Of a DNA stretch of 64,000 bases, positions 1 through 64,000 are shown piece by piece. The notes under the pieces are model-generated. The model saw only the letters and a program-made list of their open reading frames with translations. It did not search any database and was not told the origin of the DNA. The translations under genes and the position numbers were made by a program. Source of the DNA: Sphingobium sp. JS3065 (GTDB taxonomy: Bacteria > Pseudomonadota > Alphaproteobacteria > Sphingomonadales > Sphingomonadaceae); assembly GCF_026427355.1 (NCBI RefSeq), contig NZ_CP102664.1, forward strand, positions 3,041,501 through 3,105,500. The letters run 5' to 3'. Each line of letters begins with the position of its first letter. Positions within the stretch are counted from its first letter, which is position 1.

Positions 1-104
1 AGAGCGGTTTTCGATCTGATTGAATCAGATCGACCGCTCTATTCCTTTGTTTTACCGCGATTTCTTAAACGTCAGATGATGCCATCTGACTGGAAATCGC
101 TCTA
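1..104. repeat. TAGAGC-ended two-hairpin repeat, copy 1 (uninterrupted)
   Basis: Two imperfect palindromes in tandem. The first (about 1-40) has an AGAGCGG/CCGCTCT foot and a GATCTGATT/AATCAGATC stem. The second (about 58-101) has a GCGATTTC/GAAATCGC foot and a TCAGATG/CATCTGA stem. Copy 2 (to 11260) differs at a single base, position 33. The right end reads GCTCTA, and the complement of CTA at 102-104 is the TAG stop of the leftward gene next to it. The left end coincides with the window edge. It is too short to code and looks like a REP/MITE-type element. Confidence 0.85.
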
Positions 105-638
105 GGGTCTCCGCAACGCCGGAACCGCCTTGGCCGCTTCATCGGGCGGGATCCCGGAAGGCGGCACGGCGTCCACCACCTCCTCGCCGCGCATCACGCG
201 CCCGGCATGCTGGATCGCTCCCCGCAACCGGGGATAGATGCCGCAGCGGCAGATATTGGTGAGCGCGGCGTCGATTTCCTCATCGCTGGGATCGCTGGTC
301 CGCCGCAGCAGCGCGGAAGCCGTCATGATGACGCCGGGGATGCAATAGCCGCATTGGGAGACATTGTCGGCCGCGAACACCTGTTGCAGCGGATGGCCGC
401 GATCGGGCGACAGCCCCTCTATGGTGGTGACGAACTTTCCCTCGGTGGCGGCGATGGTCACCTGGCAGGATCGCACCGCTTCCCCGTCGATATCGACCGT
501 GCAGGCGCCGCAATCCCCCGTTCCGCAGCCATATTTGGTCCCGGTCAGGTTGGACGCATCCCGCAAGGCCCACAGCAGCGGCGTCGCCGGGTCCATGCGA
601 TATTGGACGGGCCGGTCGTTGACCGTGAATTTCGTCAT
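102..638 (-). CDS. (2Fe-2S)-binding small subunit of a molybdenum hydroxylase-type oxidoreductase
   Basis: 178 aa protein with the two-cluster layout of the small subunits of xanthine dehydrogenase, isoquinoline oxidoreductase (IorA) and aldehyde oxidase. A plant-type ferredoxin domain (about residues 1-75) carries the motif CGTGDCGAC plus a later Cys. A helical domain (about 80-150) carries CGYC and CRC, which hold the second cluster. Such subunits pass electrons from the Mo-cofactor subunit. ATG at 638 was chosen because the domain begins there (MTKFTVN) and because it overlaps the upstream stop (ATGA, 635-638). The tail of about 30 residues after the CRC helix is Pro/Ala-rich and longer than I expect for the family. 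It ends at a TAG lying in the repeat edge. No large subunit is seen in the window; it may lie beyond the left edge. Confidence 0.88.
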   Translation of the reverse strand: MTKFTVNDRPVQYRMDPATPLLWALRDASNLTGTKYGCGTGDCGACTVDIDGEAVRSCQVTIAATEGKFVTTIEGLSPDRGHPLQQVFAADNVSQCGYCIPGVIMTASALLRRTSDPSDEEIDAALTNICRCGIYPRLRGAIQHAGRVMRGEEVVDAVPPSGIPPDEAAKAVPALRRP

Positions 639-1111
639 TCCGCGCTCTCTTCCTCGACCTTGTGATAGAGGACTTCGTTGCGGATGTGGATGGTGCGCGA
701 CGCCAGCCGGATTTCCTGGATGAAGGTGGCGAAGCCCGCCGCCTGCAACGTCATGGCCAGGCTGAACAGGATCGCGATGGGGGTGCCCAGATGCGAACCC
801 AGCAGGTTCGCCGCGAACAGCAGGATGACCACCAGACAGATCGCGCACGCCGACGCCACCGTCAGGAAGATCGCGCCGTTGACCACGCTCATCCGCCGGT
901 CCAGCATGCGGATCTCGCTGACCATGCGGTCATGTTCCTTGCCGCGGGAGGCGAGGATCTTCTCCTCCACCTTCCGCGCCCGGTCGATGATGCGCGCCAG
1001 CCGCCCGACGCAGACGTTCAGGAACGCGCCGATGCCCGCCAGCAGGAACACGGGGGCCAATGCAAGCTGGATGGTCTGCGCGACCTGGGAGACCTGGGGA
1101 AGTGGGATCAT
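635..1111 (-). CDS. DUF2721 family membrane protein
   Basis: 158 aa protein matching the DUF2721 pattern as I know it: an N-terminal hydrophobic helix (LALAPVFLLAGIGAF, about residues 14-30), a basic amphipathic stretch with RLARIIDRAR, a short coiled segment, and two further membrane helices in the C-terminal half. The function of the family is unknown; the protein is expected in the inner membrane. ATG at 1111 (MIPLPQ) is preferred over the upstream in-frame start at 1180, which would overlap the aminotransferase. Its stop overlaps the start of the 2Fe-2S subunit by 4 bp, so the two are probably translated together. It lies 37 bp downstream of the aminotransferase in the same direction. Confidence 0.8.
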   Translation of the reverse strand: MIPLPQVSQVAQTIQLALAPVFLLAGIGAFLNVCVGRLARIIDRARKVEEKILASRGKEHDRMVSEIRMLDRRMSVVNGAIFLTVASACAICLVVILLFAANLLGSHLGTPIAILFSLAMTLQAAGFATFIQEIRLASRTIHIRNEVLYHKVEEESAE

Positions 1112-1148
1112 TTCCGCTGATATCGGGCCGATAGCCGCCAATCGCCGT

Positions 1149-2357
1149 TCAGGCCGCGCCCTTGGCGGGCGTGTTGACACCCATCGACTTCAGATATTGA
1201 CGGATGTTGCGCGCCGCCTGACGCAGACGCTGCTCATTTTCCACCATGGCGATGCGGACATAGCCCTCGCCATCCTCGCCATAGCCGACACCGGGCGCGA
1301 CCGCGACCTTGGCATGGGTCAGCAACTGCTTGGAAAATTCCAGGCTCCCCATATCCTTGAGGGCAGGGGGCAGCGGCGCCCATGCGAACATCGACGCCCT
1401 GGGCGCGGGAATGTCCCATCCCGCCCGGCCAAAGGCCTCCACCATCACGTCGCGGCGCTTGTGATAAAGCTCGCGGTTCTTCTGTACGATGTCCTGCGGG
1501 CCGTTGAGCGCCGCACAGGCCGCCGCCTGGATCGGCGTGAACGCGCCATAGTCCAGATAGGATTTCACCCGCTTCAACGCCGCGATCAACTGCGTGTTGC
1601 CCACCGCGAAGCCGATGCGCCAGCCCGCCATGGAATAGGTCTTGGACAGGGAGGTGAACTCCACCGCCACATCCTTGGCACCCGGCACCTGAAGGATGGA
1701 GGGCGTCGGATTGCCGTCATAATAAAGCTCTGAATAGGCGAGGTCGGACAGCACCCAGACCTTGTTCTCCTTCGCCCAGGCGACCAGCCGCTCGTAAAAG
1801 GCGAGGTCGACCGTCTCCGCCGTCGGGTTGCTGGGATAACCGACCACCAGGATCGATGGACGCGGCACGGTGAAGGCCATCGCCCGGTCCAGCGCCTGCC
1901 AATAATGCTCGTCCGGCGTGGTCGGCACGGACCGGATGGTCGCGCCCGCGATGATGAAGCCGAACATGTGGATCGGGTAGCTGGGGTTGGGCGCCAGCAC
2001 GACATCGCCCGGCGCTGTGATCGCGGTGGCCAGGCTGGCCAGCCCTTCCTTCGACCCCATGGTCACGACGACTTCGGTTTCCGGGTCCAGATCGACGCCG
2101 AAGCGGCGGCCATAATAATTGGCCTGCGCCTTGCGCAGCCCTGGAATGCCCATCGACTGGGAATAGCCGTGCGCGCTCGGCTTTTGCGCGACTTCGCACA
2201 GCTTGGCGATCACATGGTCGGGCGGCGGCAGGTCGGGATTGCCCATGCCTAAGTCGATAATGTCCTCCCCCGCGGCTCGCGCGGCGGCCCGCATCGCGTT
2301 CACTTCAGCGATGACATAGGGCGGCAGACGCTTCATGCGGTAGAATTCTTCGGACAT
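1149..2357 (-). CDS. PLP-dependent class I/II aminotransferase, AlaC / LL-diaminopimelate aminotransferase type
   Basis: 402 aa fold-type I aminotransferase. Visible landmarks are the N-terminal substrate segment GNPDLPPPDHV (about residues 39-49), NPTAETVDL for cofactor contact, SDLAYSELYYDG with the PLP-ring aspartate and tyrosine, and SLSKTYSMAGWRIGF with the Schiff-base lysine near residue 239. Proteins of this subgroup are usually annotated as glutamate-pyruvate aminotransferase AlaC or LL-diaminopimelate aminotransferase; sequence alone does not separate these activities. ATG at 2357 gives the usual N-terminus MSEEFYRMKRLPPYV. It is divergent from phaC across about 130 bp, which must hold both promoters. 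Cytoplasmic, amino acid metabolism. Confidence 0.9.
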   Translation of the reverse strand: MSEEFYRMKRLPPYVIAEVNAMRAAARAAGEDIIDLGMGNPDLPPPDHVIAKLCEVAQKPSAHGYSQSMGIPGLRKAQANYYGRRFGVDLDPETEVVVTMGSKEGLASLATAITAPGDVVLAPNPSYPIHMFGFIIAGATIRSVPTTPDEHYWQALDRAMAFTVPRPSILVVGYPSNPTAETVDLAFYERLVAWAKENKVWVLSDLAYSELYYDGNPTPSILQVPGAKDVAVEFTSLSKTYSMAGWRIGFAVGNTQLIAALKRVKSYLDYGAFTPIQAAACAALNGPQDIVQKNRELYHKRRDVMVEAFGRAGWDIPAPRASMFAWAPLPPALKDMGSLEFSKQLLTHAKVAVAPGVGYGEDGEGYVRIAMVENEQRLRQAARNIRQYLKSMGVNTPAKGAA

Positions 2358-2490
2358 TGGGGCTTTCCTGAAAGCTCTCGGTAAGGGATAGTGCGTGACG
2401 CGCCTTCGGCTTGTCACAATCCGGCTATAACCCGCCGGCCTGCGACATTCCAGCGAAAGCGGCGAACCGGACCATAACAGGAGGATGAAG

Positions 2491-4236
2491 GTGGCCATGA
2501 AGGTACAGGATGCCATGGAACCCCATCTGCCCACGCTCGCGGAAATGCAGCAATGGACGCAGGTTCTGGGCCGCGCGCAGCAATTGCTGCTGGAACAGGC
2601 GGCGGGCGCGACCGGCAGGACCCTGCCCTTCGATCCGGAGGCGGTGTCGCGCATCCAGAGCAGCTTCGCCGATGAAGGGCTGGCGCTGTGGCAGCGTTTC
2701 CTGGATTCCGGCGGGCTGCTGCGCGACCGGCCCGAACCGGCGCCTTCCGGCAGCCCCGCCGCCGTCAAGGACCGGCGCTTCGCCGACCCGGCGTGGACGG
2801 AGCATCCCTTTTACGACCTGATCCGGCAGAGCTATCTGCTGCTCTCCGACTATCTGATGAAGCTGGCCGATGCGGTCGACGGCGTCGATCCCAGGCAGAA
2901 GGCGAAGCTGCGTTTCGCCACCAGCGGCATGCTGGACGCCATCGCCCCCAGCAATTTCCCGCTGACCAACCCCATCGTCATGCAAAAGACGATACAGAGC
3001 GGCGGCGAGAATCTGGTCAAGGGCCTGCAGCACATGCTGGCCGATCTGGAAAAGGGCCAGCTCTCCCATACGGACGGCACCGCGTTCGAAGTGGGACGCA
3101 ACATCGCCTCCACCCCCGGCAAGGTGATCAAGGAAACCCCGCTCTACCAGTTGATCCACTATGCCCCGTCGACGGCAACGGTGCTGGAAACGCCGCTGAT
3201 CATCTTCCCGCCCTGGATCAACCGCTTCTACATTCTCGACCTGTCGCCCGAAAAAAGCTTCGTCAAATGGGCGGTGGACCAGGGGATCAGCGTCTTCCTG
3301 GTGTCATGGAAGTCGGCGGACGCCTCGATGAAGGATCTGGTCTGGGACGATTATATCCTGGACGGCCAGATCGACGCGATCGACACGGTGCGCGACCTGC
3401 TCAAGGTGCCCAGCGTCCATGCCATCGGCTATTGCGTTGCGGGCACCACTCTGGCCGCCACGCTGGCGCTGCTGGCGGCGCGGGGGCAGGCGGACAAGGT
3501 CGCCAGCGCCACCTTCTTCACCGCCCAGGTGGATTTCAGCAAGGCGGGCGACCTCAGCCTGTTCGTCGACGACGATCAGATGAAGATGGTGGAGCAGCTT
3601 TCCTCCGGCGGTTTCCTGGACGGGCGCTATATGGCCGCGACCTTCAACCTGCTGCGCGGGCGCGACCTGATCTGGAATTATGTGGTCAATAATTACCTGC
3701 TGGGGCAGGATTATCCGCCGTTCGACCTGCTCTACTGGAACGGCGACACCACCAACCTTCCGGCGCGCTGGCACAGGGATTATCTGACCCAGCTTTATCG
3801 GGACAATCTGCTGGTGCAGCCGGGCGCGATCAGCATCGCGGGAACGCCCATCGACCTGCGCCGCATCGAAACCCCCGCCTATGTGCAGGCGGGGCGGGAG
3901 GATCATATCGCCCCGCTGGAAAGCGTGTGGAAACTGACCGAGCATTTTTCGGGGCCGACCCGCTTCCTGCTCGCGGGGTCGGGGCATATCGCGGGCGTGG
4001 TCAATCCGCCCGCCGCCGGCAAATATCAATATTGGGCCTGCGACGAAGCGCAGCCGACCCTGGACGCCTTTCTCGCGCATGCGAAGGAGACGAAGGGCAG
4101 TTGGTGGCCCGACTGGATCGAGTGGATTCGCGCCCTCAACCCCGCGACCGTCCCCGTGAAGGGCGGGCGCCAACCGGGGAAGGGCCGACTCAAGACGATT
4201 GAGGATGCGCCGGGCCGTTACGTGAAAACGCGCTGA
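2491..4236 (+). CDS. phaC: class I poly(3-hydroxyalkanoate) synthase PhaC
   Basis: About 581 aa, the normal size of a class I PHA synthase, which polymerises hydroxyacyl-CoA into storage granules. The lipase-like box GYCVAG carries the catalytic cysteine (about residue 315), followed by the acid in AGREDHIAP and the histidine in GSGHIAGVVNPP. Start choice is open: AGGAGG at 2479-2484 abuts ATG 2485 (no spacing), lies 6 bp from GTG 2491 (ideal) and 12 bp from ATG 2497, which also has GAAGG 5 bp upstream. I therefore favour 2491 or 2497. The phasin gene follows 140 bp downstream with its own promoter region. A small granule-associated fraction and a cytoplasmic fraction are expected for the family. 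Confidence 0.95.
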   Translation: MAMKVQDAMEPHLPTLAEMQQWTQVLGRAQQLLLEQAAGATGRTLPFDPEAVSRIQSSFADEGLALWQRFLDSGGLLRDRPEPAPSGSPAAVKDRRFADPAWTEHPFYDLIRQSYLLLSDYLMKLADAVDGVDPRQKAKLRFATSGMLDAIAPSNFPLTNPIVMQKTIQSGGENLVKGLQHMLADLEKGQLSHTDGTAFEVGRNIASTPGKVIKETPLYQLIHYAPSTATVLETPLIIFPPWINRFYILDLSPEKSFVKWAVDQGISVFLVSWKSADASMKDLVWDDYILDGQIDAIDTVRDLLKVPSVHAIGYCVAGTTLAATLALLAARGQADKVASATFFTAQVDFSKAGDLSLFVDDDQMKMVEQLSSGGFLDGRYMAATFNLLRGRDLIWNYVVNNYLLGQDYPPFDLLYWNGDTTNLPARWHRDYLTQLYRDNLLVQPGAISIAGTPIDLRRIETPAYVQAGREDHIAPLESVWKLTEHFSGPTRFLLAGSGHIAGVVNPPAAGKYQYWACDEAQPTLDAFLAHAKETKGSWWPDWIEWIRALNPATVPVKGGRQPGKGRLKTIEDAPGRYVKTR

Positions 4237-4302
4237 ATCCCTGGCCTGCCCTGAATTTGCGATAGTCCGCCTTCGCCCTGCGGCGGGGCGTATAAGACAA
4301 TT

Positions 4303-4364
4303 TTGTTGCAGCGCACAAAACGCTTGCAACGGGCCTGCGGACTCTATATTGTGCACTGCAACAA
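4303..4364 (+). promoter_or_regulatory. phasin promoter with paired TGC-rich operators (PhaR/AniA-type)
   Basis: Two 16-bp segments, TTGTTGCAGCGCACAA (4303-4318) and TTGTGCACTGCAACAA (4349-4364), are inverted copies of each other with one mismatch. Each contains a TGC-R-N-Y-GCA core (4307-4315 and 4352-4360), the kind of TGC-rich palindrome bound by the PHA repressor PhaR/AniA in other alphaproteobacteria. Between them lie a possible -35 TTGCAA (4324-4329) and a possible -10 TATATT (4345-4350), 15 bp apart. The right operator would overlap the -10 and start region. No phaR gene is in the window. A third, similar site precedes the porin gene. Confidence 0.6.
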
Positions 4365-4378
4365 ATGGAGGATGGTCC

Positions 4379-5242
4379 GTGGCCGTTACCCCAAAGCCAG
4401 TGCGTAAGAAGCCCGTCGCGAAGAAGAGTTCTTCGACGCTGTCCGCTGCCGAGGCGCTGAAAGCTGCCGAGGCGGCGATCAAGACGCCAGCCAAGCCGAC
4501 CGTGAAAAAGCCCGCGCCGCCCAAGACGCCCGCCGCGCCACCCGCCAGGAAGGCGGTCCCCGCGGCCAAGGCCGATCCGGTGGCGGTGATCGCGGCGACA
4601 ACTGCCGTCGATGCGGCGCCGGAACCCGCCCCCGTCGCTGCGGCGCCGAAGGTGGAAACGCCCAGGATCGATCCGGTGGCCAGGGTAGCGCCGCCGGAAC
4701 CGAAGGAATCGAAGAGCCTGTCGTCCAAGGCCGGGCCGCCAGAGCCCAAATCGCTGCCCGCCATAGAAGGAACGAAGATGATGAACGACGTGATCGAAAC
4801 CGGAAAGAAATTCGCTGAAGAAACCAAGGCCAAGCTGGAAACGGTCTATGCCGACCTGAACGAGAAGGCCAAGGTGAGCGTCGAGAAGTCGACCAAGGCG
4901 ATCGAGGAATTCAGCGACATCGCCAAGGGCAATGTCGAAGCGCTGGTCGAATCCGGCAAGATCGCGGCCAAGGGCTTCGAAACCCTGGGCCAGGAAGCCG
5001 TCGATTACAGCAAGAAGAGCTTCGAAAAGGCGACCGCCTCGTTCAAGAGCTTCTCGACCGTGAAGACCCCGACCGAATTCTTCCAGCTTCAGAGCCAGTT
5101 GTTCTCCAGCAGCTTCGACGAATTCACCAAGGAAGCGGCCAAGAGCAGCGAAGCGCTGATCAAGCTGGCCGGCGACGTAGCCTCGCCGCTGACTGCCCGC
5201 GTGACCGTGGTGACGGACAAGGTGAAGGCGCTTGCGGCTTGA
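4379..5242 (+). CDS. phasin family protein with long Lys/Ala/Pro-rich N-terminus
   Basis: 287 aa. The first 130 or so residues are low-complexity Lys-Ala-Pro sequence (RKKPVAKK, KKPAPPKTPAAPP). The rest (from about MMNDVIETGKKFAEE) is the helical phasin domain, which coats PHA granules, with the typical FFQLQSQLF near the end. GTG at 4379 is chosen because GGAGG (4367-4371) lies 7 bp upstream; the reading frame is open further up to a TTG, but that would run through the operator. The basic tail could contact nucleic acid, as in PhaM/PhaF-like proteins (inference). It follows phaC, carries its own TGC-rich operators, and is closed by a strong terminator at 5302-5336. Confidence 0.9.
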   Translation: MAVTPKPVRKKPVAKKSSSTLSAAEALKAAEAAIKTPAKPTVKKPAPPKTPAAPPARKAVPAAKADPVAVIAATTAVDAAPEPAPVAAAPKVETPRIDPVARVAPPEPKESKSLSSKAGPPEPKSLPAIEGTKMMNDVIETGKKFAEETKAKLETVYADLNEKAKVSVEKSTKAIEEFSDIAKGNVEALVESGKIAAKGFETLGQEAVDYSKKSFEKATASFKSFSTVKTPTEFFQLQSQLFSSSFDEFTKEAAKSSEALIKLAGDVASPLTARVTVVTDKVKALAA

Positions 5243-5274
5243 CCAGCCATAAGGTGAAGGCGCTCGCCGCCTGA
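5219..5274. repeat. tandem duplication of the phasin gene 3' end
   Basis: The last 24 bases of the phasin gene, encoding KVKALAA and the stop (5219-5242), recur at 5251-5274 after the 8-bp spacer CCAGCCAT. The copies differ at three bases only. All three are third codon positions (CTT/CTC, GCG/GCC, GCT/GCC), so both copies encode the same peptide. The second copy is out of frame with the gene because the offset is 32 bp. It looks like the relic of the end of a second, tandem phasin gene. Confidence 0.8.
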
Positions 5275-5301
5275 TCCTGCCTTCGGGCATTGAGGAAAAA
5301 G

Positions 5302-5336
5302 AAAACGGCTCCCGCTCTGCTGCGGGGGCCGTTTTT
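5302..5336 (+). terminator. rho-independent terminator after the phasin gene
   Basis: A 14-bp stem AAAACGGCTCCCGC / GCGGGGGCCGTTTT with one G.T position and a 6-base loop (TCTGCT), closed by a T-run at 5332-5336. The A-tract on the other side could also let it act leftward, but no leftward gene ends here. Confidence 0.85.
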
Positions 5337-5360
5337 CATGCCAGTGCAAGGTCTGGAAAT

Positions 5361-5560
5361 GGCCAGTTGCGGACATTAGATATCCGTTCGCCCTGAGCGA
5401 AGTCGAAGGGCTCTGCTGAGCGGAGGCGAAGCATGGAAGCCTCGCTCCGCTCGGCTGAAGGCTTCGACTTGCGGAAGGCAAGTTTATCCTGAGCGCCTGC
5501 CCTGGCAGGTAGACGAAGGGCTCAGGGCGAACGGAAAACTGAACGTCCGCTCTCCACCCC
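5361..5560. repeat. dispersed sphingomonad repeat, long version (copy A)
   Basis: About 200 bp bounded by GCGGACATTAGATATCCGTT and GAACGTCCGC, with the inner GTTCGCCCTGAGC / GCTCAGGGCGAAC palindrome. Its outer 80 bp on the left and 30 bp on the right match the copy at 58216-58346. An inner module around GGCAAGTTTATCCTGAGC is shared instead with the copy at 30050-30200. It fills most of the space between the phasin terminator and the next gene; no coding signal is seen in it. Confidence 0.8.
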
Positions 5561-5585
5561 TTGCCGTCGTTCGGCCATAACCCTC

Positions 5586-7367
5586 TCACAAAGGCGCGCA
5601 GGCCGCCTTCAGCCATTCCAGCGCTTCGCCCTCCAACTGCGGCCCCACAACGTCCACCACCCTGGCATGATAGGCGTCCAGCCAGGCGCGTTCCTCGCCG
5701 GTCAGCAATTCCACCGCGATCGCGTTGCGGTCGATCGGCGCGAAGGTCAGCGTTTCGAAACCCAGCATCTCCCGCTCGGCGCCGGGCACTTCGCGCGGTT
5801 CGACCAGCACCAGATTTTCGATGCGGATGCCATATTCGCCGGTCTTGTAATAACCCGGCTCGTTGGAAAGGATCATCCCCTCCTGCAAGGGTTCATCCCC
5901 GCCGCCGAAGGTCGCGATCCGCTGAGGCCCCTCATGCACCGACAGGAAGCTGCCCACGCCATGGCCCGTGCCATGGGCGTAATCCAGCCCATCGGCCCAC
6001 AGGAACTGCCGCGCCAGCACGTCGAGCTGCCCGCCCCGCGTCCCCTTCGGAAACTGGGCGCGGCCCAGCGCGATATGACCCTTCAACACCAGGGTGAAGC
6101 GCCGCTTCATCTCCTGCGTCGGCGTGCCGATGGCGATGGTGCGCGTCACGTCGGTCGTGCCGTCGCGATATTGCCCGCCCGAATCGACCAGATAGAAGCT
6201 GCCGGTCTCGATCGGGCGGTTGGTCTTTTCCTCGACCCGGTAATGCACCACCGCGCCGTTCGGCCCTGCGCCGGAAATCGTGTCGAAGGACAGATCCTCC
6301 AGCAGCCCGGTCTCCTTCCGGAACGCCTCCAGCTTCGCCGCTGCGCCCAGTTCGTCGACGCCGCCCTGGGGCGCGGCGACCGATATCCAGTGCAGGAACC
6401 GGCTCAGCGCAGCGCCGTCCCGCGCCTGCGCCGCCTTGTGCCCGGCGATCTCGACCGGGTTCTTCACCGCCTTGGGCAGCACCGCCGGATCGCGCAGCGC
6501 CAATATGTTCGCGCCGCCCGCGTCCAGCGCCTCGAAGATCGCCGCCACCGCCCGTTCGGGATCGGCCACCACCGTCTTGCCCGCGAAACCGGCCAGCGCC
6601 CCGGCGAAATCGGCCCGGTCATGCACCCTGACGGCATTGCCCAGATGCTTCACCACCGCCTCGTCAATCTTCTCCGGCGCGACATAAAGGTCCGCCGTCG
6701 CATCGGCATGGACGATGGCATAGGCCAGCGCGACCGGCGTCCGCTCCACATCCTTGCCCCGGATGTTGAAGGTCCATGCCAGCGAATCGAGCGCCGACAG
6801 CACCGCCGCATCGGCCTGTTTCGACACCAGCCAATCCGCCATCGCCTGCCGCTTTTCCGCCGCCGACTGCCCGGCATAGCGGTCCTCATGCACCACCAGC
6901 TTGGCGTCGCTGGGGGCGGGGCGGTCCGGCCACACGGCGTCGACCGGATTGGTGTCCACCGCCACCAGTTCCGCGCCGCGCTCGGCCAGCGCCTCGCTCG
7001 CCGCCTTCACCCATGCCCGCGTGTGCAGCCACGGGTCGTAACCGATGCGCCCGCCCGCCGGGACATGCTCGCCCAGCCAGGCCGCGACGGATGTCTGCGG
7101 CACGCTCTCATATTGCCAGTGGGCCCCGTCCACCTGCTCGCGCACCTGGAGCGTATAGCGGCCGTCCACGAAGATCGCCGCTTCCTCCGGCAACACCACC
7201 GCGCTGCCCGCCGATCCCTGAAAGCCGGTCAGCCAGGCCAGCCGCTGCGCATAGGCGCCGACATATTCGCTCATATGCTCGTCGGTCAGCGGCACGACAA
7301 AGCCGTCCAGCGCCGCGCGCACCAATTGGGCGCGCAGGGCTTTCAGGCGATCTTCATAAGTGGACAT
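5586..7367 (-). CDS. M24 family aminopeptidase P (Xaa-Pro aminopeptidase)
   Basis: 593 aa, the size of the long, three-domain aminopeptidase P group. Two creatinase-like N-terminal domains (about 1-150 and 165-310) precede the pita-bread catalytic domain (about 320-540). Metal ligands are visible as YLVDSGGQY and GTTDVTRT (Asp, Asp), GTGHGVG (His), SNEPGYY and IRIENLV (Glu, Glu). It removes N-terminal residues preceding proline, in the cytoplasm, using two Mn or similar ions. ATG at 7367 has AAGGGA 7 bp upstream; a TTG just before it is ignored. It diverges from the oligopeptidase gene across 93 bp, so two peptidases of related specificity share a promoter region. Confidence 0.93.
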   Translation of the reverse strand: MSTYEDRLKALRAQLVRAALDGFVVPLTDEHMSEYVGAYAQRLAWLTGFQGSAGSAVVLPEEAAIFVDGRYTLQVREQVDGAHWQYESVPQTSVAAWLGEHVPAGGRIGYDPWLHTRAWVKAASEALAERGAELVAVDTNPVDAVWPDRPAPSDAKLVVHEDRYAGQSAAEKRQAMADWLVSKQADAAVLSALDSLAWTFNIRGKDVERTPVALAYAIVHADATADLYVAPEKIDEAVVKHLGNAVRVHDRADFAGALAGFAGKTVVADPERAVAAIFEALDAGGANILALRDPAVLPKAVKNPVEIAGHKAAQARDGAALSRFLHWISVAAPQGGVDELGAAAKLEAFRKETGLLEDLSFDTISGAGPNGAVVHYRVEEKTNRPIETGSFYLVDSGGQYRDGTTDVTRTIAIGTPTQEMKRRFTLVLKGHIALGRAQFPKGTRGGQLDVLARQFLWADGLDYAHGTGHGVGSFLSVHEGPQRIATFGGGDEPLQEGMILSNEPGYYKTGEYGIRIENLVLVEPREVPGAEREMLGFETLTFAPIDRNAIAVELLTGEERAWLDAYHARVVDVVGPQLEGEALEWLKAACAPL

Positions 7368-7460
7368 CAAATTTCCCTTGGACTTGTCGGCCCTCTTGCG
7401 CAGGGCCTATGGCCGCCAACATAAGCAAAGCAGCATCGTTTCGCCAGATCAGGACATTGA

Positions 7461-9521
7461 ATGACCGCATCCCCCAAAGCCCCCGTCGCCGCCCGCCGCC
7501 CGCACAGCTTCTCACATCATGGGATCATGGTGGAGGATCCCTATGCCTGGCTGCGCGATCCCGGCTATCCGGAGGTGAAGGACAAGGACGTCCTGTCCTA
7601 TCTGGAGGAGGAGAATGCCTGGTTCGAAGCCGCGATGCAGCCGCGCAAGGCGCTGACCGACACACTGTTCCAGGAGATGAAGGGCCGCATCAAGGAGGAT
7701 GACAGCTCCGTCCCGCAGAAGGACGGCGACAATATCTACTGGCGCGCCTTCGAAACCGGCGCGCAATATCGCAAATGGTACCGCAAACCCGTCGCAGGCG
7801 GCGACGATCAGTTGATCCTGGACGAACCCGCTCTGGCGGAGGGGCATGACTATTTCCGCCTGGGCGCCCTGTCGGTCAGCCCGGACGGCCGCTACCTCGC
7901 CTATGCCATCGACGATGACGGATCGGAACGGTTCGAGGCGCGGATCAAGGATCTCTTCACCGGGGAAATCCTGCCCGAAATCATCCCCGACACATTGTCG
8001 TCGCTGGTGTGGACCAGCGACAGCAGGGGCCTGCTCTACGGCATCGCCAACGACCAATGGCGCACCGACAATGCCCGCCTCCACTGGCTGGGCCAGCCGG
8101 TGGAAAGTGACGTGGAACTGTTTCACGAGGATGATGAGGGTTTCCGCGTCTCGATCGGCCTCACCTCCTCGGAAAAGTGGATCGTGATCGCGACCGGCGA
8201 CCATGTGACGACCGAGGCATGGCTGCTCCCCGCCGACAACCCCACCGCAAAGCCGCTGCTCGTCGCCCCGCGCAAGCCCGGCCGCGAATATGATGTCGAT
8301 GAACATGAGGGCACGCTCTACATCCGCACCAACGACACCCACCCCAATTTCCGGCTGGTGAAGGCGTCGCTGGAAACGCCGGGCCAGTGGGAAGAGGTCA
8401 TCGGCGCGGACCCGCATTTCTACCTGACCGATTTCACGCTGTTCAAAGGCTTCTACGTCACCGAGGGGCGGCAGGACGGCCTCGACCAGATCGAATTGCG
8501 CGACTACGCCACCCATAGCCCCAGGCGCATTCCCTTCCCGGAAGCCAGCTATTCCGCGTCGCTGGACGACAATCCCGAATATGACGTGACGAAGCTGCGC
8601 ATCGGCTATGAATCGATGGTCACGCCGGATACCATCTACGACTATCATCTCGATACCGGCGCGCTCGAAGTGCTGAAGGTCCAGGAAATCCCGTCCGGCT
8701 ATGACGCGGCCCGCTACACCACGGAGCGTCTGACGATCCCGGCCCGCGACGGCACTCAGATTCCCGTTTCCATCGTCTATCCCAAAGACCTGCCCCGCGA
8801 CGGCAGCGCGCCGCTGCATCTCTACGGCTATGGCGCTTATGGCATCGCGATGGAGCCGGGCTTCTCCACCAGCCGCCTGTCCCTGCTGGACCGGGGCTTC
8901 GCCTTCGCGCTCGCCCATATCCGGGGCGGCGACGATCTGGGCCAGCAATGGTATCTGGACGGGAAGCTCGACAAGCGCACCAACACCTTCACCGATTTCG
9001 TGGACGTCGCGAAGGGCCTGATCGAGCGCGGCTATACGGCGAAGGGCCGCATCAGCATCTCCGGCGGATCGGCGGGCGGCGAACTGATGGGCGCGGTCAT
9101 CAACAGCGATCCGGACCTCTGGGGCGCGGTGGTGGCGCATGTGCCCTTCGTGGACGTACTCAACACCATGCTGGACGGAAGCTTGCCGCTGACGCCCGGC
9201 GAATGGCCCGAATGGGGCAATCCGTTAGAGGACAAGGCGGCGTTCGAGACGATCCTGTCCTACGACCCCTACAGCAATGTCAGCGCCCAGGCCTATCCGC
9301 CGCTGATGGTGACGGCGGGTCTCAACGACCCCCGCGTCACCTATTGGGAACCGGCCAAATGGGTGGCGAAGCTGCGCGCTACGAAGACGGACGACAATAT
9401 CCTGCTGCTCAAGACCAATATGGGCGCGGGCCATGGCGGCAAGTCGGGCCGCTTCGAAAGCCTCCACGAAACGGCGGAGGAATTCGCCTTCATCCTCTGG
9501 CAACTCAACATCGCTCAATAA
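7461..9521 (+). CDS. S9 family peptidase, oligopeptidase B type
   Basis: 686 aa, normal for oligopeptidase B / prolyl oligopeptidase. The N-terminus (HGIMVEDPYAWLRDP) and a beta-propeller (about 70-400) lead into an alpha/beta-hydrolase domain. There GGSAGG supplies the nucleophile serine, GLNDPRVTYWEPAKW the aspartate and GAGHGGKSGR the histidine. These cytoplasmic enzymes cleave short peptides; the TYWEP-AKW context and overall length favour oligopeptidase B (basic residue specificity). ATG at 7461. A C-rich/G-rich repeat hairpin follows the stop. Divergent partner: aminopeptidase P. Confidence 0.9.
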   Translation: MTASPKAPVAARRPHSFSHHGIMVEDPYAWLRDPGYPEVKDKDVLSYLEEENAWFEAAMQPRKALTDTLFQEMKGRIKEDDSSVPQKDGDNIYWRAFETGAQYRKWYRKPVAGGDDQLILDEPALAEGHDYFRLGALSVSPDGRYLAYAIDDDGSERFEARIKDLFTGEILPEIIPDTLSSLVWTSDSRGLLYGIANDQWRTDNARLHWLGQPVESDVELFHEDDEGFRVSIGLTSSEKWIVIATGDHVTTEAWLLPADNPTAKPLLVAPRKPGREYDVDEHEGTLYIRTNDTHPNFRLVKASLETPGQWEEVIGADPHFYLTDFTLFKGFYVTEGRQDGLDQIELRDYATHSPRRIPFPEASYSASLDDNPEYDVTKLRIGYESMVTPDTIYDYHLDTGALEVLKVQEIPSGYDAARYTTERLTIPARDGTQIPVSIVYPKDLPRDGSAPLHLYGYGAYGIAMEPGFSTSRLSLLDRGFAFALAHIRGGDDLGQQWYLDGKLDKRTNTFTDFVDVAKGLIERGYTAKGRISISGGSAGGELMGAVINSDPDLWGAVVAHVPFVDVLNTMLDGSLPLTPGEWPEWGNPLEDKAAFETILSYDPYSNVSAQAYPPLMVTAGLNDPRVTYWEPAKWVAKLRATKTDDNILLLKTNMGAGHGGKSGRFESLHETAEEFAFILWQLNIAQ

Positions 9522-9528
9522 AGAAGCT

Positions 9529-9550
9529 CCCCTCCCGCTTGCGGGAGGGG
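9529..9550. repeat. CCCCTCCCGC/GCGGGAGGGG hairpin of a dispersed repeat
   Basis: A perfect 10-bp inverted repeat with a 2-base loop, right after the oligopeptidase stop and followed by GGTCGGGGGAGGGGCGAG. There is no T-run, so it is a repeat that may slow or end transcription, not a classic terminator. Confidence 0.55.
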
Positions 9551-9597
9551 TCGGGGGAGGGGCGAGCGCAGCGAGCGTCAATGGGAACCACGGAAGA

Positions 9598-9996
9598 ATG
9601 TCCTCCACCTACACCACCCAATTTACCGCCGGGCCTGAGCATATCGACATACTCGGCCATGTGAACAACGCCGTCTGGGTGCAATGGATGGAGCAGGTCG
9701 CCACCGAACATTGGGGCCGCGACGCCGCGCCGGATCATCTGGACGCCTATGCCTGGGTCGTGACCCGGCATGAGATCGACTATCGCGGCAATGTGAAGCA
9801 GGGCGAAACCGTCTCCGCCCGCACCTGGATTCCGCATGGACCGCGCGGCGCGCGCTTCGACCGGCACATGGAATTCACCGGTCCCGACGGCAAGGTGAAG
9901 GTGTCGGCCAAATCCACCTGGGCGATCATCGACCTGAAAACGGGCCGCATCCTCCGCGTCCCCCCGGACGTCGCGGCCCGCTTCTTCGAAGGCTAG
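9598..9996 (+). CDS. hotdog-fold acyl-CoA thioesterase (4-hydroxybenzoyl-CoA thioesterase/YbgC-like)
   Basis: 132 aa hotdog protein. The segment HIDILGHVNNAVWVQWMEQV (about residues 13-32) has the family motif with the catalytic Asp/His region and the asparagine pair, followed by the long central helix; the beta sheet follows (VVTRHEIDYRG, GETVSARTWI). Expected activity is hydrolysis of an acyl-CoA in the cytoplasm; the substrate cannot be told. ATG at 9598 follows GGAAGA closely. The stop TAG (9994-9996) is the first three bases of a TAGAGC repeat end, and the IS110 element begins two bases further on. The insertion thus just misses the gene. Confidence 0.85.
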   Translation: MSSTYTTQFTAGPEHIDILGHVNNAVWVQWMEQVATEHWGRDAAPDHLDAYAWVVTRHEIDYRGNVKQGETVSARTWIPHGPRGARFDRHMEFTGPDGKVKVSAKSTWAIIDLKTGRILRVPPDVAARFFEG

Positions 9997-10008
9997 AGTA
10001 TCCGTGAT

Positions 10009-10014
10009 GGTCAA
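10009..10014 (-). promoter_or_regulatory. -35 half of a junction promoter at the transposase-distal end
   Basis: On the minus strand this reads TTGACC, overlapping the transposase stop codon. In a circular or tandem form of the element it would be placed 17 bp upstream of TATGAC (11148-11153): 10 bases from this end, 2 of core and 5 from the other end. Inactive as a pair in the integrated copy. Confidence 0.6.
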
Positions 10015-10952
10015 CCCTGAGATTGTGCCCAGCACCTATTGGCCTTGAGCAATGCGTTTGCGGTGACGACGAGCTTTCGCATGACGGCGGTGATCGCGAT
10101 TTTGGCGGGCTTCCCAGCGTCGACGAGTTGTTGATACTTGGCCTTGAGGTCAGGGTTGTATCGGGCGGCGACGAGTGCCGGCATATAGAGAGCCTGCCTC
10201 ACGTTGGCGCGTCCGCCACGGATGAAGCTTTTGCCTTTCCATTGTCCGGACTGTCGCGCGACGGGGGCGAGACCAGCAAGCGATGCGGCCTGTTTGTTCT
10301 CAAGGCTGCCGAGTTCGGGCATGGTGGCGATGAGCTGGTTGGCGGTCAGCGTTCCCACACCCGCAATGCTGGTCAGGATCTGGTGCCGGCGCGTAAGTAC
10401 GGCATCGGCGGCGATCAGGTTGGAGATCTCGGTGTCGAGAGCCTCGATATGCCGATCGATTTGTTCGAGCCGCTGGCGACACTGGCGCTTGAGAAAGGCG
10501 ATGGTGAGATTTTTCTCGCGATTCTTGAGCGCCGTGCGGTCACGAACCAGGCCGTCGCGGGCATTGATGAGCTCCGCCATGTGGGCCTGCTGTGCGCTTC
10601 GAGCGGGTCTGACCGGTGGTTGCAAGGTTGCGGCCATACGAGCCAGCAGGATGGCGTCAATGCGATCGGTCTTGGCCAGCGTGCCAGTCGCCTGGGCGAA
10701 GCGCCGGGCCCGTTCAGGGTTGAGCTTCACACAGGGCCAGTTGGTCAGCGCCGCCTCCAGTGCGCGATGATAGGTGCCGGTTGCCTCATAGGCGATCCGT
10801 TCGACCGGCCATTGTCGTAGCCAGGCGATCAGCGCCTTGTGGCCCCTGGCCGTGTTGGCGAACTGGCGCTCGAAGCCGGCGGGGTAGGCATGGCAATCAA
10901 GGCTCGCTTTGGAGATGTCGATGCCGATCGTCTGTGGTAGATTGTCGCTCAT
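10011..10952 (-). CDS. IS110 family transposase (DEDD domain plus Transposase_20 domain)
   Basis: 313 aa, intact. The N-terminal RuvC-like DEDD domain shows GIDISKASLD (first acid, about residue 11), AYEATGTYH (about 56) and KTDRIDAILL (about 94-97). A long helical linker (about 130-190) follows. The C-terminal Transposase_20 domain has LTSIAGVGTLTANQLIATM, the LAGLAPVARQSGQWKG segment, and the serine in GKSFIRGGR, which in this family makes the covalent DNA link. ATG at 10952 is used; a TTG at 10988 lies inside the predicted guide RNA. It forms the only protein of the element, and the RNA encoded just upstream would guide it. Confidence 0.95.
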   Translation of the reverse strand: MSDNLPQTIGIDISKASLDCHAYPAGFERQFANTARGHKALIAWLRQWPVERIAYEATGTYHRALEAALTNWPCVKLNPERARRFAQATGTLAKTDRIDAILLARMAATLQPPVRPARSAQQAHMAELINARDGLVRDRTALKNREKNLTIAFLKRQCRQRLEQIDRHIEALDTEISNLIAADAVLTRRHQILTSIAGVGTLTANQLIATMPELGSLENKQAASLAGLAPVARQSGQWKGKSFIRGGRANVRQALYMPALVAARYNPDLKAKYQQLVDAGKPAKIAITAVMRKLVVTANALLKANRCWAQSQG

Positions 10953-10956
10953 CTTT

Positions 10957-11141
10957 TCCGCTGGCCCATGCTTGTCATCCGGGTCCAAAACCCTGGTATC
11001 CGTTCGGGCCTGATGGAAAAGAAAGGGGCGATCCTACTCTAACCCGGTCCCTGAACGACCCGCGGTTTTGCGATCCGTCCCCTTCCGCCCGGGCCGGAGT
11101 GGCCACCCCGGCCCGGGCAATCCAGCATGACCCAAACGGAT
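10957..11141 (-). ncRNA. predicted IS110 bridge RNA with target and donor loops
   Basis: On the minus strand the region folds into three parts. First is a GC-rich 5' stem-loop (11087-11118, GCCCGGGCCGG/CCGGCCCGGGC). Second is a target loop (11025-11082) closed by GGGG/CCCC and capped by GGTC/GACC. Third is a donor loop (10963-11010) closed by GGCCC/GGGCC and capped by GGGT/ACCC. The target loop strands read AAAACCGC, identical to the left target including the first core base, and GGTTAGAG, which pairs with CTCTAGCC across the core (8 pairs, one G.U). The donor loop strands read ACGGATAC, identical to one element end, and GACAAG, complementary to CTTGTC at the other end. The RNA 5' end is inferred from the junction -10. 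The fold was made by eye. Confidence 0.85.
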
Positions 11142-11147
11142 GGCAAT

Positions 11148-11158
11148 GTCATAAGACA
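11148..11158 (-). promoter_or_regulatory. -10 half of the junction promoter at the guide-RNA end
   Basis: Minus-strand TATGAC (11148-11153) plus the five outermost bases of the element. It pairs with TTGACC at 10009-10014 only when the ends are joined, giving exactly 17 bp spacing and a start about at the 5' end of the predicted bridge RNA. Confidence 0.6.
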
Positions 11159-11260
11159 AGCGGTTTTCGATCTGATTGAATCAGATCGGCCGCTCTATTC
11201 CTTTGTTTTACCGCGATTTCTTAAACGTCAGATGATGCCATCTGACTGGAAATCGCTCTA
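11159..11260. repeat. TAGAGC-ended two-hairpin repeat, copy 2 (interrupted by the IS110 element)
   Basis: Same sequence and orientation as copy 1, with one base different (11189). Its first bases TAGAG remain on the far side of the IS at 9994-9998. The restored element is 105 bp with 6-bp inverted ends TAGAGC/GCTCTA. Both ends supply the TAG stop of a converging gene: the thioesterase on the left and the DMT transporter on the right. Confidence 0.85.
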
Positions 11261-12142
11261 AGCCTGCTTGGTCCGCAGCGCCACGACCATCCCGGCAATC
11301 GCCAGCAGCGCGCCCGCACCCGCCAGCCCCGTCCATCGATAACCCTCCGCCAGCGTGGAGATCAGCATGGCGATCACCGGGATCAGCACGCTGGTATAGG
11401 CCGCGCGCCCCGCGCCCACGCGCTGGATCAGCCGGAAATAAAGCGGGAAGGTCACCACCGACCCCGCCAGCCCCAGCCACGCGATCCCGGCCAGATAGCT
11501 CGGCCGCGTCTCGATCACCGGCGGCCCCACCGTGACCCAGGCGAACAGCGCATCCACCGCCGCGCCGATCAGCATCGCCCAGGCCAGTACCGCCACCATC
11601 GGCAGCCGCCGGGCAATCTGCATCCCCTGCATCACATTGGCGACCGAAGCGCTCATCAGCCCGGCGACCGCGAAGGCCGCGCCCAGCAGCACCCTGTCCG
11701 ACCGCAGGCTCGCCGCTTCATGCGCCAGCATCAGCGCGATCCCCGCGACCGCCACCACCGATCCCGCGACGAAGGCTCGGCTCACCGGCTGGCGAAAGAA
11801 GAGGAAGGCAAGGATGCTGTTGGGGATCAGCAGCATGGCATAGACCACCGCCACCACGCCGGACGTCAGAAAATGCTCGGCCCGATAGACGAAGTTGAAA
11901 TTCATCACGAACTGCGCCGTGCCCAGCAACCCGGCGAAGACCAGTCCCCTGCCGCCGATATTCAGCGGCACGCGCCGCGCCCTGGCGAAGATCGCCATCG
12001 CCACACCGGCCAGCAGGAAACGGTAGCAGACCGACCAGCTCGCCGGCACGCTGCCCAACTGGTCGCGGATCACGATCCAGGTCGAACTCCAGATCAGCGT
12101 GACCAGGATGAAGGGCAGGGCGACGCCTTTGCCCTCGATCAT
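11258..12142 (-). CDS. DMT family (EamA) inner-membrane transporter
   Basis: 294 aa with ten predicted membrane helices in two EamA halves. It starts LPFILVTLIWSSTWIVIRDQ, a typical first helix of drug/metabolite exporters, and the second half repeats the pattern from about residue 150. The substrate is unknown; amino acid or metabolite export is usual. ATG at 12142 overlaps the upstream threonine aldolase stop (ATGA), so it is co-translated with that gene and might export a related compound (inference). The stop TAG is the end of the TAGAGC repeat, so the C-terminus has been set by the repeat. Confidence 0.88.
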   Translation of the reverse strand: MIEGKGVALPFILVTLIWSSTWIVIRDQLGSVPASWSVCYRFLLAGVAMAIFARARRVPLNIGGRGLVFAGLLGTAQFVMNFNFVYRAEHFLTSGVVAVVYAMLLIPNSILAFLFFRQPVSRAFVAGSVVAVAGIALMLAHEAASLRSDRVLLGAAFAVAGLMSASVANVMQGMQIARRLPMVAVLAWAMLIGAAVDALFAWVTVGPPVIETRPSYLAGIAWLGLAGSVVTFPLYFRLIQRVGAGRAAYTSVLIPVIAMLISTLAEGYRWTGLAGAGALLAIAGMVVALRTKQA

Positions 12143-13155
12143 CCCTGCAAGGCTCCGATCGCGTCGGCCAAAGGCTTCACGTTCCCGGCATCCTGCGACC
12201 AGTTGGTGACGAGCCGCGCCGCATCCTCGCCCCAGTCGTAGAAATCGAAGCCCTGCGCCCGCAAACGCGCCTTTTCCGCTGGAGAGAGCCGCACGAACAG
12301 CTCATTCGCCTCGACCGGATGCATCAGCCGCCCCGGCGCGCCTTCCGCCAGCGCTTGCGCCGCCGCATTGGCCGCCCGCGCATTGCGCAGCCAAAGGTCG
12401 TCCTCGACCATCGCCAGCAATTGCGCCGCCAGATAGCGTCCCTTGGAGAAGAGATGCCCGGCCCGCTTGCGCCGTCGCGCCGCCTCCGCCGCCCGCGCCT
12501 CCGCCCGCTCCCCGAAAAAGACCAGAGCCTCCCCGATCATCCCGCCATTCTTGACGCAGCCGAAGGAGAGGATGTCGACCCCCGCCCGCCAGGTCACGTC
12601 GCCGGGATGGCAGCCCAGATGCGCCACCGCATTGGCGAAGCGGGCCCCGTCCATATGGAAGCCCAGCCCATGGTCCCGCGCCAAATCGCCCAGCACCGCG
12701 ACCTCATCGGGCGTATAGGCCAGCCCATATTCGGTCGCCTGGGTAATGCTGATCGCCCGCGCTGGCACCTGATGCACGTCCGGGCGGATCGCCTTCAGCC
12801 GCTCGGTCACGATGTCGGGCGACAGTTTCGCGCCCTCGCCGGGCAGCGCCATCAGGCTGGCCCCATGGGTGTAGAAGCCCGGCGCGCCGCATTCGTCGAC
12901 GACGATATGCGCCTCCTCATGGCACAGCACCCCGCCATAGGGCGGGCTGAGGCACGCCAGCGCGATGCTGTTCGCCGCCGTGCCGGTCGCGATCCACAGC
13001 GCCACCGCCTTCGTGCCGAACAGTTCGGAAAAGGCGCCGTTCAGCCGCCCGCTCCACGCATCGCCGTCATAGCCGTGATCGGCACGGTCGGCGGCCATGA
13101 TCGCGGCCATCACCTCCGGGCAGACCGGCGTCGCATTGTCGGAAAAAAAGTGCAT
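12139..13155 (-). CDS. low-specificity L-threonine aldolase
   Basis: 338 aa fold-type I PLP enzyme of the threonine aldolase/beta-eliminating lyase family. It begins with the characteristic FFSDNATPVCPEV. Other landmarks are ATGTAANSIAL for the phosphate site, CHEEAHIVVDECGAP, HMDGARFANAV with the PLP aspartate, and SFGCVKNGGMIGEA with the lysine that binds PLP. It splits threonine or allo-threonine to glycine and acetaldehyde. ATG at 13155 gives the family N-terminus; an ATG 24 bp upstream would add RRGYPCP, which I judge less likely. It overlaps the DMT transporter by 4 bp and is transcribed away from ilvE. Confidence 0.9.
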   Translation of the reverse strand: MHFFSDNATPVCPEVMAAIMAADRADHGYDGDAWSGRLNGAFSELFGTKAVALWIATGTAANSIALACLSPPYGGVLCHEEAHIVVDECGAPGFYTHGASLMALPGEGAKLSPDIVTERLKAIRPDVHQVPARAISITQATEYGLAYTPDEVAVLGDLARDHGLGFHMDGARFANAVAHLGCHPGDVTWRAGVDILSFGCVKNGGMIGEALVFFGERAEARAAEAARRRKRAGHLFSKGRYLAAQLLAMVEDDLWLRNARAANAAAQALAEGAPGRLMHPVEANELFVRLSPAEKARLRAQGFDFYDWGEDAARLVTNWSQDAGNVKPLADAIGALQG

Positions 13156-13309
13156 GGGGCAGGGATAGCCGCGCCGCATTCCAGCGCCAAGATGCCACCG
13201 GGATCGGATCGGCTATGGGCCGCCACATGGGTCAGTAATATTGACCGATTGTTTCGCGCCGCCAACTGTGACATAGGCGGCCCCGTCCAACCCAAAGGAG
13301 TTTTTCGTC

Positions 13310-14401
13310 ATGGACGTCCAGCAGACTTCGCGCTTCACCGTCACCCGCAGCGGCAAGGCCGTACCGGCTGACCGGCGCGCCGACTTGCTGGCGGACCCCG
13401 GTTTCGGAAAACTCTTCACCGACCATATGGTGACGATTCGCTATACGGAGGGGCAGGGCTGGCACAGCCACGCCATCGGCCCGCGTGAACCGTTCCAGCT
13501 CGATCCGGCCTGCGCCGTGCTGCATTATGCGCAGGAAATCTTCGAAGGGATGAAGGCCTATCGCCTGGAGGATGGCAGCATCGCCATGTTCCGGCCGGAG
13601 GAAAATGCCCGCCGCTTCGCCGAATCGGCCGAACGCATGGCCATGCCGGTCCTGCCCGAAGACCTGTTCCTGGAAGCGGTCGAATTGCTGGTGAAGACCG
13701 ATGCCGACTGGATTCCGGGCGGGGAGGGCAGCCTGTACCTGCGCCCCTTCATGTTCGCCAGCGAGACCTTCCTGGGCGTGCGTCCGGCGAATGAGTATAT
13801 TTTCTGCGTCATCGCCTCGCCCGCGGGCGCTTATTTCAAGGGCGGCAAGAAGGCGGTCACGCTCTGGGTGTCGGAACATTTCACCCGCGCGGCGCGGGGC
13901 GGCACCGGCGCTGCCAAGTGCGGCGGCAACTATGCCGCATCGCTGGTGGCGCAGAAGGAAGCGATCAGCCATGGCTGCGACCAGGTCGTCTTCCTCGACG
14001 CCGCCGAAAATAAGTGGGTCGAGGAACTGGGCGGCATGAACGTCTTCTTCGTGATGGACGACGGGTCGATCGTCACCCCGCCGCTGTCCGGCACGATCCT
14101 GCCGGGCATCACCCGCAACAGCATCATCTCGCTCGCCCGCGCCAAGGGGCATGAAGTGCGCGAGGAACCCTACAGCTTCGCCCAGTGGCGCGCCGACGCC
14201 GCCAGCGGCAAGCTGCGCGAGGCGTTCGCCTGCGGCACGGCGGCGGTCGTCACCGCCATCGGCACGGTGAAGAGCGTCAATGGCGACTTCACCATCGGCA
14301 ATGGCGACGGCGGCATCGTGACTGAAGGGCTGCGCGCCGACCTCACCGGCATCCAGCGCGGCACGGTGGCCGATCCGGCGAACTGGGTGCGGAAACTGTA
14401 A
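13310..14401 (+). CDS. ilvE: branched-chain amino acid aminotransferase
   Basis: 363 aa fold-type IV PLP enzyme of the longer (eukaryote/actinobacteria-like) IlvE group. Motifs are HYAQEIFEGMKAYR near residue 72, YLRPFMFASE, GTGAAKCGGNYAASL with the PLP lysine (about 204), and EELGGMNVFFV. It carries out the last step of Leu, Ile and Val synthesis. ATG at 13310 has AAAGGAG 9 bp upstream. A TTGACC sits about 70 bp upstream as a possible -35, but I see no convincing -10. Divergent from ltaE; a dispersed repeat follows. Confidence 0.94.
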   Translation: MDVQQTSRFTVTRSGKAVPADRRADLLADPGFGKLFTDHMVTIRYTEGQGWHSHAIGPREPFQLDPACAVLHYAQEIFEGMKAYRLEDGSIAMFRPEENARRFAESAERMAMPVLPEDLFLEAVELLVKTDADWIPGGEGSLYLRPFMFASETFLGVRPANEYIFCVIASPAGAYFKGGKKAVTLWVSEHFTRAARGGTGAAKCGGNYAASLVAQKEAISHGCDQVVFLDAAENKWVEELGGMNVFFVMDDGSIVTPPLSGTILPGITRNSIISLARAKGHEVREEPYSFAQWRADAASGKLREAFACGTAAVVTAIGTVKSVNGDFTIGNGDGGIVTEGLRADLTGIQRGTVADPANWVRKL

Positions 14402-14407
14402 CCGAGG

Positions 14408-14482
14408 TCCGTTCGCCCTGAGCGAAGTCGAAGGGCAATGCTGAGCGGAGCGAAGCACTTCGCTATGTTCAGCCCGAACGGA
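14408..14482. repeat. dispersed sphingomonad repeat, short version (copy C)
   Basis: TCCGTTCGCCCTGAGCGAAG on the left and AGCCCGAACGGA on the right form inverted ends around 75 bp. It starts 7 bp after the ilvE stop. Confidence 0.75.
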
Positions 14483-14543
14483 GGAGGGGGAAGGGAAATT
14501 GCCGCCCTTCCCAATTCCCTCCTAGCCGCCTAGAACGCCCTTC

Positions 14544-15752
14544 ATGCAACGCTTCGACGTCGTCATATTGGGTGGTGGCCTGGTCGGCCTGACCCTTGGC
14601 ATCGCGCTTTCCGGCCATGGCGTGCGCTGCGCCGTGATCGATCCGGCCAATCCCGTGGAGACTACCGCCGCCGGTTTCGACGGCCGCGTGTCGGCCATCA
14701 GTTCGACCAGCTACGCCATGCTGTCGGCCATCGGCGTGGCCGAATATCTTGAGGGCAAGGGTTGCCCGATCGACCGCATCTGGGTCAGCGACGGGCTGGA
14801 ACCGGGCGCGCTCGACTTCGCGCCGGATGAGGATGACGGGGTGATGGGGATCATGTTCCCCAATCGCGACCTGCGCGTCGCTTTGGCGCGGACGGCGGAA
14901 AGGGCGGAAAACCTCACCCGCTTCCAGCCCGACCGGGCGCTGCATGTGAACCGCGATGCCGACGGCGTGACGCTCACCCTCGCCAGCGGCGAGACGATCC
15001 ACGGCGCGCTGCTGATCGCGGCGGAGGGCCGCAACAGCCCGACCCGCGAAGCCGCGGGCATCCGCACCACGCGCTGGAATTACAAGCATGTCGCGATGGT
15101 GACCGCCATCGACCATGAAGTGCCGCACGCCAACACGGCCTATGAGATATTCTACCCCGGCGGCCCCTTCGCGCTGCTGCCGATGCTGCCGGGCACCCGC
15201 TCCGCCATCGTCTGGACGGTGCCCACGGATCAGGCCCCGGCGATGCTCAAACTGTCCGAACGCGCCTGGCTGGCGGAGGCGCAGAAGCGCATGGGCGGCT
15301 TCCTGGGCGAGATCGCGCTGGCCGGGCCGCGTTCCAGCTATCCGCTCGGCTTCCACCATGCGGCGCGGATCACCGACACGCGGCTCGCGCTGGTTGGGGA
15401 CAGCGCCCATGCGATCCACCCGATTGCGGGGCAGGGCCTGAACCTGGGCTTCCGCGATGTCGCCGCGCTGGTGGAGGTGCTTGTGGAGGGCATGCGGCTC
15501 GGCCTCGATCCGGGCGATGCGCAATTGCTGGCGCGCTATCAGCGCTGGCGCGGGCTGGACGCGATGATGACCAGCGTGGCGATGGACGGGCTGGTCCGGC
15601 TGTTCGATGTGCCGGGGCGGCTTCCCTCGCTCGTTCGCCGCGCCGGGCTGGCGGCGGTGCAGCGCACGTCCCTGCTCAAGAACCGCTTCATGGCCGAAGC
15701 GCGGGGACAATCCGGCGCGCTTCCCCGGCTGCTGACCGGCGAGATGATTTAG
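14544..15752 (+). CDS. UbiH/UbiF/Coq6 family FAD-dependent hydroxylase
   Basis: 402 aa flavoprotein monooxygenase. The N-terminal GGGLVGLTLGIAL (about residues 9-21) is the FAD dinucleotide fold. The middle has the DG-type region, and ALVGDSAHAIHPIAGQGLNLG (about 280-300) is the GD motif that binds the flavin ribose and is typical of ubiquinone-ring hydroxylases. The expected role is one of the ring hydroxylations of ubiquinone synthesis at the inner membrane, from O2 and NAD(P)H. Which carbon is modified cannot be read from sequence. ATG at 14544. It converges on the cytochrome b561 gene, with a palindrome between them. Confidence 0.9.
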   Translation: MQRFDVVILGGGLVGLTLGIALSGHGVRCAVIDPANPVETTAAGFDGRVSAISSTSYAMLSAIGVAEYLEGKGCPIDRIWVSDGLEPGALDFAPDEDDGVMGIMFPNRDLRVALARTAERAENLTRFQPDRALHVNRDADGVTLTLASGETIHGALLIAAEGRNSPTREAAGIRTTRWNYKHVAMVTAIDHEVPHANTAYEIFYPGGPFALLPMLPGTRSAIVWTVPTDQAPAMLKLSERAWLAEAQKRMGGFLGEIALAGPRSSYPLGFHHAARITDTRLALVGDSAHAIHPIAGQGLNLGFRDVAALVEVLVEGMRLGLDPGDAQLLARYQRWRGLDAMMTSVAMDGLVRLFDVPGRLPSLVRRAGLAAVQRTSLLKNRFMAEARGQSGALPRLLTGEMI

Positions 15753-15784
15753 GAAGGGTTTCGGCTATTGCCGTCATCAACAAT

Positions 15785-15812
15785 CGTCATCCCGGCTTTC
15801 GCTGGGATGACG
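15785..15812. repeat. CGTCATCCC palindrome between convergent genes
   Basis: CGTCATCCCGGC / GCTGGGATGACG around the loop TTTC, nearly perfectly self-complementary. It lies between the convergent hydroxylase and cytochrome genes and may end both transcripts, though no T-run is present. Similar CGTCATCCC palindromes are common dispersed repeats in alphaproteobacteria. Confidence 0.6.
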
Positions 15813-15835
15813 AATTGGCGAGCGGCATTCCCAGA

Positions 15836-16348
15836 TCAAATCATCCGCCGCAGCACGCCGTCCTTCAGGATGAAATGATGTCGCAGCGCCGCCAGCACAT
15901 GCACGATGATCAACACCGCCCAGGCAAAGCCCATGATCTCATGACTCTCGCCTGAAATCCCGACGATCGCATCGCCCTTCGACACGGCGAATTTGGGCAC
16001 GTCGAACAGGAAGAACCAGTTCAAGGGCCGATCCCCGGCGGAGGACATGATCCATCCGGTTAGCGGCATGACCAGCATGAACGCGTAAAAGGTGAAATGC
16101 GTGACATGCGCGGCTCTCTTTTCCCAGACCGGCATCGCGGCGGGCAGGGGCGGCGTCTCGCGGGTGAAGCGCCACAGGATGCGCGCGACCGTCAGAGCCA
16201 GCACGCTCAGCCCGATTGACTTGTGGATGGGCATCACCTTCCACTCCCTGGGCAGCGCATCATGCGCAAAGCCCAGGAAGAGGTTGAAGATAATGAGGAT
16301 CGCCAGGATCCAGTGCAGCGCGCGGGCAATGGAACTGTAGCGATCCAT
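15836..16348 (-). CDS. cytochrome b561 family protein
   Basis: 170 aa with four membrane helices and paired histidines for two b hemes: ARALHWILA and MPIHKSIGLS in the first half, HVTHFTFYAFML and SHEIMGFAW plus LIIVHVLAALRHHF in the second. It moves electrons between quinol and an acceptor in the inner membrane (family knowledge); superoxide oxidase activity is known for some members. ATG at 16348 is preceded by AGGAG at good spacing. It lies 21 bp downstream of acs in the same direction, so it probably shares the acs transcript. Confidence 0.9.
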   Translation of the reverse strand: MDRYSSIARALHWILAILIIFNLFLGFAHDALPREWKVMPIHKSIGLSVLALTVARILWRFTRETPPLPAAMPVWEKRAAHVTHFTFYAFMLVMPLTGWIMSSAGDRPLNWFFLFDVPKFAVSKGDAIVGISGESHEIMGFAWAVLIIVHVLAALRHHFILKDGVLRRMI

Positions 16349-16369
16349 CAAATACTCCTGCTTGATTTT

Positions 16370-18313
16370 CTACCCCTGACGATTGGCGACCAGATTATCC
16401 ACAACCGACGGATCGGCAAGTGTACTAATGTCCCCCAGCGCCTGGGCCGACACCTCGCCCTCCGCGATCTTGCGCAGGATGCGGCGCATGATCTTGCCTG
16501 ATCGCGTCTTGGGCAGGCCCGGCGCGAACTGGATCACGTCGGGCGTGGCGATCGGCCCGATCTCGCCCCGCACCCAGGCGACCAGCGCCTTGCGCAGATC
16601 GTCGGTCGCCTCCTCGCCGCTGTTCAGCGTCACATAGGCGTAGATGCCCTGTCCCTTGATGTCGTGGGGGAAGCCGACCACCGCCGCCTCCGCCACCGCC
16701 TCATGCAGCACCAGCGCGCTTTCGACCTCCGCCGTGCCCATGCGGTGGCCCGACACGTTGATCACGTCATCGACGCGCCCGGTGATCCAGTAATAGCCGT
16801 CCTTGTCGCGCCGCGCCCCGTCGCCAGTCGTATATTTGCCGGGAAAGGTAGTGAAATAGGTCTGGAAGAAACGCTCATGATCGCCCCAGACGGTGCGCAT
16901 CTGCCCCGGCCAGCTCTGCGCGATGACGAGGTTTCCTTCCGCCGCCCCTTCCAGCACCTTGCCCTCCGCGTCCACGATCTGCGGCACCACGCCGGGCATC
17001 GGCAGGGTGGCGGAGCCGGGCTTGAGGTCGGTCGCGCCCGGCATGGGCGCGATCATCGCCGCGCCGGTCTCGGTCTGCCACCAGGTGTCGATGATCGGGC
17101 AGCGATCCTCGCCCACGACATGATGGTACCAGCGCCAGGCCTCCGGATTGATCGGCTCGCCCACCGTGCCCAGCAGGCGCAGTGACTGGCGGCTGGTGCG
17201 GGTCACGAAATCGTCGCCTTCCTTCATCAGCGCGCGCAGCGCCGTGGGGGCGGTGAAGATGGTCCGCACCTGATGCCGGTCGACCACTTCCCAGATACGG
17301 CTGGGCGTCGGGTAATTGGGCACGCCTTCATACATCAGCGTCGTCGCCCCGTTCGCCAGCGGGCCATAGACGATATAGCTGTGCCCCGTGACCCAGCCGA
17401 TGTCGGCGGCGCACCAATAAATGTCGTCCGGGCGATAGTCGAAGCACAGCTCATGCGTCAGGCTGGCCCAGAGCAGATAGCCGCCGGTCGTGTGCAGCAC
17501 GCCCTTGGGCTTTCCCGTAGAACCTGATGTGTAGAGGATGAAAAGCGGATCTTCCGCCTGCATCGGCTCAGCCGGGCAGTCGGCGGAAACCCTGGCCGCT
17601 TCCTCATGCAGCCAGAGGTCGCGGCCCTCTTCCATCGGGATGGCGCCGCCGGTCGCTTGCACGACGATGACCTTGCGGACGCTCGAGCATAATTTCAGCG
17701 CGGCGTCGACATTGGCCTTCAGCGGCACCTTCTTCCCCGCCCGGCGGCCCTCATCGGCGGTGATCACCAGCGTCGAATCACAATCGGTGATCCGCCCCGC
17801 CAGCGCTTCGGGCGAAAAGCCGCCGAACACGACGCTGTGGATCGCCCCGATCCGGGCGCAGGCGAGCAGGGCGAAGGCCGCCTCCGGGATCATCGGCATA
17901 TAGATGGTGATGCGGTCGCCCTTCTTCGCGCCCGCGCCCTTCAGCACATTGGCGAAGCGGCAGACCCGCTCATGCACCTCAGCATAGCTATAGCGGCGCG
18001 GTTCTTCCTCCGGCGCATCGGGTTCCCAGATGATGGCGGTCTGGTCGCCCCTGGCCGCCAGATGCCGGTCGATGCAGTTGGCGCTGACGTTCAGCACGCC
18101 GTCGGCAAACCATTTCACCCCGAAATCGGCTTCGTGGAAGCTGCTTTCATTGGTCAGGCTCGGAAAATTCACCCAGTCGAGCCGCTTCGCCTGTTCCAGC
18201 CAATAGGCGTCGGCATCCTGGATCGACCGCGCATAGTCCGCTGCGCGCCCACCCCGGTCGAACAGGGCGGATGCCGCCCATTCTGCGGGAACCGGGAAAA
18301 AATCGTCAGACAT
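16370..18313 (-). CDS. acs: acetyl-CoA synthetase (acetate-CoA ligase)
   Basis: 647 aa, the usual length. ANL-superfamily motifs are complete: the P-loop [14 protein letters not shown] (about 265-278), the adenine-binding TWWQTETGA, the hinge [21 protein letters not shown], and the C-terminal [13 protein letters not shown]. The last contains the catalytic lysine that is acetylated to switch the enzyme off in other bacteria. It activates acetate to acetyl-CoA via acetyl-AMP in the cytoplasm. ATG at 18313 follows AAAGGA by 6 bp. Divergent from the GST gene; cytochrome b561 follows closely. Confidence 0.96.
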
Positions 18314-18495
18314 GCGGCATCCTTTCCTTTGCGAAATCCTCGCCTGCCCGCTGTCCTAGAACCAAGGGGCGGCGACCGGAAGACGGGATCGTTCCTGCTC
18401 CCTCACGCTTTCCGCCATTATCGGTCCGGAATTAAGCGGGACGATGCCATTTGCCGCTTTTCGCATGGGCTTGCTGGGCCTAACAGGGAAGCAAT

Positions 18496-19167
18496 ATGTG
18501 GCAACTTTTCCAATTTCCGCTCTGTCCATTTTCGCGCAAGGTTCGCCTGCTGCTCGGCGAAAAGGGCGTGGGCTACGACTTGATGCGCGAATCGCCGTGG
18601 GAGGCGCGGGACGAATTTCTGGACCTCAACCCCGCCGGCACGACGCCGGTGATGGTGGATGAGGAAAAGGGCATGACCCTGATCGACAGTCAGGCGATCT
18701 GCGAATATTTCGAGGAAACGGTCGAGAAATTCCCGCTGATCTCCGGCACGGCGGCGGGCCGGGCGGAGGTGCGGCGGCTGACCGCCTTCTTCGACCAGAA
18801 TTTCTATGGCGACGTCGTCGGCCCGCTGCTGCACGAGCGGATGAAGAAGCGGCTGATCGAGCGCGCGCCGCCCGACGCCCGCGTGCTGCGGGAGGCGATG
18901 AAGCGGGCCAATGTCCATATGGATTATATGGACTATCTGCTCGATCACCGTAGCTGGATGGCGGGTCCGACGCTCAGCCTGGCGGACATCGCCGCCGCCG
19001 CGCATCTGTCCGTCGCGGATTATCTGGGCGGCATCGACTGGGCCGGGCATGAGACGGTGAAGCGCTGGTATGCGGGCTTCAAGTCGCGCCCGTCCTTCCG
19101 CCCGCTGCTGTCCGAGCGGATGGAGGTGATCACCCCGCCGCCCCATTATGAAAAGCCGGATTTTTAA
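18496..19167 (+). CDS. glutathione S-transferase family protein
   Basis: 223 aa two-domain GST. The thioredoxin-like N-terminal domain has FPLCPFSRKVRLLLGEKG, with the active-site Cys/Ser region near residues 10-13, and the cis-Pro segment NPAGTTPVMV. IDSQAICEYFEE is the glutathione-gamma-Glu site. The all-helical C-terminal domain (about 90-215) carries LADIAAAAHL, the N-capping-box region. Substrate unknown. ATG at 18496 follows AGGGAA. It faces the GGDEF gene tail-to-tail with a gap of 30 bp. Confidence 0.88.
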   Translation: MWQLFQFPLCPFSRKVRLLLGEKGVGYDLMRESPWEARDEFLDLNPAGTTPVMVDEEKGMTLIDSQAICEYFEETVEKFPLISGTAAGRAEVRRLTAFFDQNFYGDVVGPLLHERMKKRLIERAPPDARVLREAMKRANVHMDYMDYLLDHRSWMAGPTLSLADIAAAAHLSVADYLGGIDWAGHETVKRWYAGFKSRPSFRPLLSERMEVITPPPHYEKPDF

Positions 19168-19197
19168 GGACCGATCCTCCTCCCCAGGGGGAGGGGT

Positions 19198-20361
19198 TCA
19201 ATCCAGCTCCGCCGCCAGATACACCCGGTTGCGGCCATGTTCCTTGGCCAGATAGAGCGCCCGGTCCGCCGCCTTCAACGCGGCGCGGGGGTCTTCATAG
19301 GCCAGCACGTTGGCGACCCCGGCGGAAAAGCTCACCCGCTCCATCCGTTCGCCGTTCGCCCGGTTGACCAGGCTGCGGGTGGACAGATCCTGCCGCACGC
19401 TGTCCACCGCCTCGCAGGCCTCCGCCGCCGTCTTGCCGCGGAACAGCATGACGAATTCCTCCCCGCCATGGCGCGCGACATGGCATTGATCGTTGCTCGC
19501 CTTGGACAGCAATCCCGCCACGAATTTCAGCACCCGGTCGCCGGTGTCATGGCCATGGGTATCGTTGATCAGCTTGAAATGATCGATGTCGCAAAAGGCG
19601 ACGGCCAGCGGCTGCCCTTCCTTCTGCGCCTGCGCCAGTTCCTCGCGCAGCGTGCCTTCGAAGGCGCGGCGGTTGGGCAGGCCGGTCAGATGGTCATGCT
19701 CGGCTGCGCGGCGCGCGCTTTCCAGATTCGATTTCAGAAGCTGCGTCTGTTTCTGGTTGTCGCGTAGCTGGCCTTCGACCTGCCGGGTCTTTTCCACCAT
19801 CGATCGGGTCAGCGCCACCAGGCGCGCCAGCACCGGCTGATTTTCCGCGCTGGCGGACAGGCCTTTCACCTCTTCCTGCAACGCCGCGCCATAATCCTTG
19901 GCGGAATTGCGCGATTCGGTCATCAGGCCGGTGAATTGCGACAGATTCTCCTCGACCTTGTCGAGCATGGAAGCCAACGCGTCTGGCGTCACCTCGTCAT
20001 TGCGCTGGTCGGCGACGACATTTTCGACCCAGCCATTGGTGATCTTGCCCCGCTCCGCCAGCACCGCCTTCACGGCCTTTTCCACGCCGATATGCGATCC
20101 GGTCAGATAATCGTGGGCCACGCCGAAATTGAGCGGCGTCAGGTCCAGATCATGGGCGAACAGGAAATCGCCAATATCCTCGTACAGCTTGCGCCGCCGG
20201 GTGGCTTCCCGGCTGGCGGCGCTGCCCGGCCGGGCGCGTTGCGGCGCCTCCGGCCCGTCCATGTCCATGTCGTCGGCCTTGCCCGAAAAGCCGCGAGCCC
20301 AGCGGGCCAGGCGGTCGGTCAGACCATGTTGCGCGTTTGCGGAAGATGATGCCCCAGTCAT
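19198..20361 (-). CDS. GGDEF domain diguanylate cyclase
   Basis: 387 aa. No membrane helix is seen, so it is probably cytoplasmic. The first 210 residues are predicted helical with a coiled-coil stretch before the catalytic domain; they match no sensory domain I recognise. The GGDEF domain (about 220-385) begins DHLTGLPNRRAF and has the active-site RHGGEEF, as expected for making cyclic di-GMP from GTP. The residues five positions ahead of GGEEF (QCHV) are not RxxD, so the inhibitory product site is absent. ATG at 20361. The LysR gene lies 77 bp upstream in the same direction. Confidence 0.9.
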   Translation of the reverse strand: MTGASSSANAQHGLTDRLARWARGFSGKADDMDMDGPEAPQRARPGSAASREATRRRKLYEDIGDFLFAHDLDLTPLNFGVAHDYLTGSHIGVEKAVKAVLAERGKITNGWVENVVADQRNDEVTPDALASMLDKVEENLSQFTGLMTESRNSAKDYGAALQEEVKGLSASAENQPVLARLVALTRSMVEKTRQVEGQLRDNQKQTQLLKSNLESARRAAEHDHLTGLPNRRAFEGTLREELAQAQKEGQPLAVAFCDIDHFKLINDTHGHDTGDRVLKFVAGLLSKASNDQCHVARHGGEEFVMLFRGKTAAEACEAVDSVRQDLSTRSLVNRANGERMERVSFSAGVANVLAYEDPRAALKAADRALYLAKEHGRNRVYLAAELD

Positions 20362-20438
20362 GTCCGCTATAACGACGGATGCGAAACAAGGTTAAGAGCG
20401 CGCCGGGGGAAAACCGCCAAGGCCTTGATCGGCCACTA

Positions 20439-21320
20439 TTATATGTCCGCGCCGATCAGCCAGTCGCGGAAGATGCGCACCGAACGGGTCTGCAGCGCGC
20501 GCGGGCGGCAAACGAAATAATAGCGATAGGGGCTTTCGACCCGGCTTTCCGGAAACAGCCGGACCAGACGCGAATCCTGCGCCTCATTATAATGGCTGGC
20601 GTGCAATATGGCGACGCCCAGCCCCTGGGCCGCCGCCTCCAGCATCAATTGCCCCGAATCATAATTGTCGATGGCCAGCGGTTGCAGGTCGGGCAGGCCC
20701 GCCGCCTCCTTCCACGCCTCGAAAGCGAGCGCCATGTCGCGATGGAGCAGGATGGTGTGATTGGCCAGTTCCTGCGGCGACGTCAGCGCGTTCGGCGACT
20801 CCAGCAACGCCTTGCGCCCGATCAGATAGACCTCGTCACGGTCCAGTTCATGGGCGTAGAGCGCCGGATCGATGTCCTTCGCCAGAACGATGGCGGCGTC
20901 CAGCCCTTCGCCCAGCCGGGCGACGGCATAGGGGGTGGTCTCGATATCGATGTGAAGCTGTGGATGCCGCTGCCGCAGCGCGCCCAGATGCGGGAACAGC
21001 CGCTGCGTCGCGAACAGCGGCATGACCGCCAGCCGCAGGCGCAACTGGTTGCCGCCGCTCTGGATATTCTCCAGCGCCTGGCTCAGCGAATCCAGCGCGG
21101 GTGCGATGTCGTCCAGCAATCGCTGGCCGTCGGCATTGATTTCCAGCGCCTGGTGCTTGCGGTCGAACAGGGGGCGGCCGATGAACCGCTCCAGCGCCTG
21201 CACCCGGCGGCTGAGCGCCGGAGTCGAGAGCGCAAGCTCCTCCGCCGCCGCCTTGACCGATCCAAGGCGGGCGACCTGCACAAAGGCCTCCAGGGCCGTA
21301 AGGGGCGGCAATCTACGCAT
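20439..21320 (-). CDS. LysR family transcriptional regulator (GcvA-like)
   Basis: 293 aa. The N-terminal winged helix-turn-helix reads LPPLTALEAFVQVARLGSVK then AAAEELALSTPALSRRVQAL, the classic LysR recognition helix with its linker to about residue 90. A periplasmic-binding-like effector domain follows. The start LPPLTALEAF resembles the GcvA/AmpR subgroup. No target is obvious: its upstream neighbour across 340 bp is a probable small RNA and the Cdc48 gene, and LysR proteins often act on divergent neighbours. ATG at 21320. Confidence 0.9.
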   Translation of the reverse strand: MRRLPPLTALEAFVQVARLGSVKAAAEELALSTPALSRRVQALERFIGRPLFDRKHQALEINADGQRLLDDIAPALDSLSQALENIQSGGNQLRLRLAVMPLFATQRLFPHLGALRQRHPQLHIDIETTPYAVARLGEGLDAAIVLAKDIDPALYAHELDRDEVYLIGRKALLESPNALTSPQELANHTILLHRDMALAFEAWKEAAGLPDLQPLAIDNYDSGQLMLEAAAQGLGVAILHASHYNEAQDSRLVRLFPESRVESPYRYYFVCRPRALQTRSVRIFRDWLIGADI

Positions 21321-21479
21321 AAACCGTCATGTTCATTTGGCCGATCCGTTGCGACGCATCATTGCTTCTTCTCAAACGGCGCCCAAACCGGCTCTCAAGC
21401 ATCCTTGCTCCACTGAGCAGGAAAAAGGGGTAGTTGGCAAGATGCAAAAATTGCAACTCCTCGATTCTTTTCGCACTTG

Positions 21480-21572
21480 CGAAAATACATGCCGCACTGC
21501 ACATGGAAAAGGCCTTTCAGGCATCCTCTCCTATAAACTTTCCGGGCTGGCCTTCGGGCCGGCCCTTTTTTT
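21480..21572 (+). ncRNA. candidate small RNA ending in a UUCG-loop terminator
   Basis: Between the leftward LysR gene and the rightward Cdc48 gene lie 339 bp with no convincing gene. A perfect-looking rightward terminator at 21544-21572 has no gene upstream to serve, so a short transcript is likely. Just upstream are a small GGCCTTTCAGGC hairpin (around 21511-21522) and a single-stranded ATCCTCTCC stretch (about 21523-21531), the CU-rich loop type that pairs with ribosome-binding sites in alphaproteobacterial sRNAs. The 5' end is a guess. Confidence 0.45.
21544..21572 (+). terminator. strong orphan rho-independent terminator
   Basis: GGGCTGGCC, loop TTCG, GGCCGGCCC (9-bp stem with one G.T pair), followed by seven T (21566-21572). 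It points rightward. The complementary strand lacks a T-run, so it does not serve the LysR gene. Confidence 0.9.
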
Positions 21573-21659
21573 ATTCGGTCCGGGGCTCCCCATGGCCCCT
21601 TCCGTTCGGTCGCGACGTTCCCTATCTCGTTACGCAGCGACAGGAACGGGGAAGCCGAC

Positions 21660-23951
21660 GTGGCCGAAGAGGAAATCGCAGGACGCAGGATACAGGTGGC
21701 CAACGCCCGGCCGGAAGATGCGGGGCGCGGCCTCGCTCGCCTTCCATTGGCGGTGATGGCGGAACTCCATCTGGCCGAAGGCGACGTGATCGAGATAGTG
21801 GGCAAGCGCTCCACCCCTGCCCGGGTGGTGCGGCCCTATAAGGAGGATGAGGGGCTGGACGTCCTGCGCCTCGACGGGCTTCAGCGGGCCAATGCCGGGG
21901 TGGGATCGGGCGACTTCGTCGTGATCGGCAAGGTCGAGCCGCGCCCCGCCCAGCGTGTCGTCTTCGCACCTGCACAAAATAATTTGCGGTTGCAGGGCAA
22001 TCCCGAAGCGCTGAAGCGTGTTTTCTTCCAGCGCCCGCTCGCCGCCGGCGACGTCGTCGCCACGGCGGGACAGCAGCAGGTGCCGCCCGGCGACATGCCG
22101 CCCCAATTGCGGCAGATGCTGGCCGCCCCAGCCTATGCCCTGCAGGAAATCCGGCTGGTGGTGGTGTCCACCGTGCCCAAGGGCGTCGTCCATATCGACG
22201 CCGAAACCGAAGTCGAACTGCGCGCCGAATATGAGGAGCCGCGCGAATCCCGCCGCGCCGACGTCACCTATGACGATGTCGGCGGCATGGCCGATGCCAT
22301 CGACCAGTTGCGCGAGATGGTGGAGCTGCCGCTGCGCTATCCCGAACTGTTCGAACGGCTGGGCGTCGATCCGCCCAAGGGCGTGCTGCTCCATGGCCCG
22401 CCGGGCACCGGCAAGACGCGGCTGGCCCGCGCCGTCGCCAATGAATCGGAAGCCGAATTCTTCCTGATCAACGGGCCGGAGATCATGGGTTCGGCCTATG
22501 GCGAGTCGGAAAAGCAGCTTCGCGAGATTTTCGAGGCCGCCGCCAAGTCCGTCCCGTCGATCCTCTTCATCGATGAGATCGATTCGATCGCGCCCAAGCG
22601 CGGCAGCGTGACCGGCGAGACGGAAAAGCGCCTGGTCGCGCAATTGCTGACGCTGATGGACGGGCTGGAGCCGCGCACCAACCTGGTCGTCATCGCCGCG
22701 ACCAACCGGCCGGAAGCGATAGACGAGGCGCTGCGCCGTCCCGGCCGGTTTGACCGCGAGATCATCGTCGGCGTCCCGGACGAGCGCGGGCGGCGGGAAA
22801 TTCTGGGCATCCACACCCGCGGCATGCCGCTGGGCGACAAGGTCGACCTCAGCGAACTCGCCCGCATGACCTATGGCTTCGTCGGCGCGGATCTGGCCGC
22901 GCTGACCCGCGAGGCGGCGATCGAGACGGTCCGCCGGTTCATGCCGCGCCTCAATCTGGAGGAAGGGACGATCCCGCCCGACGTGCTGGAGGAACTCTCC
23001 GTCACGCGGGAGGATTTCATGGCCGCGATCAAGCGCGTCCAACCCTCCGCCATGCGGGAGGTGATGGTGCAGGCGCCGAACATCGGCTGGGCCGACATCG
23101 GCGGGCTGGACGATGCCCAGATGCGCCTCAAGGAAGGGGTGGAACTGCCGCTCAAGGATCCGGACGCCTTCCGCCGCATCGGCATCCGCCCGGCCAAGGG
23201 CTTCCTGCTCTACGGCCCGCCCGGCACCGGCAAGACGCTGCTGGCGAAGGCCGTGGCGCGGGAGGCGCAGGCCAATTTCATCGCCACCAAATCCTCCGAC
23301 CTGCTCAGCAAATGGTATGGGGAAAGCGAACAGCAGATCGCCCGCCTCTTCGCCCGCGCCAGGCAGGTCGCGCCGACGGTCATCTTCATCGACGAACTGG
23401 ACAGTCTCGTCCCCGCTCGCGGCGGCGGCCTGGGCGAACCGCAGGTGACGGAGCGGGTGGTGAACACCATCCTGGCCGAGATGGACGGGCTGGAGGAACT
23501 GCAATCGGTTGTGGTCATAGGCGCCACCAACCGGCCGACGCTGATTGATCCGGCGCTGCTGCGACCGGGGCGGTTCGATGAGTTGATCTATGTCCCCGTG
23601 CCGGACCAGGCCGGGCGCAAGCGCATATTGTCCATCCATACGGGCAAGATGCCGCTGGCCGACGACGTCGATCTGGACATGCTGGCCGAGCGCACCGAAC
23701 GCTTCACCGGCGCCGATCTGGAGGATCTGGTCCGCCGGGCGGGGCTGGTCGCGCTGCGCCAGTCGCTCTCGGTCGACAAGGTGACGCAGGCCCATTTCGA
23801 AGCGGCGCTGGAGGATACCCGCGCCTCCGTCACGCCGGAAATGGAGCGCGAATATGAGCAGATCCAGGCGACGCTCAAGCAGAGTGTGATGCAGGTCGAT
23901 CCCATCGGCTTCGTCGCGCCCGGCATGCTGCGGGGGCGCGGCAAGGAATGA
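21660..23951 (+). CDS. Cdc48/VCP-type AAA+ ATPase with two ATPase domains
   Basis: 763 aa with the full Cdc48 layout: an N-terminal double-psi barrel/CDC48_2 region (about 1-190), the D1 ATPase with GPPGTGKTR and LFIDEIDSIAP (about 215-440), and the D2 ATPase with GPPGTGKTL and IFIDELDSLVP (about 490-720). Each has an arginine-finger segment RRPGRFD or LRPGRFD. In archaea and eukaryotes this hexamer unfolds proteins; the role in bacteria is not established. The D2 pore loop reads KWYGESE. GTG at 21660 follows GGGGAAG. It stands alone, with no adaptor gene nearby. High identity to archaeal forms would point to ancient transfer. Confidence 0.93.
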   Translation: MAEEEIAGRRIQVANARPEDAGRGLARLPLAVMAELHLAEGDVIEIVGKRSTPARVVRPYKEDEGLDVLRLDGLQRANAGVGSGDFVVIGKVEPRPAQRVVFAPAQNNLRLQGNPEALKRVFFQRPLAAGDVVATAGQQQVPPGDMPPQLRQMLAAPAYALQEIRLVVVSTVPKGVVHIDAETEVELRAEYEEPRESRRADVTYDDVGGMADAIDQLREMVELPLRYPELFERLGVDPPKGVLLHGPPGTGKTRLARAVANESEAEFFLINGPEIMGSAYGESEKQLREIFEAAAKSVPSILFIDEIDSIAPKRGSVTGETEKRLVAQLLTLMDGLEPRTNLVVIAATNRPEAIDEALRRPGRFDREIIVGVPDERGRREILGIHTRGMPLGDKVDLSELARMTYGFVGADLAALTREAAIETVRRFMPRLNLEEGTIPPDVLEELSVTREDFMAAIKRVQPSAMREVMVQAPNIGWADIGGLDDAQMRLKEGVELPLKDPDAFRRIGIRPAKGFLLYGPPGTGKTLLAKAVAREAQANFIATKSSDLLSKWYGESEQQIARLFARARQVAPTVIFIDELDSLVPARGGGLGEPQVTERVVNTILAEMDGLEELQSVVVIGATNRPTLIDPALLRPGRFDELIYVPVPDQAGRKRILSIHTGKMPLADDVDLDMLAERTERFTGADLEDLVRRAGLVALRQSLSVDKVTQAHFEAALEDTRASVTPEMEREYEQIQATLKQSVMQVDPIGFVAPGMLRGRGKE

Positions 23952-23970
23952 CCTGACGGCTCCCCCACCA

Positions 23971-24004
23971 CACCATGTTCCTGCCTTCGCGGGAACATAT
24001 GGTG
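23971..24004. repeat. hairpin repeat after the Cdc48 gene
   Basis: CACCATGTTCC / GGGAACAT.GGTG around the loop TGCCTTCGC. It is a palindrome without a T-run, 19 bp after the stop, possibly a dispersed repeat acting as a weak terminator. Confidence 0.5.
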
Positions 24005-24100
24005 CTTAACTCCTATGGATTTCACCCCTCCACCGCGAAGGCGCTTGCATGCCCGTGCGATTTTTGCGAGTCGACGGGCAAGGCAGACAGGCGAGAATGA

Positions 24101-24745
24101 ATGGCCTCCATTCCTTTGAAGAAGAAAAACCGGGTCCAGCCCGGAAAACGATCCTCCACCTTCCTGGGTCAATGGAGCATGTTCCTCCGGCAGTTCATCA
24201 AGCATCCGGGCATGATCGGGTCGGTCATTCCTTCCTCCCAAATGCTGGTCGACAGCATGCTGGAGGGCGTGGACTGGCAGCGGACCCGGCTGTTCGTGGA
24301 ATATGGACCGGGCGTCGGTACGTTCACGCGGCCCATCCTCGACAGGCTGCACCCGGACGCGACCCTGCTCGCCATCGACCTCAACCTCGATTTCGTCGCC
24401 TATCTGGAGGCGGAGATCGACGATCCCCGGCTGCGCATCGTCCATGGCTCCGCCGCCGATGTCCGCCGCTTCATCAAGGAATCCGGTTATGCCCAGGCGG
24501 ATCATGTCCTGTCCGGCATTCCCTTCTCGACCCTGCCCGACGGCGTGGGGGAGGCGATCTGCGCCGAAACCCAGTCGGTTCTGAAGGATGGCGGGGCTTT
24601 CCTGGTCTATCAATATTCCGGCTATATGCGCCGCCTTCTCTCTCCCCTGTTCGAGGAGATTCGGGAACGGGTCGAATGGCGCAACATCCCGCCCTGCCGG
24701 ATGTTCGTCGCGATGAAGCGGCAAATCCTGGCCCAAGCGGCGTGA
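24101..24745 (+). CDS. SAM-dependent methyltransferase, PmtA-like phospholipid N-methyltransferase
   Basis: 214 aa. Motif I is VEYGPGVGTFTRPIL (about residues 67-81), then LLAIDLNLDFVAYL for the ribose acid, VHGSAAD, and the catalytic-loop region SGIPFSTLP. This combination is seen in rhizobial/Rhodobacter PmtA and related KsgA-like enzymes, which methylate phosphatidylethanolamine toward phosphatidylcholine. The basic N-terminus (PLKKKNRVQPGKRS) and the amphipathic segment WSMFLRQFIKHP could bind membranes. An rRNA or other small-molecule substrate is the main alternative. ATG at 24101. It is flanked by untranslated stretches of 150 and 260 bp in which I see no gene. Confidence 0.78.
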   Translation: MASIPLKKKNRVQPGKRSSTFLGQWSMFLRQFIKHPGMIGSVIPSSQMLVDSMLEGVDWQRTRLFVEYGPGVGTFTRPILDRLHPDATLLAIDLNLDFVAYLEAEIDDPRLRIVHGSAADVRRFIKESGYAQADHVLSGIPFSTLPDGVGEAICAETQSVLKDGGAFLVYQYSGYMRRLLSPLFEEIRERVEWRNIPPCRMFVAMKRQILAQAA

Positions 24746-25008
24746 TCGTTTCGCCTTGCCATTGAATTCGCTGCATTTTGAGCGGATTTTTCGGCTTTTC
24801 CATAGGCCTATACCCAATTCAGGGTATGCGTTGGCCTGACCGGATCGTTAGGCGTGCCGAACAGGCAGTTCCCTCTGCCTGCCGGCAGCCGGGCCATATT
24901 GCGACCCATGGCCCGGTTGTCGGCTTCGGTCCCGCCGCATCGGCAACGACGGTTTCGCTTTGGCGCGCTTCATGATAAGCCCCGGCGCGAAACACGGCGA
25001 GATAGTTG

Positions 25009-26274
25009 ATGAACGACCTGACCCAGACCCCCGAAATGCTGATCGCGACCATGGGCGCGCGCGCGCGCGCAGCGGCGGCGCAGCTTTCCACCGCCAGCGA
25101 CGCGCAGAAGATCGACGCGCTGCGCCGCGCCGCGCAGGCGCTGCGGGATCAGGTGCCGCAGATCATCGCCGCCAATGCCCGCGACATGGAAAATGCCGCC
25201 GCCAATGGCCTTTCGCCCGCGCTGCTCGACCGGCTGAAACTGGATGAGGACCGCGTTCTCGCGACGGCGGCGGGCGTGGATCAGGTGGCGACCCTCGACA
25301 ATCCGCTGGGCAGTGTGATCGACAGGCTGGTCCGCCCCAACGGCATGGAGTTGAGCCGCGTCCGCGTGCCGCTGGGCGTGATCGGCATCATCTATGAAAG
25401 CCGCCCCAATGTGACCGCCGACGCGGCCGCGCTCTGCCTGCGGGCGGGCAACGCCGTGATCCTGCGCGGCGGCAGCGAGGCGAAGGAAAGCAACCGCGCC
25501 ATCCACGCCGCCATGGTTGAGGGGATTGCCGCCGCCGGCCTGCCCGCCGACGCGGTGCAGCTTGTCCCCACCACCGACCGCGCCGCCGTGGGCGCGCTGC
25601 TGAAAGCGGCGGAGTTCATCGACCTGATCGTCCCCCGCGGCGGCAAGAGCCTGGTCGCCCGCGTGCAGGAAGAGGCGCGGGTGCCCGTGCTCGCGCATCT
25701 GGACGGCATCAACCATAGCTATGTCGACGGCGCCGCCGACCCCGATATGGCGCAAAAGCTGGTGGTGAACGCCAAGATGCGCCGCACCGGCATTTGCGGC
25801 GCGACCGAAACGGTGCTGATCGACAAGGCCTATCCCCAGGCGCTCGCCATCGTGAAGGCGCTGCTCGAGGCCAAATGCGAAGTGCGCGGCGACGAAGCCG
25901 TGCAGGCGCTGGACAGCCGCGTGGTCGCCGCGTCGGACGAGGATTGGGATACGGAATATCTCGACGCCATCGTCTCGGTCCGGATCGTGGACGGGCTGGA
26001 CGAGGCGCTCGCCCATATCGCCGCCCATGCCAGCCACCATACCGACGCCATCATCACCGAGGACGCCGAGAAGGCCGAGCGTTTCCTGAACGCGGTCGAC
26101 AGCGCGATCGTGATGTGGAACGCCTCCACCCAGTTCGCGGACGGCGGCGAGTTCGGGCTGGGCGCGGAGATCGGCATCTCGACCGGCCGCCTTCATGCGC
26201 GGGGACCGGTGGCTCTGGAAGGCCTCACCACCTATAAATGGCTGGTGCGCGGAACGGGCCAGGCGCGGCCTTAA
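25009..26274 (+). CDS. proA: glutamate-5-semialdehyde dehydrogenase (gamma-glutamyl phosphate reductase)
   Basis: 421 aa aldehyde dehydrogenase-fold enzyme. [20 protein letters not shown] (about 127-146) is the family signature, [12 protein letters not shown] contacts NADPH, and [11 protein letters not shown] holds the catalytic cysteine (about 265). It reduces gamma-glutamyl phosphate to the semialdehyde in proline synthesis. ATG at 25009 follows GGCGAG; the TTG immediately before it is not needed. The upstream 263 bp contain a small ATACCC/GGGTAT hairpin (about 24810-24826) and nothing else I recognise. No proB is present here, so the pathway genes are split. Confidence 0.95.
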
Positions 26275-26287
26275 CCGGACTACCCCC

Positions 26288-26389
26288 TCCCCGTTTGCCC
26301 TGAGCTTGTTGAAGGGCAAGGCTGAGCGAAGTCGAAGCCTTCGCTGCGCTCAGGCAAGGGCTTCGGCTTCGCTCAGCCCGAACGGGGAG
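26288..26389. repeat. dispersed sphingomonad repeat (copy D), overlapping the kdsA end
   Basis: Inverted ends CTCCCCGTT / AACGGGGAG around GCCCTGAGC-type cores. The complement of its right end contributes the last codons of the leftward kdsA gene, including the stop (26373-26375). Confidence 0.8.
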
Positions 26390-27206
26390 CCTTCACCGCC
26401 CCATCGATCGCCTTCAGCGTCTCCAGCATCGGCCCGACCCACTCCACCGGCAGCATCACCGGCCCATCGGACGGCGCACGGTCAGGATCGTCATGCGCCT
26501 CCGCAAAGACCGCCGCTACCCCCGCCGCCACGGCACTGCGCGCCAGCACCGGCGCAAATTCCCGCTGCCCGCCCGAGGCTGAACCCAGCCCGCCCGGCTG
26601 CTGCACCGAATGGGTGGCGTCGAACACCACCGGATAGCCCGTCTGCGCCATCACCGGCAGCGATCGCATGTCGCTGACCAGCGTGTTGTAGCCGAAGCTG
26701 GCCCCGCGCTCGGTCAGCAATATCCGCTCATTGCCGGTCGAAGCGACCTTCTGAGCCACAGCCGCCATGTCCCAGGGGGCCAGGAACTGCCCCTTCTTCA
26801 CATTGACGACCGCGCCCGTGCGCCCCGCCGCCAGCAGCAGATCGGTCTGACGGCACAAAAAGGCCGGAATCTGGAGAATATCCACAACCTCTGCCGCTGC
26901 CCCGACCTGTCCGGCCTCATGCACGTCGGTCAGCACCGGGCAGCCGAAATTCGCCTTCACCTCGGCCAGGATCGCCAGCCCCGCGTCGATGCCCACGCCC
27001 CGCTGCCCCGCCACCGAAGTCCGGTTCGCCTTGTCGAAGGAGGATTTGAAGACGAACGGCACCCCCGCCTTCGCCGCCACGCCCGACAGCCTTTCCGCCA
27101 TCATCATCGCATGATCGCGGCTTTCGATCTGGCAGGGGCCGGAAATCAGGACGAAGGGCAGGTCGTTGCCGACCGTCACCGGTCCGATGGAAACATGTCT
27201 TGTCAT
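26373..27206 (-). CDS. kdsA: 3-deoxy-8-phosphooctulonate (KDO-8-P) synthase
   Basis: 277 aa class I aldolase-like synthase. Motifs are ISGPCQIESRDHA (about 21-33), FKSSFDKANRTS (PEP and arabinose-5-P binding), VLTDVHE, and DATHSVQQPGG. It makes KDO-8-phosphate for lipopolysaccharide. ATG at 27206 gives the normal N-terminus; the frame is open upstream but belongs to another gene there. The last four codons and TGA (PRSG-stop) lie in a dispersed repeat, so the native C-terminus has been replaced or extended by a few residues. It follows the small PLA2-like gene by 5 bp and is probably translated from the same mRNA. Confidence 0.94.
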   Translation of the reverse strand: MTRHVSIGPVTVGNDLPFVLISGPCQIESRDHAMMMAERLSGVAAKAGVPFVFKSSFDKANRTSVAGQRGVGIDAGLAILAEVKANFGCPVLTDVHEAGQVGAAAEVVDILQIPAFLCRQTDLLLAAGRTGAVVNVKKGQFLAPWDMAAVAQKVASTGNERILLTERGASFGYNTLVSDMRSLPVMAQTGYPVVFDATHSVQQPGGLGSASGGQREFAPVLARSAVAAGVAAVFAEAHDDPDRAPSDGPVMLPVEWVGPMLETLKAIDGAVKAPRSG

Positions 27207-27211
27207 GCCGC

Positions 27212-27505
27212 TCACTTCGGCGCTTTCACGAAATGGCGCAAGAGCTGCCCCCGCCACAACCCTTTGCCGGGGTGATAATTCCAGCAGAACCAGCCGAAGA
27301 CCAGACAGGCCAGCAGCGACGGCAGCGCCATCGGATCGCCTTCCCCCTTCATATGCCGGTAAAAGGCGAAGTCCGCCCGCCACCGGTCCCGCTCGCTGCC
27401 GCCGCCGTTGATGCCATAGGCATTGTCATGGCGCCGACAGCCGATGTTTCGGTTGTATTTGCGGTGGTCTATGAAATAGCAGTAGTCGCGTTCGGGTGTC
27501 GTCAT
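27212..27505 (-). CDS. small phospholipase A2-like protein with one membrane helix
   Basis: 97 aa. The first half holds a PLA2-like active-site pattern, GCRRHDNAYG followed by GGS...DRWRADFAFYRHM: a Cys, the His-Asp pair, a Tyr, then R..AD..F. This is the order seen in prokaryotic and viral PLA2 cores. The second half is a hydrophobic helix (MALPSLLACLVFGWFCWNY) and a basic tail. The calcium loop is not clear. I infer a membrane-anchored PLA2-like hydrolase; it might instead be a non-enzymatic relative. ATG at 27505. Its stop is 5 bp from kdsA, and its start is 22 bp from that of the divergent hydrolase gene. Confidence 0.65.
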   Translation of the reverse strand: MTTPERDYCYFIDHRKYNRNIGCRRHDNAYGINGGGSERDRWRADFAFYRHMKGEGDPMALPSLLACLVFGWFCWNYHPGKGLWRGQLLRHFVKAPK

Positions 27506-27527
27506 GGCCCGATGTGGAACAGGGGCC

Positions 27528-28655
27528 ATGGAAAAGTTCAAGCGTAAACTCTTCTACCTTGGCGGTTTCGATCCGCGCGGGGTGCGTTTCTACCACCAGA
27601 TGTATCGCGAGCAGGCGGAAACTTACACCCGTCTGTCGGGCGAACGGGTGGAGGTCAGCGCCCGCCGCTCCGGCCCGGCCTCCTCCGCCCGCTGGACCGT
27701 CACCAACCACAGCGCCGGGGTCGAGACCGACTATGAATTCCTCCGCTGGGAGGATCTGGTCGGCAAGGTCTGGATTCGCAATCCGCTGCTGCTGGCGTGG
27801 CGCTCCATCGCCACCTACAGCGCCCATGCCCGCCACATGCAGTTCCTGCGCATGCGGAAATTGCGTCCGGGACCGGTCGTCACCATCCTCTACCCGCCGC
27901 TGCTGGCCGTGCTGGTCCCGCTCGCCCTCGCGCTGGTTCCCGCCCTGCTGCTGACGTTGCTGTTGCCCTTCTGGGCCGCCGCGCTCATCGGCATCGGCAT
28001 CAGCGCGGCGCTGTCGGGCCGCCTGCTCAACAAGCTGATCGTGCCCTGGCTGCTGCGCTTCATGTATTACAACCACTCGGTCGCCGCCGAAGGCCCCGGC
28101 GCGGAGATGGAAGCCCGCCTCGACCAGTTCGCCGCGCGCATCGTGGAGGAAATGGACGGCCCTTATGACGAGGTCGTCTTCGCCTCCCACAGCAACGGCA
28201 CCATCTATGCGATGAGCGTCCTGCGCCGCATCCTGGAACTGCGCGGGGACAGGCCGCTGCCCGACAATTTCACGGTCCTCACCCTGGGGCAGGTCGTGCC
28301 CGTCATCGCGCTGCGCAAGGACGCGCGCTGGTATCATGCCGACCTGAAGGCGCTGGACGACAAGCATTTCCGCCTGGTCGACTTCTCCGCCCCGCCGGAC
28401 GGCGCGGCCTATTATGACGTGCACCCGATCCGCCTCGTCTCGGACCGATGCGCCGCCCGCGTGGACCTGCTTTCGCCGCGCTTCCACCTCTTCTACGACC
28501 CGGAAAATTACCATAGCGGCTGGTCGAACAAATATGAGGCGCATTTCGACTATCTGCGCGTGGGCGACCGTCTCTCGCCGGTCGATTACGTTAGCCTGAC
28601 CGCTGGCCGCCGCACCATCGACGAAGCGATAGCGCAGTTCAGGACGCTCCAGTGA
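27528..28655 (+). CDS. unknown membrane protein with a lipase-like SHSNG elbow
   Basis: 375 aa, family not recognised. Residues about 115-155 hold two strongly hydrophobic helices (ILYPPLLAVLVPLALALVPA and the following Leu/Ala-rich stretch). The part after them contains YDEVVFASHSNGTIYAMSVL, a beta-strand/serine/helix pattern like the nucleophile elbow of alpha/beta hydrolases. An acid may lie in LVDFSAPPD and a histidine near ENYHSGW; both are guesses. ATG at 27528 is preferred (AGGGG just upstream) over ATG 27504, which would overlap the divergent start codon. The stop overlaps the P450 GTG by 4 bp, so the two act as a pair. Confidence 0.75.
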   Translation: MEKFKRKLFYLGGFDPRGVRFYHQMYREQAETYTRLSGERVEVSARRSGPASSARWTVTNHSAGVETDYEFLRWEDLVGKVWIRNPLLLAWRSIATYSAHARHMQFLRMRKLRPGPVVTILYPPLLAVLVPLALALVPALLLTLLLPFWAAALIGIGISAALSGRLLNKLIVPWLLRFMYYNHSVAAEGPGAEMEARLDQFAARIVEEMDGPYDEVVFASHSNGTIYAMSVLRRILELRGDRPLPDNFTVLTLGQVVPVIALRKDARWYHADLKALDDKHFRLVDFSAPPDGAAYYDVHPIRLVSDRCAARVDLLSPRFHLFYDPENYHSGWSNKYEAHFDYLRVGDRLSPVDYVSLTAGRRTIDEAIAQFRTLQ

Positions 28656-30022
28656 CCGACCTCTTCACCCCTCCCTATCCCGAACCGCCCCGCACCAAGC
28701 GCGGCCTGATGAAGCGCTTCCTGCGCGGCTGGCATAGCTGGATCCACGTGCTGTTCGAAAAAAGCTACACGATGAAGCTGGGCGAAATCCGCATGCCCGG
28801 CCAGACCATGTACATCGCCAATGAACTGCCGCTGGTGGACCGGATCCTGCGCGGCGGCACGGCCTACCCGAAGCATCGCGAACTGGTGCGCAACCTCTCC
28901 CCGCTGATCGGCAATTCGGTCTTCTCCGCCAATGGCGAGGATTGGGAAAGCCAGCGCGCCATGGTGAACCCGGCCTTCGCGCACACGGCGCTCCATCGCT
29001 CCATGCCGCTGATGGTCGCGGCCGCCGACGATCTGCTCGCCCGCCTGGACGCGGCGGACAAAGCCAGACCGGTCGACATCGACCCGATGATGACCCATGT
29101 CGCCGCCGACATCATCTTCCGCACGCTCTTTTCCGAAGCGCTGGACGAGCGGCGCTCCAACATCATCCACACCGCCTTCGGGCGTTTCCAGCGCCTCGCC
29201 CACAGCGCCTCGATGCTGCGCCTCTACGGCTTCCCGGCGCGCTGGTTCGAGCAGCGGTCGCTCAAACCCGCCGGGGCGATCCACGACGTCTTCCGCCCAA
29301 TCGTCGAAGCCCGCTACGAAGCTTTCCATCGACGCGGCGAAGCGCCCCATCGCGACATCCTCCAGTCGCTGATCGAGGCGAAACATCCGGAGAGCGGCGA
29401 ACCCTTCACCCTGCAACAGGTGATGGATCAGGTTTCGACGGTGTTCCTCGCCGGGCATGAAACTTCGGCCAGCACCATGACCTGGGCGCTCTACATGCTG
29501 GCGGAATGCGCCCATATCCAGACCGCCGCCCGCGCCGAGGTGGCGCAATTCGCAGGAAACGCCCCGCTCACGGCCCCAATGCTCAAGGATATGAGCGCCA
29601 TCCGCAACATCTTCCGCGAAACGCTGCGCCTCTATCCGCCGGTCGCCTTCTTCCCCCGCGAAGTCACCTGCCCGATGCCGATGCGCGACAAGCAGTTGGA
29701 GGAAGGCGCGATGCTGGTGGTCGCCCCCTGGCTCACCCAGCGGAACAAGGATAATTGGGCCTGCCCCCACAGCTTCGACCCCGCCCGCTTCGAAGACCCC
29801 GCCAATGCGGAAATGGTGAAGCAGGCCTGGTTCCCCTTCGGCCGCGGTCCCCGCGTCTGCGTGGGTGCAGGCTTCGCCCAGCAGGAGGTGATGACCGTGA
29901 TCGCAAGCGTGGTGCGCCGCTATCGCCTGTCGGTGCCGGAAGGGTTCAAGCCGGAACCGATCAGCCGCCTGACGATCCGGCCAAGGACGGGAATGAAACT
30001 GATGTTCGAGGCGGTGGGGTGA
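28652..30022 (+). CDS. cytochrome P450
   Basis: 456 aa soluble-type P450. The I-helix AGHETSAS (about 275) carries the oxygen-activating Glu/Thr, the K-helix has ETLRLYPPV (ExxR), and the heme loop is FPFGRGPRVCVGAGFA, with Cys about residue 400. The form resembles bacterial CYP families close to CYP102-like fatty acid or terpene hydroxylases, but no reductase domain is fused. GTG at 28652 overlaps the upstream stop (GTGA), showing translational coupling with the hydrolase-like protein. No ferredoxin gene is nearby, so electrons come from elsewhere. Substrate unknown; a lipid or ester product of the partner is a reasonable guess. Confidence 0.92.
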   Translation: MTDLFTPPYPEPPRTKRGLMKRFLRGWHSWIHVLFEKSYTMKLGEIRMPGQTMYIANELPLVDRILRGGTAYPKHRELVRNLSPLIGNSVFSANGEDWESQRAMVNPAFAHTALHRSMPLMVAAADDLLARLDAADKARPVDIDPMMTHVAADIIFRTLFSEALDERRSNIIHTAFGRFQRLAHSASMLRLYGFPARWFEQRSLKPAGAIHDVFRPIVEARYEAFHRRGEAPHRDILQSLIEAKHPESGEPFTLQQVMDQVSTVFLAGHETSASTMTWALYMLAECAHIQTAARAEVAQFAGNAPLTAPMLKDMSAIRNIFRETLRLYPPVAFFPREVTCPMPMRDKQLEEGAMLVVAPWLTQRNKDNWACPHSFDPARFEDPANAEMVKQAWFPFGRGPRVCVGAGFAQQEVMTVIASVVRRYRLSVPEGFKPEPISRLTIRPRTGMKLMFEAVG

Positions 30023-30049
30023 AGGGGCGGAAGGCAGACATTCAATTTC

Positions 30050-30200
30050 CGTTCGCCCTGAGCCTGTCGAAGGGTCTTGCTGAGCGAAGGCGAAGCAAAA
30101 GGAGCCTCGCTTCGCTCGGCTAAGGGCTTCGACTTGCCGGAGGCAAGTTTATCCTGAGCGCCTGCCCTGGCAGGCAGACGAAGGGCTCAGCCCGAACGGG
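30050..30200. repeat. dispersed sphingomonad repeat, long version (copy E)
   Basis: GTTCGCCCTGAGCCTGTCGA on the left, AGCCCGAACGG on the right, with the inner module GCAAGTTTATCCTGAGCGC also present in copy A. It lies between the P450 stop and the next leftward gene. Confidence 0.8.
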
Positions 30201-30234
30201 TTTCTAATTTCCGCTCATGGCCATTTGCGGCCGC

Positions 30235-30531
30235 TCACCCCTTGATCCGCCCCACCATGGCCTGCCCCGCCACCCGCTGCCGCAGATAGCGCCGCTTCAG
30301 CACCACGCTCGTCACCAGCAGCGGCACGCCCACGATGATGCACGCCGCCCCCAGCATCGGCGGCCAAAGCCCGAACAGGCTGTGCACATTCAGCGCGGAA
30401 GGCGTCAGCACCAGCAGGAATCCCGCCGTCAACAGCCACAACCCCCAACGGCGCGGCCTCACCGCCACCATGCGCATCTCATGCCGGTGCGCCTTGCGCC
30501 CTTCCTTCGTGGACAGATCGGGATGCCTCAT
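30235..30531 (-). CDS. small membrane protein, two helices, unknown
   Basis: 98 aa. A basic cytoplasmic N-terminus (KEGRKAHRHEMRMVAVRPRR) is followed by two hydrophobic helices (WGLWLLTAGFLLVLTP and PPMLGAACIIVGVPLLVTSV) and a basic tail. The pattern is that of a small inner-membrane protein; no family is recognised. ATG at 30531 is used, although no clear ribosome-binding site precedes it; a start at MRMVAV is possible. It diverges from the TPP riboswitch transcript and converges on the P450. Confidence 0.6.
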   Translation of the reverse strand: MRHPDLSTKEGRKAHRHEMRMVAVRPRRWGLWLLTAGFLLVLTPSALNVHSLFGLWPPMLGAACIIVGVPLLVTSVVLKRRYLRQRVAGQAMVGRIKG

Positions 30532-30617
30532 CGCGGGCAACTAAAGCGGAAAAGCCCCTTGGCTGTCCAGCGCCACAACAGGGCTTCCGTTGGCGTCCCG
30601 TATCGGCTACACGCAAG

Positions 30618-33060
<2,443 letters not shown>

Positions 33061-33180
33061 AAAGCTGGCTGACTTCCGGGGGTGATCTTGCTCGGCGATT
33101 GCCGGGCAGGTCACCTCCACCTGCAGCGGATGTTGGATGACGCCCGGCCCATCCAACCCCTCTCGCCCGAACGGAGGGGG

Positions 33181-33642
33181 CTATTCCCGCAACCGTTCCA
33201 ATATCGCCTCCGCGGCCCGCGTCACATCGGCCCAGGTAACATCGAACCCGGCGTCATCGCCGAAATAGGGATCGGTCACGCCGCTCCCCTCGCGCCCCGG
33301 CACCATGTCCATCAGCAGACGCAGTTCCGCCGTCCCATCCGACGGGCGCACCCGGCGCAAATTCCCCAAATTTTCCGCATCCAGCGCGAAGACATGCGTA
33401 AAGCGCCGGAAATCCGCCGCCGTCACCTGCCGCCCGCGATAGCCCGAAATGTCGATCCCGTGCCGCAGCGCCACCGCCTGCGCGCGCCGGTCCGGCGGCG
33501 ATCCGACATGCCAATCCCCGGTCCCGGCCGAATCCACGACGATCTCCAGCCCCACCCGCTCCGCCTCCGCCCGCAGCGCCGCTTCCGCCAGCGGCGACCG
33601 GCAGATATTTCCCAGGCACACGAACAGGACCGAAGCGCTCAT
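33181..33642 (-). CDS. low-molecular-weight protein tyrosine phosphatase
   Basis: 153 aa. The P-loop VCLGNICRSPLAE (about 8-20) has the CX5R catalytic motif, and DPYFGDDAGFD (about 124) has the general-acid aspartate. It hydrolyses phosphotyrosine (or arsenate, in related proteins) in the cytoplasm. ATG at 33642 overlaps the stop of the upstream ATPase gene by 4 bp. No exopolysaccharide kinase, the usual bacterial partner, is nearby. Confidence 0.93.
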   Translation of the reverse strand: MSASVLFVCLGNICRSPLAEAALRAEAERVGLEIVVDSAGTGDWHVGSPPDRRAQAVALRHGIDISGYRGRQVTAADFRRFTHVFALDAENLGNLRRVRPSDGTAELRLLMDMVPGREGSGVTDPYFGDDAGFDVTWADVTRAAEAILERLRE

Positions 33643-35093
33643 CCCTCCGCCGCCGCCGTGCTGAGGCCCAGTTGCGGCACGCCGATCGACCGCCGCCCGC
33701 CGAAATCGGTCCGCGCCACGACCACGCCCAGCTTTTCCATATAGTCGATCAGCCGCCGCACGCGCCCCGGCGAACTGGTGCCATAGGCCCGCGCCAAAGC
33801 CGCATCGTCAGGGCAGGGCAATCCCTGCATCGCCGCCCGCGCGATCAGCAGGAAGGGGGCCAGCATATCCTCCGGCACCGGCTCCGCCGCCTTCATCGCA
33901 TCGGCCCAGCGCGGATCGGCGGCATCGAACATCCCCGCCTGCGCCATGGCGAAACGCTTGCGGAAGGCGGGCAGGTCGAGCGGCGGGGTCTTCACCCCCT
34001 TCATCCGGCACCGCACCCCGAAATCCTGATAGAGCGTCGAAACGCTCGGCTGCGCATCGCCCAGATCGGCGACGATTTCCTCCAGCACGGCGATCACCAC
34101 CGGCTCATTCTGCCCGAAGTCCAGTTCCGGCGCGGCAGCTTTGGCCGAAGGCGCGGCGGCCAGCGCCCGCATCAATTCCTCGGCAGGCAAAGGCGGCGAC
34201 TCCGCGCGCGCCGGAGGAGGGGGCAAGGCCTCTTCCTCGCCCGCACCGGCAAACAGCAACTCCTGCAAATCCCCGGTCGCGGTCACGGGCGGCGGCATCA
34301 GCTTGTGCGTGCCGCCCCGCGTGCTGGTCTTCACCGGCCCGATCTTCACCGCCACCGGCCGCCGGCAGATGGCAGGCCCCAACGCCAGAAACCGCCCCCG
34401 CTCCAGATCGCGGATCTGCTCCGCCTGCCGCCGCTCCATGCCCAGCAGGTCCGCCGCCCGCGCCATGTCGATGTCCAGGAAGGTCCGCCCCATCAGGAAG
34501 TTCGAAGCCTCCGCCGCGACATTCTTCGCCAGCTTCGCCAGCCGCTGCGTCGCGATCACCCCCGCCAGCCCGCGCTTGCGCCCCCGGCACATCAGGTTCG
34601 TCATGGCCGCCAGAGACAGCCGCCGCGCCTCGTCCGACACGTCGCCCGCCGCCACCGGGGCGAACATCTGCGCCTCATCGACCACCACCAGCGCCGGATA
34701 CCAATGGTCCCGCGGCGCATCGAACAGCGTCGACAGGAACGTCGCGGCGCATTTCATCTGCGCCTCCAGTTCCAGCGATTCCAGGCTCAGCACCACCGAA
34801 GCGCGGTGTTCGCGAATCCGCGCCGCCATCTTGACGATCTCGCGCTCATTATAGTCGCCCGCGTCGATCACCACATGGCCATATTCATCGGCCAGCGTGA
34901 CGAAATCGCCCTCGGGATCGATCACCACCTGCTGGACCAATGCGGCGCTTTCCTCCAGCAGGCGGCGCAGCAGATGCGATTTGCCCGATCCCGAATTGCC
35001 CTGGACGAGCAGCCGGGTGGCGAGCAATTCCTCCACGTCGACCAGAACGGCATTGCCGTTGCTGTCATTTCCTATGCTGATGCTGGCGGTCAC
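33639..35093 (-). CDS. HerA/VirB4-like ATP-binding protein (DUF87-type helicase)
   Basis: 484 aa. The P-loop is LVQGNSGSGKSHLLRRLL (about 28-45), Walker B is LVVVDEAQMFAP (about 133), and GVIATQRLAKLAKNV is the Q/R sensor region typical of HerA-type ATPases that move on DNA or drive secretion. The second half is Pro/Ala-rich linker (about 290-340), then a domain with a winged-helix look near the C-terminus (LARAYGTSSPGRVRRLIDYM). GTG at 35093 is chosen for AAAGGA 5 bp upstream; an ATG lies further up inside the ppc upstream region. No NurA nuclease partner is seen. It overlaps the phosphatase gene and diverges from ppc. Confidence 0.85.
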   Translation of the reverse strand: MTASISIGNDSNGNAVLVDVEELLATRLLVQGNSGSGKSHLLRRLLEESAALVQQVVIDPEGDFVTLADEYGHVVIDAGDYNEREIVKMAARIREHRASVVLSLESLELEAQMKCAATFLSTLFDAPRDHWYPALVVVDEAQMFAPVAAGDVSDEARRLSLAAMTNLMCRGRKRGLAGVIATQRLAKLAKNVAAEASNFLMGRTFLDIDMARAADLLGMERRQAEQIRDLERGRFLALGPAICRRPVAVKIGPVKTSTRGGTHKLMPPPVTATGDLQELLFAGAGEEEALPPPPARAESPPLPAEELMRALAAAPSAKAAAPELDFGQNEPVVIAVLEEIVADLGDAQPSVSTLYQDFGVRCRMKGVKTPPLDLPAFRKRFAMAQAGMFDAADPRWADAMKAAEPVPEDMLAPFLLIARAAMQGLPCPDDAALARAYGTSSPGRVRRLIDYMEKLGVVVARTDFGGRRSIGVPQLGLSTAAAEG

Positions 35094-35201
35094 GGCTTTC
35101 CTTTGGCCCAGGGCAGGCCCCTCGCGCAACCCTGCTGTCATTCGGGGCAGGAACCGGATTCCCTTGACCATTCGATTGTTGCAATGCAGCATAGATCCAT
35201 C

Positions 35202-37898
<2,697 letters not shown>

Positions 37899-37922
37899 GG
37901 TTGGAGAGCGGACAGTCCAAAT

Positions 37923-38163
37923 CCCTCTCCCTTGAGGGAGAGGGCTGCGAAGACTTGGCAGCTTGCTGCCTTAGTCGTAGCTGGGTGAGGGGAGCGAACA
38001 GGTCGATTATGCCCCCGGCATGATCTAAGGGCTGCGGGGCAGCCCTTACCTGTTCGCTCGATCCACAGGATCGCGCGGGCCGCAGGCCCGCTCCCCCTCA
38101 TCCAACTGCGCCTAGGCTCCTTCGTCGCCAAGGCTTCGTATCCTTCTCCCTCAAGGGAGAAGG
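37923..38163. repeat. nested palindromic repeat, about 240 bp
   Basis: The outer ends are two short palindromes, CCCTCTCCCTTGAGGGAGAG (37923 on) and CCTTCTCCCTCAAGGGAGAA (38142 on). Inside, GAGCGAACAGG and CCTGTTCGCTC are exact inverted repeats around AAGGGCTGC/GCAGCCCTT. The left arm (CGAAGACTTGGCAGC, CTGGGTGAGGGGAG) roughly mirrors the right arm (CTCCCCCTCATCCA, GCCAAGGCTTCG). The whole unit can fold into one long hairpin. No coding signal. Confidence 0.75.
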
Positions 38164-38522
38164 AATGTCCTGGATTGGCCATCCTCAGCCCTTAAACGCT
38201 CCCTGTTCCCAAACCCAGTTCACACGGCGGACACCGTAACCCAACGGCCACACCCCCTAAAAAACCATCCTATTTCCCCTACAGCCGCTTATTTCCTCCT
38301 GTCCTATTCCGCGCCCACCGCCCTATCCCGCATCCCTCTTCGAAACGGCCCCTGCAACACCCTCTCGCATACGCGCGCCCAGGCACGCGCGCGCATACAC
38401 TGTGAACTTCGGCCAAAAATGCCCATGAACAGCCCGCTTCTCTCTCCAAATCCCGCCATTCACCACCAATTCAAACAGCCCGCCCTATGCATGGTGGATA
38501 TGCAGGATGAAGGAGAAGGGCG
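38164..38522. other. 359 bp intergenic stretch without a recognisable gene
   Basis: Pyrimidine-rich on the plus strand (many CCC and TCC runs), with an ACGCGCGC / GCGCGCGC stretch near 38375-38395. It should contain the promoter of the lipoprotein pair. I find no ORF with coding character, no RNA motif and no terminator. Confidence 0.5.
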
Positions 38523-39131
38523 ATGGCCTGGACCGGACAGAGTTTCCTCGCCGCGATCGGTCTTGCCGGCGTGCTGGCCCTGGGCGGGTGCGGCTATGAC
38601 GACGGCTATTATGGCGGCGTCAGCGTCGGCACCGGCTATTATGGCGGCGGCTATTATGACGATTATTGGAACTCCGGCTATTACCGGCCGGGCTATTATA
38701 GCGGTTGGTATAACGGCTATTATTATCCCGGCAGCGGCTATTATGTCTATAATCGCAGCGGCCACCGCCAACGCTGGAACGAAGGCCAGCGCCGCTATTG
38801 GGAGGGCCGCCGCGAAGCCCGCCGGGACGACGGCAGGCGCGGCGACTGGAACAATGGCGCGCCGCGCCAAAGCTGGCGGGAACGGTCCGGCGGCGATGGC
38901 AATCGGTGGAACGGAAATTGGCGGAACGCCCGTCAGGGCAATCCCGCCGCAAGCGCGCAGGCGCCGCAACCAGGAAGAGGGCAAGGGGATATGACCACAT
39001 CACGGGCTGAACGAAATTGGGGCAATGCACCCAGAGTCCGTTCAGATGGTGCTGCGCGTTCCGAAAACGGCGCGCGGTCCGACGGCGGCAACCGGTCCCG
39101 GCGCGACGGCTGGCGTGGCCGGCGCGACTGA
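38523..39131 (+). CDS. Tyr/Gly-rich lipoprotein with Arg-rich C-terminus
   Basis: 202 aa. The signal peptide ends in a lipobox (AGVLALGGC, Cys about residue 23). Residues about 24-80 are made of GYY/GYYGG-type repeats, with many tyrosines and glycines and hardly any charge apart from Asp. Residues about 81-202 are rich in Arg, Trp, Asn and Gly (RRYWEGRREARRDDGRRG). It should be a lipid-anchored periplasmic or surface protein with no fixed fold. ATG at 38523 follows AAGGAG. The stop and the next start share an A (TGATG), so it is co-translated with a second lipoprotein. No family recognised. Confidence 0.82.
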   Translation: MAWTGQSFLAAIGLAGVLALGGCGYDDGYYGGVSVGTGYYGGGYYDDYWNSGYYRPGYYSGWYNGYYYPGSGYYVYNRSGHRQRWNEGQRRYWEGRREARRDDGRRGDWNNGAPRQSWRERSGGDGNRWNGNWRNARQGNPAASAQAPQPGRGQGDMTTSRAERNWGNAPRVRSDGAARSENGARSDGGNRSRRDGWRGRRD

Positions 39132-39799
39132 TGCGGGTTCGGCATAGCGCAGTTTTTGCCCTGCTCCTGCTCGCGGCCTGCGACGGCCGGGAGGAGAGCG
39201 CGATCGACAATCTGGCCAATGGCGCGAATGCCGCGCAGGTCGAAAATAATGTCCGGGCGGAAGCGATGGCGGTGATGGAGCCGCTCGACCCGCCCGCGCC
39301 CGGCACGCCCGGCGGCCTGCCGGTCGATCCCGATCCGGTGGGGGAGGAGGATTCCATCGATCCCAAGGGCGCGCAGGGCGCCGCCCAGGTGGTGCAGGGC
39401 TATTACGGCCTGCTGGAGGAGAAGCGCTATGGCGATGCGCAGGATCTGTGGAACGACAACAGCGCCATCGGCGCGGAGGACGATGTCCGTTTCGCCGCCC
39501 GCTTCCGCAATTTCAGCGAAGTGCACGCCCATGTCGGCGCGCCGGGGGAGCTGGAGGGCGCGGCGGGGTCGCTGTTCGTGACCGTGCCGGTGCAGGTCTA
39601 TGGCCGGCTCGCCGCGAACGGCAAACCCTGGTACCGGTTGCGCCAGGTGACGCTGCGCCGGGTCAACGACGTGCCCGGCTCCGGCGAGGCGGATCGCCGC
39701 TGGCATATCGAAAGCATCGGTCCCTATGAACCGCCGGCGGACGAAGCGGCGGAGACGGGCAACGCCATCTCAGCCACCGACGGGCTTCTTAAGAAATAG
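39131..39799 (+). CDS. lipoprotein of unknown function
   Basis: 222 aa. A short signal peptide ends in LLLLAAC (Cys about residue 17). A Pro/Asp-rich linker (about 50-80) leads to a domain with AQVVQGYYGLLEEKRYGDAQ (about 85-104), which looks like the first helices of a DUF4440/NTF2-like fold, then beta strands (FVTVPVQVYGRL, YRLRQVTLRRV). I infer a small periplasmic lipoprotein. The start overlaps the stop of the GYY-rich lipoprotein (TGATG). Its last 11 bases overlap the end of the leftward cyclophilin gene. Confidence 0.82.
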   Translation: MRVRHSAVFALLLLAACDGREESAIDNLANGANAAQVENNVRAEAMAVMEPLDPPAPGTPGGLPVDPDPVGEEDSIDPKGAQGAAQVVQGYYGLLEEKRYGDAQDLWNDNSAIGAEDDVRFAARFRNFSEVHAHVGAPGELEGAAGSLFVTVPVQVYGRLAANGKPWYRLRQVTLRRVNDVPGSGEADRRWHIESIGPYEPPADEAAETGNAISATDGLLKK

Positions 39800-40241
39800 T
39801 CGCCTTGACGATCTTGCCGGGGGTCTTGGGCGGCTCGCCCTTGGGCAGGGCGTCGACATGCTCCATGCCGGACGTGACTTCGCCCCAGACGGTGTACTGG
39901 CCGTCCAGGAAGGTGGCGTCGTCGAAGCAGATGAAGAACTGGCTGTTCGCGCTGTTGGGGTTCATCGCGCGGGCCATGGAGCAGACGCCCCGGACATGCG
40001 GTTCGCGGCTGAATTCGGCCTTCAGGTCGGGCAGCTTCGATCCGCCCATGCCGGTGCCGGTCGGGTCGCCGCCCTGGGCCATGAAGCCGGGGATGACGCG
40101 GTGGAACACGACGCCGTCATAGAAGCCGTCCTTGGCCAGTGCGGTGATCCGCTCGACATGGCCGGGGGCCAGGTCCGCGCGCAGCTTGATGACGACGTCG
40201 CCGCCGCTGTCGAGGGTAAGGGTCAGGGTGTCGTCGGCCAT
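39789..40241 (-). CDS. cyclophilin-type peptidyl-prolyl cis-trans isomerase
   Basis: 150 aa, single cyclophilin domain and no signal peptide, so cytoplasmic (PpiB-like). VVFHRVIPGFMAQGGDPTGTG (about 44-64) has the catalytic Arg-Phe-Gln region, and NSANSQFFI and QYTVWGEV follow. It speeds proline isomerisation in folding proteins. ATG at 40241. The 3' ends of this gene and the lipoprotein on the other strand overlap by 11 bp. It diverges from mgtE across 145 bp. Confidence 0.93.
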   Translation of the reverse strand: MADDTLTLTLDSGGDVVIKLRADLAPGHVERITALAKDGFYDGVVFHRVIPGFMAQGGDPTGTGMGGSKLPDLKAEFSREPHVRGVCSMARAMNPNSANSQFFICFDDATFLDGQYTVWGEVTSGMEHVDALPKGEPPKTPGKIVKATIS

Positions 40242-40386
40242 GAAAAATCCTCTCTTGGGGGAAAATGGGAATGATCGACCATATAAAGCGTTAAGGCCGG
40301 GATGGAAGCGCCTTGGGGCATTGCAATTATGACGGGCATCGGCAAAAGCGGGCAGATGTTACAGGAACCGGACAGTAGGGGACGCG

Positions 40387-41814
40387 ATGAGCGAACGAGC
40401 CGATACGGCCGAACCCCGGCCGGACGAACTGGGCGATATCGCCGCTGAACAGGCCGAATCCCGCCATGACGAGGATGACCGGCTGAAGGGCGAATTCGTC
40501 TCCGCCGTGCTGGACGCGGTGGAGGCGGACGACCGCGACCGGGCGCGCGAACTGGTCTCGCCGCTGCACCCCGCCGACATTGCCGATCTTCTGGAACTCA
40601 CCCCGTCCGAACGGCGCGGCGAGGTGGCGGCCGCGCTGGGCGACCTGGTCGGCGCGGAGGTTCTGTCCGAACTCAACGACTATGTCCGCGACGACCTGCT
40701 CGACGCGCTGCTGCCCGAACAGGTGGCCGAATTCGCCGCCGAACTCGACACCGACGACGCCGTCGCCATCATCGAGGATATGGAGGAGGCCGACCAGCAG
40801 GCCGTCCTCGACGCGATGGAGCCGGAAGACCGCGCCGCCATCCAAAGCGCGCTCTCCTACCCGGAGGAATCCGCCGGCCGCCTGATGCAGCGCGATCTGG
40901 TCGCGGTGCCGGAACATATGACGGTCGGGCAGGTGATCGACTATCTGCGCGACATGTCCGACCTGACGACGGATTTCTGGGAAATCTTCGTCGTCGACGA
41001 AGCGCACAAGCCGATCGGCACCTGCCAGCTAAGCTGGGTGCTGACCTGCCCGCGCAGCGTCGCCATGGCGGACCTGATGAAGCGCGAACAGACGCTGATC
41101 CCGGTCGACATGGATCAGGAAGAGGTCGCATTGCGCTTCCAGAAATATGCGCTGATCTCCGCCGCCGTGGTGGACGCCAGCGGACGGCTGGTCGGCATGA
41201 TCACGGTCGACGACATCGTCCACATCATCTCCGAGGAAGCGGGCGAGGACATACTCCGCCTGTCCGGCGCGGGCGAGGGCGACATCAACCAGCCGATCCT
41301 GGAAACGGTGCGCACGCGCCTCCAGTGGCTGGTGGTCAATCTGGGCACGGCGATCCTGGCGGCGTCGGTGGTCGGGCTGTTCCAGGCGACCATCTCCAAA
41401 TATGTGGTGCTTGCCGTCCTGATGCCGATCGTGTCGGGCATGGGCGGCAATGCGGGGACGCAGACCATGGCGGTCGCCGTGCGCGCCCTTGCCACCAACC
41501 AGCTCACCAGTTCCAACACCATCCGCCAGATCGTCCGCGAATTCCGCATCGCCAGCGCCAACGGTACGGCGCTGGGCATATTGATTGGCGTCGCTGTCGG
41601 GCTGATCTACGGCAATCACGACCTTGGCATCGTCATCGCGCTCGCCATGCTGATCAACAATCTGGTGGCGGGGCTGGCGGGCATATTGGTGCCGGTGACG
41701 CTGGACCGGATGAATGTCGATCCGGCCGTGTCCTCCGCCGTGTTCGTGACGACGATGACGGACGTGATGGGTTTCTTCTCCTTCCTGGGCCTGGCCACGG
41801 TCTGGGGCCTGTAG
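40387..41814 (+). CDS. mgtE: magnesium transporter MgtE
   Basis: 475 aa. The cytoplasmic N domain (about 35-155) is of the helical MgtE_N type with HPADIADLLE. Two CBS domains (about 160-280) sense Mg, and five membrane helices (about 310-475) include PIVSGMGGNAGTQTMA, the ion-selecting motif. It is a Mg2+ channel in the inner membrane, gated by cytoplasmic Mg. ATG at 40387 follows AGGGG. It is followed 40 bp later by the DUF1489 gene in the same direction. Confidence 0.94.
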   Translation: MSERADTAEPRPDELGDIAAEQAESRHDEDDRLKGEFVSAVLDAVEADDRDRARELVSPLHPADIADLLELTPSERRGEVAAALGDLVGAEVLSELNDYVRDDLLDALLPEQVAEFAAELDTDDAVAIIEDMEEADQQAVLDAMEPEDRAAIQSALSYPEESAGRLMQRDLVAVPEHMTVGQVIDYLRDMSDLTTDFWEIFVVDEAHKPIGTCQLSWVLTCPRSVAMADLMKREQTLIPVDMDQEEVALRFQKYALISAAVVDASGRLVGMITVDDIVHIISEEAGEDILRLSGAGEGDINQPILETVRTRLQWLVVNLGTAILAASVVGLFQATISKYVVLAVLMPIVSGMGGNAGTQTMAVAVRALATNQLTSSNTIRQIVREFRIASANGTALGILIGVAVGLIYGNHDLGIVIALAMLINNLVAGLAGILVPVTLDRMNVDPAVSSAVFVTTMTDVMGFFSFLGLATVWGL

Positions 41815-41854
41815 CGGGTCTTGACCTCCGCCGGTCACGGCCCATCTTCAAACC

Positions 41855-42253
41855 ATGCCGCTCCACCTCACCAAGATCGCTTTCCGAAGCGAAAGCCCCG
41901 CCACGCTCCGCGCCTGGCTGGAAAGCCATGCGGAGGAGGCGCGCCTCACCACCCGCTATCTGCCCAAGCGGCTGGAGGAACTGGCGGGCGGTTCGCTCTT
42001 CTGGATTCACGGCCATCAACTGGTCGGACGCAGCCCGATATGGGGCTTTGAGGAAACGGGGCAGGGCCGTTACTGGATCAGGCTGGAGCCGCGCCTGATC
42101 CCGGTCCGCGCACTGCCCAAGCGCGCGCATCAGGGCTGGCGCTATCTGGAAGACAAGGATGCGCCGCCCGATCTGGACTCGGGCGAGGCCAATGATCTGG
42201 ACGCGATGTCGCCTGAATTGCTGGGGAAATTGTCGCGGCTGGGGTTGTTGTGA
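41855..42253 (+). CDS. DUF1489 family protein
   Basis: 132 aa, soluble. The family is common in alphaproteobacteria and its function is unknown. Recognisable conserved pieces are LTTRYLPKRLEEL, GSLFWIHGHQLVGRSPIWGF and IRLEPRLIPVRALPKRAHQGW, which reads like a beta-rich fold, then YLEDKDAPPDL. The C-terminal segment MSPELLGKLSRLGLL is as expected. ATG at 41855. It is probably co-transcribed with mgtE. No active-site motif is evident. Confidence 0.85.
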   Translation: MPLHLTKIAFRSESPATLRAWLESHAEEARLTTRYLPKRLEELAGGSLFWIHGHQLVGRSPIWGFEETGQGRYWIRLEPRLIPVRALPKRAHQGWRYLEDKDAPPDLDSGEANDLDAMSPELLGKLSRLGLL

Positions 42254-42301
42254 GCCCCGTTGCGCCATGTTCCGATAGAGCGGGCAGCGGGTGCGGCGGC
42301 G

Positions 42302-42766
42302 TTAATCAGCCCCCTCCGCTCTCTGGATTTCCGCCGGTTTGCGCCGGGCGAACAGGGACGCCAGCTTCTCCTCTTCCTCCGCGCTCAATTCCTTCGCCGC
42401 ATCGGGGAACATCTCCTCCTCTTCCTCTTCGATATGGTGGAGATAGCGCTTCTTCATATCGGCGAAGATCCGGCGCCATTCCTCCCCGTTGAAGGGGGCG
42501 TCCTCCAGCTCCTCCAGATAATCGTCGATTTCCTTATGCTCCGACACGCTGTGCTGCGCGTCTTCGCGCAGGTCCGGCCGCGCCAGCATGGTGGCGTAGA
42601 GCGTCTCCTCCTCCGCCGCCGCATGGGCCGTCACTTCGACCCTGAATTGTTCGAACAGCTTTTCCAGCCGGTCGGGCTCGTCCTGCGCATCGGCCATCTT
42701 GTCGAACAATTGGCGATGCGCGTCGTGATCCTGCTTCAGTCGGTCGAAGATGCTGGTGTCGGCCAT
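42302..42766 (-). CDS. hemerythrin domain protein
   Basis: 154 aa four-helix protein. Iron-ligand positions are visible as QDHDAHRQLF (first His pair), VTAHAAAEEETLY (HxxxE), SEHKEIDDYL (HxxxE-like), and YLHHIEEEEEEMFP. It binds a di-iron centre and may sense or carry O2 or related species. The acidic tail (SAEEEEKLASLF) is unlike a membrane anchor. ATG at 42766 follows AAGGAG. Its downstream neighbour on the other strand converges. It lies 53 bp downstream of the small membrane protein gene in the same direction. Confidence 0.9.
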   Translation of the reverse strand: MADTSIFDRLKQDHDAHRQLFDKMADAQDEPDRLEKLFEQFRVEVTAHAAAEEETLYATMLARPDLREDAQHSVSEHKEIDDYLEELEDAPFNGEEWRRIFADMKKRYLHHIEEEEEEMFPDAAKELSAEEEEKLASLFARRKPAEIQRAEGAD

Positions 42767-42819
42767 GGGGGTTGCTCCTTCTCGTCAGGAAGGAACAACG
42801 ACGGACCGCGGGTTTGGGT

Positions 42820-43116
42820 TCAGCCGAACAGAGCGCGGAAGATGATCGCGACCGGAATCCAGAGCAGCCCGCCGACGACGCTGGCGGACCAGAGCTGCAC
42901 CAGATCACGGCGGAAGCGCAGGTCCAGGCCGTGGGATGACAGGCCGCTCCGGTCGAACATTTCCCACCGCCGCTCTAGCCCCCGCGCCGCGACGGCAAAG
43001 CCGCCGATCGCGATGATGATGCCCAGATGCAGCAGCAGCGATCCGCCCATCTTGGCGACGATGAAAATCTGAAGCAGGCAAAAGACGATCAGGGCGGCAG
43101 CCAGATGCGTACTCAT
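42820..43116 (-). CDS. small three-helix membrane protein, unknown
   Basis: About 98 aa. Two hydrophobic helices near the start (LAAALIVFCLLQIFIVAKM, LLLHLGIIIAIGGFAVAARG) and one near the end (SASVVGGLLWIPVAIIFRAL) are separated by a basic cytoplasmic part (RRWEMFD, DLRFRRDL). Start uncertain: ATG at 43116 (MSTHLA) is chosen because the first helix begins there. ATG 43134 and a TTG at 43170 with a GAGGCGA upstream are alternatives. It may be in one transcript with the hemerythrin gene. Family not recognised. Confidence 0.65.
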   Translation of the reverse strand: MSTHLAAALIVFCLLQIFIVAKMGGSLLLHLGIIIAIGGFAVAARGLERRWEMFDRSGLSSHGLDLRFRRDLVQLWSASVVGGLLWIPVAIIFRALFG

Positions 43117-43317
43117 CCGCCGGGCATGGCCCATGCGGTGCGATGCGTCATCATTCCACTTCGTCGCCAAAAATTTCGCCTCTTTCCCAGTGCAGGCCCA
43201 AGGAAAACATGAACGGTTGCGCCGATCAACGGCAAAATGCGGATGACTCGCGGAAAAATCGCACGTGGGCCGCGTCTACAAATCGAAAAGCCGGGAAATG
43301 GCCCGAAGCGGACGCTG

Positions 43318-43462
43318 AAATCCTCCCTGCGCGAAGCGTGGGGAGGGGGACCGTTCGCAAAGCGAATGGTGGAGGGGAAGTTTCGGAGGTCGTGCCCCTT
43401 TCCCCACCACCAGCCTGCGGTTGGTCCCCCTCCCCCCATCTCTCGATGGGGAGGATTGGCGA
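43318..43462. repeat. GC-rich dispersed repeat with CCTCCC/GGGAGG arms
   Basis: Begins ATCCTCCCTGCGCGAAGCG and ends near GATGGGGAGGATTGG, with internal TTCGCAAAGCGAA and CCACCACCAGCCTGCGGTTGG palindromes. It is of the same style as the repeat at 9529. It fills the space between the small membrane protein and the aldolase gene; nothing coding is seen there. Confidence 0.6.
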
Positions 43463-43535
43463 TGTCGGCCTTCCACCCAACCCATCCGGCAAGCGCCAAA
43501 TTCATCCAAGCCCAACGCTGAAGGACGATGCAGCC

Positions 43536-44306
43536 TCAATCCCGCCAGCTTGAATCGATGCGGTCGATCAGCCGGACCATCGCCTCGAAATCCGGCACGC
43601 CGGGGCCGACCGGCAATTGCACGCCGCTCAGGTCGCGCTGGTGCACGGCGATGACCTCCGGCGGGATGTCCACCGGCGTTCCGGCCGCGCCCGTCGCCAC
43701 CTGAATCTCGCAGGCGCGCTGGAGCAGCCATTGGGTCAGGAACGCTTCCGGCAGGGACTTCGCCATGACCAGCGTGCCGTGGTTGCGCAGCATCATGATG
43801 CGGCGGTCGCCCAGATGAGCGATCAGCCTCTCGCCCTCTTCGGGACGGATCGTGACGCCTTCGAAATCATGATAGGCGATTCGGCCGATGAAGGCGGCGG
43901 CGTAGAAATTGGTGGGCGTCAGCCCCTCCCGCGTGGCGCTGACGGCCATGCCCGCGGTGGTGTGGGTATGGATGATGCAATGCGCGTCGGGCAGGTGGCG
44001 GTGGAACAGGCCGTGCTGGGTGAAGCCGGCGCGGTTGACCGGATAGGGGCTGCCGTCCAGCACATGGCCGTCAATGTCGATCTTGACCAGGTTCGACGCG
44101 GTCACTTCGCTGTAGAGAAGGCCGAAAGGATTGATCAGGAAGGCGTTTTCTTCCTCCGGCACGCGCAGGGTGATATGGTTGTAGATCAGTTCCGACCAGC
44201 CCAGATGGTCGAATATGCGGTAACATGCGGCGAGTTGCCGGCGCGCGGCCCATTCCGAAGCCGACATGTCGGGGCGTTTGCCGGTGGTCCTGGCGGCTGT
44301 TGCCAT
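43536..44306 (-). CDS. class II aldolase/adducin family protein
   Basis: 256 aa. The zinc-binding pattern is complete: IIHTHTTAGMAVS (two His, about 110-115) and LRNHGTLVMAKS (third His, about 173). The N-terminal YNHITLRVP and FLINPFGLLYSEVTASNLVK are the substrate-loop signature. Enzymes of the family split sugar phosphates such as fuculose-1-P, but many members in sphingomonads have unknown substrates. No sugar kinase or transporter is adjacent. ATG at 44306. Divergent from rpsU. Confidence 0.88.
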   Translation of the reverse strand: MATAARTTGKRPDMSASEWAARRQLAACYRIFDHLGWSELIYNHITLRVPEEENAFLINPFGLLYSEVTASNLVKIDIDGHVLDGSPYPVNRAGFTQHGLFHRHLPDAHCIIHTHTTAGMAVSATREGLTPTNFYAAAFIGRIAYHDFEGVTIRPEEGERLIAHLGDRRIMMLRNHGTLVMAKSLPEAFLTQWLLQRACEIQVATGAAGTPVDIPPEVIAVHQRDLSGVQLPVGPGVPDFEAMVRLIDRIDSSWRD

Positions 44307-44381
44307 GGCGATCCTCCTCCTTGTTTATAGGGGCGACTATCTGCCCATCCCGCGCCTCTGTCGAGAAAAACGGCTTTTGGG

Positions 44382-44410
44382 TTGAATTTGCGCGACTCTG
44401 CTGATAGGGC
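44382..44410 (+). promoter_or_regulatory. possible rpsU promoter
   Basis: TTGAAT (44382-44387), 17 bp, TAGGGC (44405-44410; TGATAG is an overlapping alternative). The -35 is fair and the -10 weak; assigned mostly from position, about 120 bp ahead of the start codon. Confidence 0.3.
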
Positions 44411-44531
44411 GCGCCCCACACGGCGCAGGGTGACCTGCGGCGACTCACCGCTATTTCATTCGGGCGGCCCGTCGGGAAGGGTTTTGTTTTCCTGGCGATC
44501 CTTCCGTTTTCGACTGGAGTTTGACTGGCTT

Positions 44532-44738
44532 ATGCAAATCATCGTTCGCGACAACAATGTCGACCAGGCCCTGCGCGCGCTCAAGAAGAAGCTGCAGCGT
44601 GAGGGCGTGTATCGCGAGATGAAGCTGCGCCGTCATTATGAGAAGCCCTCGGAAAAGCGCGCCCGCGAAAAGGCTGCCGCCGTGCGCCGCGCCCGCAAGC
44701 TGGAGCGCAAGCGCGCTGAGCGCGACGGCGTCCGTTAA
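44532..44738 (+). CDS. rpsU: 30S ribosomal protein S21
   Basis: 68 aa, highly basic. Starts [20 protein letters not shown], the typical alphaproteobacterial S21, followed by [20 protein letters not shown] and a Lys/Arg-rich tail. S21 binds 16S rRNA near the anti-Shine-Dalgarno region and helps start translation. ATG at 44532 is fixed by the family; the GGAG upstream is rather far (about 13 bp). A GGGACG/CGTCCC hairpin (44753-44774) follows the stop and may partly end the transcript before the FKBP gene. Confidence 0.97.
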
Positions 44739-44822
44739 GGATCGCCGTTTCCGGGACGGTCGGCTGATCGTCCCGTTCTTCCGCTGAAAACATCACCCGC
44801 ACCAATTTGCGAGGCATAGCGC

Positions 44823-45386
44823 ATGTCGACCACCGCCGTTCCCCTTCGTCCTATCGCCAAGGGGTCGTTGACGCGCCTCTGGGTGGGAATCGTCGCGGTG
44901 GCCCTGGCGGCTGGCGGCCTGGCCTGGGCCGGGCAGCAGGGCGTGGAACCCTCGCCCGCCAGCTTCCTGGTGCATAACGGTGGCGAAGAAGGCGTGGTGA
45001 CGACCGAATCGGGCCTGCAGTACAAGGTGCTGGAGGAAGGCTCCGGCCCCAGCCCGACCCCGGCCGACGTGGCGCTGGTGGGTTATAAGGGCACGTTGCT
45101 GGACGGCACGGTGTTCGATGAGAATCCGCAGACCGCCATGCCGGTGGATGGCGTGGTTCCCGGCTTCTCCGAAGGCCTGCAGAAGATGAAGAAGGGCGGC
45201 AAGTACCGCCTGTGGATTCCGGCCTAGCTTGGCTATGGCGATCAGGCCGCAGGCCCGATCCCGGCCAATTCGGTGCTGGTGTTCGACGTCCAGTTGCATG
45301 ATTTCAAGTCCAAGTCGGACATCATGCGCATGCAGCAGATGATGCAGCAGCAGGGCGGAATGCCGCAGGGCATGCCGGGCAACTAA
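44823..45386 (+). pseudogene. FKBP-type peptidyl-prolyl isomerase interrupted by an in-frame amber codon
   Basis: A single frame runs from ATG 44823 to TAA 45386 (187 codons) with one TAG at 45225-45227 (codon 135). Upstream is an N-terminal membrane anchor (about 19-38) and most of an FKBP domain: TTESGLQYKVLEEGSG, VALVGYKGTLLDGTVFDE and GGKYRLWIPA. After the stop the frame continues as LGYGDQAAGPIPANSVLVFD VQL, the missing last strand, and a Met/Gln-rich tail. Related proteins have Ser where the TAG stands (IPASLGYG), so one base change (TCG to TAG) is enough. A 134 aa product would lack part of the active-site pocket and is probably inactive. Confidence 0.85.
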
Positions 45387-45413
45387 GTCCGGCCGCAGTC
45401 GAAAAGCGAATGA

Positions 45414-45439
45414 GGGTCGGGGATTTCCCGGCCCTTTTT
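45414..45439 (+). terminator. rho-independent terminator after the FKBP gene
   Basis: GGGTCGGG / CCCGGCCC (8 bp with one T.G pair) around GATTT, then TTTTT. It lies 28 bp after the original stop codon. Confidence 0.8.
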
Positions 45440-45458
45440 CTTGTGGGGCTGGATTGGT

Positions 45459-46490
45459 TCATCCCACCACCGGTACGGCGGCACTCCTGTCATTCTCCGC
45501 CTCCAGCGCCTTCGACCGTTCTTCCAGCCAGACCTTGATCATCGCGACGATCGGGTCGGCCAGAAACAGCCCCATGATGCCGAACAGCCCGCCGAACAGG
45601 ATTTGCGCCGCCAACACCAGAGCAGGCGCCAGGTCCGTGGCCCGCTTGGCGACCATCGGCACGATCAGATAGCCGTCGACGATCTGCACCACCAGATAGA
45701 CGCCAAAGGCATAGAAGCCCGCATCGGCCCCGGCGGAAAAGCCGACCAGCACGATCAGCACGCCCGAAATGATCGATCCGATGTTGGGCAGGAAGGCGAA
45801 CAGCCCGGTCAATATGCCCAGCAGCCCCGCCATAGGCACGCCGCCCGCCCATAGCAGCAGCCATGTACCCACCCCCTCCACCGCCATGCCGATCAACCGC
45901 CCGAACATCAGCCGGCGCAGCGTCCAGCCCATCTTGTCGGCGATGCTGTAGAAACGCCCCCGCTTGTCCATCGGCAGCATCCAGGCGACGCCCCGTTCAT
46001 ACAGCTTGGGTTCGATCGCGATGAAGATGGCCAGCACCAGCATCATGACGCCGCTGGTGATCGCGCCTACCATGGTCCCGACCGCCGCCGTCACCCGGCC
46101 CAGCGAATTCATCGCCTGCTGCGCCAGGCTCTTGAAATCCCCCGGCGTGGTGGTGATGCCCAGTTGCTGCAACCACTGGCCGATCCGATTGATCTGCGTC
46201 TCGATAATCACCCGCATCGCCTGTGCCTGCGCGGCCATCAATATGATGGCCAACCGCCAGCCCCGCCCGATCGGCAACATCCTGCCCAACAGCCGCGCGC
46301 CGCCGTCCATCATCGTCGCCAGCACCAGCGCACCCATGATCAGCATGATCGGCTGGGCCAGCAGCACGACCAGCGCGACGGCGATGCCCATGGCGAACCA
46401 CACGCCCGCCCGCTTGCTCTCATGCTGGACCAGCGGGCTGCGCCATTCGCTGGGGCCGGGTTCCTCGATGTGGATTTTCGTCCCGCTCAA
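45459..46490 (-). CDS. AI-2E family (PF01594) membrane permease
   Basis: 343 aa. C-terminal helices carry the family hallmarks: FAFLPNIGSIISGVLIVLVG, YLVVQIVDGYLIVPM, and LFGGLFGIMGLFLADPIVAM. Members are trimeric transporters or Na/H antiporters of varied substrate. The start is TTG at 46490 with AGGGG 6 bp upstream; the next Met is at residue 34. Around residue 80 the text RGWRLAIILMAAQAQAM looks short: the third hydrophobic helix usually found between GRGWRL and AAQAQA is missing, about 15-20 residues. That could be an in-frame deletion (from memory of the family, not aligned). It lies 24 bp downstream of lepB. Confidence 0.85.
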   Translation of the reverse strand: MSGTKIHIEEPGPSEWRSPLVQHESKRAGVWFAMGIAVALVVLLAQPIMLIMGALVLATMMDGGARLLGRMLPIGRGWRLAIILMAAQAQAMRVIIETQINRIGQWLQQLGITTTPGDFKSLAQQAMNSLGRVTAAVGTMVGAITSGVMMLVLAIFIAIEPKLYERGVAWMLPMDKRGRFYSIADKMGWTLRRLMFGRLIGMAVEGVGTWLLLWAGGVPMAGLLGILTGLFAFLPNIGSIISGVLIVLVGFSAGADAGFYAFGVYLVVQIVDGYLIVPMVAKRATDLAPALVLAAQILFGGLFGIMGLFLADPIVAMIKVWLEERSKALEAENDRSAAVPVVG

Positions 46491-46513
46491 GCCAAGCCCC
46501 TATCCTGAAAAGC

Positions 46514-47404
46514 TTATTTCGGCGGAGTAACGCTCGCCGGACGCAGGCTGTTCCCTGCCCGCCCGCCGCGGAAGGCATGCAGCCAGCTCAACGGGTTCCA
46601 CGACGAATCGCCGTCGAGCGAGAAGGTGATGAACTCCGCCCGGCCGCCAATGGCTTCCCACGGCACCGGTCCGCCCAACCCGTTTTCCTCCAGCGGCGCG
46701 CGGCTGTCGGCGCTGTTGTCGCGATTGTCGCCCATCAGGAAGACGTGATTCGCCGGAATCCGCACCGGCCCGTACCAGTCGAGCGTGCTCGGCCCCATGT
46801 CGATGGTGACATAGCTCTTGCCGTTGGGCAGCACTTCCTGCCGCGCGGGCAGTTCGCACCAGCTTTGGCCGCTCGCGTCCGTCACCAGCGCGCCGGGAAA
46901 CTGCATGGGCGGGCAGGGGGCGTTGCCGTCGACGGGGATGCGGATGGGCTTCAGCACCTTCTGCGGCACGGGCACGCCGTTCAGCACGACCTGGCCGCCG
47001 CGCACCTCCACTATGTCGCCCGGCAGGCCGATGATCCGCTTGATATAATCCTCCCGCTTGTTCTGGGGGGATACGATGACGATGTCGCCGCGCTCCGGCA
47101 GGCTCCCGAAAACCCGCCCTTCCAGAAAAGGCAGCGGATGGAAGCTGGGGGAGACATAGGACCAGCCATAGGGATATTTGCTGACCACCAGCCGGTCGCC
47201 CTTCAGCAGCACCGGCATCATCGATTCGCTGGGAATGTAGAAGGGCTTGGCGACGAAGCTGTGGAATGCCAGCACCGCCAGGATCAGCAGGATGATGCTC
47301 TTCGCCTCCTGCCACCAGTTCACCGACCTCTTTCCCGGTTCGGATGCCGGGGTCGGCTGTTCGGAAGGGGCGGATTCGTTTTCGCTCATGTCGGCTGCCG
47401 TCAT
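46514..47404 (-). CDS. lepB: signal peptidase I
   Basis: About 296 aa. One membrane anchor (IILLILAVLAFHSFVAKPF) leads into the catalytic domain, with IPSESMMPVL (nucleophile Ser), DYIKRIIGLPGD (general-base Lys) and FLMGDNRDNSADSR (box E). It cleaves signal peptides of exported proteins on the outer face of the inner membrane. A long insert (about 135-185) with two Cys (APCPP, SWCELP) is present, as in other sphingomonads. The start is uncertain: ATG 47404 or ATG 47389; neither has a good ribosome-binding site. Middle gene of the run pyrE-pdxJ-acpS-lepB. Confidence 0.94.
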   Translation of the reverse strand: MTAADMSENESAPSEQPTPASEPGKRSVNWWQEAKSIILLILAVLAFHSFVAKPFYIPSESMMPVLLKGDRLVVSKYPYGWSYVSPSFHPLPFLEGRVFGSLPERGDIVIVSPQNKREDYIKRIIGLPGDIVEVRGGQVVLNGVPVPQKVLKPIRIPVDGNAPCPPMQFPGALVTDASGQSWCELPARQEVLPNGKSYVTIDMGPSTLDWYGPVRIPANHVFLMGDNRDNSADSRAPLEENGLGGPVPWEAIGGRAEFITFSLDGDSSWNPLSWLHAFRGGRAGNSLRPASVTPPK

Positions 47405-47432
47405 AGGAGGGTTTCCGGCTGGAATGCCGTGC

Positions 47433-47834
47433 CTATAGCGGCACGGCTTCGATGATGACAAAGGCCTGCGCCCAGGGATGGTCATCGGTCAGCGTCAGGT
47501 GGACGATGGGCCGATGCCCCGCCGGGACCAGCGCTTCCAGCCGCGCCAGCGCACCCCCCGTCAGCGCCAGCGTCGGCGCGCCGCTGGGGGCGTTGACGAC
47601 GCCGATGTCCTTCATGAACACGCCCCTCTTGAACCCGGTGCCGACGGCCTTGGAAAAGGCCTCCTTGGCGGCGAACCGTTTGGCGAGGGTGCCCGCCTTG
47701 GTGAAGGGGCGGCGATTGGCCTTGACCTGCTCGACATCGGTGAAAACCCGCTTCTCGAATCGCTCGCCGAAACGGTCGAGCGAATTCTGGATCCGCTCGA
47801 TATTGCAGAGGTCGGAACCAAGCCCGACGATCAA
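47433..47834 (-). CDS. acpS: holo-[acyl-carrier-protein] synthase
   Basis: 133 aa. [13 protein letters not shown] has the Mg-binding aspartate (about residue 8), and [17 protein letters not shown] the second acid (Glu about 58) and the CoA-site lysines. It transfers phosphopantetheine from CoA to acyl carrier protein. The start is TTG at 47834, overlapping the pdxJ stop (TTGA); no ATG fits the family N-terminus. Such coupling suggests that it is translated by ribosomes finishing pdxJ. Confidence 0.95.
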
Positions 47835-48568
47835 CGCGCCAGGTCCATCTGGCGGCGCATCTCCCGGATGCTGCCCTCCAGTCCGTCGAAGATCGCCTCG
47901 CCGATCAGGAAATGGCCGATATTGAGTTCCGCTATCTGGGGAATGGCGGCGACCGGCCCGACATTGTCGAAGGTGAGGCCATGGCCCGCATGCGGTTCTA
48001 TGCCGTTCTTCGCCGCCAGCGCCGCCCCGTCGGCCAGCCGGCGCAGTTCCTCGGCCCGCGCCGACCCCTCCAGATGGGCATAGCGGCCGGTGTGCAGTTC
48101 GACCACCGGCGCGCCCAGGCGAATCGCCGCCTCGATCTGCGCCGCGTCAGGCTCGATGAACAGGCTGACGCGCACGCCCGCTTCATTCAGCGCGCCGACG
48201 ATCGGCCGCAACGCTTCGATCTGCCCGGCCGCGTCCAGGCCGCCTTCGGTCGTCCGCTCCTCGCGCTTTTCCGGCACGATGCAGGCGGCGTGCGGCCGAT
48301 GCTTGAGCGCGATGCCCAGCATTTCCTGCGTCGCCGCCATTTCCAGATTCAGCGGCACGTTCAGCGCCGCCATCAGCGTGGCGATATCCTCGTCGCGGAT
48401 ATGCCGCCGGTCCTCGCGCAGATGGGCGGTGATGCCGTCGGCCCCGGCCTTGACCGCCAGCAGCGCGGCCTTGACCGGGTCGGGATGCGCTCCCCCGCGC
48501 GCGTTGCGGATGGTCGCCACATGATCGATGTTGACGCCCAGGCGCAGAAAGGCGGGGGAGTGGGGCAT
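47831..48568 (-). CDS. pdxJ: pyridoxine 5'-phosphate synthase
   Basis: 245 aa TIM barrel. [19 protein letters not shown] (about 8-26) is the signature, with the conserved His and Arg binding the substrates; [24 protein letters not shown] and [10 protein letters not shown] follow. It joins 1-deoxyxylulose-5-P with aminoacetone-phosphate to form pyridoxine phosphate (vitamin B6). ATG at 48568, 5 bp after the pyrE stop. The pdxJ-acpS pair is found in many proteobacteria, which supports both calls. Confidence 0.96.
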
Positions 48569-48573
48569 GATGT

Positions 48574-49155
48574 TTACTGCTTCCGGCTGCCGGGCTTGAT
48601 CGCCGGGATCTCCGCCAGTTCGGGCGGAATCTGGTCGGCTTCGTAGACCGGGAAATTGATGCTGACGAGCGGGTAGAAGGGCACGCCCAACTCCACCCCG
48701 CCCGCCGAACGGTCGACCAGCGCGACTTCGGCGACGACGATGCCGCCCTCCGCCTCGACCGCCTCGATCGCCTGGCGGGATGAAAGGCCGGTGGTCACGA
48801 CATCCTCGACCATCAGCACCTTCTGCCCCGGCGCGATGGCGAAGCCGCGGCGCAGCTCGAACGTGCCTTCCGGGCGTTCCAGGAACACCGCGTCCTTGTC
48901 CAGGGCGCGGCCGACTTCATGGCCGATGATCAGGCCGCCCATGGCAGGGGACACCACCAGGTCGATGTCCTGCCGCAATTCTCGCGGCAGCTGCTGCACG
49001 ATGGCGCGGGCCAGCCGCCCGGCGCGCTCCGCATTCATCAGCACGCGCGCGCATTGGAGGTAATTGGCGCTGCGGCGGCCCGAGGACAGAATGAAATGCC
49101 CCTCCAGCAACGCGCCTGCAGCCCTGAATTCCGCTAATACTTCCTCGTCGGTCAT
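48574..49155 (-). CDS. pyrE: orotate phosphoribosyltransferase
   Basis: 193 aa. The PRPP-binding motif is [14 protein letters not shown] (about 118-131). [20 protein letters not shown] and [16 protein letters not shown] are the orotate and hood regions. It makes OMP from orotate and PRPP. ATG at 49155 (MTDEEVL) agrees with the family; an open extension to 49221 is judged untranslated. First gene of a leftward run of five, divergent from the cytochrome oxidase cluster. Confidence 0.95.
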
Positions 49156-49326
49156 CCGTGTCTTCGATCCATTCGCCCATGCCGCCCGCTTGGGCGCCAT
49201 GCGGCATGCCTTTCCCGTCATGGGTCACCCCATGATCGCGCCCCATGTTGCGCAGTTGTGCGCGGGGAGCGAGATAGGCTCACCAACTAGGCGTTGCAAC
49301 AGCGAAGAAAATCTGGTTGTGGAACC

Positions 49327-49354
49327 TTGAGGCGTAAAAAAAGATGCTTATAAG
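49327..49354 (+). promoter_or_regulatory. promoter of the cytochrome oxidase cluster
   Basis: TTGAGG (49327-49332), 16 bp spacer, TATAAG (49349-49354). It lies about 80 bp ahead of the ctaC start, in the 286-bp space between the divergent pyrE and ctaC genes. No known regulator site is recognised. Confidence 0.5.
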
Positions 49355-49441
49355 CCGCGGCTGACCGATACGGGCGGGGAACGTGCAAGCGTGTGTCTTC
49401 GTTGCAGCGGCGCCAAGGGGTTACGGGGTAAGAAGACGCTT

Positions 49442-50455
49442 ATGAACAAGGTGAAATCGCTCGTTCTCGCCGGGTTGTTGGCTTTTGCGCCCACGCTCGC
49501 GCTGAACGGTTCGGCACTGGCCCAGGAAAATGCCGCGATCGCGGCGCCGGCTGCCGGGAATGAAGCGGCGGCCGCCGATTCGGCCAGCAACGCAGCGGCG
49601 CCCGCCGCAGAGGCAGCGCCCGCCGCCAAGGTGGCTGCGCCGCCGCGGATGAAGCCCACGCCGGGAATCGGCATGCCGATGCCGGGTGAAATCACCCTTC
49701 AAAAGCAGTTCTCGCCCACCGGCCATACGGCCCGCTGGCTGCATGACGTGCTGCTGCTGCCGATCATCACCATCATCTCGATCTTCGTGCTGATCCTGAT
49801 GCTCTACGTGATGGTCCGCTTCCGCCGCAGCGCCAATCCGACGCCGTCGAAGACCTCGCACAACACGGTGATAGAGGTGATCTGGACCGTGGTGCCGGTG
49901 GTGATCCTGCTGGCGATCGCGGTGCCCTCCATCGGCCTGCTCGCGGATCAGTACAGGCCCGCGCCCAAGGATGCGCTGACCGTCAAGGTCACCGGCTATC
50001 AATGGTATTGGGGCTATGAATATCCCGACAACGGCATTCCGGAATTCGTCTCCAACATGCTGCCCAAGGACAAGGCGGAGGCGAATGGCGAACCTTATCT
50101 GCTCGCGCCCGACAATCGCCTGGTCCTGCCGGTCGGCCGTCCGATCAAGCTGATCATCACCGGCGCGGACGTCATCCACAGCTTCGCGGTTCCTTCGCTC
50201 TGGGTGAAGATGGACGCGGTGCCGGGCCGCCTCAATGAAAAGAGCTTCACCATAGAGAAGCCGGGCGTCTATTACGGCCAGTGTTCGGAACTTTGCGGCG
50301 CGCGCCACGGCTTCATGCCGATCGCGATCGAGGCTCTGGAACCCGCGCAGTTCGAACAGTGGCTGCTGTCGCAGGGCGGCACGCTGAAGGGCGCCGCCGC
50401 CGCGACCACGGCCGAGGCGCCCGCGCCAGCCGCCGCACCTGCCGCCAAGCTTTGA
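49442..50455 (+). CDS. ctaC: cytochrome c oxidase subunit II
   Basis: 337 aa. A signal peptide (to about LNGSALAQE) is followed by an Ala/Pro-rich spacer, unusually long at about 45 residues, two membrane helices (LLPIITIISIFVLILMLYVM, VIWTVVPVVILLAIAVPSIG), and the periplasmic CuA domain. Ligands are seen in HSFAVPSLW (His) and CSELCGARHGFM (two Cys, Glu, His, Met). YQWYWGYEYP is the electron-entry aromatic patch. It takes electrons from cytochrome c. ATG at 49442. First gene of the cluster; the Ala-rich C-terminal tail is also unusual. Confidence 0.95.
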   Translation: MNKVKSLVLAGLLAFAPTLALNGSALAQENAAIAAPAAGNEAAAADSASNAAAPAAEAAPAAKVAAPPRMKPTPGIGMPMPGEITLQKQFSPTGHTARWLHDVLLLPIITIISIFVLILMLYVMVRFRRSANPTPSKTSHNTVIEVIWTVVPVVILLAIAVPSIGLLADQYRPAPKDALTVKVTGYQWYWGYEYPDNGIPEFVSNMLPKDKAEANGEPYLLAPDNRLVLPVGRPIKLIITGADVIHSFAVPSLWVKMDAVPGRLNEKSFTIEKPGVYYGQCSELCGARHGFMPIAIEALEPAQFEQWLLSQGGTLKGAAAATTAEAPAPAAAPAAKL

Positions 50456-52141
<1,686 letters not shown>

Positions 52142-52152
52142 TCGTGGCCAGG

Positions 52153-52178
52153 GGGCGTTCCGGTTTGTCGGGACGCCC
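52153..52178 (+). terminator. hairpin between ctaD and ctaB, possible attenuator
   Basis: GGGCGTTCC / GGGACGCCC with the loop GGTTTGTC and no T-run. Likely an mRNA-stability or attenuation hairpin that keeps ctaC/ctaD in excess over the assembly genes (inference). Confidence 0.35.
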
Positions 52179-52259
52179 GGATTGGCGTAAAGGCCGCCAA
52201 TTCTGGAAGCTAGGCGATCCCGGCGCGGCCATCGTGCCGGGTTGCCGCATGAGGAGACT

Positions 52260-53180
52260 ATGGCAAGTTCGCCGTTCATGTCCGAAGGTACGGTTCCCGT
52301 GATTCCCGCGCATTGGCGGGACTTCGTCGCGCTGACCAAGCCCAGGGTGATGACGCTGGTCGTCTTTACCGGGCTTTGCGGTCTGCTTGCGGCGCCGGGT
52401 CATATCCATCCGGTTCTGGCCTTCACGGCGATTCTGTGCATCGCGCTCGGCGCGGGCGCGGCGGCCACGCTCAACCAATGGTATGAGGCGGATATCGACG
52501 CGAAGATGAAGCGCACGGCCAACCGCCCGCTGCCCGCGGGCCGGATGGATCGCCAGTCCGCGCTGCATTTCGGGGTCGGGCTGTCCTTCTTCTCCGTGCT
52601 GCTGATGGGCGTCGCGACCAATTGGCTGGCGGCGGCCGTGCTGGCCGTGTCGATCCTCTTCTACGTCTTCGTCTACACCATCTGGCTCAAGCCCCGGACC
52701 GCGCAGAATATCGTGATCGGCGGCGCAGCGGGCGCCTTTCCCCCGGTCATCGGCTGGGCGGCGGTGACGGGCGACGTCAGCGCCTTGCCGGTGGCGCTGT
52801 TCATGCTGATCTTCTTCTGGACGCCGCCGCATTTCTGGGCGCTCGCCCTGTTCGTGAAGACGGATTATGCCGCCGCGGGCATTCCCATGCTGCCGGTCGT
52901 CTCCGGCGAGGTGGCGACGCGCCGCCAGATCTGGTTCTACACCGCGGTCATGGCGGTCGCCGCCATGGCGCCGGTGCTGTTGCGCCTGACCGGCCCAATC
53001 TACGGCACGACGGCCCTGCTCGGCACGGCGCTGTTCGTCGCCATGGCCTTCCAGGTGCTGCGCCGACGGGAAAGCGACCCCGCCCGCATGGCGCCCGAAC
53101 GGCGGCTGTTCAAATATTCGATCCTCTATCTGTTCCTGCTCTTTGCTGCGGTGGTCGTCGACCGGTGGGTGTTCGCATGA
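52260..53180 (+). CDS. ctaB: protoheme IX farnesyltransferase (heme O synthase)
   Basis: 306 aa UbiA-superfamily prenyltransferase with about nine membrane helices. [20 protein letters not shown] (about 72-91) holds the first Asp-rich motif that binds the farnesyl diphosphate with Mg. It makes heme O, the step before heme A of the oxidase. ATG at 52260 follows GAGGAG closely. The stop overlaps the start of the small membrane protein (ATGA). Confidence 0.95.
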
Positions 53181-53308
53181 CTCCGGACGAAGACAGGCAG
53201 ATCCGTGCCCGGCAGAAATCCCGGACCATCGTGACCGGGCTGCTGCTGGCCGCGCTGGTCATCCTTTTCTACGCGATCACCATCGCCAAGATCGGCGGCG
53301 GGCAGTGA
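53177..53308 (+). CDS. 43-aa membrane protein of the oxidase cluster (CoxF-like)
   Basis: 43 aa: a charged N-terminus ([15 protein letters not shown]), one membrane helix ([20 protein letters not shown]), and a short KIGGGQ tail. Its start overlaps the ctaB stop (ATGA) and its stop overlaps the ctaG start (TGATG), so it is tightly coupled on both sides and clearly a real gene despite its size. Small one-helix proteins at this position (ctaB-x-ctaG) are usual in alphaproteobacteria, and some are named CoxF. The function is unknown; a role in oxidase assembly is inferred from position. Confidence 0.85.
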
Positions 53309-53883
53309 TGGCCAGCCTTCCCCCTTCCCCCTTCGACCGGGATCGCCGCAACCGGCGGACCATGATCGGCATGGCGGGCGTGGGCCTCGCCATGCTGGGC
53401 CTGGGCTTCGCCTCCGTGCCGCTCTACCGGCTTTTCTGCGAGCAGACCGGTTTCGGCGGCACGACGCAGCGCGCCTCCGCCGATGTGCAGGTCAGCGAGG
53501 CGGCGGGGCACCGCATGTCGATCCGCTTCGATTCCAATGTGACGCCGGGCATGCCGTGGCAATTCTATCCCGAACGCCATACCCAGACGGTGACGATCGG
53601 CGCGCGCAACATGGCGATCTTCGTCGCGAAAAACATGTCGGACAAGCCGGTCACCGGCACCGCCAGCTTCAACGTCACGCCGACCCAGGCGGGCGTCTAT
53701 TTCACCAAGATCCAGTGCTTCTGCTTCACCCAGCAAACGCTTCAGCCGGGACAGCAGATGCGCATGCCAGTGATCTATTTTGTCGATCCGAAGATATTGA
53801 CGGATGCCGACAATAAGGACACGCAGGAAATCACGCTCAGCTACACCTTCTATCCTGTTGAGCAGGACAAGAAGCCAAGCTAA
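53308..53883 (+). CDS. ctaG: cytochrome c oxidase assembly protein CtaG/Cox11
   Basis: 191 aa. One membrane helix near the N-terminus (IGMAGVGLAMLGLGFASVPL) with the nearby LYRLFCEQTGFGG, then a periplasmic immunoglobulin-like copper domain with IQCFCFTQQTL (the CxC copper site). It delivers copper to the CuB site of subunit I. ATG at 53308 overlaps the stop of the small gene before it. The order ctaB-small protein-ctaG-ctaE is the normal one. Confidence 0.95.
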   Translation: MASLPPSPFDRDRRNRRTMIGMAGVGLAMLGLGFASVPLYRLFCEQTGFGGTTQRASADVQVSEAAGHRMSIRFDSNVTPGMPWQFYPERHTQTVTIGARNMAIFVAKNMSDKPVTGTASFNVTPTQAGVYFTKIQCFCFTQQTLQPGQQMRMPVIYFVDPKILTDADNKDTQEITLSYTFYPVEQDKKPS

Positions 53884-53919
53884 GGCACAATCATAACGCG
53901 AACGGGGATGAGAAACGTC

Positions 53920-54750
53920 ATGGCAGGCGCCAAGAACCACGATTATCATATTCTTCCGCCCAGCATCTGGCCCTTTTTCGGCTCCATGTCGGTGCTGGTC
54001 ATGGCTTTCGGCGCGATCATGTGGATGCATCCCGATGCCACGCCGGCCGGCGGCGGCTGGGTTTTCCTGGTCGGCCTCGCGGGCGTGCTGTTCACCATGT
54101 ATAGCTGGTGGGCCAATGTCATTACCGAAGCCCATGCCGGCGACCATACGCCGGTGGTTCAACTCCACCTGCGCTACGGCATGATCCTGTTCATCGCATC
54201 GGAAGTCATGTTCTTCGTGGGCTGGTTCTGGTCCTTCTTCGACTTCTCGCTCTTCCCCAGCCAGTTGGCGCCGATCGAGGGGATGTTCCCGTCGAAGGGC
54301 ATAGAGGTGATGAACGCCTTCGAACTGCCGCTGCTCAACACGCTGATCCTGCTCTGCTCCGGCACCACCGTGACCTGGGCGCACCACGCGCTGATCCATG
54401 GCGACCGCGATGGGCTGAAGAAGGGGCTGACGCTGACGGTCATCCTGGGCGCGCTCTTCTCGGCGATCCAGGCCTATGAATATGCCCATGCGCCCTTCCC
54501 GTTCGGCGGCAGCCCCTACAGCTCGGCCTTCTACATGGCGACCGGCTTCCACGGCTTCCACGTCCTGGTCGGCACGATCTTCCTGATCGTGAACCTGATC
54601 CGCGCGCATAGGGGCGATTTCACCCCCCGCCAGCATTTCGGTTTCGAAGCCGCTGCCTGGTACTGGCATTTCGTCGACGTGGTGTGGCTGTTCCTCTTCG
54701 TCGCCATCTATGTCTGGGGCGGCTGGGGCGCGCCGATGCACGGCGGTTGA
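53920..54750 (+). CDS. ctaE: cytochrome c oxidase subunit III
   Basis: 276 aa with seven membrane helices. Family pieces are HDYHILPPSIWPFFGS at the N-terminus, FIASEVMFFVGWFWSFF (lipid-binding cleft), HALIHGDRDG, YEYAHAPFPF, and FHGFHVLVGTIFL with WHFVDVVWLFLF at the end. Subunit III has no redox centre but stabilises proton uptake. ATG at 53920 (MAGAKNH) is preferred because GGGGATGAG precedes it; ATG 53908 would add four residues. Followed by a strong terminator. Confidence 0.95.
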   Translation: MAGAKNHDYHILPPSIWPFFGSMSVLVMAFGAIMWMHPDATPAGGGWVFLVGLAGVLFTMYSWWANVITEAHAGDHTPVVQLHLRYGMILFIASEVMFFVGWFWSFFDFSLFPSQLAPIEGMFPSKGIEVMNAFELPLLNTLILLCSGTTVTWAHHALIHGDRDGLKKGLTLTVILGALFSAIQAYEYAHAPFPFGGSPYSSAFYMATGFHGFHVLVGTIFLIVNLIRAHRGDFTPRQHFGFEAAAWYWHFVDVVWLFLFVAIYVWGGWGAPMHGG

Positions 54751-54773
54751 TCCTTCCGCCGATGAATTCAGGA

Positions 54774-54807
54774 AAAACGGCCGGACCTGTTCCGGCCGTT
54801 TTCTTTT
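54774..54807 (+). terminator. rho-independent terminator after ctaE
   Basis: AAAACGGCCGGA / TCCGGCCGTTTT, a perfect 12-bp stem around CCTGT, followed by CTTTTT. It closes the ctaC-ctaE unit. The DUF983 gene starts only 16 bp later, so it needs read-through or its own promoter inside the terminator region. Confidence 0.88.
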
Positions 54808-54822
54808 TCGGCGGCGGGCATT

Positions 54823-55233
54823 ATGCCTGACGCCATGTCCGCCCCCGATCCTCATCCTCCTGCGCCACAGCCCCTGCTGATCGGCGCGGCGACCGGCGCT
54901 TGTCCGCGATGCGGCGCAAAAACCCTGTTTTCCGGCCCGGTACGCTTTGCCGCGTCCTGCCGCTCCTGCGGGCTGGACTATGGCCAGTTCAATGTCGGGG
55001 ATGGCCCCGCCGCCTTCCTTACGCTGATCATCGGCGCGCTGATGGTGGCGATGGCGCTGATCTTGGAACTGAAGGTCCACCCGCCGCTCTGGCTGCACCT
55101 CCTGCTCTGGACACCGCTGACGGTCGCCGCCGTGATCGGCAGCCTGCGCGTGGCAAAGGGCGCGCTGCTGATCCTCGAATATCATAACAAGGCGCGCGAG
55201 GGGCGGCTCATCGCAAAGGATCGCGAAGCATGA
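54823..55233 (+). CDS. DUF983 family membrane protein
   Basis: 136 aa. A zinc-ribbon-like N-terminal part has CPRCG and CRSCGLDYGQF (about 27-52), followed by two membrane helices (FLTLIIGALMVAMALILEL and LHLLLWTPLTVAAVIGSLRV). DUF983 genes are regular members of cytochrome oxidase clusters, and their function is not settled. ATG at 54823, with ATG 54835 as the alternative. The stop overlaps the SURF1 start (ATGA). Confidence 0.88.
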   Translation: MPDAMSAPDPHPPAPQPLLIGAATGACPRCGAKTLFSGPVRFAASCRSCGLDYGQFNVGDGPAAFLTLIIGALMVAMALILELKVHPPLWLHLLLWTPLTVAAVIGSLRVAKGALLILEYHNKAREGRLIAKDREA

Positions 55234-55856
55234 CCCGGCGCCTGCCCCTTATCCCGACGCTGATCGTCGCGGCGGCGGTGCTGGTGATGATCGGCCTGGG
55301 CGTCTGGCAACTCCAACGCCGCGCCGAAAAGGAAGCGACGCTGGTCCTGGTCGCCGCCAACCCAGCCAAGCCCTCCGTCGCCTTCCCCGCCTATCCGCCC
55401 GTGCCGCCCGAGCTTCTGTTCCGCCGCTCCTCGGCCCATTGCCTCCGCGTGGTCCGCTGGCACAGCGAAGCCGGGCGCGCCGCCGACGGATCGGTCGGCT
55501 ACCGCTATATCGCCGAATGCGCGACGGGCGCGGAAGGCCCCGGCCTGCTGGTGGCGGCGGGCGTGGCCCGGACCCCGGATGCCAAGCCCCAATGGCAGGG
55601 CGGTCAGATGCGCGGGTGGATCGGGGAGGAGCCGGATCACCGCTCGTTCCTGTCGCGGATCGGCGGCAAGGCCATGCCCCTGCGCCCTATGCTGATCGCC
55701 GGGGAGGCTGTGCCGGGCCTGAAACCGCTGGCGCCGCCGACCGCCGCCGACGTGCCCAACAACCATCTGGCCTACGCCGTCCAGTGGTTCTTCTTCGCCG
55801 CCATCGCGGCGATCATCTACCTGCTCGCCCTGCGCAGACGGACGCCACGACCTTAA
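55230..55856 (+). CDS. SURF1 family oxidase assembly protein
   Basis: 208 aa with one helix at each end: IPTLIVAAAVLVMIGLGVWQLQR with the conserved G.WQ..R, and NNHLAYAVQWFFFAAIAAII with the typical NNH..YA.QWF. The periplasmic part in between is shorter than the common 230-250 aa. It helps insert heme A into subunit I. ATG at 55230 overlaps the DUF983 stop. Follows the oxidase cluster in the same direction; thrC comes 44 bp later. Confidence 0.93.
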   Translation: MTRRLPLIPTLIVAAAVLVMIGLGVWQLQRRAEKEATLVLVAANPAKPSVAFPAYPPVPPELLFRRSSAHCLRVVRWHSEAGRAADGSVGYRYIAECATGAEGPGLLVAAGVARTPDAKPQWQGGQMRGWIGEEPDHRSFLSRIGGKAMPLRPMLIAGEAVPGLKPLAPPTAADVPNNHLAYAVQWFFFAAIAAIIYLLALRRRTPRP

Positions 55857-55900
55857 AAGCTTGCCCGAAGGCGCGTCCAGCGCTACCGGGCTACCCCATC

Positions 55901-57301
55901 ATGCATTATGTGAGCACCAGGGGAAGCGCGCCCGCGCTCGGGTTCGAGGATGTGACGCTGGCAGGGCTGGCGTCCGACGGCGGACTCTATCTGCCGGAAA
56001 GCTGGCCCAGCTTTTCCGCGGAGGATATTCGCGCGCTTGCGGGCCTGTCCTATGTCGAAACGGCGGTGCGGGTCATGGCGCCCTTCGTCGCCGGGTCGCT
56101 CAGCGAGGAGGAACTGCGCGATCTGTGCACCGCCGCCTATGGCCGGTTCAGCCATGACGCGGTGACGCCGCTGGTCCAACTCGATCACCGGCACTGGTTG
56201 CTCGAACTGTTTCACGGCCCCACGCTGGCGTTCAAGGACGTGGCGCTGCAACTGCTAGGCCAGTTGTTCGAACGCTTCTTGTCGCGGCGGGACGATCACC
56301 TCACCATCGTCGGCGCGACCTCCGGCGACACCGGTTCGGCGGCGATCGACGCCGTCGCGGGCCGCGAGAAGATCGACATCTTCATGCTGCACCCCGAAGG
56401 CCGCGTGTCGGACGTCCAACGCCGCCAGATGACCACGGTGCTGGCGCCCAACGTCTACAACATCGCCATCGACGGCAGCTTCGACGACGCGCAGGCGCTG
56501 GTGAAGGCGATGTTCAACGATGCGGCCTTTGCGCGCCGCTTCAACCTGTCGGCGGTGAACAGCATCAACTGGGCGCGGCTGATGGCGCAGGTCGTCTATT
56601 ATTTCTACGCCGCCGTCCGCCTGGGCGCGCCGGACCGGGCCATCGCCTTCTCCGTCCCCACCGGCAATTTCGGCGACGTGTTCGCGGGCTATGTCGCCAC
56701 GAAGATGGGCCTGCCCGTCGCGAAGCTGATGGTCGCGACCAACGTCAACGACATCCTGCACCGCGCCCTGGCCGAGGGCGATTACAGCCAGGGCCAGGTG
56801 GTGGCGACCGCGACCCCCAGCATGGACATCCAGGTCAGCTCCAATTTCGAGCGGCTGCTGTTCGACGCGGGCGGGCGCGACGGCGCAGCGCTGGCCGAAC
56901 AGATGAAGGGGTTCGAGGCGAGCAAGGCGATGCGCCTCACCAATGCGCAGCGGGAGGGGGCCTCGGCCCTCTTCACCTCGGCGCGGGTCGATGCGGACGC
57001 CATGACCATGGCGATGCGCTGGGCCTATGACGCGGCGGGGCAGGTGATCGATCCGCATAGCGCGGTGGGGCTGGCGGCGGCGCGGTCGATCGATCTCGAC
57101 CCGGCGGTGCCGGTGGTCACGCTGGCGACGGCGCATGCGGCCAAGTTCCCCACGGCGGTCGAGCGCGCGACGGGCATGCGCCCTTCGCTGCCCTCGCGCG
57201 TGGGCGACCTGTTCGCGCGGGAAGAGGCCTATGCCAAGCTGCCCGGCACCTTCGAAGCGGTCACCGCCTATGTCGCGGAGCGGGCGACGCCGAGGGGTTG
57301 A
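55901..57301 (+). CDS. thrC: threonine synthase
   Basis: 466 aa fold-type II PLP enzyme. It begins MHYVSTRGSAPALGFEDV, the family N-terminus, and has FHGPTLAFKDVALQLLG (Schiff-base Lys, about residue 111), GATSGDTGSAAIDA (phosphate loop region) and VPTGNFGDVFAGY. It converts O-phosphohomoserine to threonine. ATG at 55901 is set by the family. The frame is open far upstream but overlaps SURF1 there. The methyltransferase gene begins at its stop. Confidence 0.96.
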   Translation: MHYVSTRGSAPALGFEDVTLAGLASDGGLYLPESWPSFSAEDIRALAGLSYVETAVRVMAPFVAGSLSEEELRDLCTAAYGRFSHDAVTPLVQLDHRHWLLELFHGPTLAFKDVALQLLGQLFERFLSRRDDHLTIVGATSGDTGSAAIDAVAGREKIDIFMLHPEGRVSDVQRRQMTTVLAPNVYNIAIDGSFDDAQALVKAMFNDAAFARRFNLSAVNSINWARLMAQVVYYFYAAVRLGAPDRAIAFSVPTGNFGDVFAGYVATKMGLPVAKLMVATNVNDILHRALAEGDYSQGQVVATATPSMDIQVSSNFERLLFDAGGRDGAALAEQMKGFEASKAMRLTNAQREGASALFTSARVDADAMTMAMRWAYDAAGQVIDPHSAVGLAAARSIDLDPAVPVVTLATAHAAKFPTAVERATGMRPSLPSRVGDLFAREEAYAKLPGTFEAVTAYVAERATPRG

Positions 57302-57303
57302 GG

Positions 57304-58173
57304 GTGAACCTCCAGACCCTCACTGGCGAACCTTGGGCCGATTATGGCCTGATCGATTCGGGCCATGGACGAAAGCTGGAACGCTATGGCCGTTACCGCT
57401 TCATCCGGCCGGAGCCGCAGGCGATGTGGGCGCCCGCGCAGGACGACTGGCAGGCCGACGGCGAATTCATCCCCGGTTCCGACGAGGAAGGCGGCGGTCG
57501 CTGGTTCTATGAACGCCCCGTCCCGGCCGAAGGCTGGCCGCTGCACTGGAACGAAGTGACGTTCCAGGCCAGTTGCACTCCCTTCCGCCATCTGGGTTTC
57601 TTTCCCGACATGGCGCCGGTCTGGGACTGGATGCGCGGCAAGATCGCGGACAAGGATCAGGCGCAGGTCATGAACCTGTTCGGCTATACCGGCGTCGGCA
57701 CGCTGGCGATGGCGGCGGCGGGCGCGCAGATGGTGCATGTCGACGCCTCCAAGAAATCGGTGGCGCAGGCGCGGGCCAATGCCGCGCTGTCGTCGCTGGA
57801 GGACCGCCCGGTCCGCTGGATCGTCGACGACGCGGCCAAGTTCGTGGCGCGGGAAGTGCGGCGCGGACGGCGCTATGACGGCATATTGCTCGATCCGCCC
57901 AAATATGGACGTGGGCCGGATGGCGAGGTCTGGCGGCTGGAAGAGGATTTGCCGGAGCTTATCGCCCATTGCCGGCAGTTGCTGGATGCGGACAGCCGGT
58001 TCCTGTTCCTGACCGTCTATGCGGTCCGGATGTCGGCACTGGCGATCGAGGAATTGCTGAAACAGGCCTTTGCCGATCTGCCCGGCACGGTGGAAGCAGG
58101 CGAACTGACAGTGCGCGAAGAAGCACGCGGGTTGATGCTGCCGACCGCGATCTGGGCGCGATGGAGCCGCTGA
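57304..58173 (+). CDS. class I SAM-dependent methyltransferase (RlmI/RlmL-like)
   Basis: 289 aa. VMNLFGYTGVGTLAMAAAGA (motif I, about 122-141), VHVDASKKSVAQARANA and ILLDPPKYGRGPDGEVW (motif IV DPPK) are those of the RlmI-like 23S rRNA cytosine-C5 methyltransferases, but the N-terminal PUA domain is missing; a short beta domain with RFIRPEPQAMW stands in its place. An RNA substrate is likely, but the position is unknown. GTG at 57304 is chosen: GAGGGG lies 6 bp upstream, whereas the TTG at 57298 is too close. Coupled to thrC. Confidence 0.85.
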   Translation: MNLQTLTGEPWADYGLIDSGHGRKLERYGRYRFIRPEPQAMWAPAQDDWQADGEFIPGSDEEGGGRWFYERPVPAEGWPLHWNEVTFQASCTPFRHLGFFPDMAPVWDWMRGKIADKDQAQVMNLFGYTGVGTLAMAAAGAQMVHVDASKKSVAQARANAALSSLEDRPVRWIVDDAAKFVAREVRRGRRYDGILLDPPKYGRGPDGEVWRLEEDLPELIAHCRQLLDADSRFLFLTVYAVRMSALAIEELLKQAFADLPGTVEAGELTVREEARGLMLPTAIWARWSR

Positions 58174-58215
58174 GGTTTTCAGGGCTGCCCGGTTACTGAA
58201 ATGGCGGCTGGTTTT

Positions 58216-58346
58216 GGCCAATGGCGGACATTAGATATCCGTTCGCCCTGAGCGAAGTCGAAGGGCTCTGCTGAGCGGAGGCGAAGCATGGAAGCCCTTC
58301 GACTTCGCTCAGCCCGAACGGAAACTGAACGTCCGCTTCCCACCCC
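58216..58346. repeat. dispersed sphingomonad repeat, short version (copy B)
   Basis: Same outer sequence as copy A at 5361-5560 (GCGGACATTAGATATCCGTT to GAACGTCCGC), but without the inner GTTTATCCTGAGC module. It lies between the methyltransferase stop and crtZ. Confidence 0.8.
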
Positions 58347-58348
58347 TT

Positions 58349-58858
58349 TCAGCCCTCCAACCCCCCCTTGGCCGCGCGCAGCCCAGCCTTGCCATTCGCC
58401 GCAAGTTCGCGCTTCAACGCTTCCGGCGGGGGCGCCACGAGGAAGCCGAAGCTGACGCAGCCCTGCTTGCTCTCCACCACATGGTGCAGGCGGTGGGCCT
58501 GGACGATCCGCTTCATATAGGCGGAGCGCGGGACATATCGGTGCGCGACACGGCGATGCACGATGATGTCGTGGAAGCCGAGATAGATGGCGCCATAGGC
58601 TGCCACGCCCGCGCCGACCGCCGTCGCCCAATCGCCCCACTGCCATTGCACGCCGCCCAGCAGCAGCAGGATAGAGGGCATGGCGAAGATCACGAAATAA
58701 AGGTCGTTCGCTTCCCACCGGCCAGTGCGCGGGCGGTGATGGCTGGCATGCAGGAACCAGCCCGGCCCGTGCATGACCCAGCGGTGCATGACATAGGCGA
58801 AACCCTCCATCGCGGCGACCGTGGCGAGGAAGATCAGGGCGAGCGGAAAGGCGGTCAT
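58349..58858 (-). CDS. crtZ: beta-carotene hydroxylase CrtZ
   Basis: 169 aa membrane-bound di-iron hydroxylase of the fatty-acid-hydroxylase superfamily. The histidine boxes are MHRWVMHG, LHASHHRPRTG, FHDIIVHRRVAHR and AHRLHHVVESK, the layout of CrtZ. It adds hydroxyls to the beta rings, making zeaxanthin, in line with the yellow pigments (nostoxanthin type) of sphingomonads. ATG at 58858. The other carotenoid genes are not in the window. The end of the protein is Lys/Ala-rich and close to the repeat. Confidence 0.92.
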   Translation of the reverse strand: MTAFPLALIFLATVAAMEGFAYVMHRWVMHGPGWFLHASHHRPRTGRWEANDLYFVIFAMPSILLLLGGVQWQWGDWATAVGAGVAAYGAIYLGFHDIIVHRRVAHRYVPRSAYMKRIVQAHRLHHVVESKQGCVSFGFLVAPPPEALKRELAANGKAGLRAAKGGLEG

Positions 58859-58908
58859 GCAGCCCGTATAGAACGAGGCCCGCGCTCAGGCGACCCGCAA
58901 AGGACAAG

Positions 58909-58938
58909 AAAAAGGCCGCGACCCAATGGATCGCGGCC
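58909..58938 (-). terminator. rho-independent terminator of the porin gene
   Basis: On the minus strand GGCCGCGA / TCGCGGCC with the loop TCCATTGGG, followed by TTTTTC. It lies 24 bp after the porin stop codon. Confidence 0.85.
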
Positions 58939-58961
58939 CCCTTCGTGACTTTTTCAGGCGA

Positions 58962-59717
58962 TCAGAAGGACGCGGTGACCGAACCGACCACGCCGCCCCT
59001 CGCCGCATCGCGGAAGTTGCCTACGCCGGCATTGGGCCTGAAATGCGTGTCGGTATCGACATAGCTGACGCCGAAGGTCAGATGGCTCCAGGTGTAGGTC
59101 GCGCCGACGCTCCAGTCGGTATAGCCCTTGCCCACGGGAACCAGATAGCTGGGACCGAAGCTGTGGCCCAGATGCGCCGATACGCCCAGCGGGGTGTTCG
59201 GGATGCTGGCCGACAGGTCGCCCGCAACGTAGAGATTGTCTTCCTTGCCGTTGCCGACGGACAGGGCCTTCGCCTTGGGGGCGTAGGCAGCGCTCAGCTT
59301 GGCGGTCGCCGGGCCGAAAGTGCCCTTGACCGAGGCATAGGGCTCAACGAAGTCGGTGTTGCCGCCGCCCGAACCGGGATAGTAGTAATAGAGCACGCCG
59401 ACGTCGAAGGTGGCCGCGCCGACGGTCTTGGAATAGCCTGCGATCAGGTCCAGTTCCTGGTCGCTGCCGGCAGCGACATAATCGTCGATCGAGCTGCCCC
59501 AGGTCGAGACATAGAAGCCCGACGCATGGGTCACGGTAATGCCGCCCTGCAGCGCGAAGCGCTTGTCGGTCTGCGAAATGCCGCGGAAGCGATAGTCGGT
59601 GACGACAGCCGCATTGCCGGTGACGGTCAGTTCAGGAGTGGGTTCGTCCTGGGCGAAGGCCGGCGCGGAGAGCGCGGCAAGAGCAACAGCCGAAAGGCCG
59701 AGAATGGACTTACGCAT
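58962..59717 (-). CDS. TorF family putative porin (conserved outer-membrane beta-barrel)
   Basis: 251 aa. The signal peptide has cleavage near APAFA-QDE. After it come amphipathic strands with alternate hydrophobic residues, AAVVTDYRFRGISQTDKRFA (the family opening), and a C-terminal aromatic residue (VTASF), as outer-membrane proteins need. Proteins of this type (TIGR02001) are abundant in alphaproteobacteria, and their substrate is unknown. ATG at 59717 follows AAGGGGA. The upstream region has a TGC-rich operator like that of the phasin, suggesting control by carbon storage state. Closed by its own terminator. Confidence 0.88.
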   Translation of the reverse strand: MRKSILGLSAVALAALSAPAFAQDEPTPELTVTGNAAVVTDYRFRGISQTDKRFALQGGITVTHASGFYVSTWGSSIDDYVAAGSDQELDLIAGYSKTVGAATFDVGVLYYYYPGSGGGNTDFVEPYASVKGTFGPATAKLSAAYAPKAKALSVGNGKEDNLYVAGDLSASIPNTPLGVSAHLGHSFGPSYLVPVGKGYTDWSVGATYTWSHLTFGVSYVDTDTHFRPNAGVGNFRDAARGGVVGSVTASF

Positions 59718-59833
59718 TGAGTATCCCCTTAATGGTTCTGCGATCGTCCCGCCTGCGTCATGGTCCCCGGTCTCTTGTCGCCCTGCGCGGGATGGACCGG
59801 ATTGCCTCAACGGGTGACGAAATGCCTTCCCCG

Positions 59834-59901
59834 GTTGCGGTGCACAAGATTTTATTGCCGTAGCGTGTAGTTTGCTTCTCTAATGTTGCTGGTCTGCAAC
59901 A
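59834..59901 (-). promoter_or_regulatory. putative PhaR-type operator region upstream of the porin gene
   Basis: GTTGCGGTGCACAAG (from 59835) contains TGC-R-N-Y-GCA (TGCGGTGCA, 59836-59844) and matches the phasin operators over 14 bases (GTTGC-R-G-Y-GCACAA). A second palindrome, TGTTGC-N6-GCAACA, lies at 59884-59901. They are 117-185 bp ahead of the porin start. The 250-bp gap between the porin and MscS genes holds nothing else I recognise. Confidence 0.5.
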
Positions 59902-59971
59902 AAATCAGGCGTGATTGTGGCGCTGCGCAGCGTCTTGCGCGATTTTCGCCATAATTGTCGCGAGAAAAGGC

Positions 59972-61228
59972 CTATTGCGGCGGCGTAACGTCGCGGGGCG
60001 CGTGGATGACGCGCTGCGGATAGGGGATGGTGACGCCATGTTCGCGGAACAGCAGCCACAACCGGCCGAGGACGTCGGACTTCACATTGCCGACCCCGCT
60101 TTCCGGATCGCTGATCCAGACCAATATGTCATGTTCGACGCGGTTTTCGCCAAAGGCGGTCAGCCACACATTGGGCTTGGGACTGCGCAGCACGCGAGGG
60201 CTTTCCTGCGCGGCGCGCAGCATCAGTTCCTGCGCCAGCTTCAGGTTGCTGTCATAGCCGATGCCAACGGGGATGCGGACGCGGACGTTGCGGTCGGAAT
60301 AGGACCAGTTCTCCACCTCCTGCGTCATCAGGTTCTCGTTCGGGATCAGATGTTCCTTGCCGTCGCGGGTGATGACGGAGACGGCGCGCACGCCGATCTT
60401 GTTCACCCAGCCGAAGCTGTCGCCCACGACGATCACGTCGCCCGGCTTGATCGACCGGTCCATCAGCAGGATGATCCCGGCGATCAGATTGCCGAAGGTC
60501 TTTTGCAGGCCAAAGCCGACCGCCAGCCCCAGCGCGCCGGAAAAGACCGCGAAGGCGGTCAGGTCTATGCCGAGCAGATCGACGCCGATGAAGAAGGCCG
60601 CGACGACCACGGCGATGGCGGCCAGTTTCTGCGCCAGCAGCTTCTGCGTGGCGTCCAGGCCATGGGTGCGGGCGATGCTGCGCCCGACGATGCGGTTGGC
60701 AAGGCGCACCAGGGCGAAGAGCGCGACACAGATGGCGGCCATGCTGACCAGGCCGAGCAGGGTGACGCGCCGCTTGCCCAGGTCGAGGCCCACGCCGTCC
60801 AGCATGTCGGCCACCGGGGCGAAGCCGCCGCTGCTGCCTGAAAGGACCATGACGAAGAGCAGCAGGGCGATGGGCAGGACGGCGAGGCGCGCGATGGCGA
60901 GGCTGCGCAGGATATGCACGGCAAGCAGCGACAGCGACAGGGCAAGCGCCGCGCCCAGAATCAAATGGGCGAAATCCCCGACCGGCCAGAAGGTGACGGC
61001 GACGGTCATCAGGCTGGCGGCGATGATATGGCGCAGGATCGGGCGCAGATGGCCCGCCAGCGCTTCGCCCAAGCCGCGGAAGCGGCGGCGCAGGCGCGGC
61101 GAGGCGAAGCGGGAGAAGGCGCCCGCGACCAGATAGAGGGCGACGGCCAGCGCCAGCGCGATCAGCGGATGGACGATGGCGGGATCGCCCGGCAGCCGCG
61201 ACAGCAACTCGGGCAATCCCGGCATCAT
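59972..61228 (-). CDS. MscS family mechanosensitive ion channel
   Basis: 418 aa. About six membrane helices precede the pore helix GALGLAVGFGLQKTFGNLIAG (about 240-260), then the beta domain GDVIVVGDSFGWVNKIGVRA and the mixed domain. The pore helix has the Gly/Ala pattern of MscS and its larger homologues. It opens on membrane tension during osmotic downshock. ATG at 61228 overlaps the metC stop (ATGATG, with the TGA inside), so translation is coupled. It is last in a run of three with sseA and metC. Confidence 0.92.
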   Translation of the reverse strand: MMPGLPELLSRLPGDPAIVHPLIALALAVALYLVAGAFSRFASPRLRRRFRGLGEALAGHLRPILRHIIAASLMTVAVTFWPVGDFAHLILGAALALSLSLLAVHILRSLAIARLAVLPIALLLFVMVLSGSSGGFAPVADMLDGVGLDLGKRRVTLLGLVSMAAICVALFALVRLANRIVGRSIARTHGLDATQKLLAQKLAAIAVVVAAFFIGVDLLGIDLTAFAVFSGALGLAVGFGLQKTFGNLIAGIILLMDRSIKPGDVIVVGDSFGWVNKIGVRAVSVITRDGKEHLIPNENLMTQEVENWSYSDRNVRVRIPVGIGYDSNLKLAQELMLRAAQESPRVLRSPKPNVWLTAFGENRVEHDILVWISDPESGVGNVKSDVLGRLWLLFREHGVTIPYPQRVIHAPRDVTPPQ

Positions 61229-62448
61229 CCGCGCGCCGCCCGGAAACGGGCAAGGCCTGCGTCGAGATCGGCGATCAGGTCGTCGGGGTCTTCCAGGCCG
61301 ATTTGCAGGCGGACGGCGGGGCCTTTGGCCTGCCATGCGGTGGCTGTGCGGTAACGGGCGGGGTCGACCGGCAGCGCAAGGCTTTCGAAGCCGCCCCAGC
61401 TATAGCCGATGCCGAAATGGTCCAGGCCGTCGATCAGCGCGGCGCGGGATTTTTCGTCACCGCCCTTCAGGACAAAGCTGAACAACCCGCTGGAGCCGGT
61501 GAAGTCGCGTCGCCAGAGGTCGTGGCCGGGGCAGGAGGGCAGGGCCGGGTGGAGGACGCGGGCGACATCGGGCTGCTGCGACAGCCATATCGCGATCCGG
61601 AGCGCGCTCGCCTGATGCTGGTTCAGCCGCACGCCCAATGTGCGCAGGCCCCGCGCCGCCAGCCAGGCGTCGTCGGGGCTGGTCATCTGGCCGAACAGAT
61701 GGGCGGCCTGACGGATTTTCGGGAAGAAGGCCGGGGTGGCCGTCACCGATCCCATCATCACGTCGCTATGGCCGACAATATATTTGGTGCAGGCGAGAAT
61801 GCTGATGTCGACATTGTGTGCCAGCGCCTGGAAGAAATAGGGCGTGGCCCAGGTATTGTCGATCAGGGTCGCGATGCCCCTTTCCCGCGCCAGGGCGGTG
61901 ATGGCCGGAACGTCCTGCACCTCGAAGGTCAGGCTGCCGGGGCTTTCCAGGAAGATGGCGCGGGTGGCGTCGGTGATCAGGTCCGCTATGCCCGCGCCGA
62001 CGGTCGGGTCGTAATAGACCGTCTCTATGCCCAGCGGGCGCAGCATCAGTTCGCAGAAATTGCGGGTCGGGTCATAGGCGCTGTCCACCATCAGCAATTG
62101 GTCGCCGGGCTTCAGCACCGCCATCAGCGCGCAGGCGATGGCCGCGACGCCGGAGGGATAGAGCATCGTGCCCTCCGCGCCCGGCTCCATTTCGGTGAGG
62201 GCGTCGGCCAGGCTCCATGCGGTCGGCGTGCCCTTGCGGCCGTAGAAGAGGCGTTCGTGGGTGCTGCGCCCCGCCGCGCTGCGCAGATGCGCGACATCGT
62301 CATAGAGGATGGTCGATGCGCGCCAGACGGGCGGGCTGACGATGCCGCCGGGCTGGCCGGGCATGCCGGTCCATTCGGGCTTGCGGCCCGCCTGCGCGAG
62401 GTGGGTGAGGGGCTTGCGGCTCCCTCGCTTATCGGAATTCTGGCTCAT
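61225..62448 (-). CDS. metC: cystathionine beta-lyase
   Basis: 407 aa PLP enzyme of the Cys/Met-metabolism family. YGRKGTPTAWSLADALTEME is the PLP-phosphate region, LIDNTWATPYFFQ has the PLP aspartate, and ILACTKYIVGHSDVMMG carries the PLP lysine (about residue 215). The shape (VDSAYDPTRNFCE) is that of MetC rather than MetB or MetZ. It releases homocysteine from cystathionine. ATG at 62448 overlaps the sseA stop by 4 bp. Sulfur metabolism is thus grouped with sseA. Confidence 0.93.
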   Translation of the reverse strand: MSQNSDKRGSRKPLTHLAQAGRKPEWTGMPGQPGGIVSPPVWRASTILYDDVAHLRSAAGRSTHERLFYGRKGTPTAWSLADALTEMEPGAEGTMLYPSGVAAIACALMAVLKPGDQLLMVDSAYDPTRNFCELMLRPLGIETVYYDPTVGAGIADLITDATRAIFLESPGSLTFEVQDVPAITALARERGIATLIDNTWATPYFFQALAHNVDISILACTKYIVGHSDVMMGSVTATPAFFPKIRQAAHLFGQMTSPDDAWLAARGLRTLGVRLNQHQASALRIAIWLSQQPDVARVLHPALPSCPGHDLWRRDFTGSSGLFSFVLKGGDEKSRAALIDGLDHFGIGYSWGGFESLALPVDPARYRTATAWQAKGPAVRLQIGLEDPDDLIADLDAGLARFRAARG

Positions 62449-63293
62449 GCTGCGGGGCCGGTTTCCTTCGGCGTGGCGGGGTCCAGCCCCCATTCGGACC
62501 AGCTTCCGTCATAGAGGGTGACGTCGGTCTTGCCGATCAGTTCCAGCCCCGCAAGGATGATCGCCGCCGTGACGCCGCTGCCGCAACTGGTGATGATGGG
62601 ACGGTCGAAATCGGTCCCGGCATCCAGGAAGAGGCGGCGAAGTTCCTCTCCCCGCTTCATGCTGTTGTCGGCATGGTAGAAGGCGGACGAGGGGATGTTG
62701 CGGCTGTGCGGGATATGGCCCGACGCCATGCCGGGGCGGGGTTCCTTTTCCTCCCCGGTGAAGCGCGGCGCGCCGCGTGCGTCCAGCACCTGTTCTGCCC
62801 GGCTTTCCAGATTGGCGAGAAGCTCTTCCTTGGTCCGGACCTGCCCTGCGGCCCGTTTCGCAACCGCATTGCCGGGCGCGGGCCTGGGCATGCCGCTTTC
62901 CACGGGCCGCCCCTCCGCCAGCCATTTGGGCAGGCCGCCGTCCAGCATCGCCGCGCCCTTGCCCACGCCGTAGAGGCGCATCATCCACCAGCCGCGCGCG
63001 GCGCTGTGGGTCGGGCTGTTGTCGTAGACGACGATGCGGCTGTCCGCATCGATGCCCAGCGCCCGGCAGCGCTCCGTCATGAAGGCGTCGGTCGGCAACA
63101 TGCCGGGGCGCGGATCGTCCGGATCGGCCAGTGTGGGAAGGTCGAGGAACGCCGCGCCAGGGATATGGGCGGCTTCGAACTCCGTCTTGGGATCGCGGGG
63201 CGTGCCGGGCAGGAAAAGGCTGGCGTCGACGATCCTGAGGTCCGGTTTGCCGATTTCCCCGGCAAGCCAGTCGGTGGATACCAATATCTCCAT
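62445..63293 (-). CDS. sseA: 3-mercaptopyruvate sulfurtransferase
   Basis: 282 aa with two rhodanese domains. The second holds the active-site loop CGSGVTA (about residue 238), which is diagnostic of mercaptopyruvate sulfurtransferase; thiosulfate sulfurtransferases have CRxGx[R/T]. HIPGAAFLDLPTLADPDDPRP and GHIPHSRNIPSSAF are the CH2A/CH2B repeats. It moves sulfur from mercaptopyruvate to thiol acceptors. ATG at 63293 follows AAAGGAAAAGG. First of the sseA-metC-mscS run. Confidence 0.94.
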   Translation of the reverse strand: MEILVSTDWLAGEIGKPDLRIVDASLFLPGTPRDPKTEFEAAHIPGAAFLDLPTLADPDDPRPGMLPTDAFMTERCRALGIDADSRIVVYDNSPTHSAARGWWMMRLYGVGKGAAMLDGGLPKWLAEGRPVESGMPRPAPGNAVAKRAAGQVRTKEELLANLESRAEQVLDARGAPRFTGEEKEPRPGMASGHIPHSRNIPSSAFYHADNSMKRGEELRRLFLDAGTDFDRPIITSCGSGVTAAIILAGLELIGKTDVTLYDGSWSEWGLDPATPKETGPAA

Positions 63294-63364
63294 GTGCAGC
63301 CTTTTCCTTTGCGCTTGCCTCCTTTTTAGGGGCGTCGGTCGGCAGTGGAAAGGGCCGATTGACC

Positions 63365-64000
63365 CTAGCTGGCAAGGGACAGCGCGGTAGCCCGGCTGCC
63401 CGGCGCACGATATTGGCGCGGCCCCAGGTCGAGGCGGAAGGGGGAGAGGCGCTCGACCTGCGGCGACTGCTCCTCGCCCACGATGAAGGCGCGGCCAGTG
63501 CGTCCGATGCCTTCGCTCTCCCCGGCCCAGCGATATTGTGCATCGAAGGCGATGATCGGGATCAGCAGGGCGCGCTGGCCCATCCGGATCGCTTCGATGG
63601 CCTGCGCGTCCAAACGCATCTCGCCGGTCAGCGTCTGCGTCCCGCCCGGCGCGATGGAAACGATGGAATGGACGGGCAGGCCGGTTTCGCCCGCGAAAAA
63701 TTGCTGGAACAGCGCCTGTTGCTGCGCGTCGGCATTGGCGATCAGGCTGCGGACCAGAATATCCTCCGCCGTCCGCTCGCCCCGATTATGAACCGTCAGC
63801 GCATAGCCGATGGTCGCGCCCATCAGTGTCAGGCGCGCCGCCTGGACCTCCATGCTGATGTCGAGCCAGGGACGGTCCCCCGGTTCGGGCTTGCCGGAGG
63901 CTGGCGGCGGGACGGGGGTCGCCTTGGGTTGCGCGGGTGCAGGCCGCGCGGGTTCGGTTTCTTCATAGGATTCCTCGACCTCTTCCGGTTTGCGGCGGCG
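63365..64000 (-). CDS. unknown protein, N-terminus cut by the window edge
   Basis: 211 residues seen; the gene continues beyond 64000, because the frame is open there without a start. The visible part begins with RRRKPEEVEESYEE, a basic-then-acidic linker, then a Pro/Ala-rich stretch and DRPWLDISMEVQAARLTLMG. From there on it is beta-rich (IGYALTVHNRGERTAEDILV, IAPGGTQTLTGEM), like a CARDB/DUF11-type immunoglobulin-like domain. I expect a membrane helix just outside the window. An internal ATG at 63853 is not the start. Function unknown. Confidence 0.75.
   Translation of the reverse strand, partial: RRRKPEEVEESYEETEPARPAPAQPKATPVPPPASGKPEPGDRPWLDISMEVQAARLTLMGATIGYALTVHNRGERTAEDILVRSLIANADAQQQALFQQFFAGETGLPVHSIVSIAPGGTQTLTGEMRLDAQAIEAIRMGQRALLIPIIAFDAQYRWAGESEGIGRTGRAFIVGEEQSPQVERLSPFRLDLGPRQYRAPGSRATALSLAS

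Follow-up and report, generated by a model that had tools for sequence, protein, structure and literature searches.

The question raised by this locus is whether the leader in front of a transposase gene of Sphingobium sp. JS3065 (genome of 5.1 Mb in 5 contigs) encodes a bridge RNA, as was proposed in a sequence-only reading of the window (here, the whole analysed stretch of 64,000 nucleotides). The bridge-RNA mechanism was presented in two 2024 Nature papers (PMC11208160, PMC11208158) and in the seekRNA paper (PMC11187229), and palindromic repeats as targets of IS110 elements were described in 2006 (PMC1525189). Our comparative analysis points to an insertion sequence of the IS110 group that very probably encodes such an RNA in its 5' non-coding end (probability about 0.93).

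As judged from its junctions and length, the element occupies positions 9999..11160 of the minus strand, its corrected extent being 1,162 bp with one CT core counted and its left end lying at 11160. The left junction reads AAAACCG-CT-TGTC (core at 11160-11159, minus strand) and the right junction ACGGATA-CT-CTAGCC (core at 9998-9997, minus strand). The left target flank is therefore AAAACCG (11161..11167), and the second CT core together with the right target flank is CTCTAGCC (9991..9998); the left donor, ACGGATA, is the right end of the element (9999..10005) and the right donor, CTTGTC, is its left end with the core (11155..11160), all on the minus strand. Features that place the element in the IS110 group are: (i) unequal non-coding ends, with 208 nt 5' of the ATG (core included) versus 12 nt 3' of the stop codon, (ii) a CT core at both ends without further target duplication, as AAAACCG-CT and CT-CTAGCC rejoin into the uninterrupted repeat end AAAACCGCTCTAG, which is present at 14 other places of the genome, and (iii) a recombinase with a DEDD RuvC domain plus a Transposase_20 domain with the catalytic serine. 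Uninterrupted repeat copies of the same genome stand in here for an orthologous empty site; the left flank was found in 0 of the 19 other loci compared, and the neighbouring 500 bases had some match in 91 of 94 genomes of the same genus. Assignment to the IS1111 group was rejected, since subterminal inverted repeats of 7-17 bp are absent: the end 60-mers share at most 6 bp exactly and show no match of at least 11 bp with one mismatch.

The DEDD recombinase gene (10011..10952, minus strand; 313 aa from the ATG at 10952) was recognized by its Pfam, NCBIfam and PDB sequence relatives. Its product matches Pfam PF01548 and PF02371 and scores 214.6 bits against NCBIfam NF033542, 'IS110 family RNA-guided transposase' (cut-off 140). 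The motifs GID, EATGTY, KTDRID and QSG align with residues D11, E60, D102/D105 and S241 of IS621, numbered as in PMC11208158 (the PDB chain numbering is apparently two ahead of that of the paper). The best PDB sequence match of the recombinase is ISCro4 (114.9 bits), with which it was compared by protein. The CTAG in the right target flank contains the stop codon (9994-9996) of a neighbouring plus-strand ORF (9433-9996), and the insertion thus abuts the end of that gene.

All four guide segments of the sequence-only reading were recovered on the minus strand, each occurring once in the 206-nt leader: the left target guide (LTG) AAAACCGC at 11062..11069, the right target guide (RTG) at 11037..11045, the left donor guide (LDG) ACGGATAC at 10996..11003 and the right donor guide (RDG) GACAAG at 10971..10976. 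The RTG had been claimed to pair over 8 positions with one G.U, and this match, GGTTAGAG (11037-11044) against CTCTAGCC, holds; in relatives, the guide is best taken as 9 nt, which in the present element gives GGGTTAGAG (11037-11045). Chance agreement had been considered very unlikely, which was borne out by dinucleotide shuffling of the 206-nt leader with G.U permitted in both complement matches: all four guides were present in 0 of 20,000 shuffles and three of the four in 5 of 20,000. The 5' stem-loop (GCCCGGGCCGGGG...CTCCGGCCCGGGC; 11087..11118, minus strand), target loop and donor loop follow one another in the order published for IS621, and the strand read by each side of a loop is also the one described there (PMC11208160).

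As the sequence shows, the LTG and RTG of the first internal loop read both halves of the target around the CT core, and the LDG and RDG of the second loop read the two element ends. If the element works as IS621 does, it would excise as a circle, the joined ends of which would make a promoter for transcription of the recombinase as well as the bridge RNA; the latter would then hold the circle (the donor) and the target together, and a recombinase tetramer would exchange strands at CT without target duplication.

The predicted bridge RNA may span approximately 10957..11141 (minus strand). RNAalifold applied to 43 leaders gave 33 pairs, six of which equal the complementarity between the RDG and the element end and two of which are doubtful; all eight were left out and the remaining 25 were tested. 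Among these, 96.0% of cells were paired (82.8 when shuffled), 124 cells were changed on both sides (43.2 when shuffled) and the covariation score was 0.398 (0.181 when shuffled), 0 of 500 shuffles being as extreme in each case. Less extreme were the number of pairs with change on both sides (13 vs 9.6 shuffled; 4 of 500 shuffles) and the number of further pair types (33 vs 29.3 shuffled; 10 of 500 shuffles). With slid partners, the covariation score was at most 0.167. As in IS621, the fold has a stem-loop at the 5' end followed by two others that contain internal loops, the outer donor stem being weakly supported.

A covariance-model search had been suggested as a check. The model, built on 34 relatives with the window, the copies of its own genome and close relatives left out, matched 10965-11118 of the minus strand with 152.8 bits, the next match within the 64 kb scoring 10.5. 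Matches with E below 0.001 were also obtained in 27 of 28 other sources, of which several are close copies of training rows; the sole miss was a fragment with the right end only. Rfam 15 gave no match at gathering score at the leader; the only signal there, sX15, falls on the opposite strand and stays below its threshold (22 bits, cut-off 55; E 0.51). Two Rfam matches lie elsewhere in the window: a TPP riboswitch (RF00059; 30615-30725, plus strand, 70.6 bits) and a member of the suhB/mmgR small RNA family (RF00519; 21505-21580, plus strand, 50.3 bits).

Strong folding (z -4.4) and the position of the RDG, which ends 18 nt 5' of the start codon, would also suit a structured 5' UTR or a small regulatory RNA controlling the transposase, with the guide matches as by-products; the ISPpu9 transposase is reported to be regulated by small RNAs (PMC8450116). 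A role as regulator, however, does not explain why the letters of the loops change with the host DNA or with the element end (see below), and it can coexist with a guide role. As a replacement for the bridge RNA, the regulatory explanation is very improbable.

In IS621, a sigma-70-like promoter is rebuilt on excision (PMC11208160). The ends of the present element, when joined in a circle, read TTGACC-17-TATGAC, that is, a -35-like TTGACC (10009..10014, minus strand) placed 17 nt from a -10-like TATGAC (11148..11153, minus strand), a promoter spacing which arises only with the ends joined. Among the distinct junctions of relatives, TTG stands at a fixed place in 30 of 30 and TTGA in 26 of 30. 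Only the -35 is independent evidence, because TAT belonged to the motif used for finding left ends. The predicted circle-junction promoter is of the kind found in IS621.

Whether the guides follow the DNA that they are supposed to read was judged from relatives, obtained from a named genome scan (53 loci) and from whole-genome searches, which gave 108 recombinase places, many of them seen twice. From these, 25 without a readable left-end motif were dropped, L107, L108 and L154 were left out as their loops did not fit the reading rule, and identical rows were merged, which resulted in 55 distinct element/target places. The left match was scored over the six core-adjacent letters as the best of two registers, for observed and permuted sets alike. 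It reached 4.49 of 6 at the 55 places against 2.86 when permuted (sd 0.16), and the right Watson-Crick match reached 4.09 of 6 at the 47 places with a right flank against 3.33 (sd 0.10), with 0 of 20,000 permutations attaining either value, although permutation does not correct fully for the relatedness of the places. With one row per guide, the values were 4.28 vs 2.65 on the left (25 guides) and 4.00 vs 2.72 on the right (14 guides), again with 0 of 20,000. Right flanks are CTCTA(A/G) at 33 of the 47 places, and the right-side signal therefore rests on the remaining minority and on letters farther out. Outside the sphingomonads the right pairs are varied, e.g. GTTTCTGAG with CTCAGAAGA (L063), GCTTCAGAG with CTCTGAACA (L073) and GTTTGTGAG with CTCACAGCC (L064), and within the same genus GCGGTCGAG is paired with CTCGACGTG (L117). 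The right flanks of L062 and L228 do not fit the guide; that of L062, CTTGTCTTG, resembles the first letters of the left end of the element itself and is perhaps a remnant of a head-to-tail junction. The target guides covary with the target on both sides, as expected for a bridge RNA of the IS621 type.

A further set consisted of 19 plasmid loci, hand-picked from 40 listed of 82 records, with two loci of the first set, near duplicates and others left out; as the loop rule was relaxed after the loops had been seen, this set was not blind, though of independent origin. Under the relaxed rule, 15 of the 19 loci were readable (4 unparsed), with a left match of 4.53 vs 3.16 and a right match of 4.60 vs 2.84 (0 of 20,000 permutations); in the same run, 32 of the 108 places of the first set were unparsed and two places were possibly counted twice. 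Under the strict rule, 6 of 19 were readable, with a left match of 4.83 vs 3.23 (34 of 20,000 permutations as high) and a right Watson-Crick match of 3.83 vs 2.56 (119 of 20,000, or 1194 of 20,000 with G.U). In L235 and L237, the right target matches the guide at all 9 letters, and in L226 a guide for CTGCGCA adjoins CTGCGCA.

The fit on the left is uneven: 6, 5, 4, 3 and 2 of the 6 letters match at 15, 15, 9, 14 and 2 of the 55 places, respectively, so that 16 places have poor matches (at most 3 of 6, near the permuted mean). Five of these 16 are places in two genomes (L140, L112, L119, L123 and L125, in G046 and G114) at which the guide AAAACCG stands at TCATCA(C/T)G-CTCTA, the right side being CTCTA in all. 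Copies at other targets with unchanged loops, named beforehand as evidence against the bridge RNA, thus do occur within single genomes, but across lineages the loops follow the targets. The five places, along with the prevalence of CTCTA(A/G) among right flanks, might also suggest that the choice of the repeat end lies with the recombinase protein alone, the guide similarity stemming from common descent or from capture of the target. Against this, the guide departs together with the right target where the latter is CTCAGAA, CTCTGAA, CTCACA, CTCGAC, CTGCGCA or CTCTCA, and the two genomes with the odd sites have no CGAAAACCGCTCTAA within one mismatch, while GTCATCACGCTCTAA occurs in them, likewise within one mismatch, 8 and 21 times. 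Choice by the protein is very improbable, like the regulatory explanation, and under guidance by RNA we infer that, where matched repeats are scarce, the elements make use of abundant ones that match in part. The TCATCACG site has a poor left match to the guide AAAACCG. Two of the five copies, L119 and L125 (G046 C4:3004621-3007077), lie in opposite orientations, and about 600 bp separate the two genes.

The donor is nearly invariant (ACGGATA, CTTGTC) down to 42-47% protein identity, with a donor mismatch on one side in L064, L071, L100 and L139; the donor guides hardly vary among close relatives and are tested only by distant ones. The LDG and the element end agree as ACGGATA, ACGGAAA (L107, 68%), ACAGATG, ACGGTTG, ACAGTTG and ACAGTCG, a list that comes from a search for shared 7-mers without a permutation test, which also yielded chance-like matches, e.g. 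in L145. On the right, the pair CTTGTC/GACAAG shifts to CTTGCA/TGCAAG in two distantly related lineages, and in lineages with the end CTTGTA the RDG match is partial, not full. Covariation of donor guides with element ends was hence observed for the LDG and only in part for the RDG.

Guide/target covariation, conserved structure, the covariance-model match and the circle-junction promoter together uphold the proposed reading, and the leader very probably encodes a genuine bridge RNA, one that is probably complete; the comparative sequence evidence for it is about as strong as comparison can give. The accompanying description as a new RNA-guided recombinase is appropriate in that the element adds a further member to the IS110 bridge-RNA family, and not in the sense of a new class of machine.

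The target itself coincides with the end of a repeat (11161..11262, minus strand) that is palindromic, about 104 bp long and built of two hairpins; whole copies carry CTAG at either end. The genome contains at least 29 near-full copies of it (at least 91 bases aligned), three of which adjoin a copy of this IS, and the uninterrupted target end TCGAAAACCGCTCTAG occurs at 14 genome sites; with its guide set to the repeat end AAAACCG-CT-CTAG, the element has many sites available. Another copy of the repeat is located at window positions 3-104 (C1:3041503-3041604). An origin of the repeat as an IS630-derived miniature element was considered because two relatives are inserted directly after IS630-type genes (see below) and because 3 of the 7 DDE_3 places of the genome have inverted ends and are bordered by CTAG sites (L216-L218); the two-hairpin build fits a palindromic repeat as well. 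Relatives at other sites are found at the ends of other repeats and at the 3' ends of two IS630-type transposase genes (L098 and L130; DDE_3), and relatives such as those of Paracoccus and Jannaschia occupy sites without CTCTA. We tentatively suggest, at less than even odds, that elements of this lineage specialize, guided by RNA, in the termini of other repeats: a near-constant right guide would read the CTCTA(A/G) terminus that palindromic repeats share with IS630-type elements in sphingomonads and relatives, and the left guide would drift toward the repeat family present locally. If so, the element would re-target by changing one loop strand, following a repeat that is plentiful in its host.

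In comparison with known systems, the element resembles IS621 of Escherichia coli in the leader with a 5' stem-loop followed by target and donor loops, the CT core, the loops reading 8-9 nt on their 5' side and 4-7 nt on their 3' side, the promoter from joined ends and the combination of DEDD with serine (PMC11208160, PMC11208158), as well as in having a palindromic repeat as its target (PMC1525189). It differs in its only distantly related recombinase (109.8 bits), in its target AAAACCG-CT-CTARCC and donor ACGGATA-CT-TGTC, and in right guide pairing of up to 9 nt in its relatives. The seekRNAs of IS1111 and IS110 elements (ISEc11, ISEc21) likewise come from a long non-coding end, guide the element to its target and show natural re-targeting; however, as far as the available part of that paper goes, they are shorter and read two target strands, and the donor-reading loop of the present leader fits a bridge RNA better (PMC11187229). 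ISPpu9, ISPpu10, ISPa11 and ISRm19 are also IS110 elements at palindromic repeats, but the accessible sections of the study on them treat targets and not guide RNAs, and no sphingomonad was found there (PMC1525189). Among the papers listed in the literature searches, none pairs 'Sphingobium' with 'bridge RNA' and no title concerns sphingomonad bridge RNAs. Although a system of this kind has been known since 2024, the locus offers a readable bridge-RNA recombinase from an environmental bacterium together with a natural series of re-targeted relatives, in which 25 distinct left guides stand with real targets and in which both target guides, and the LDG in distant relatives, change with the DNA that they read. 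Such a series makes rules of tolerance testable, e.g. the positions of mismatches, the length of the right guide and the gain of new targets.

The genome holds three near-full copies of the element, including that of the window, and two fragments. One near-full copy (L009; C1:2678876-2680020, 98% identity) has inserted into the target repeat at its other end, GGAAATCG-CT-CTAGCG, which agrees with the unchanged guide at 5 of 6 letters; the left agreement is 6 of 6 in the other two. The third (L010; C1:2920026-2922539) is interrupted by a different IS, which has rve and HTH transposase domains. As the recombinase is frameshifted in both copies other than that of the window, and only three near-full copies exist, the bridge RNA lineage might be real and the window copy inactive. 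This is rather unlikely, given that the gene of the window copy is open over 313 codons and encodes the catalytic residues, and that the four guides and the two ends are intact, but it deserves far more weight than the two alternatives discussed above. L009 and L010 share one 13-bp deletion, which causes the frameshift, yet they stand at different sites, a pattern suggestive of mobilization in trans, or of gene conversion, once the deletion had arisen. The IS inserted in L010 (at about 611-1977) cuts its bridge RNA between the two strands of the target loop. A left-end fragment on C2 is 86% identical and differs in both flank (GCGCGATG-CT) and left loop (CATCGATGCC), which agree with each other at 5 of 6 core-adjacent letters.
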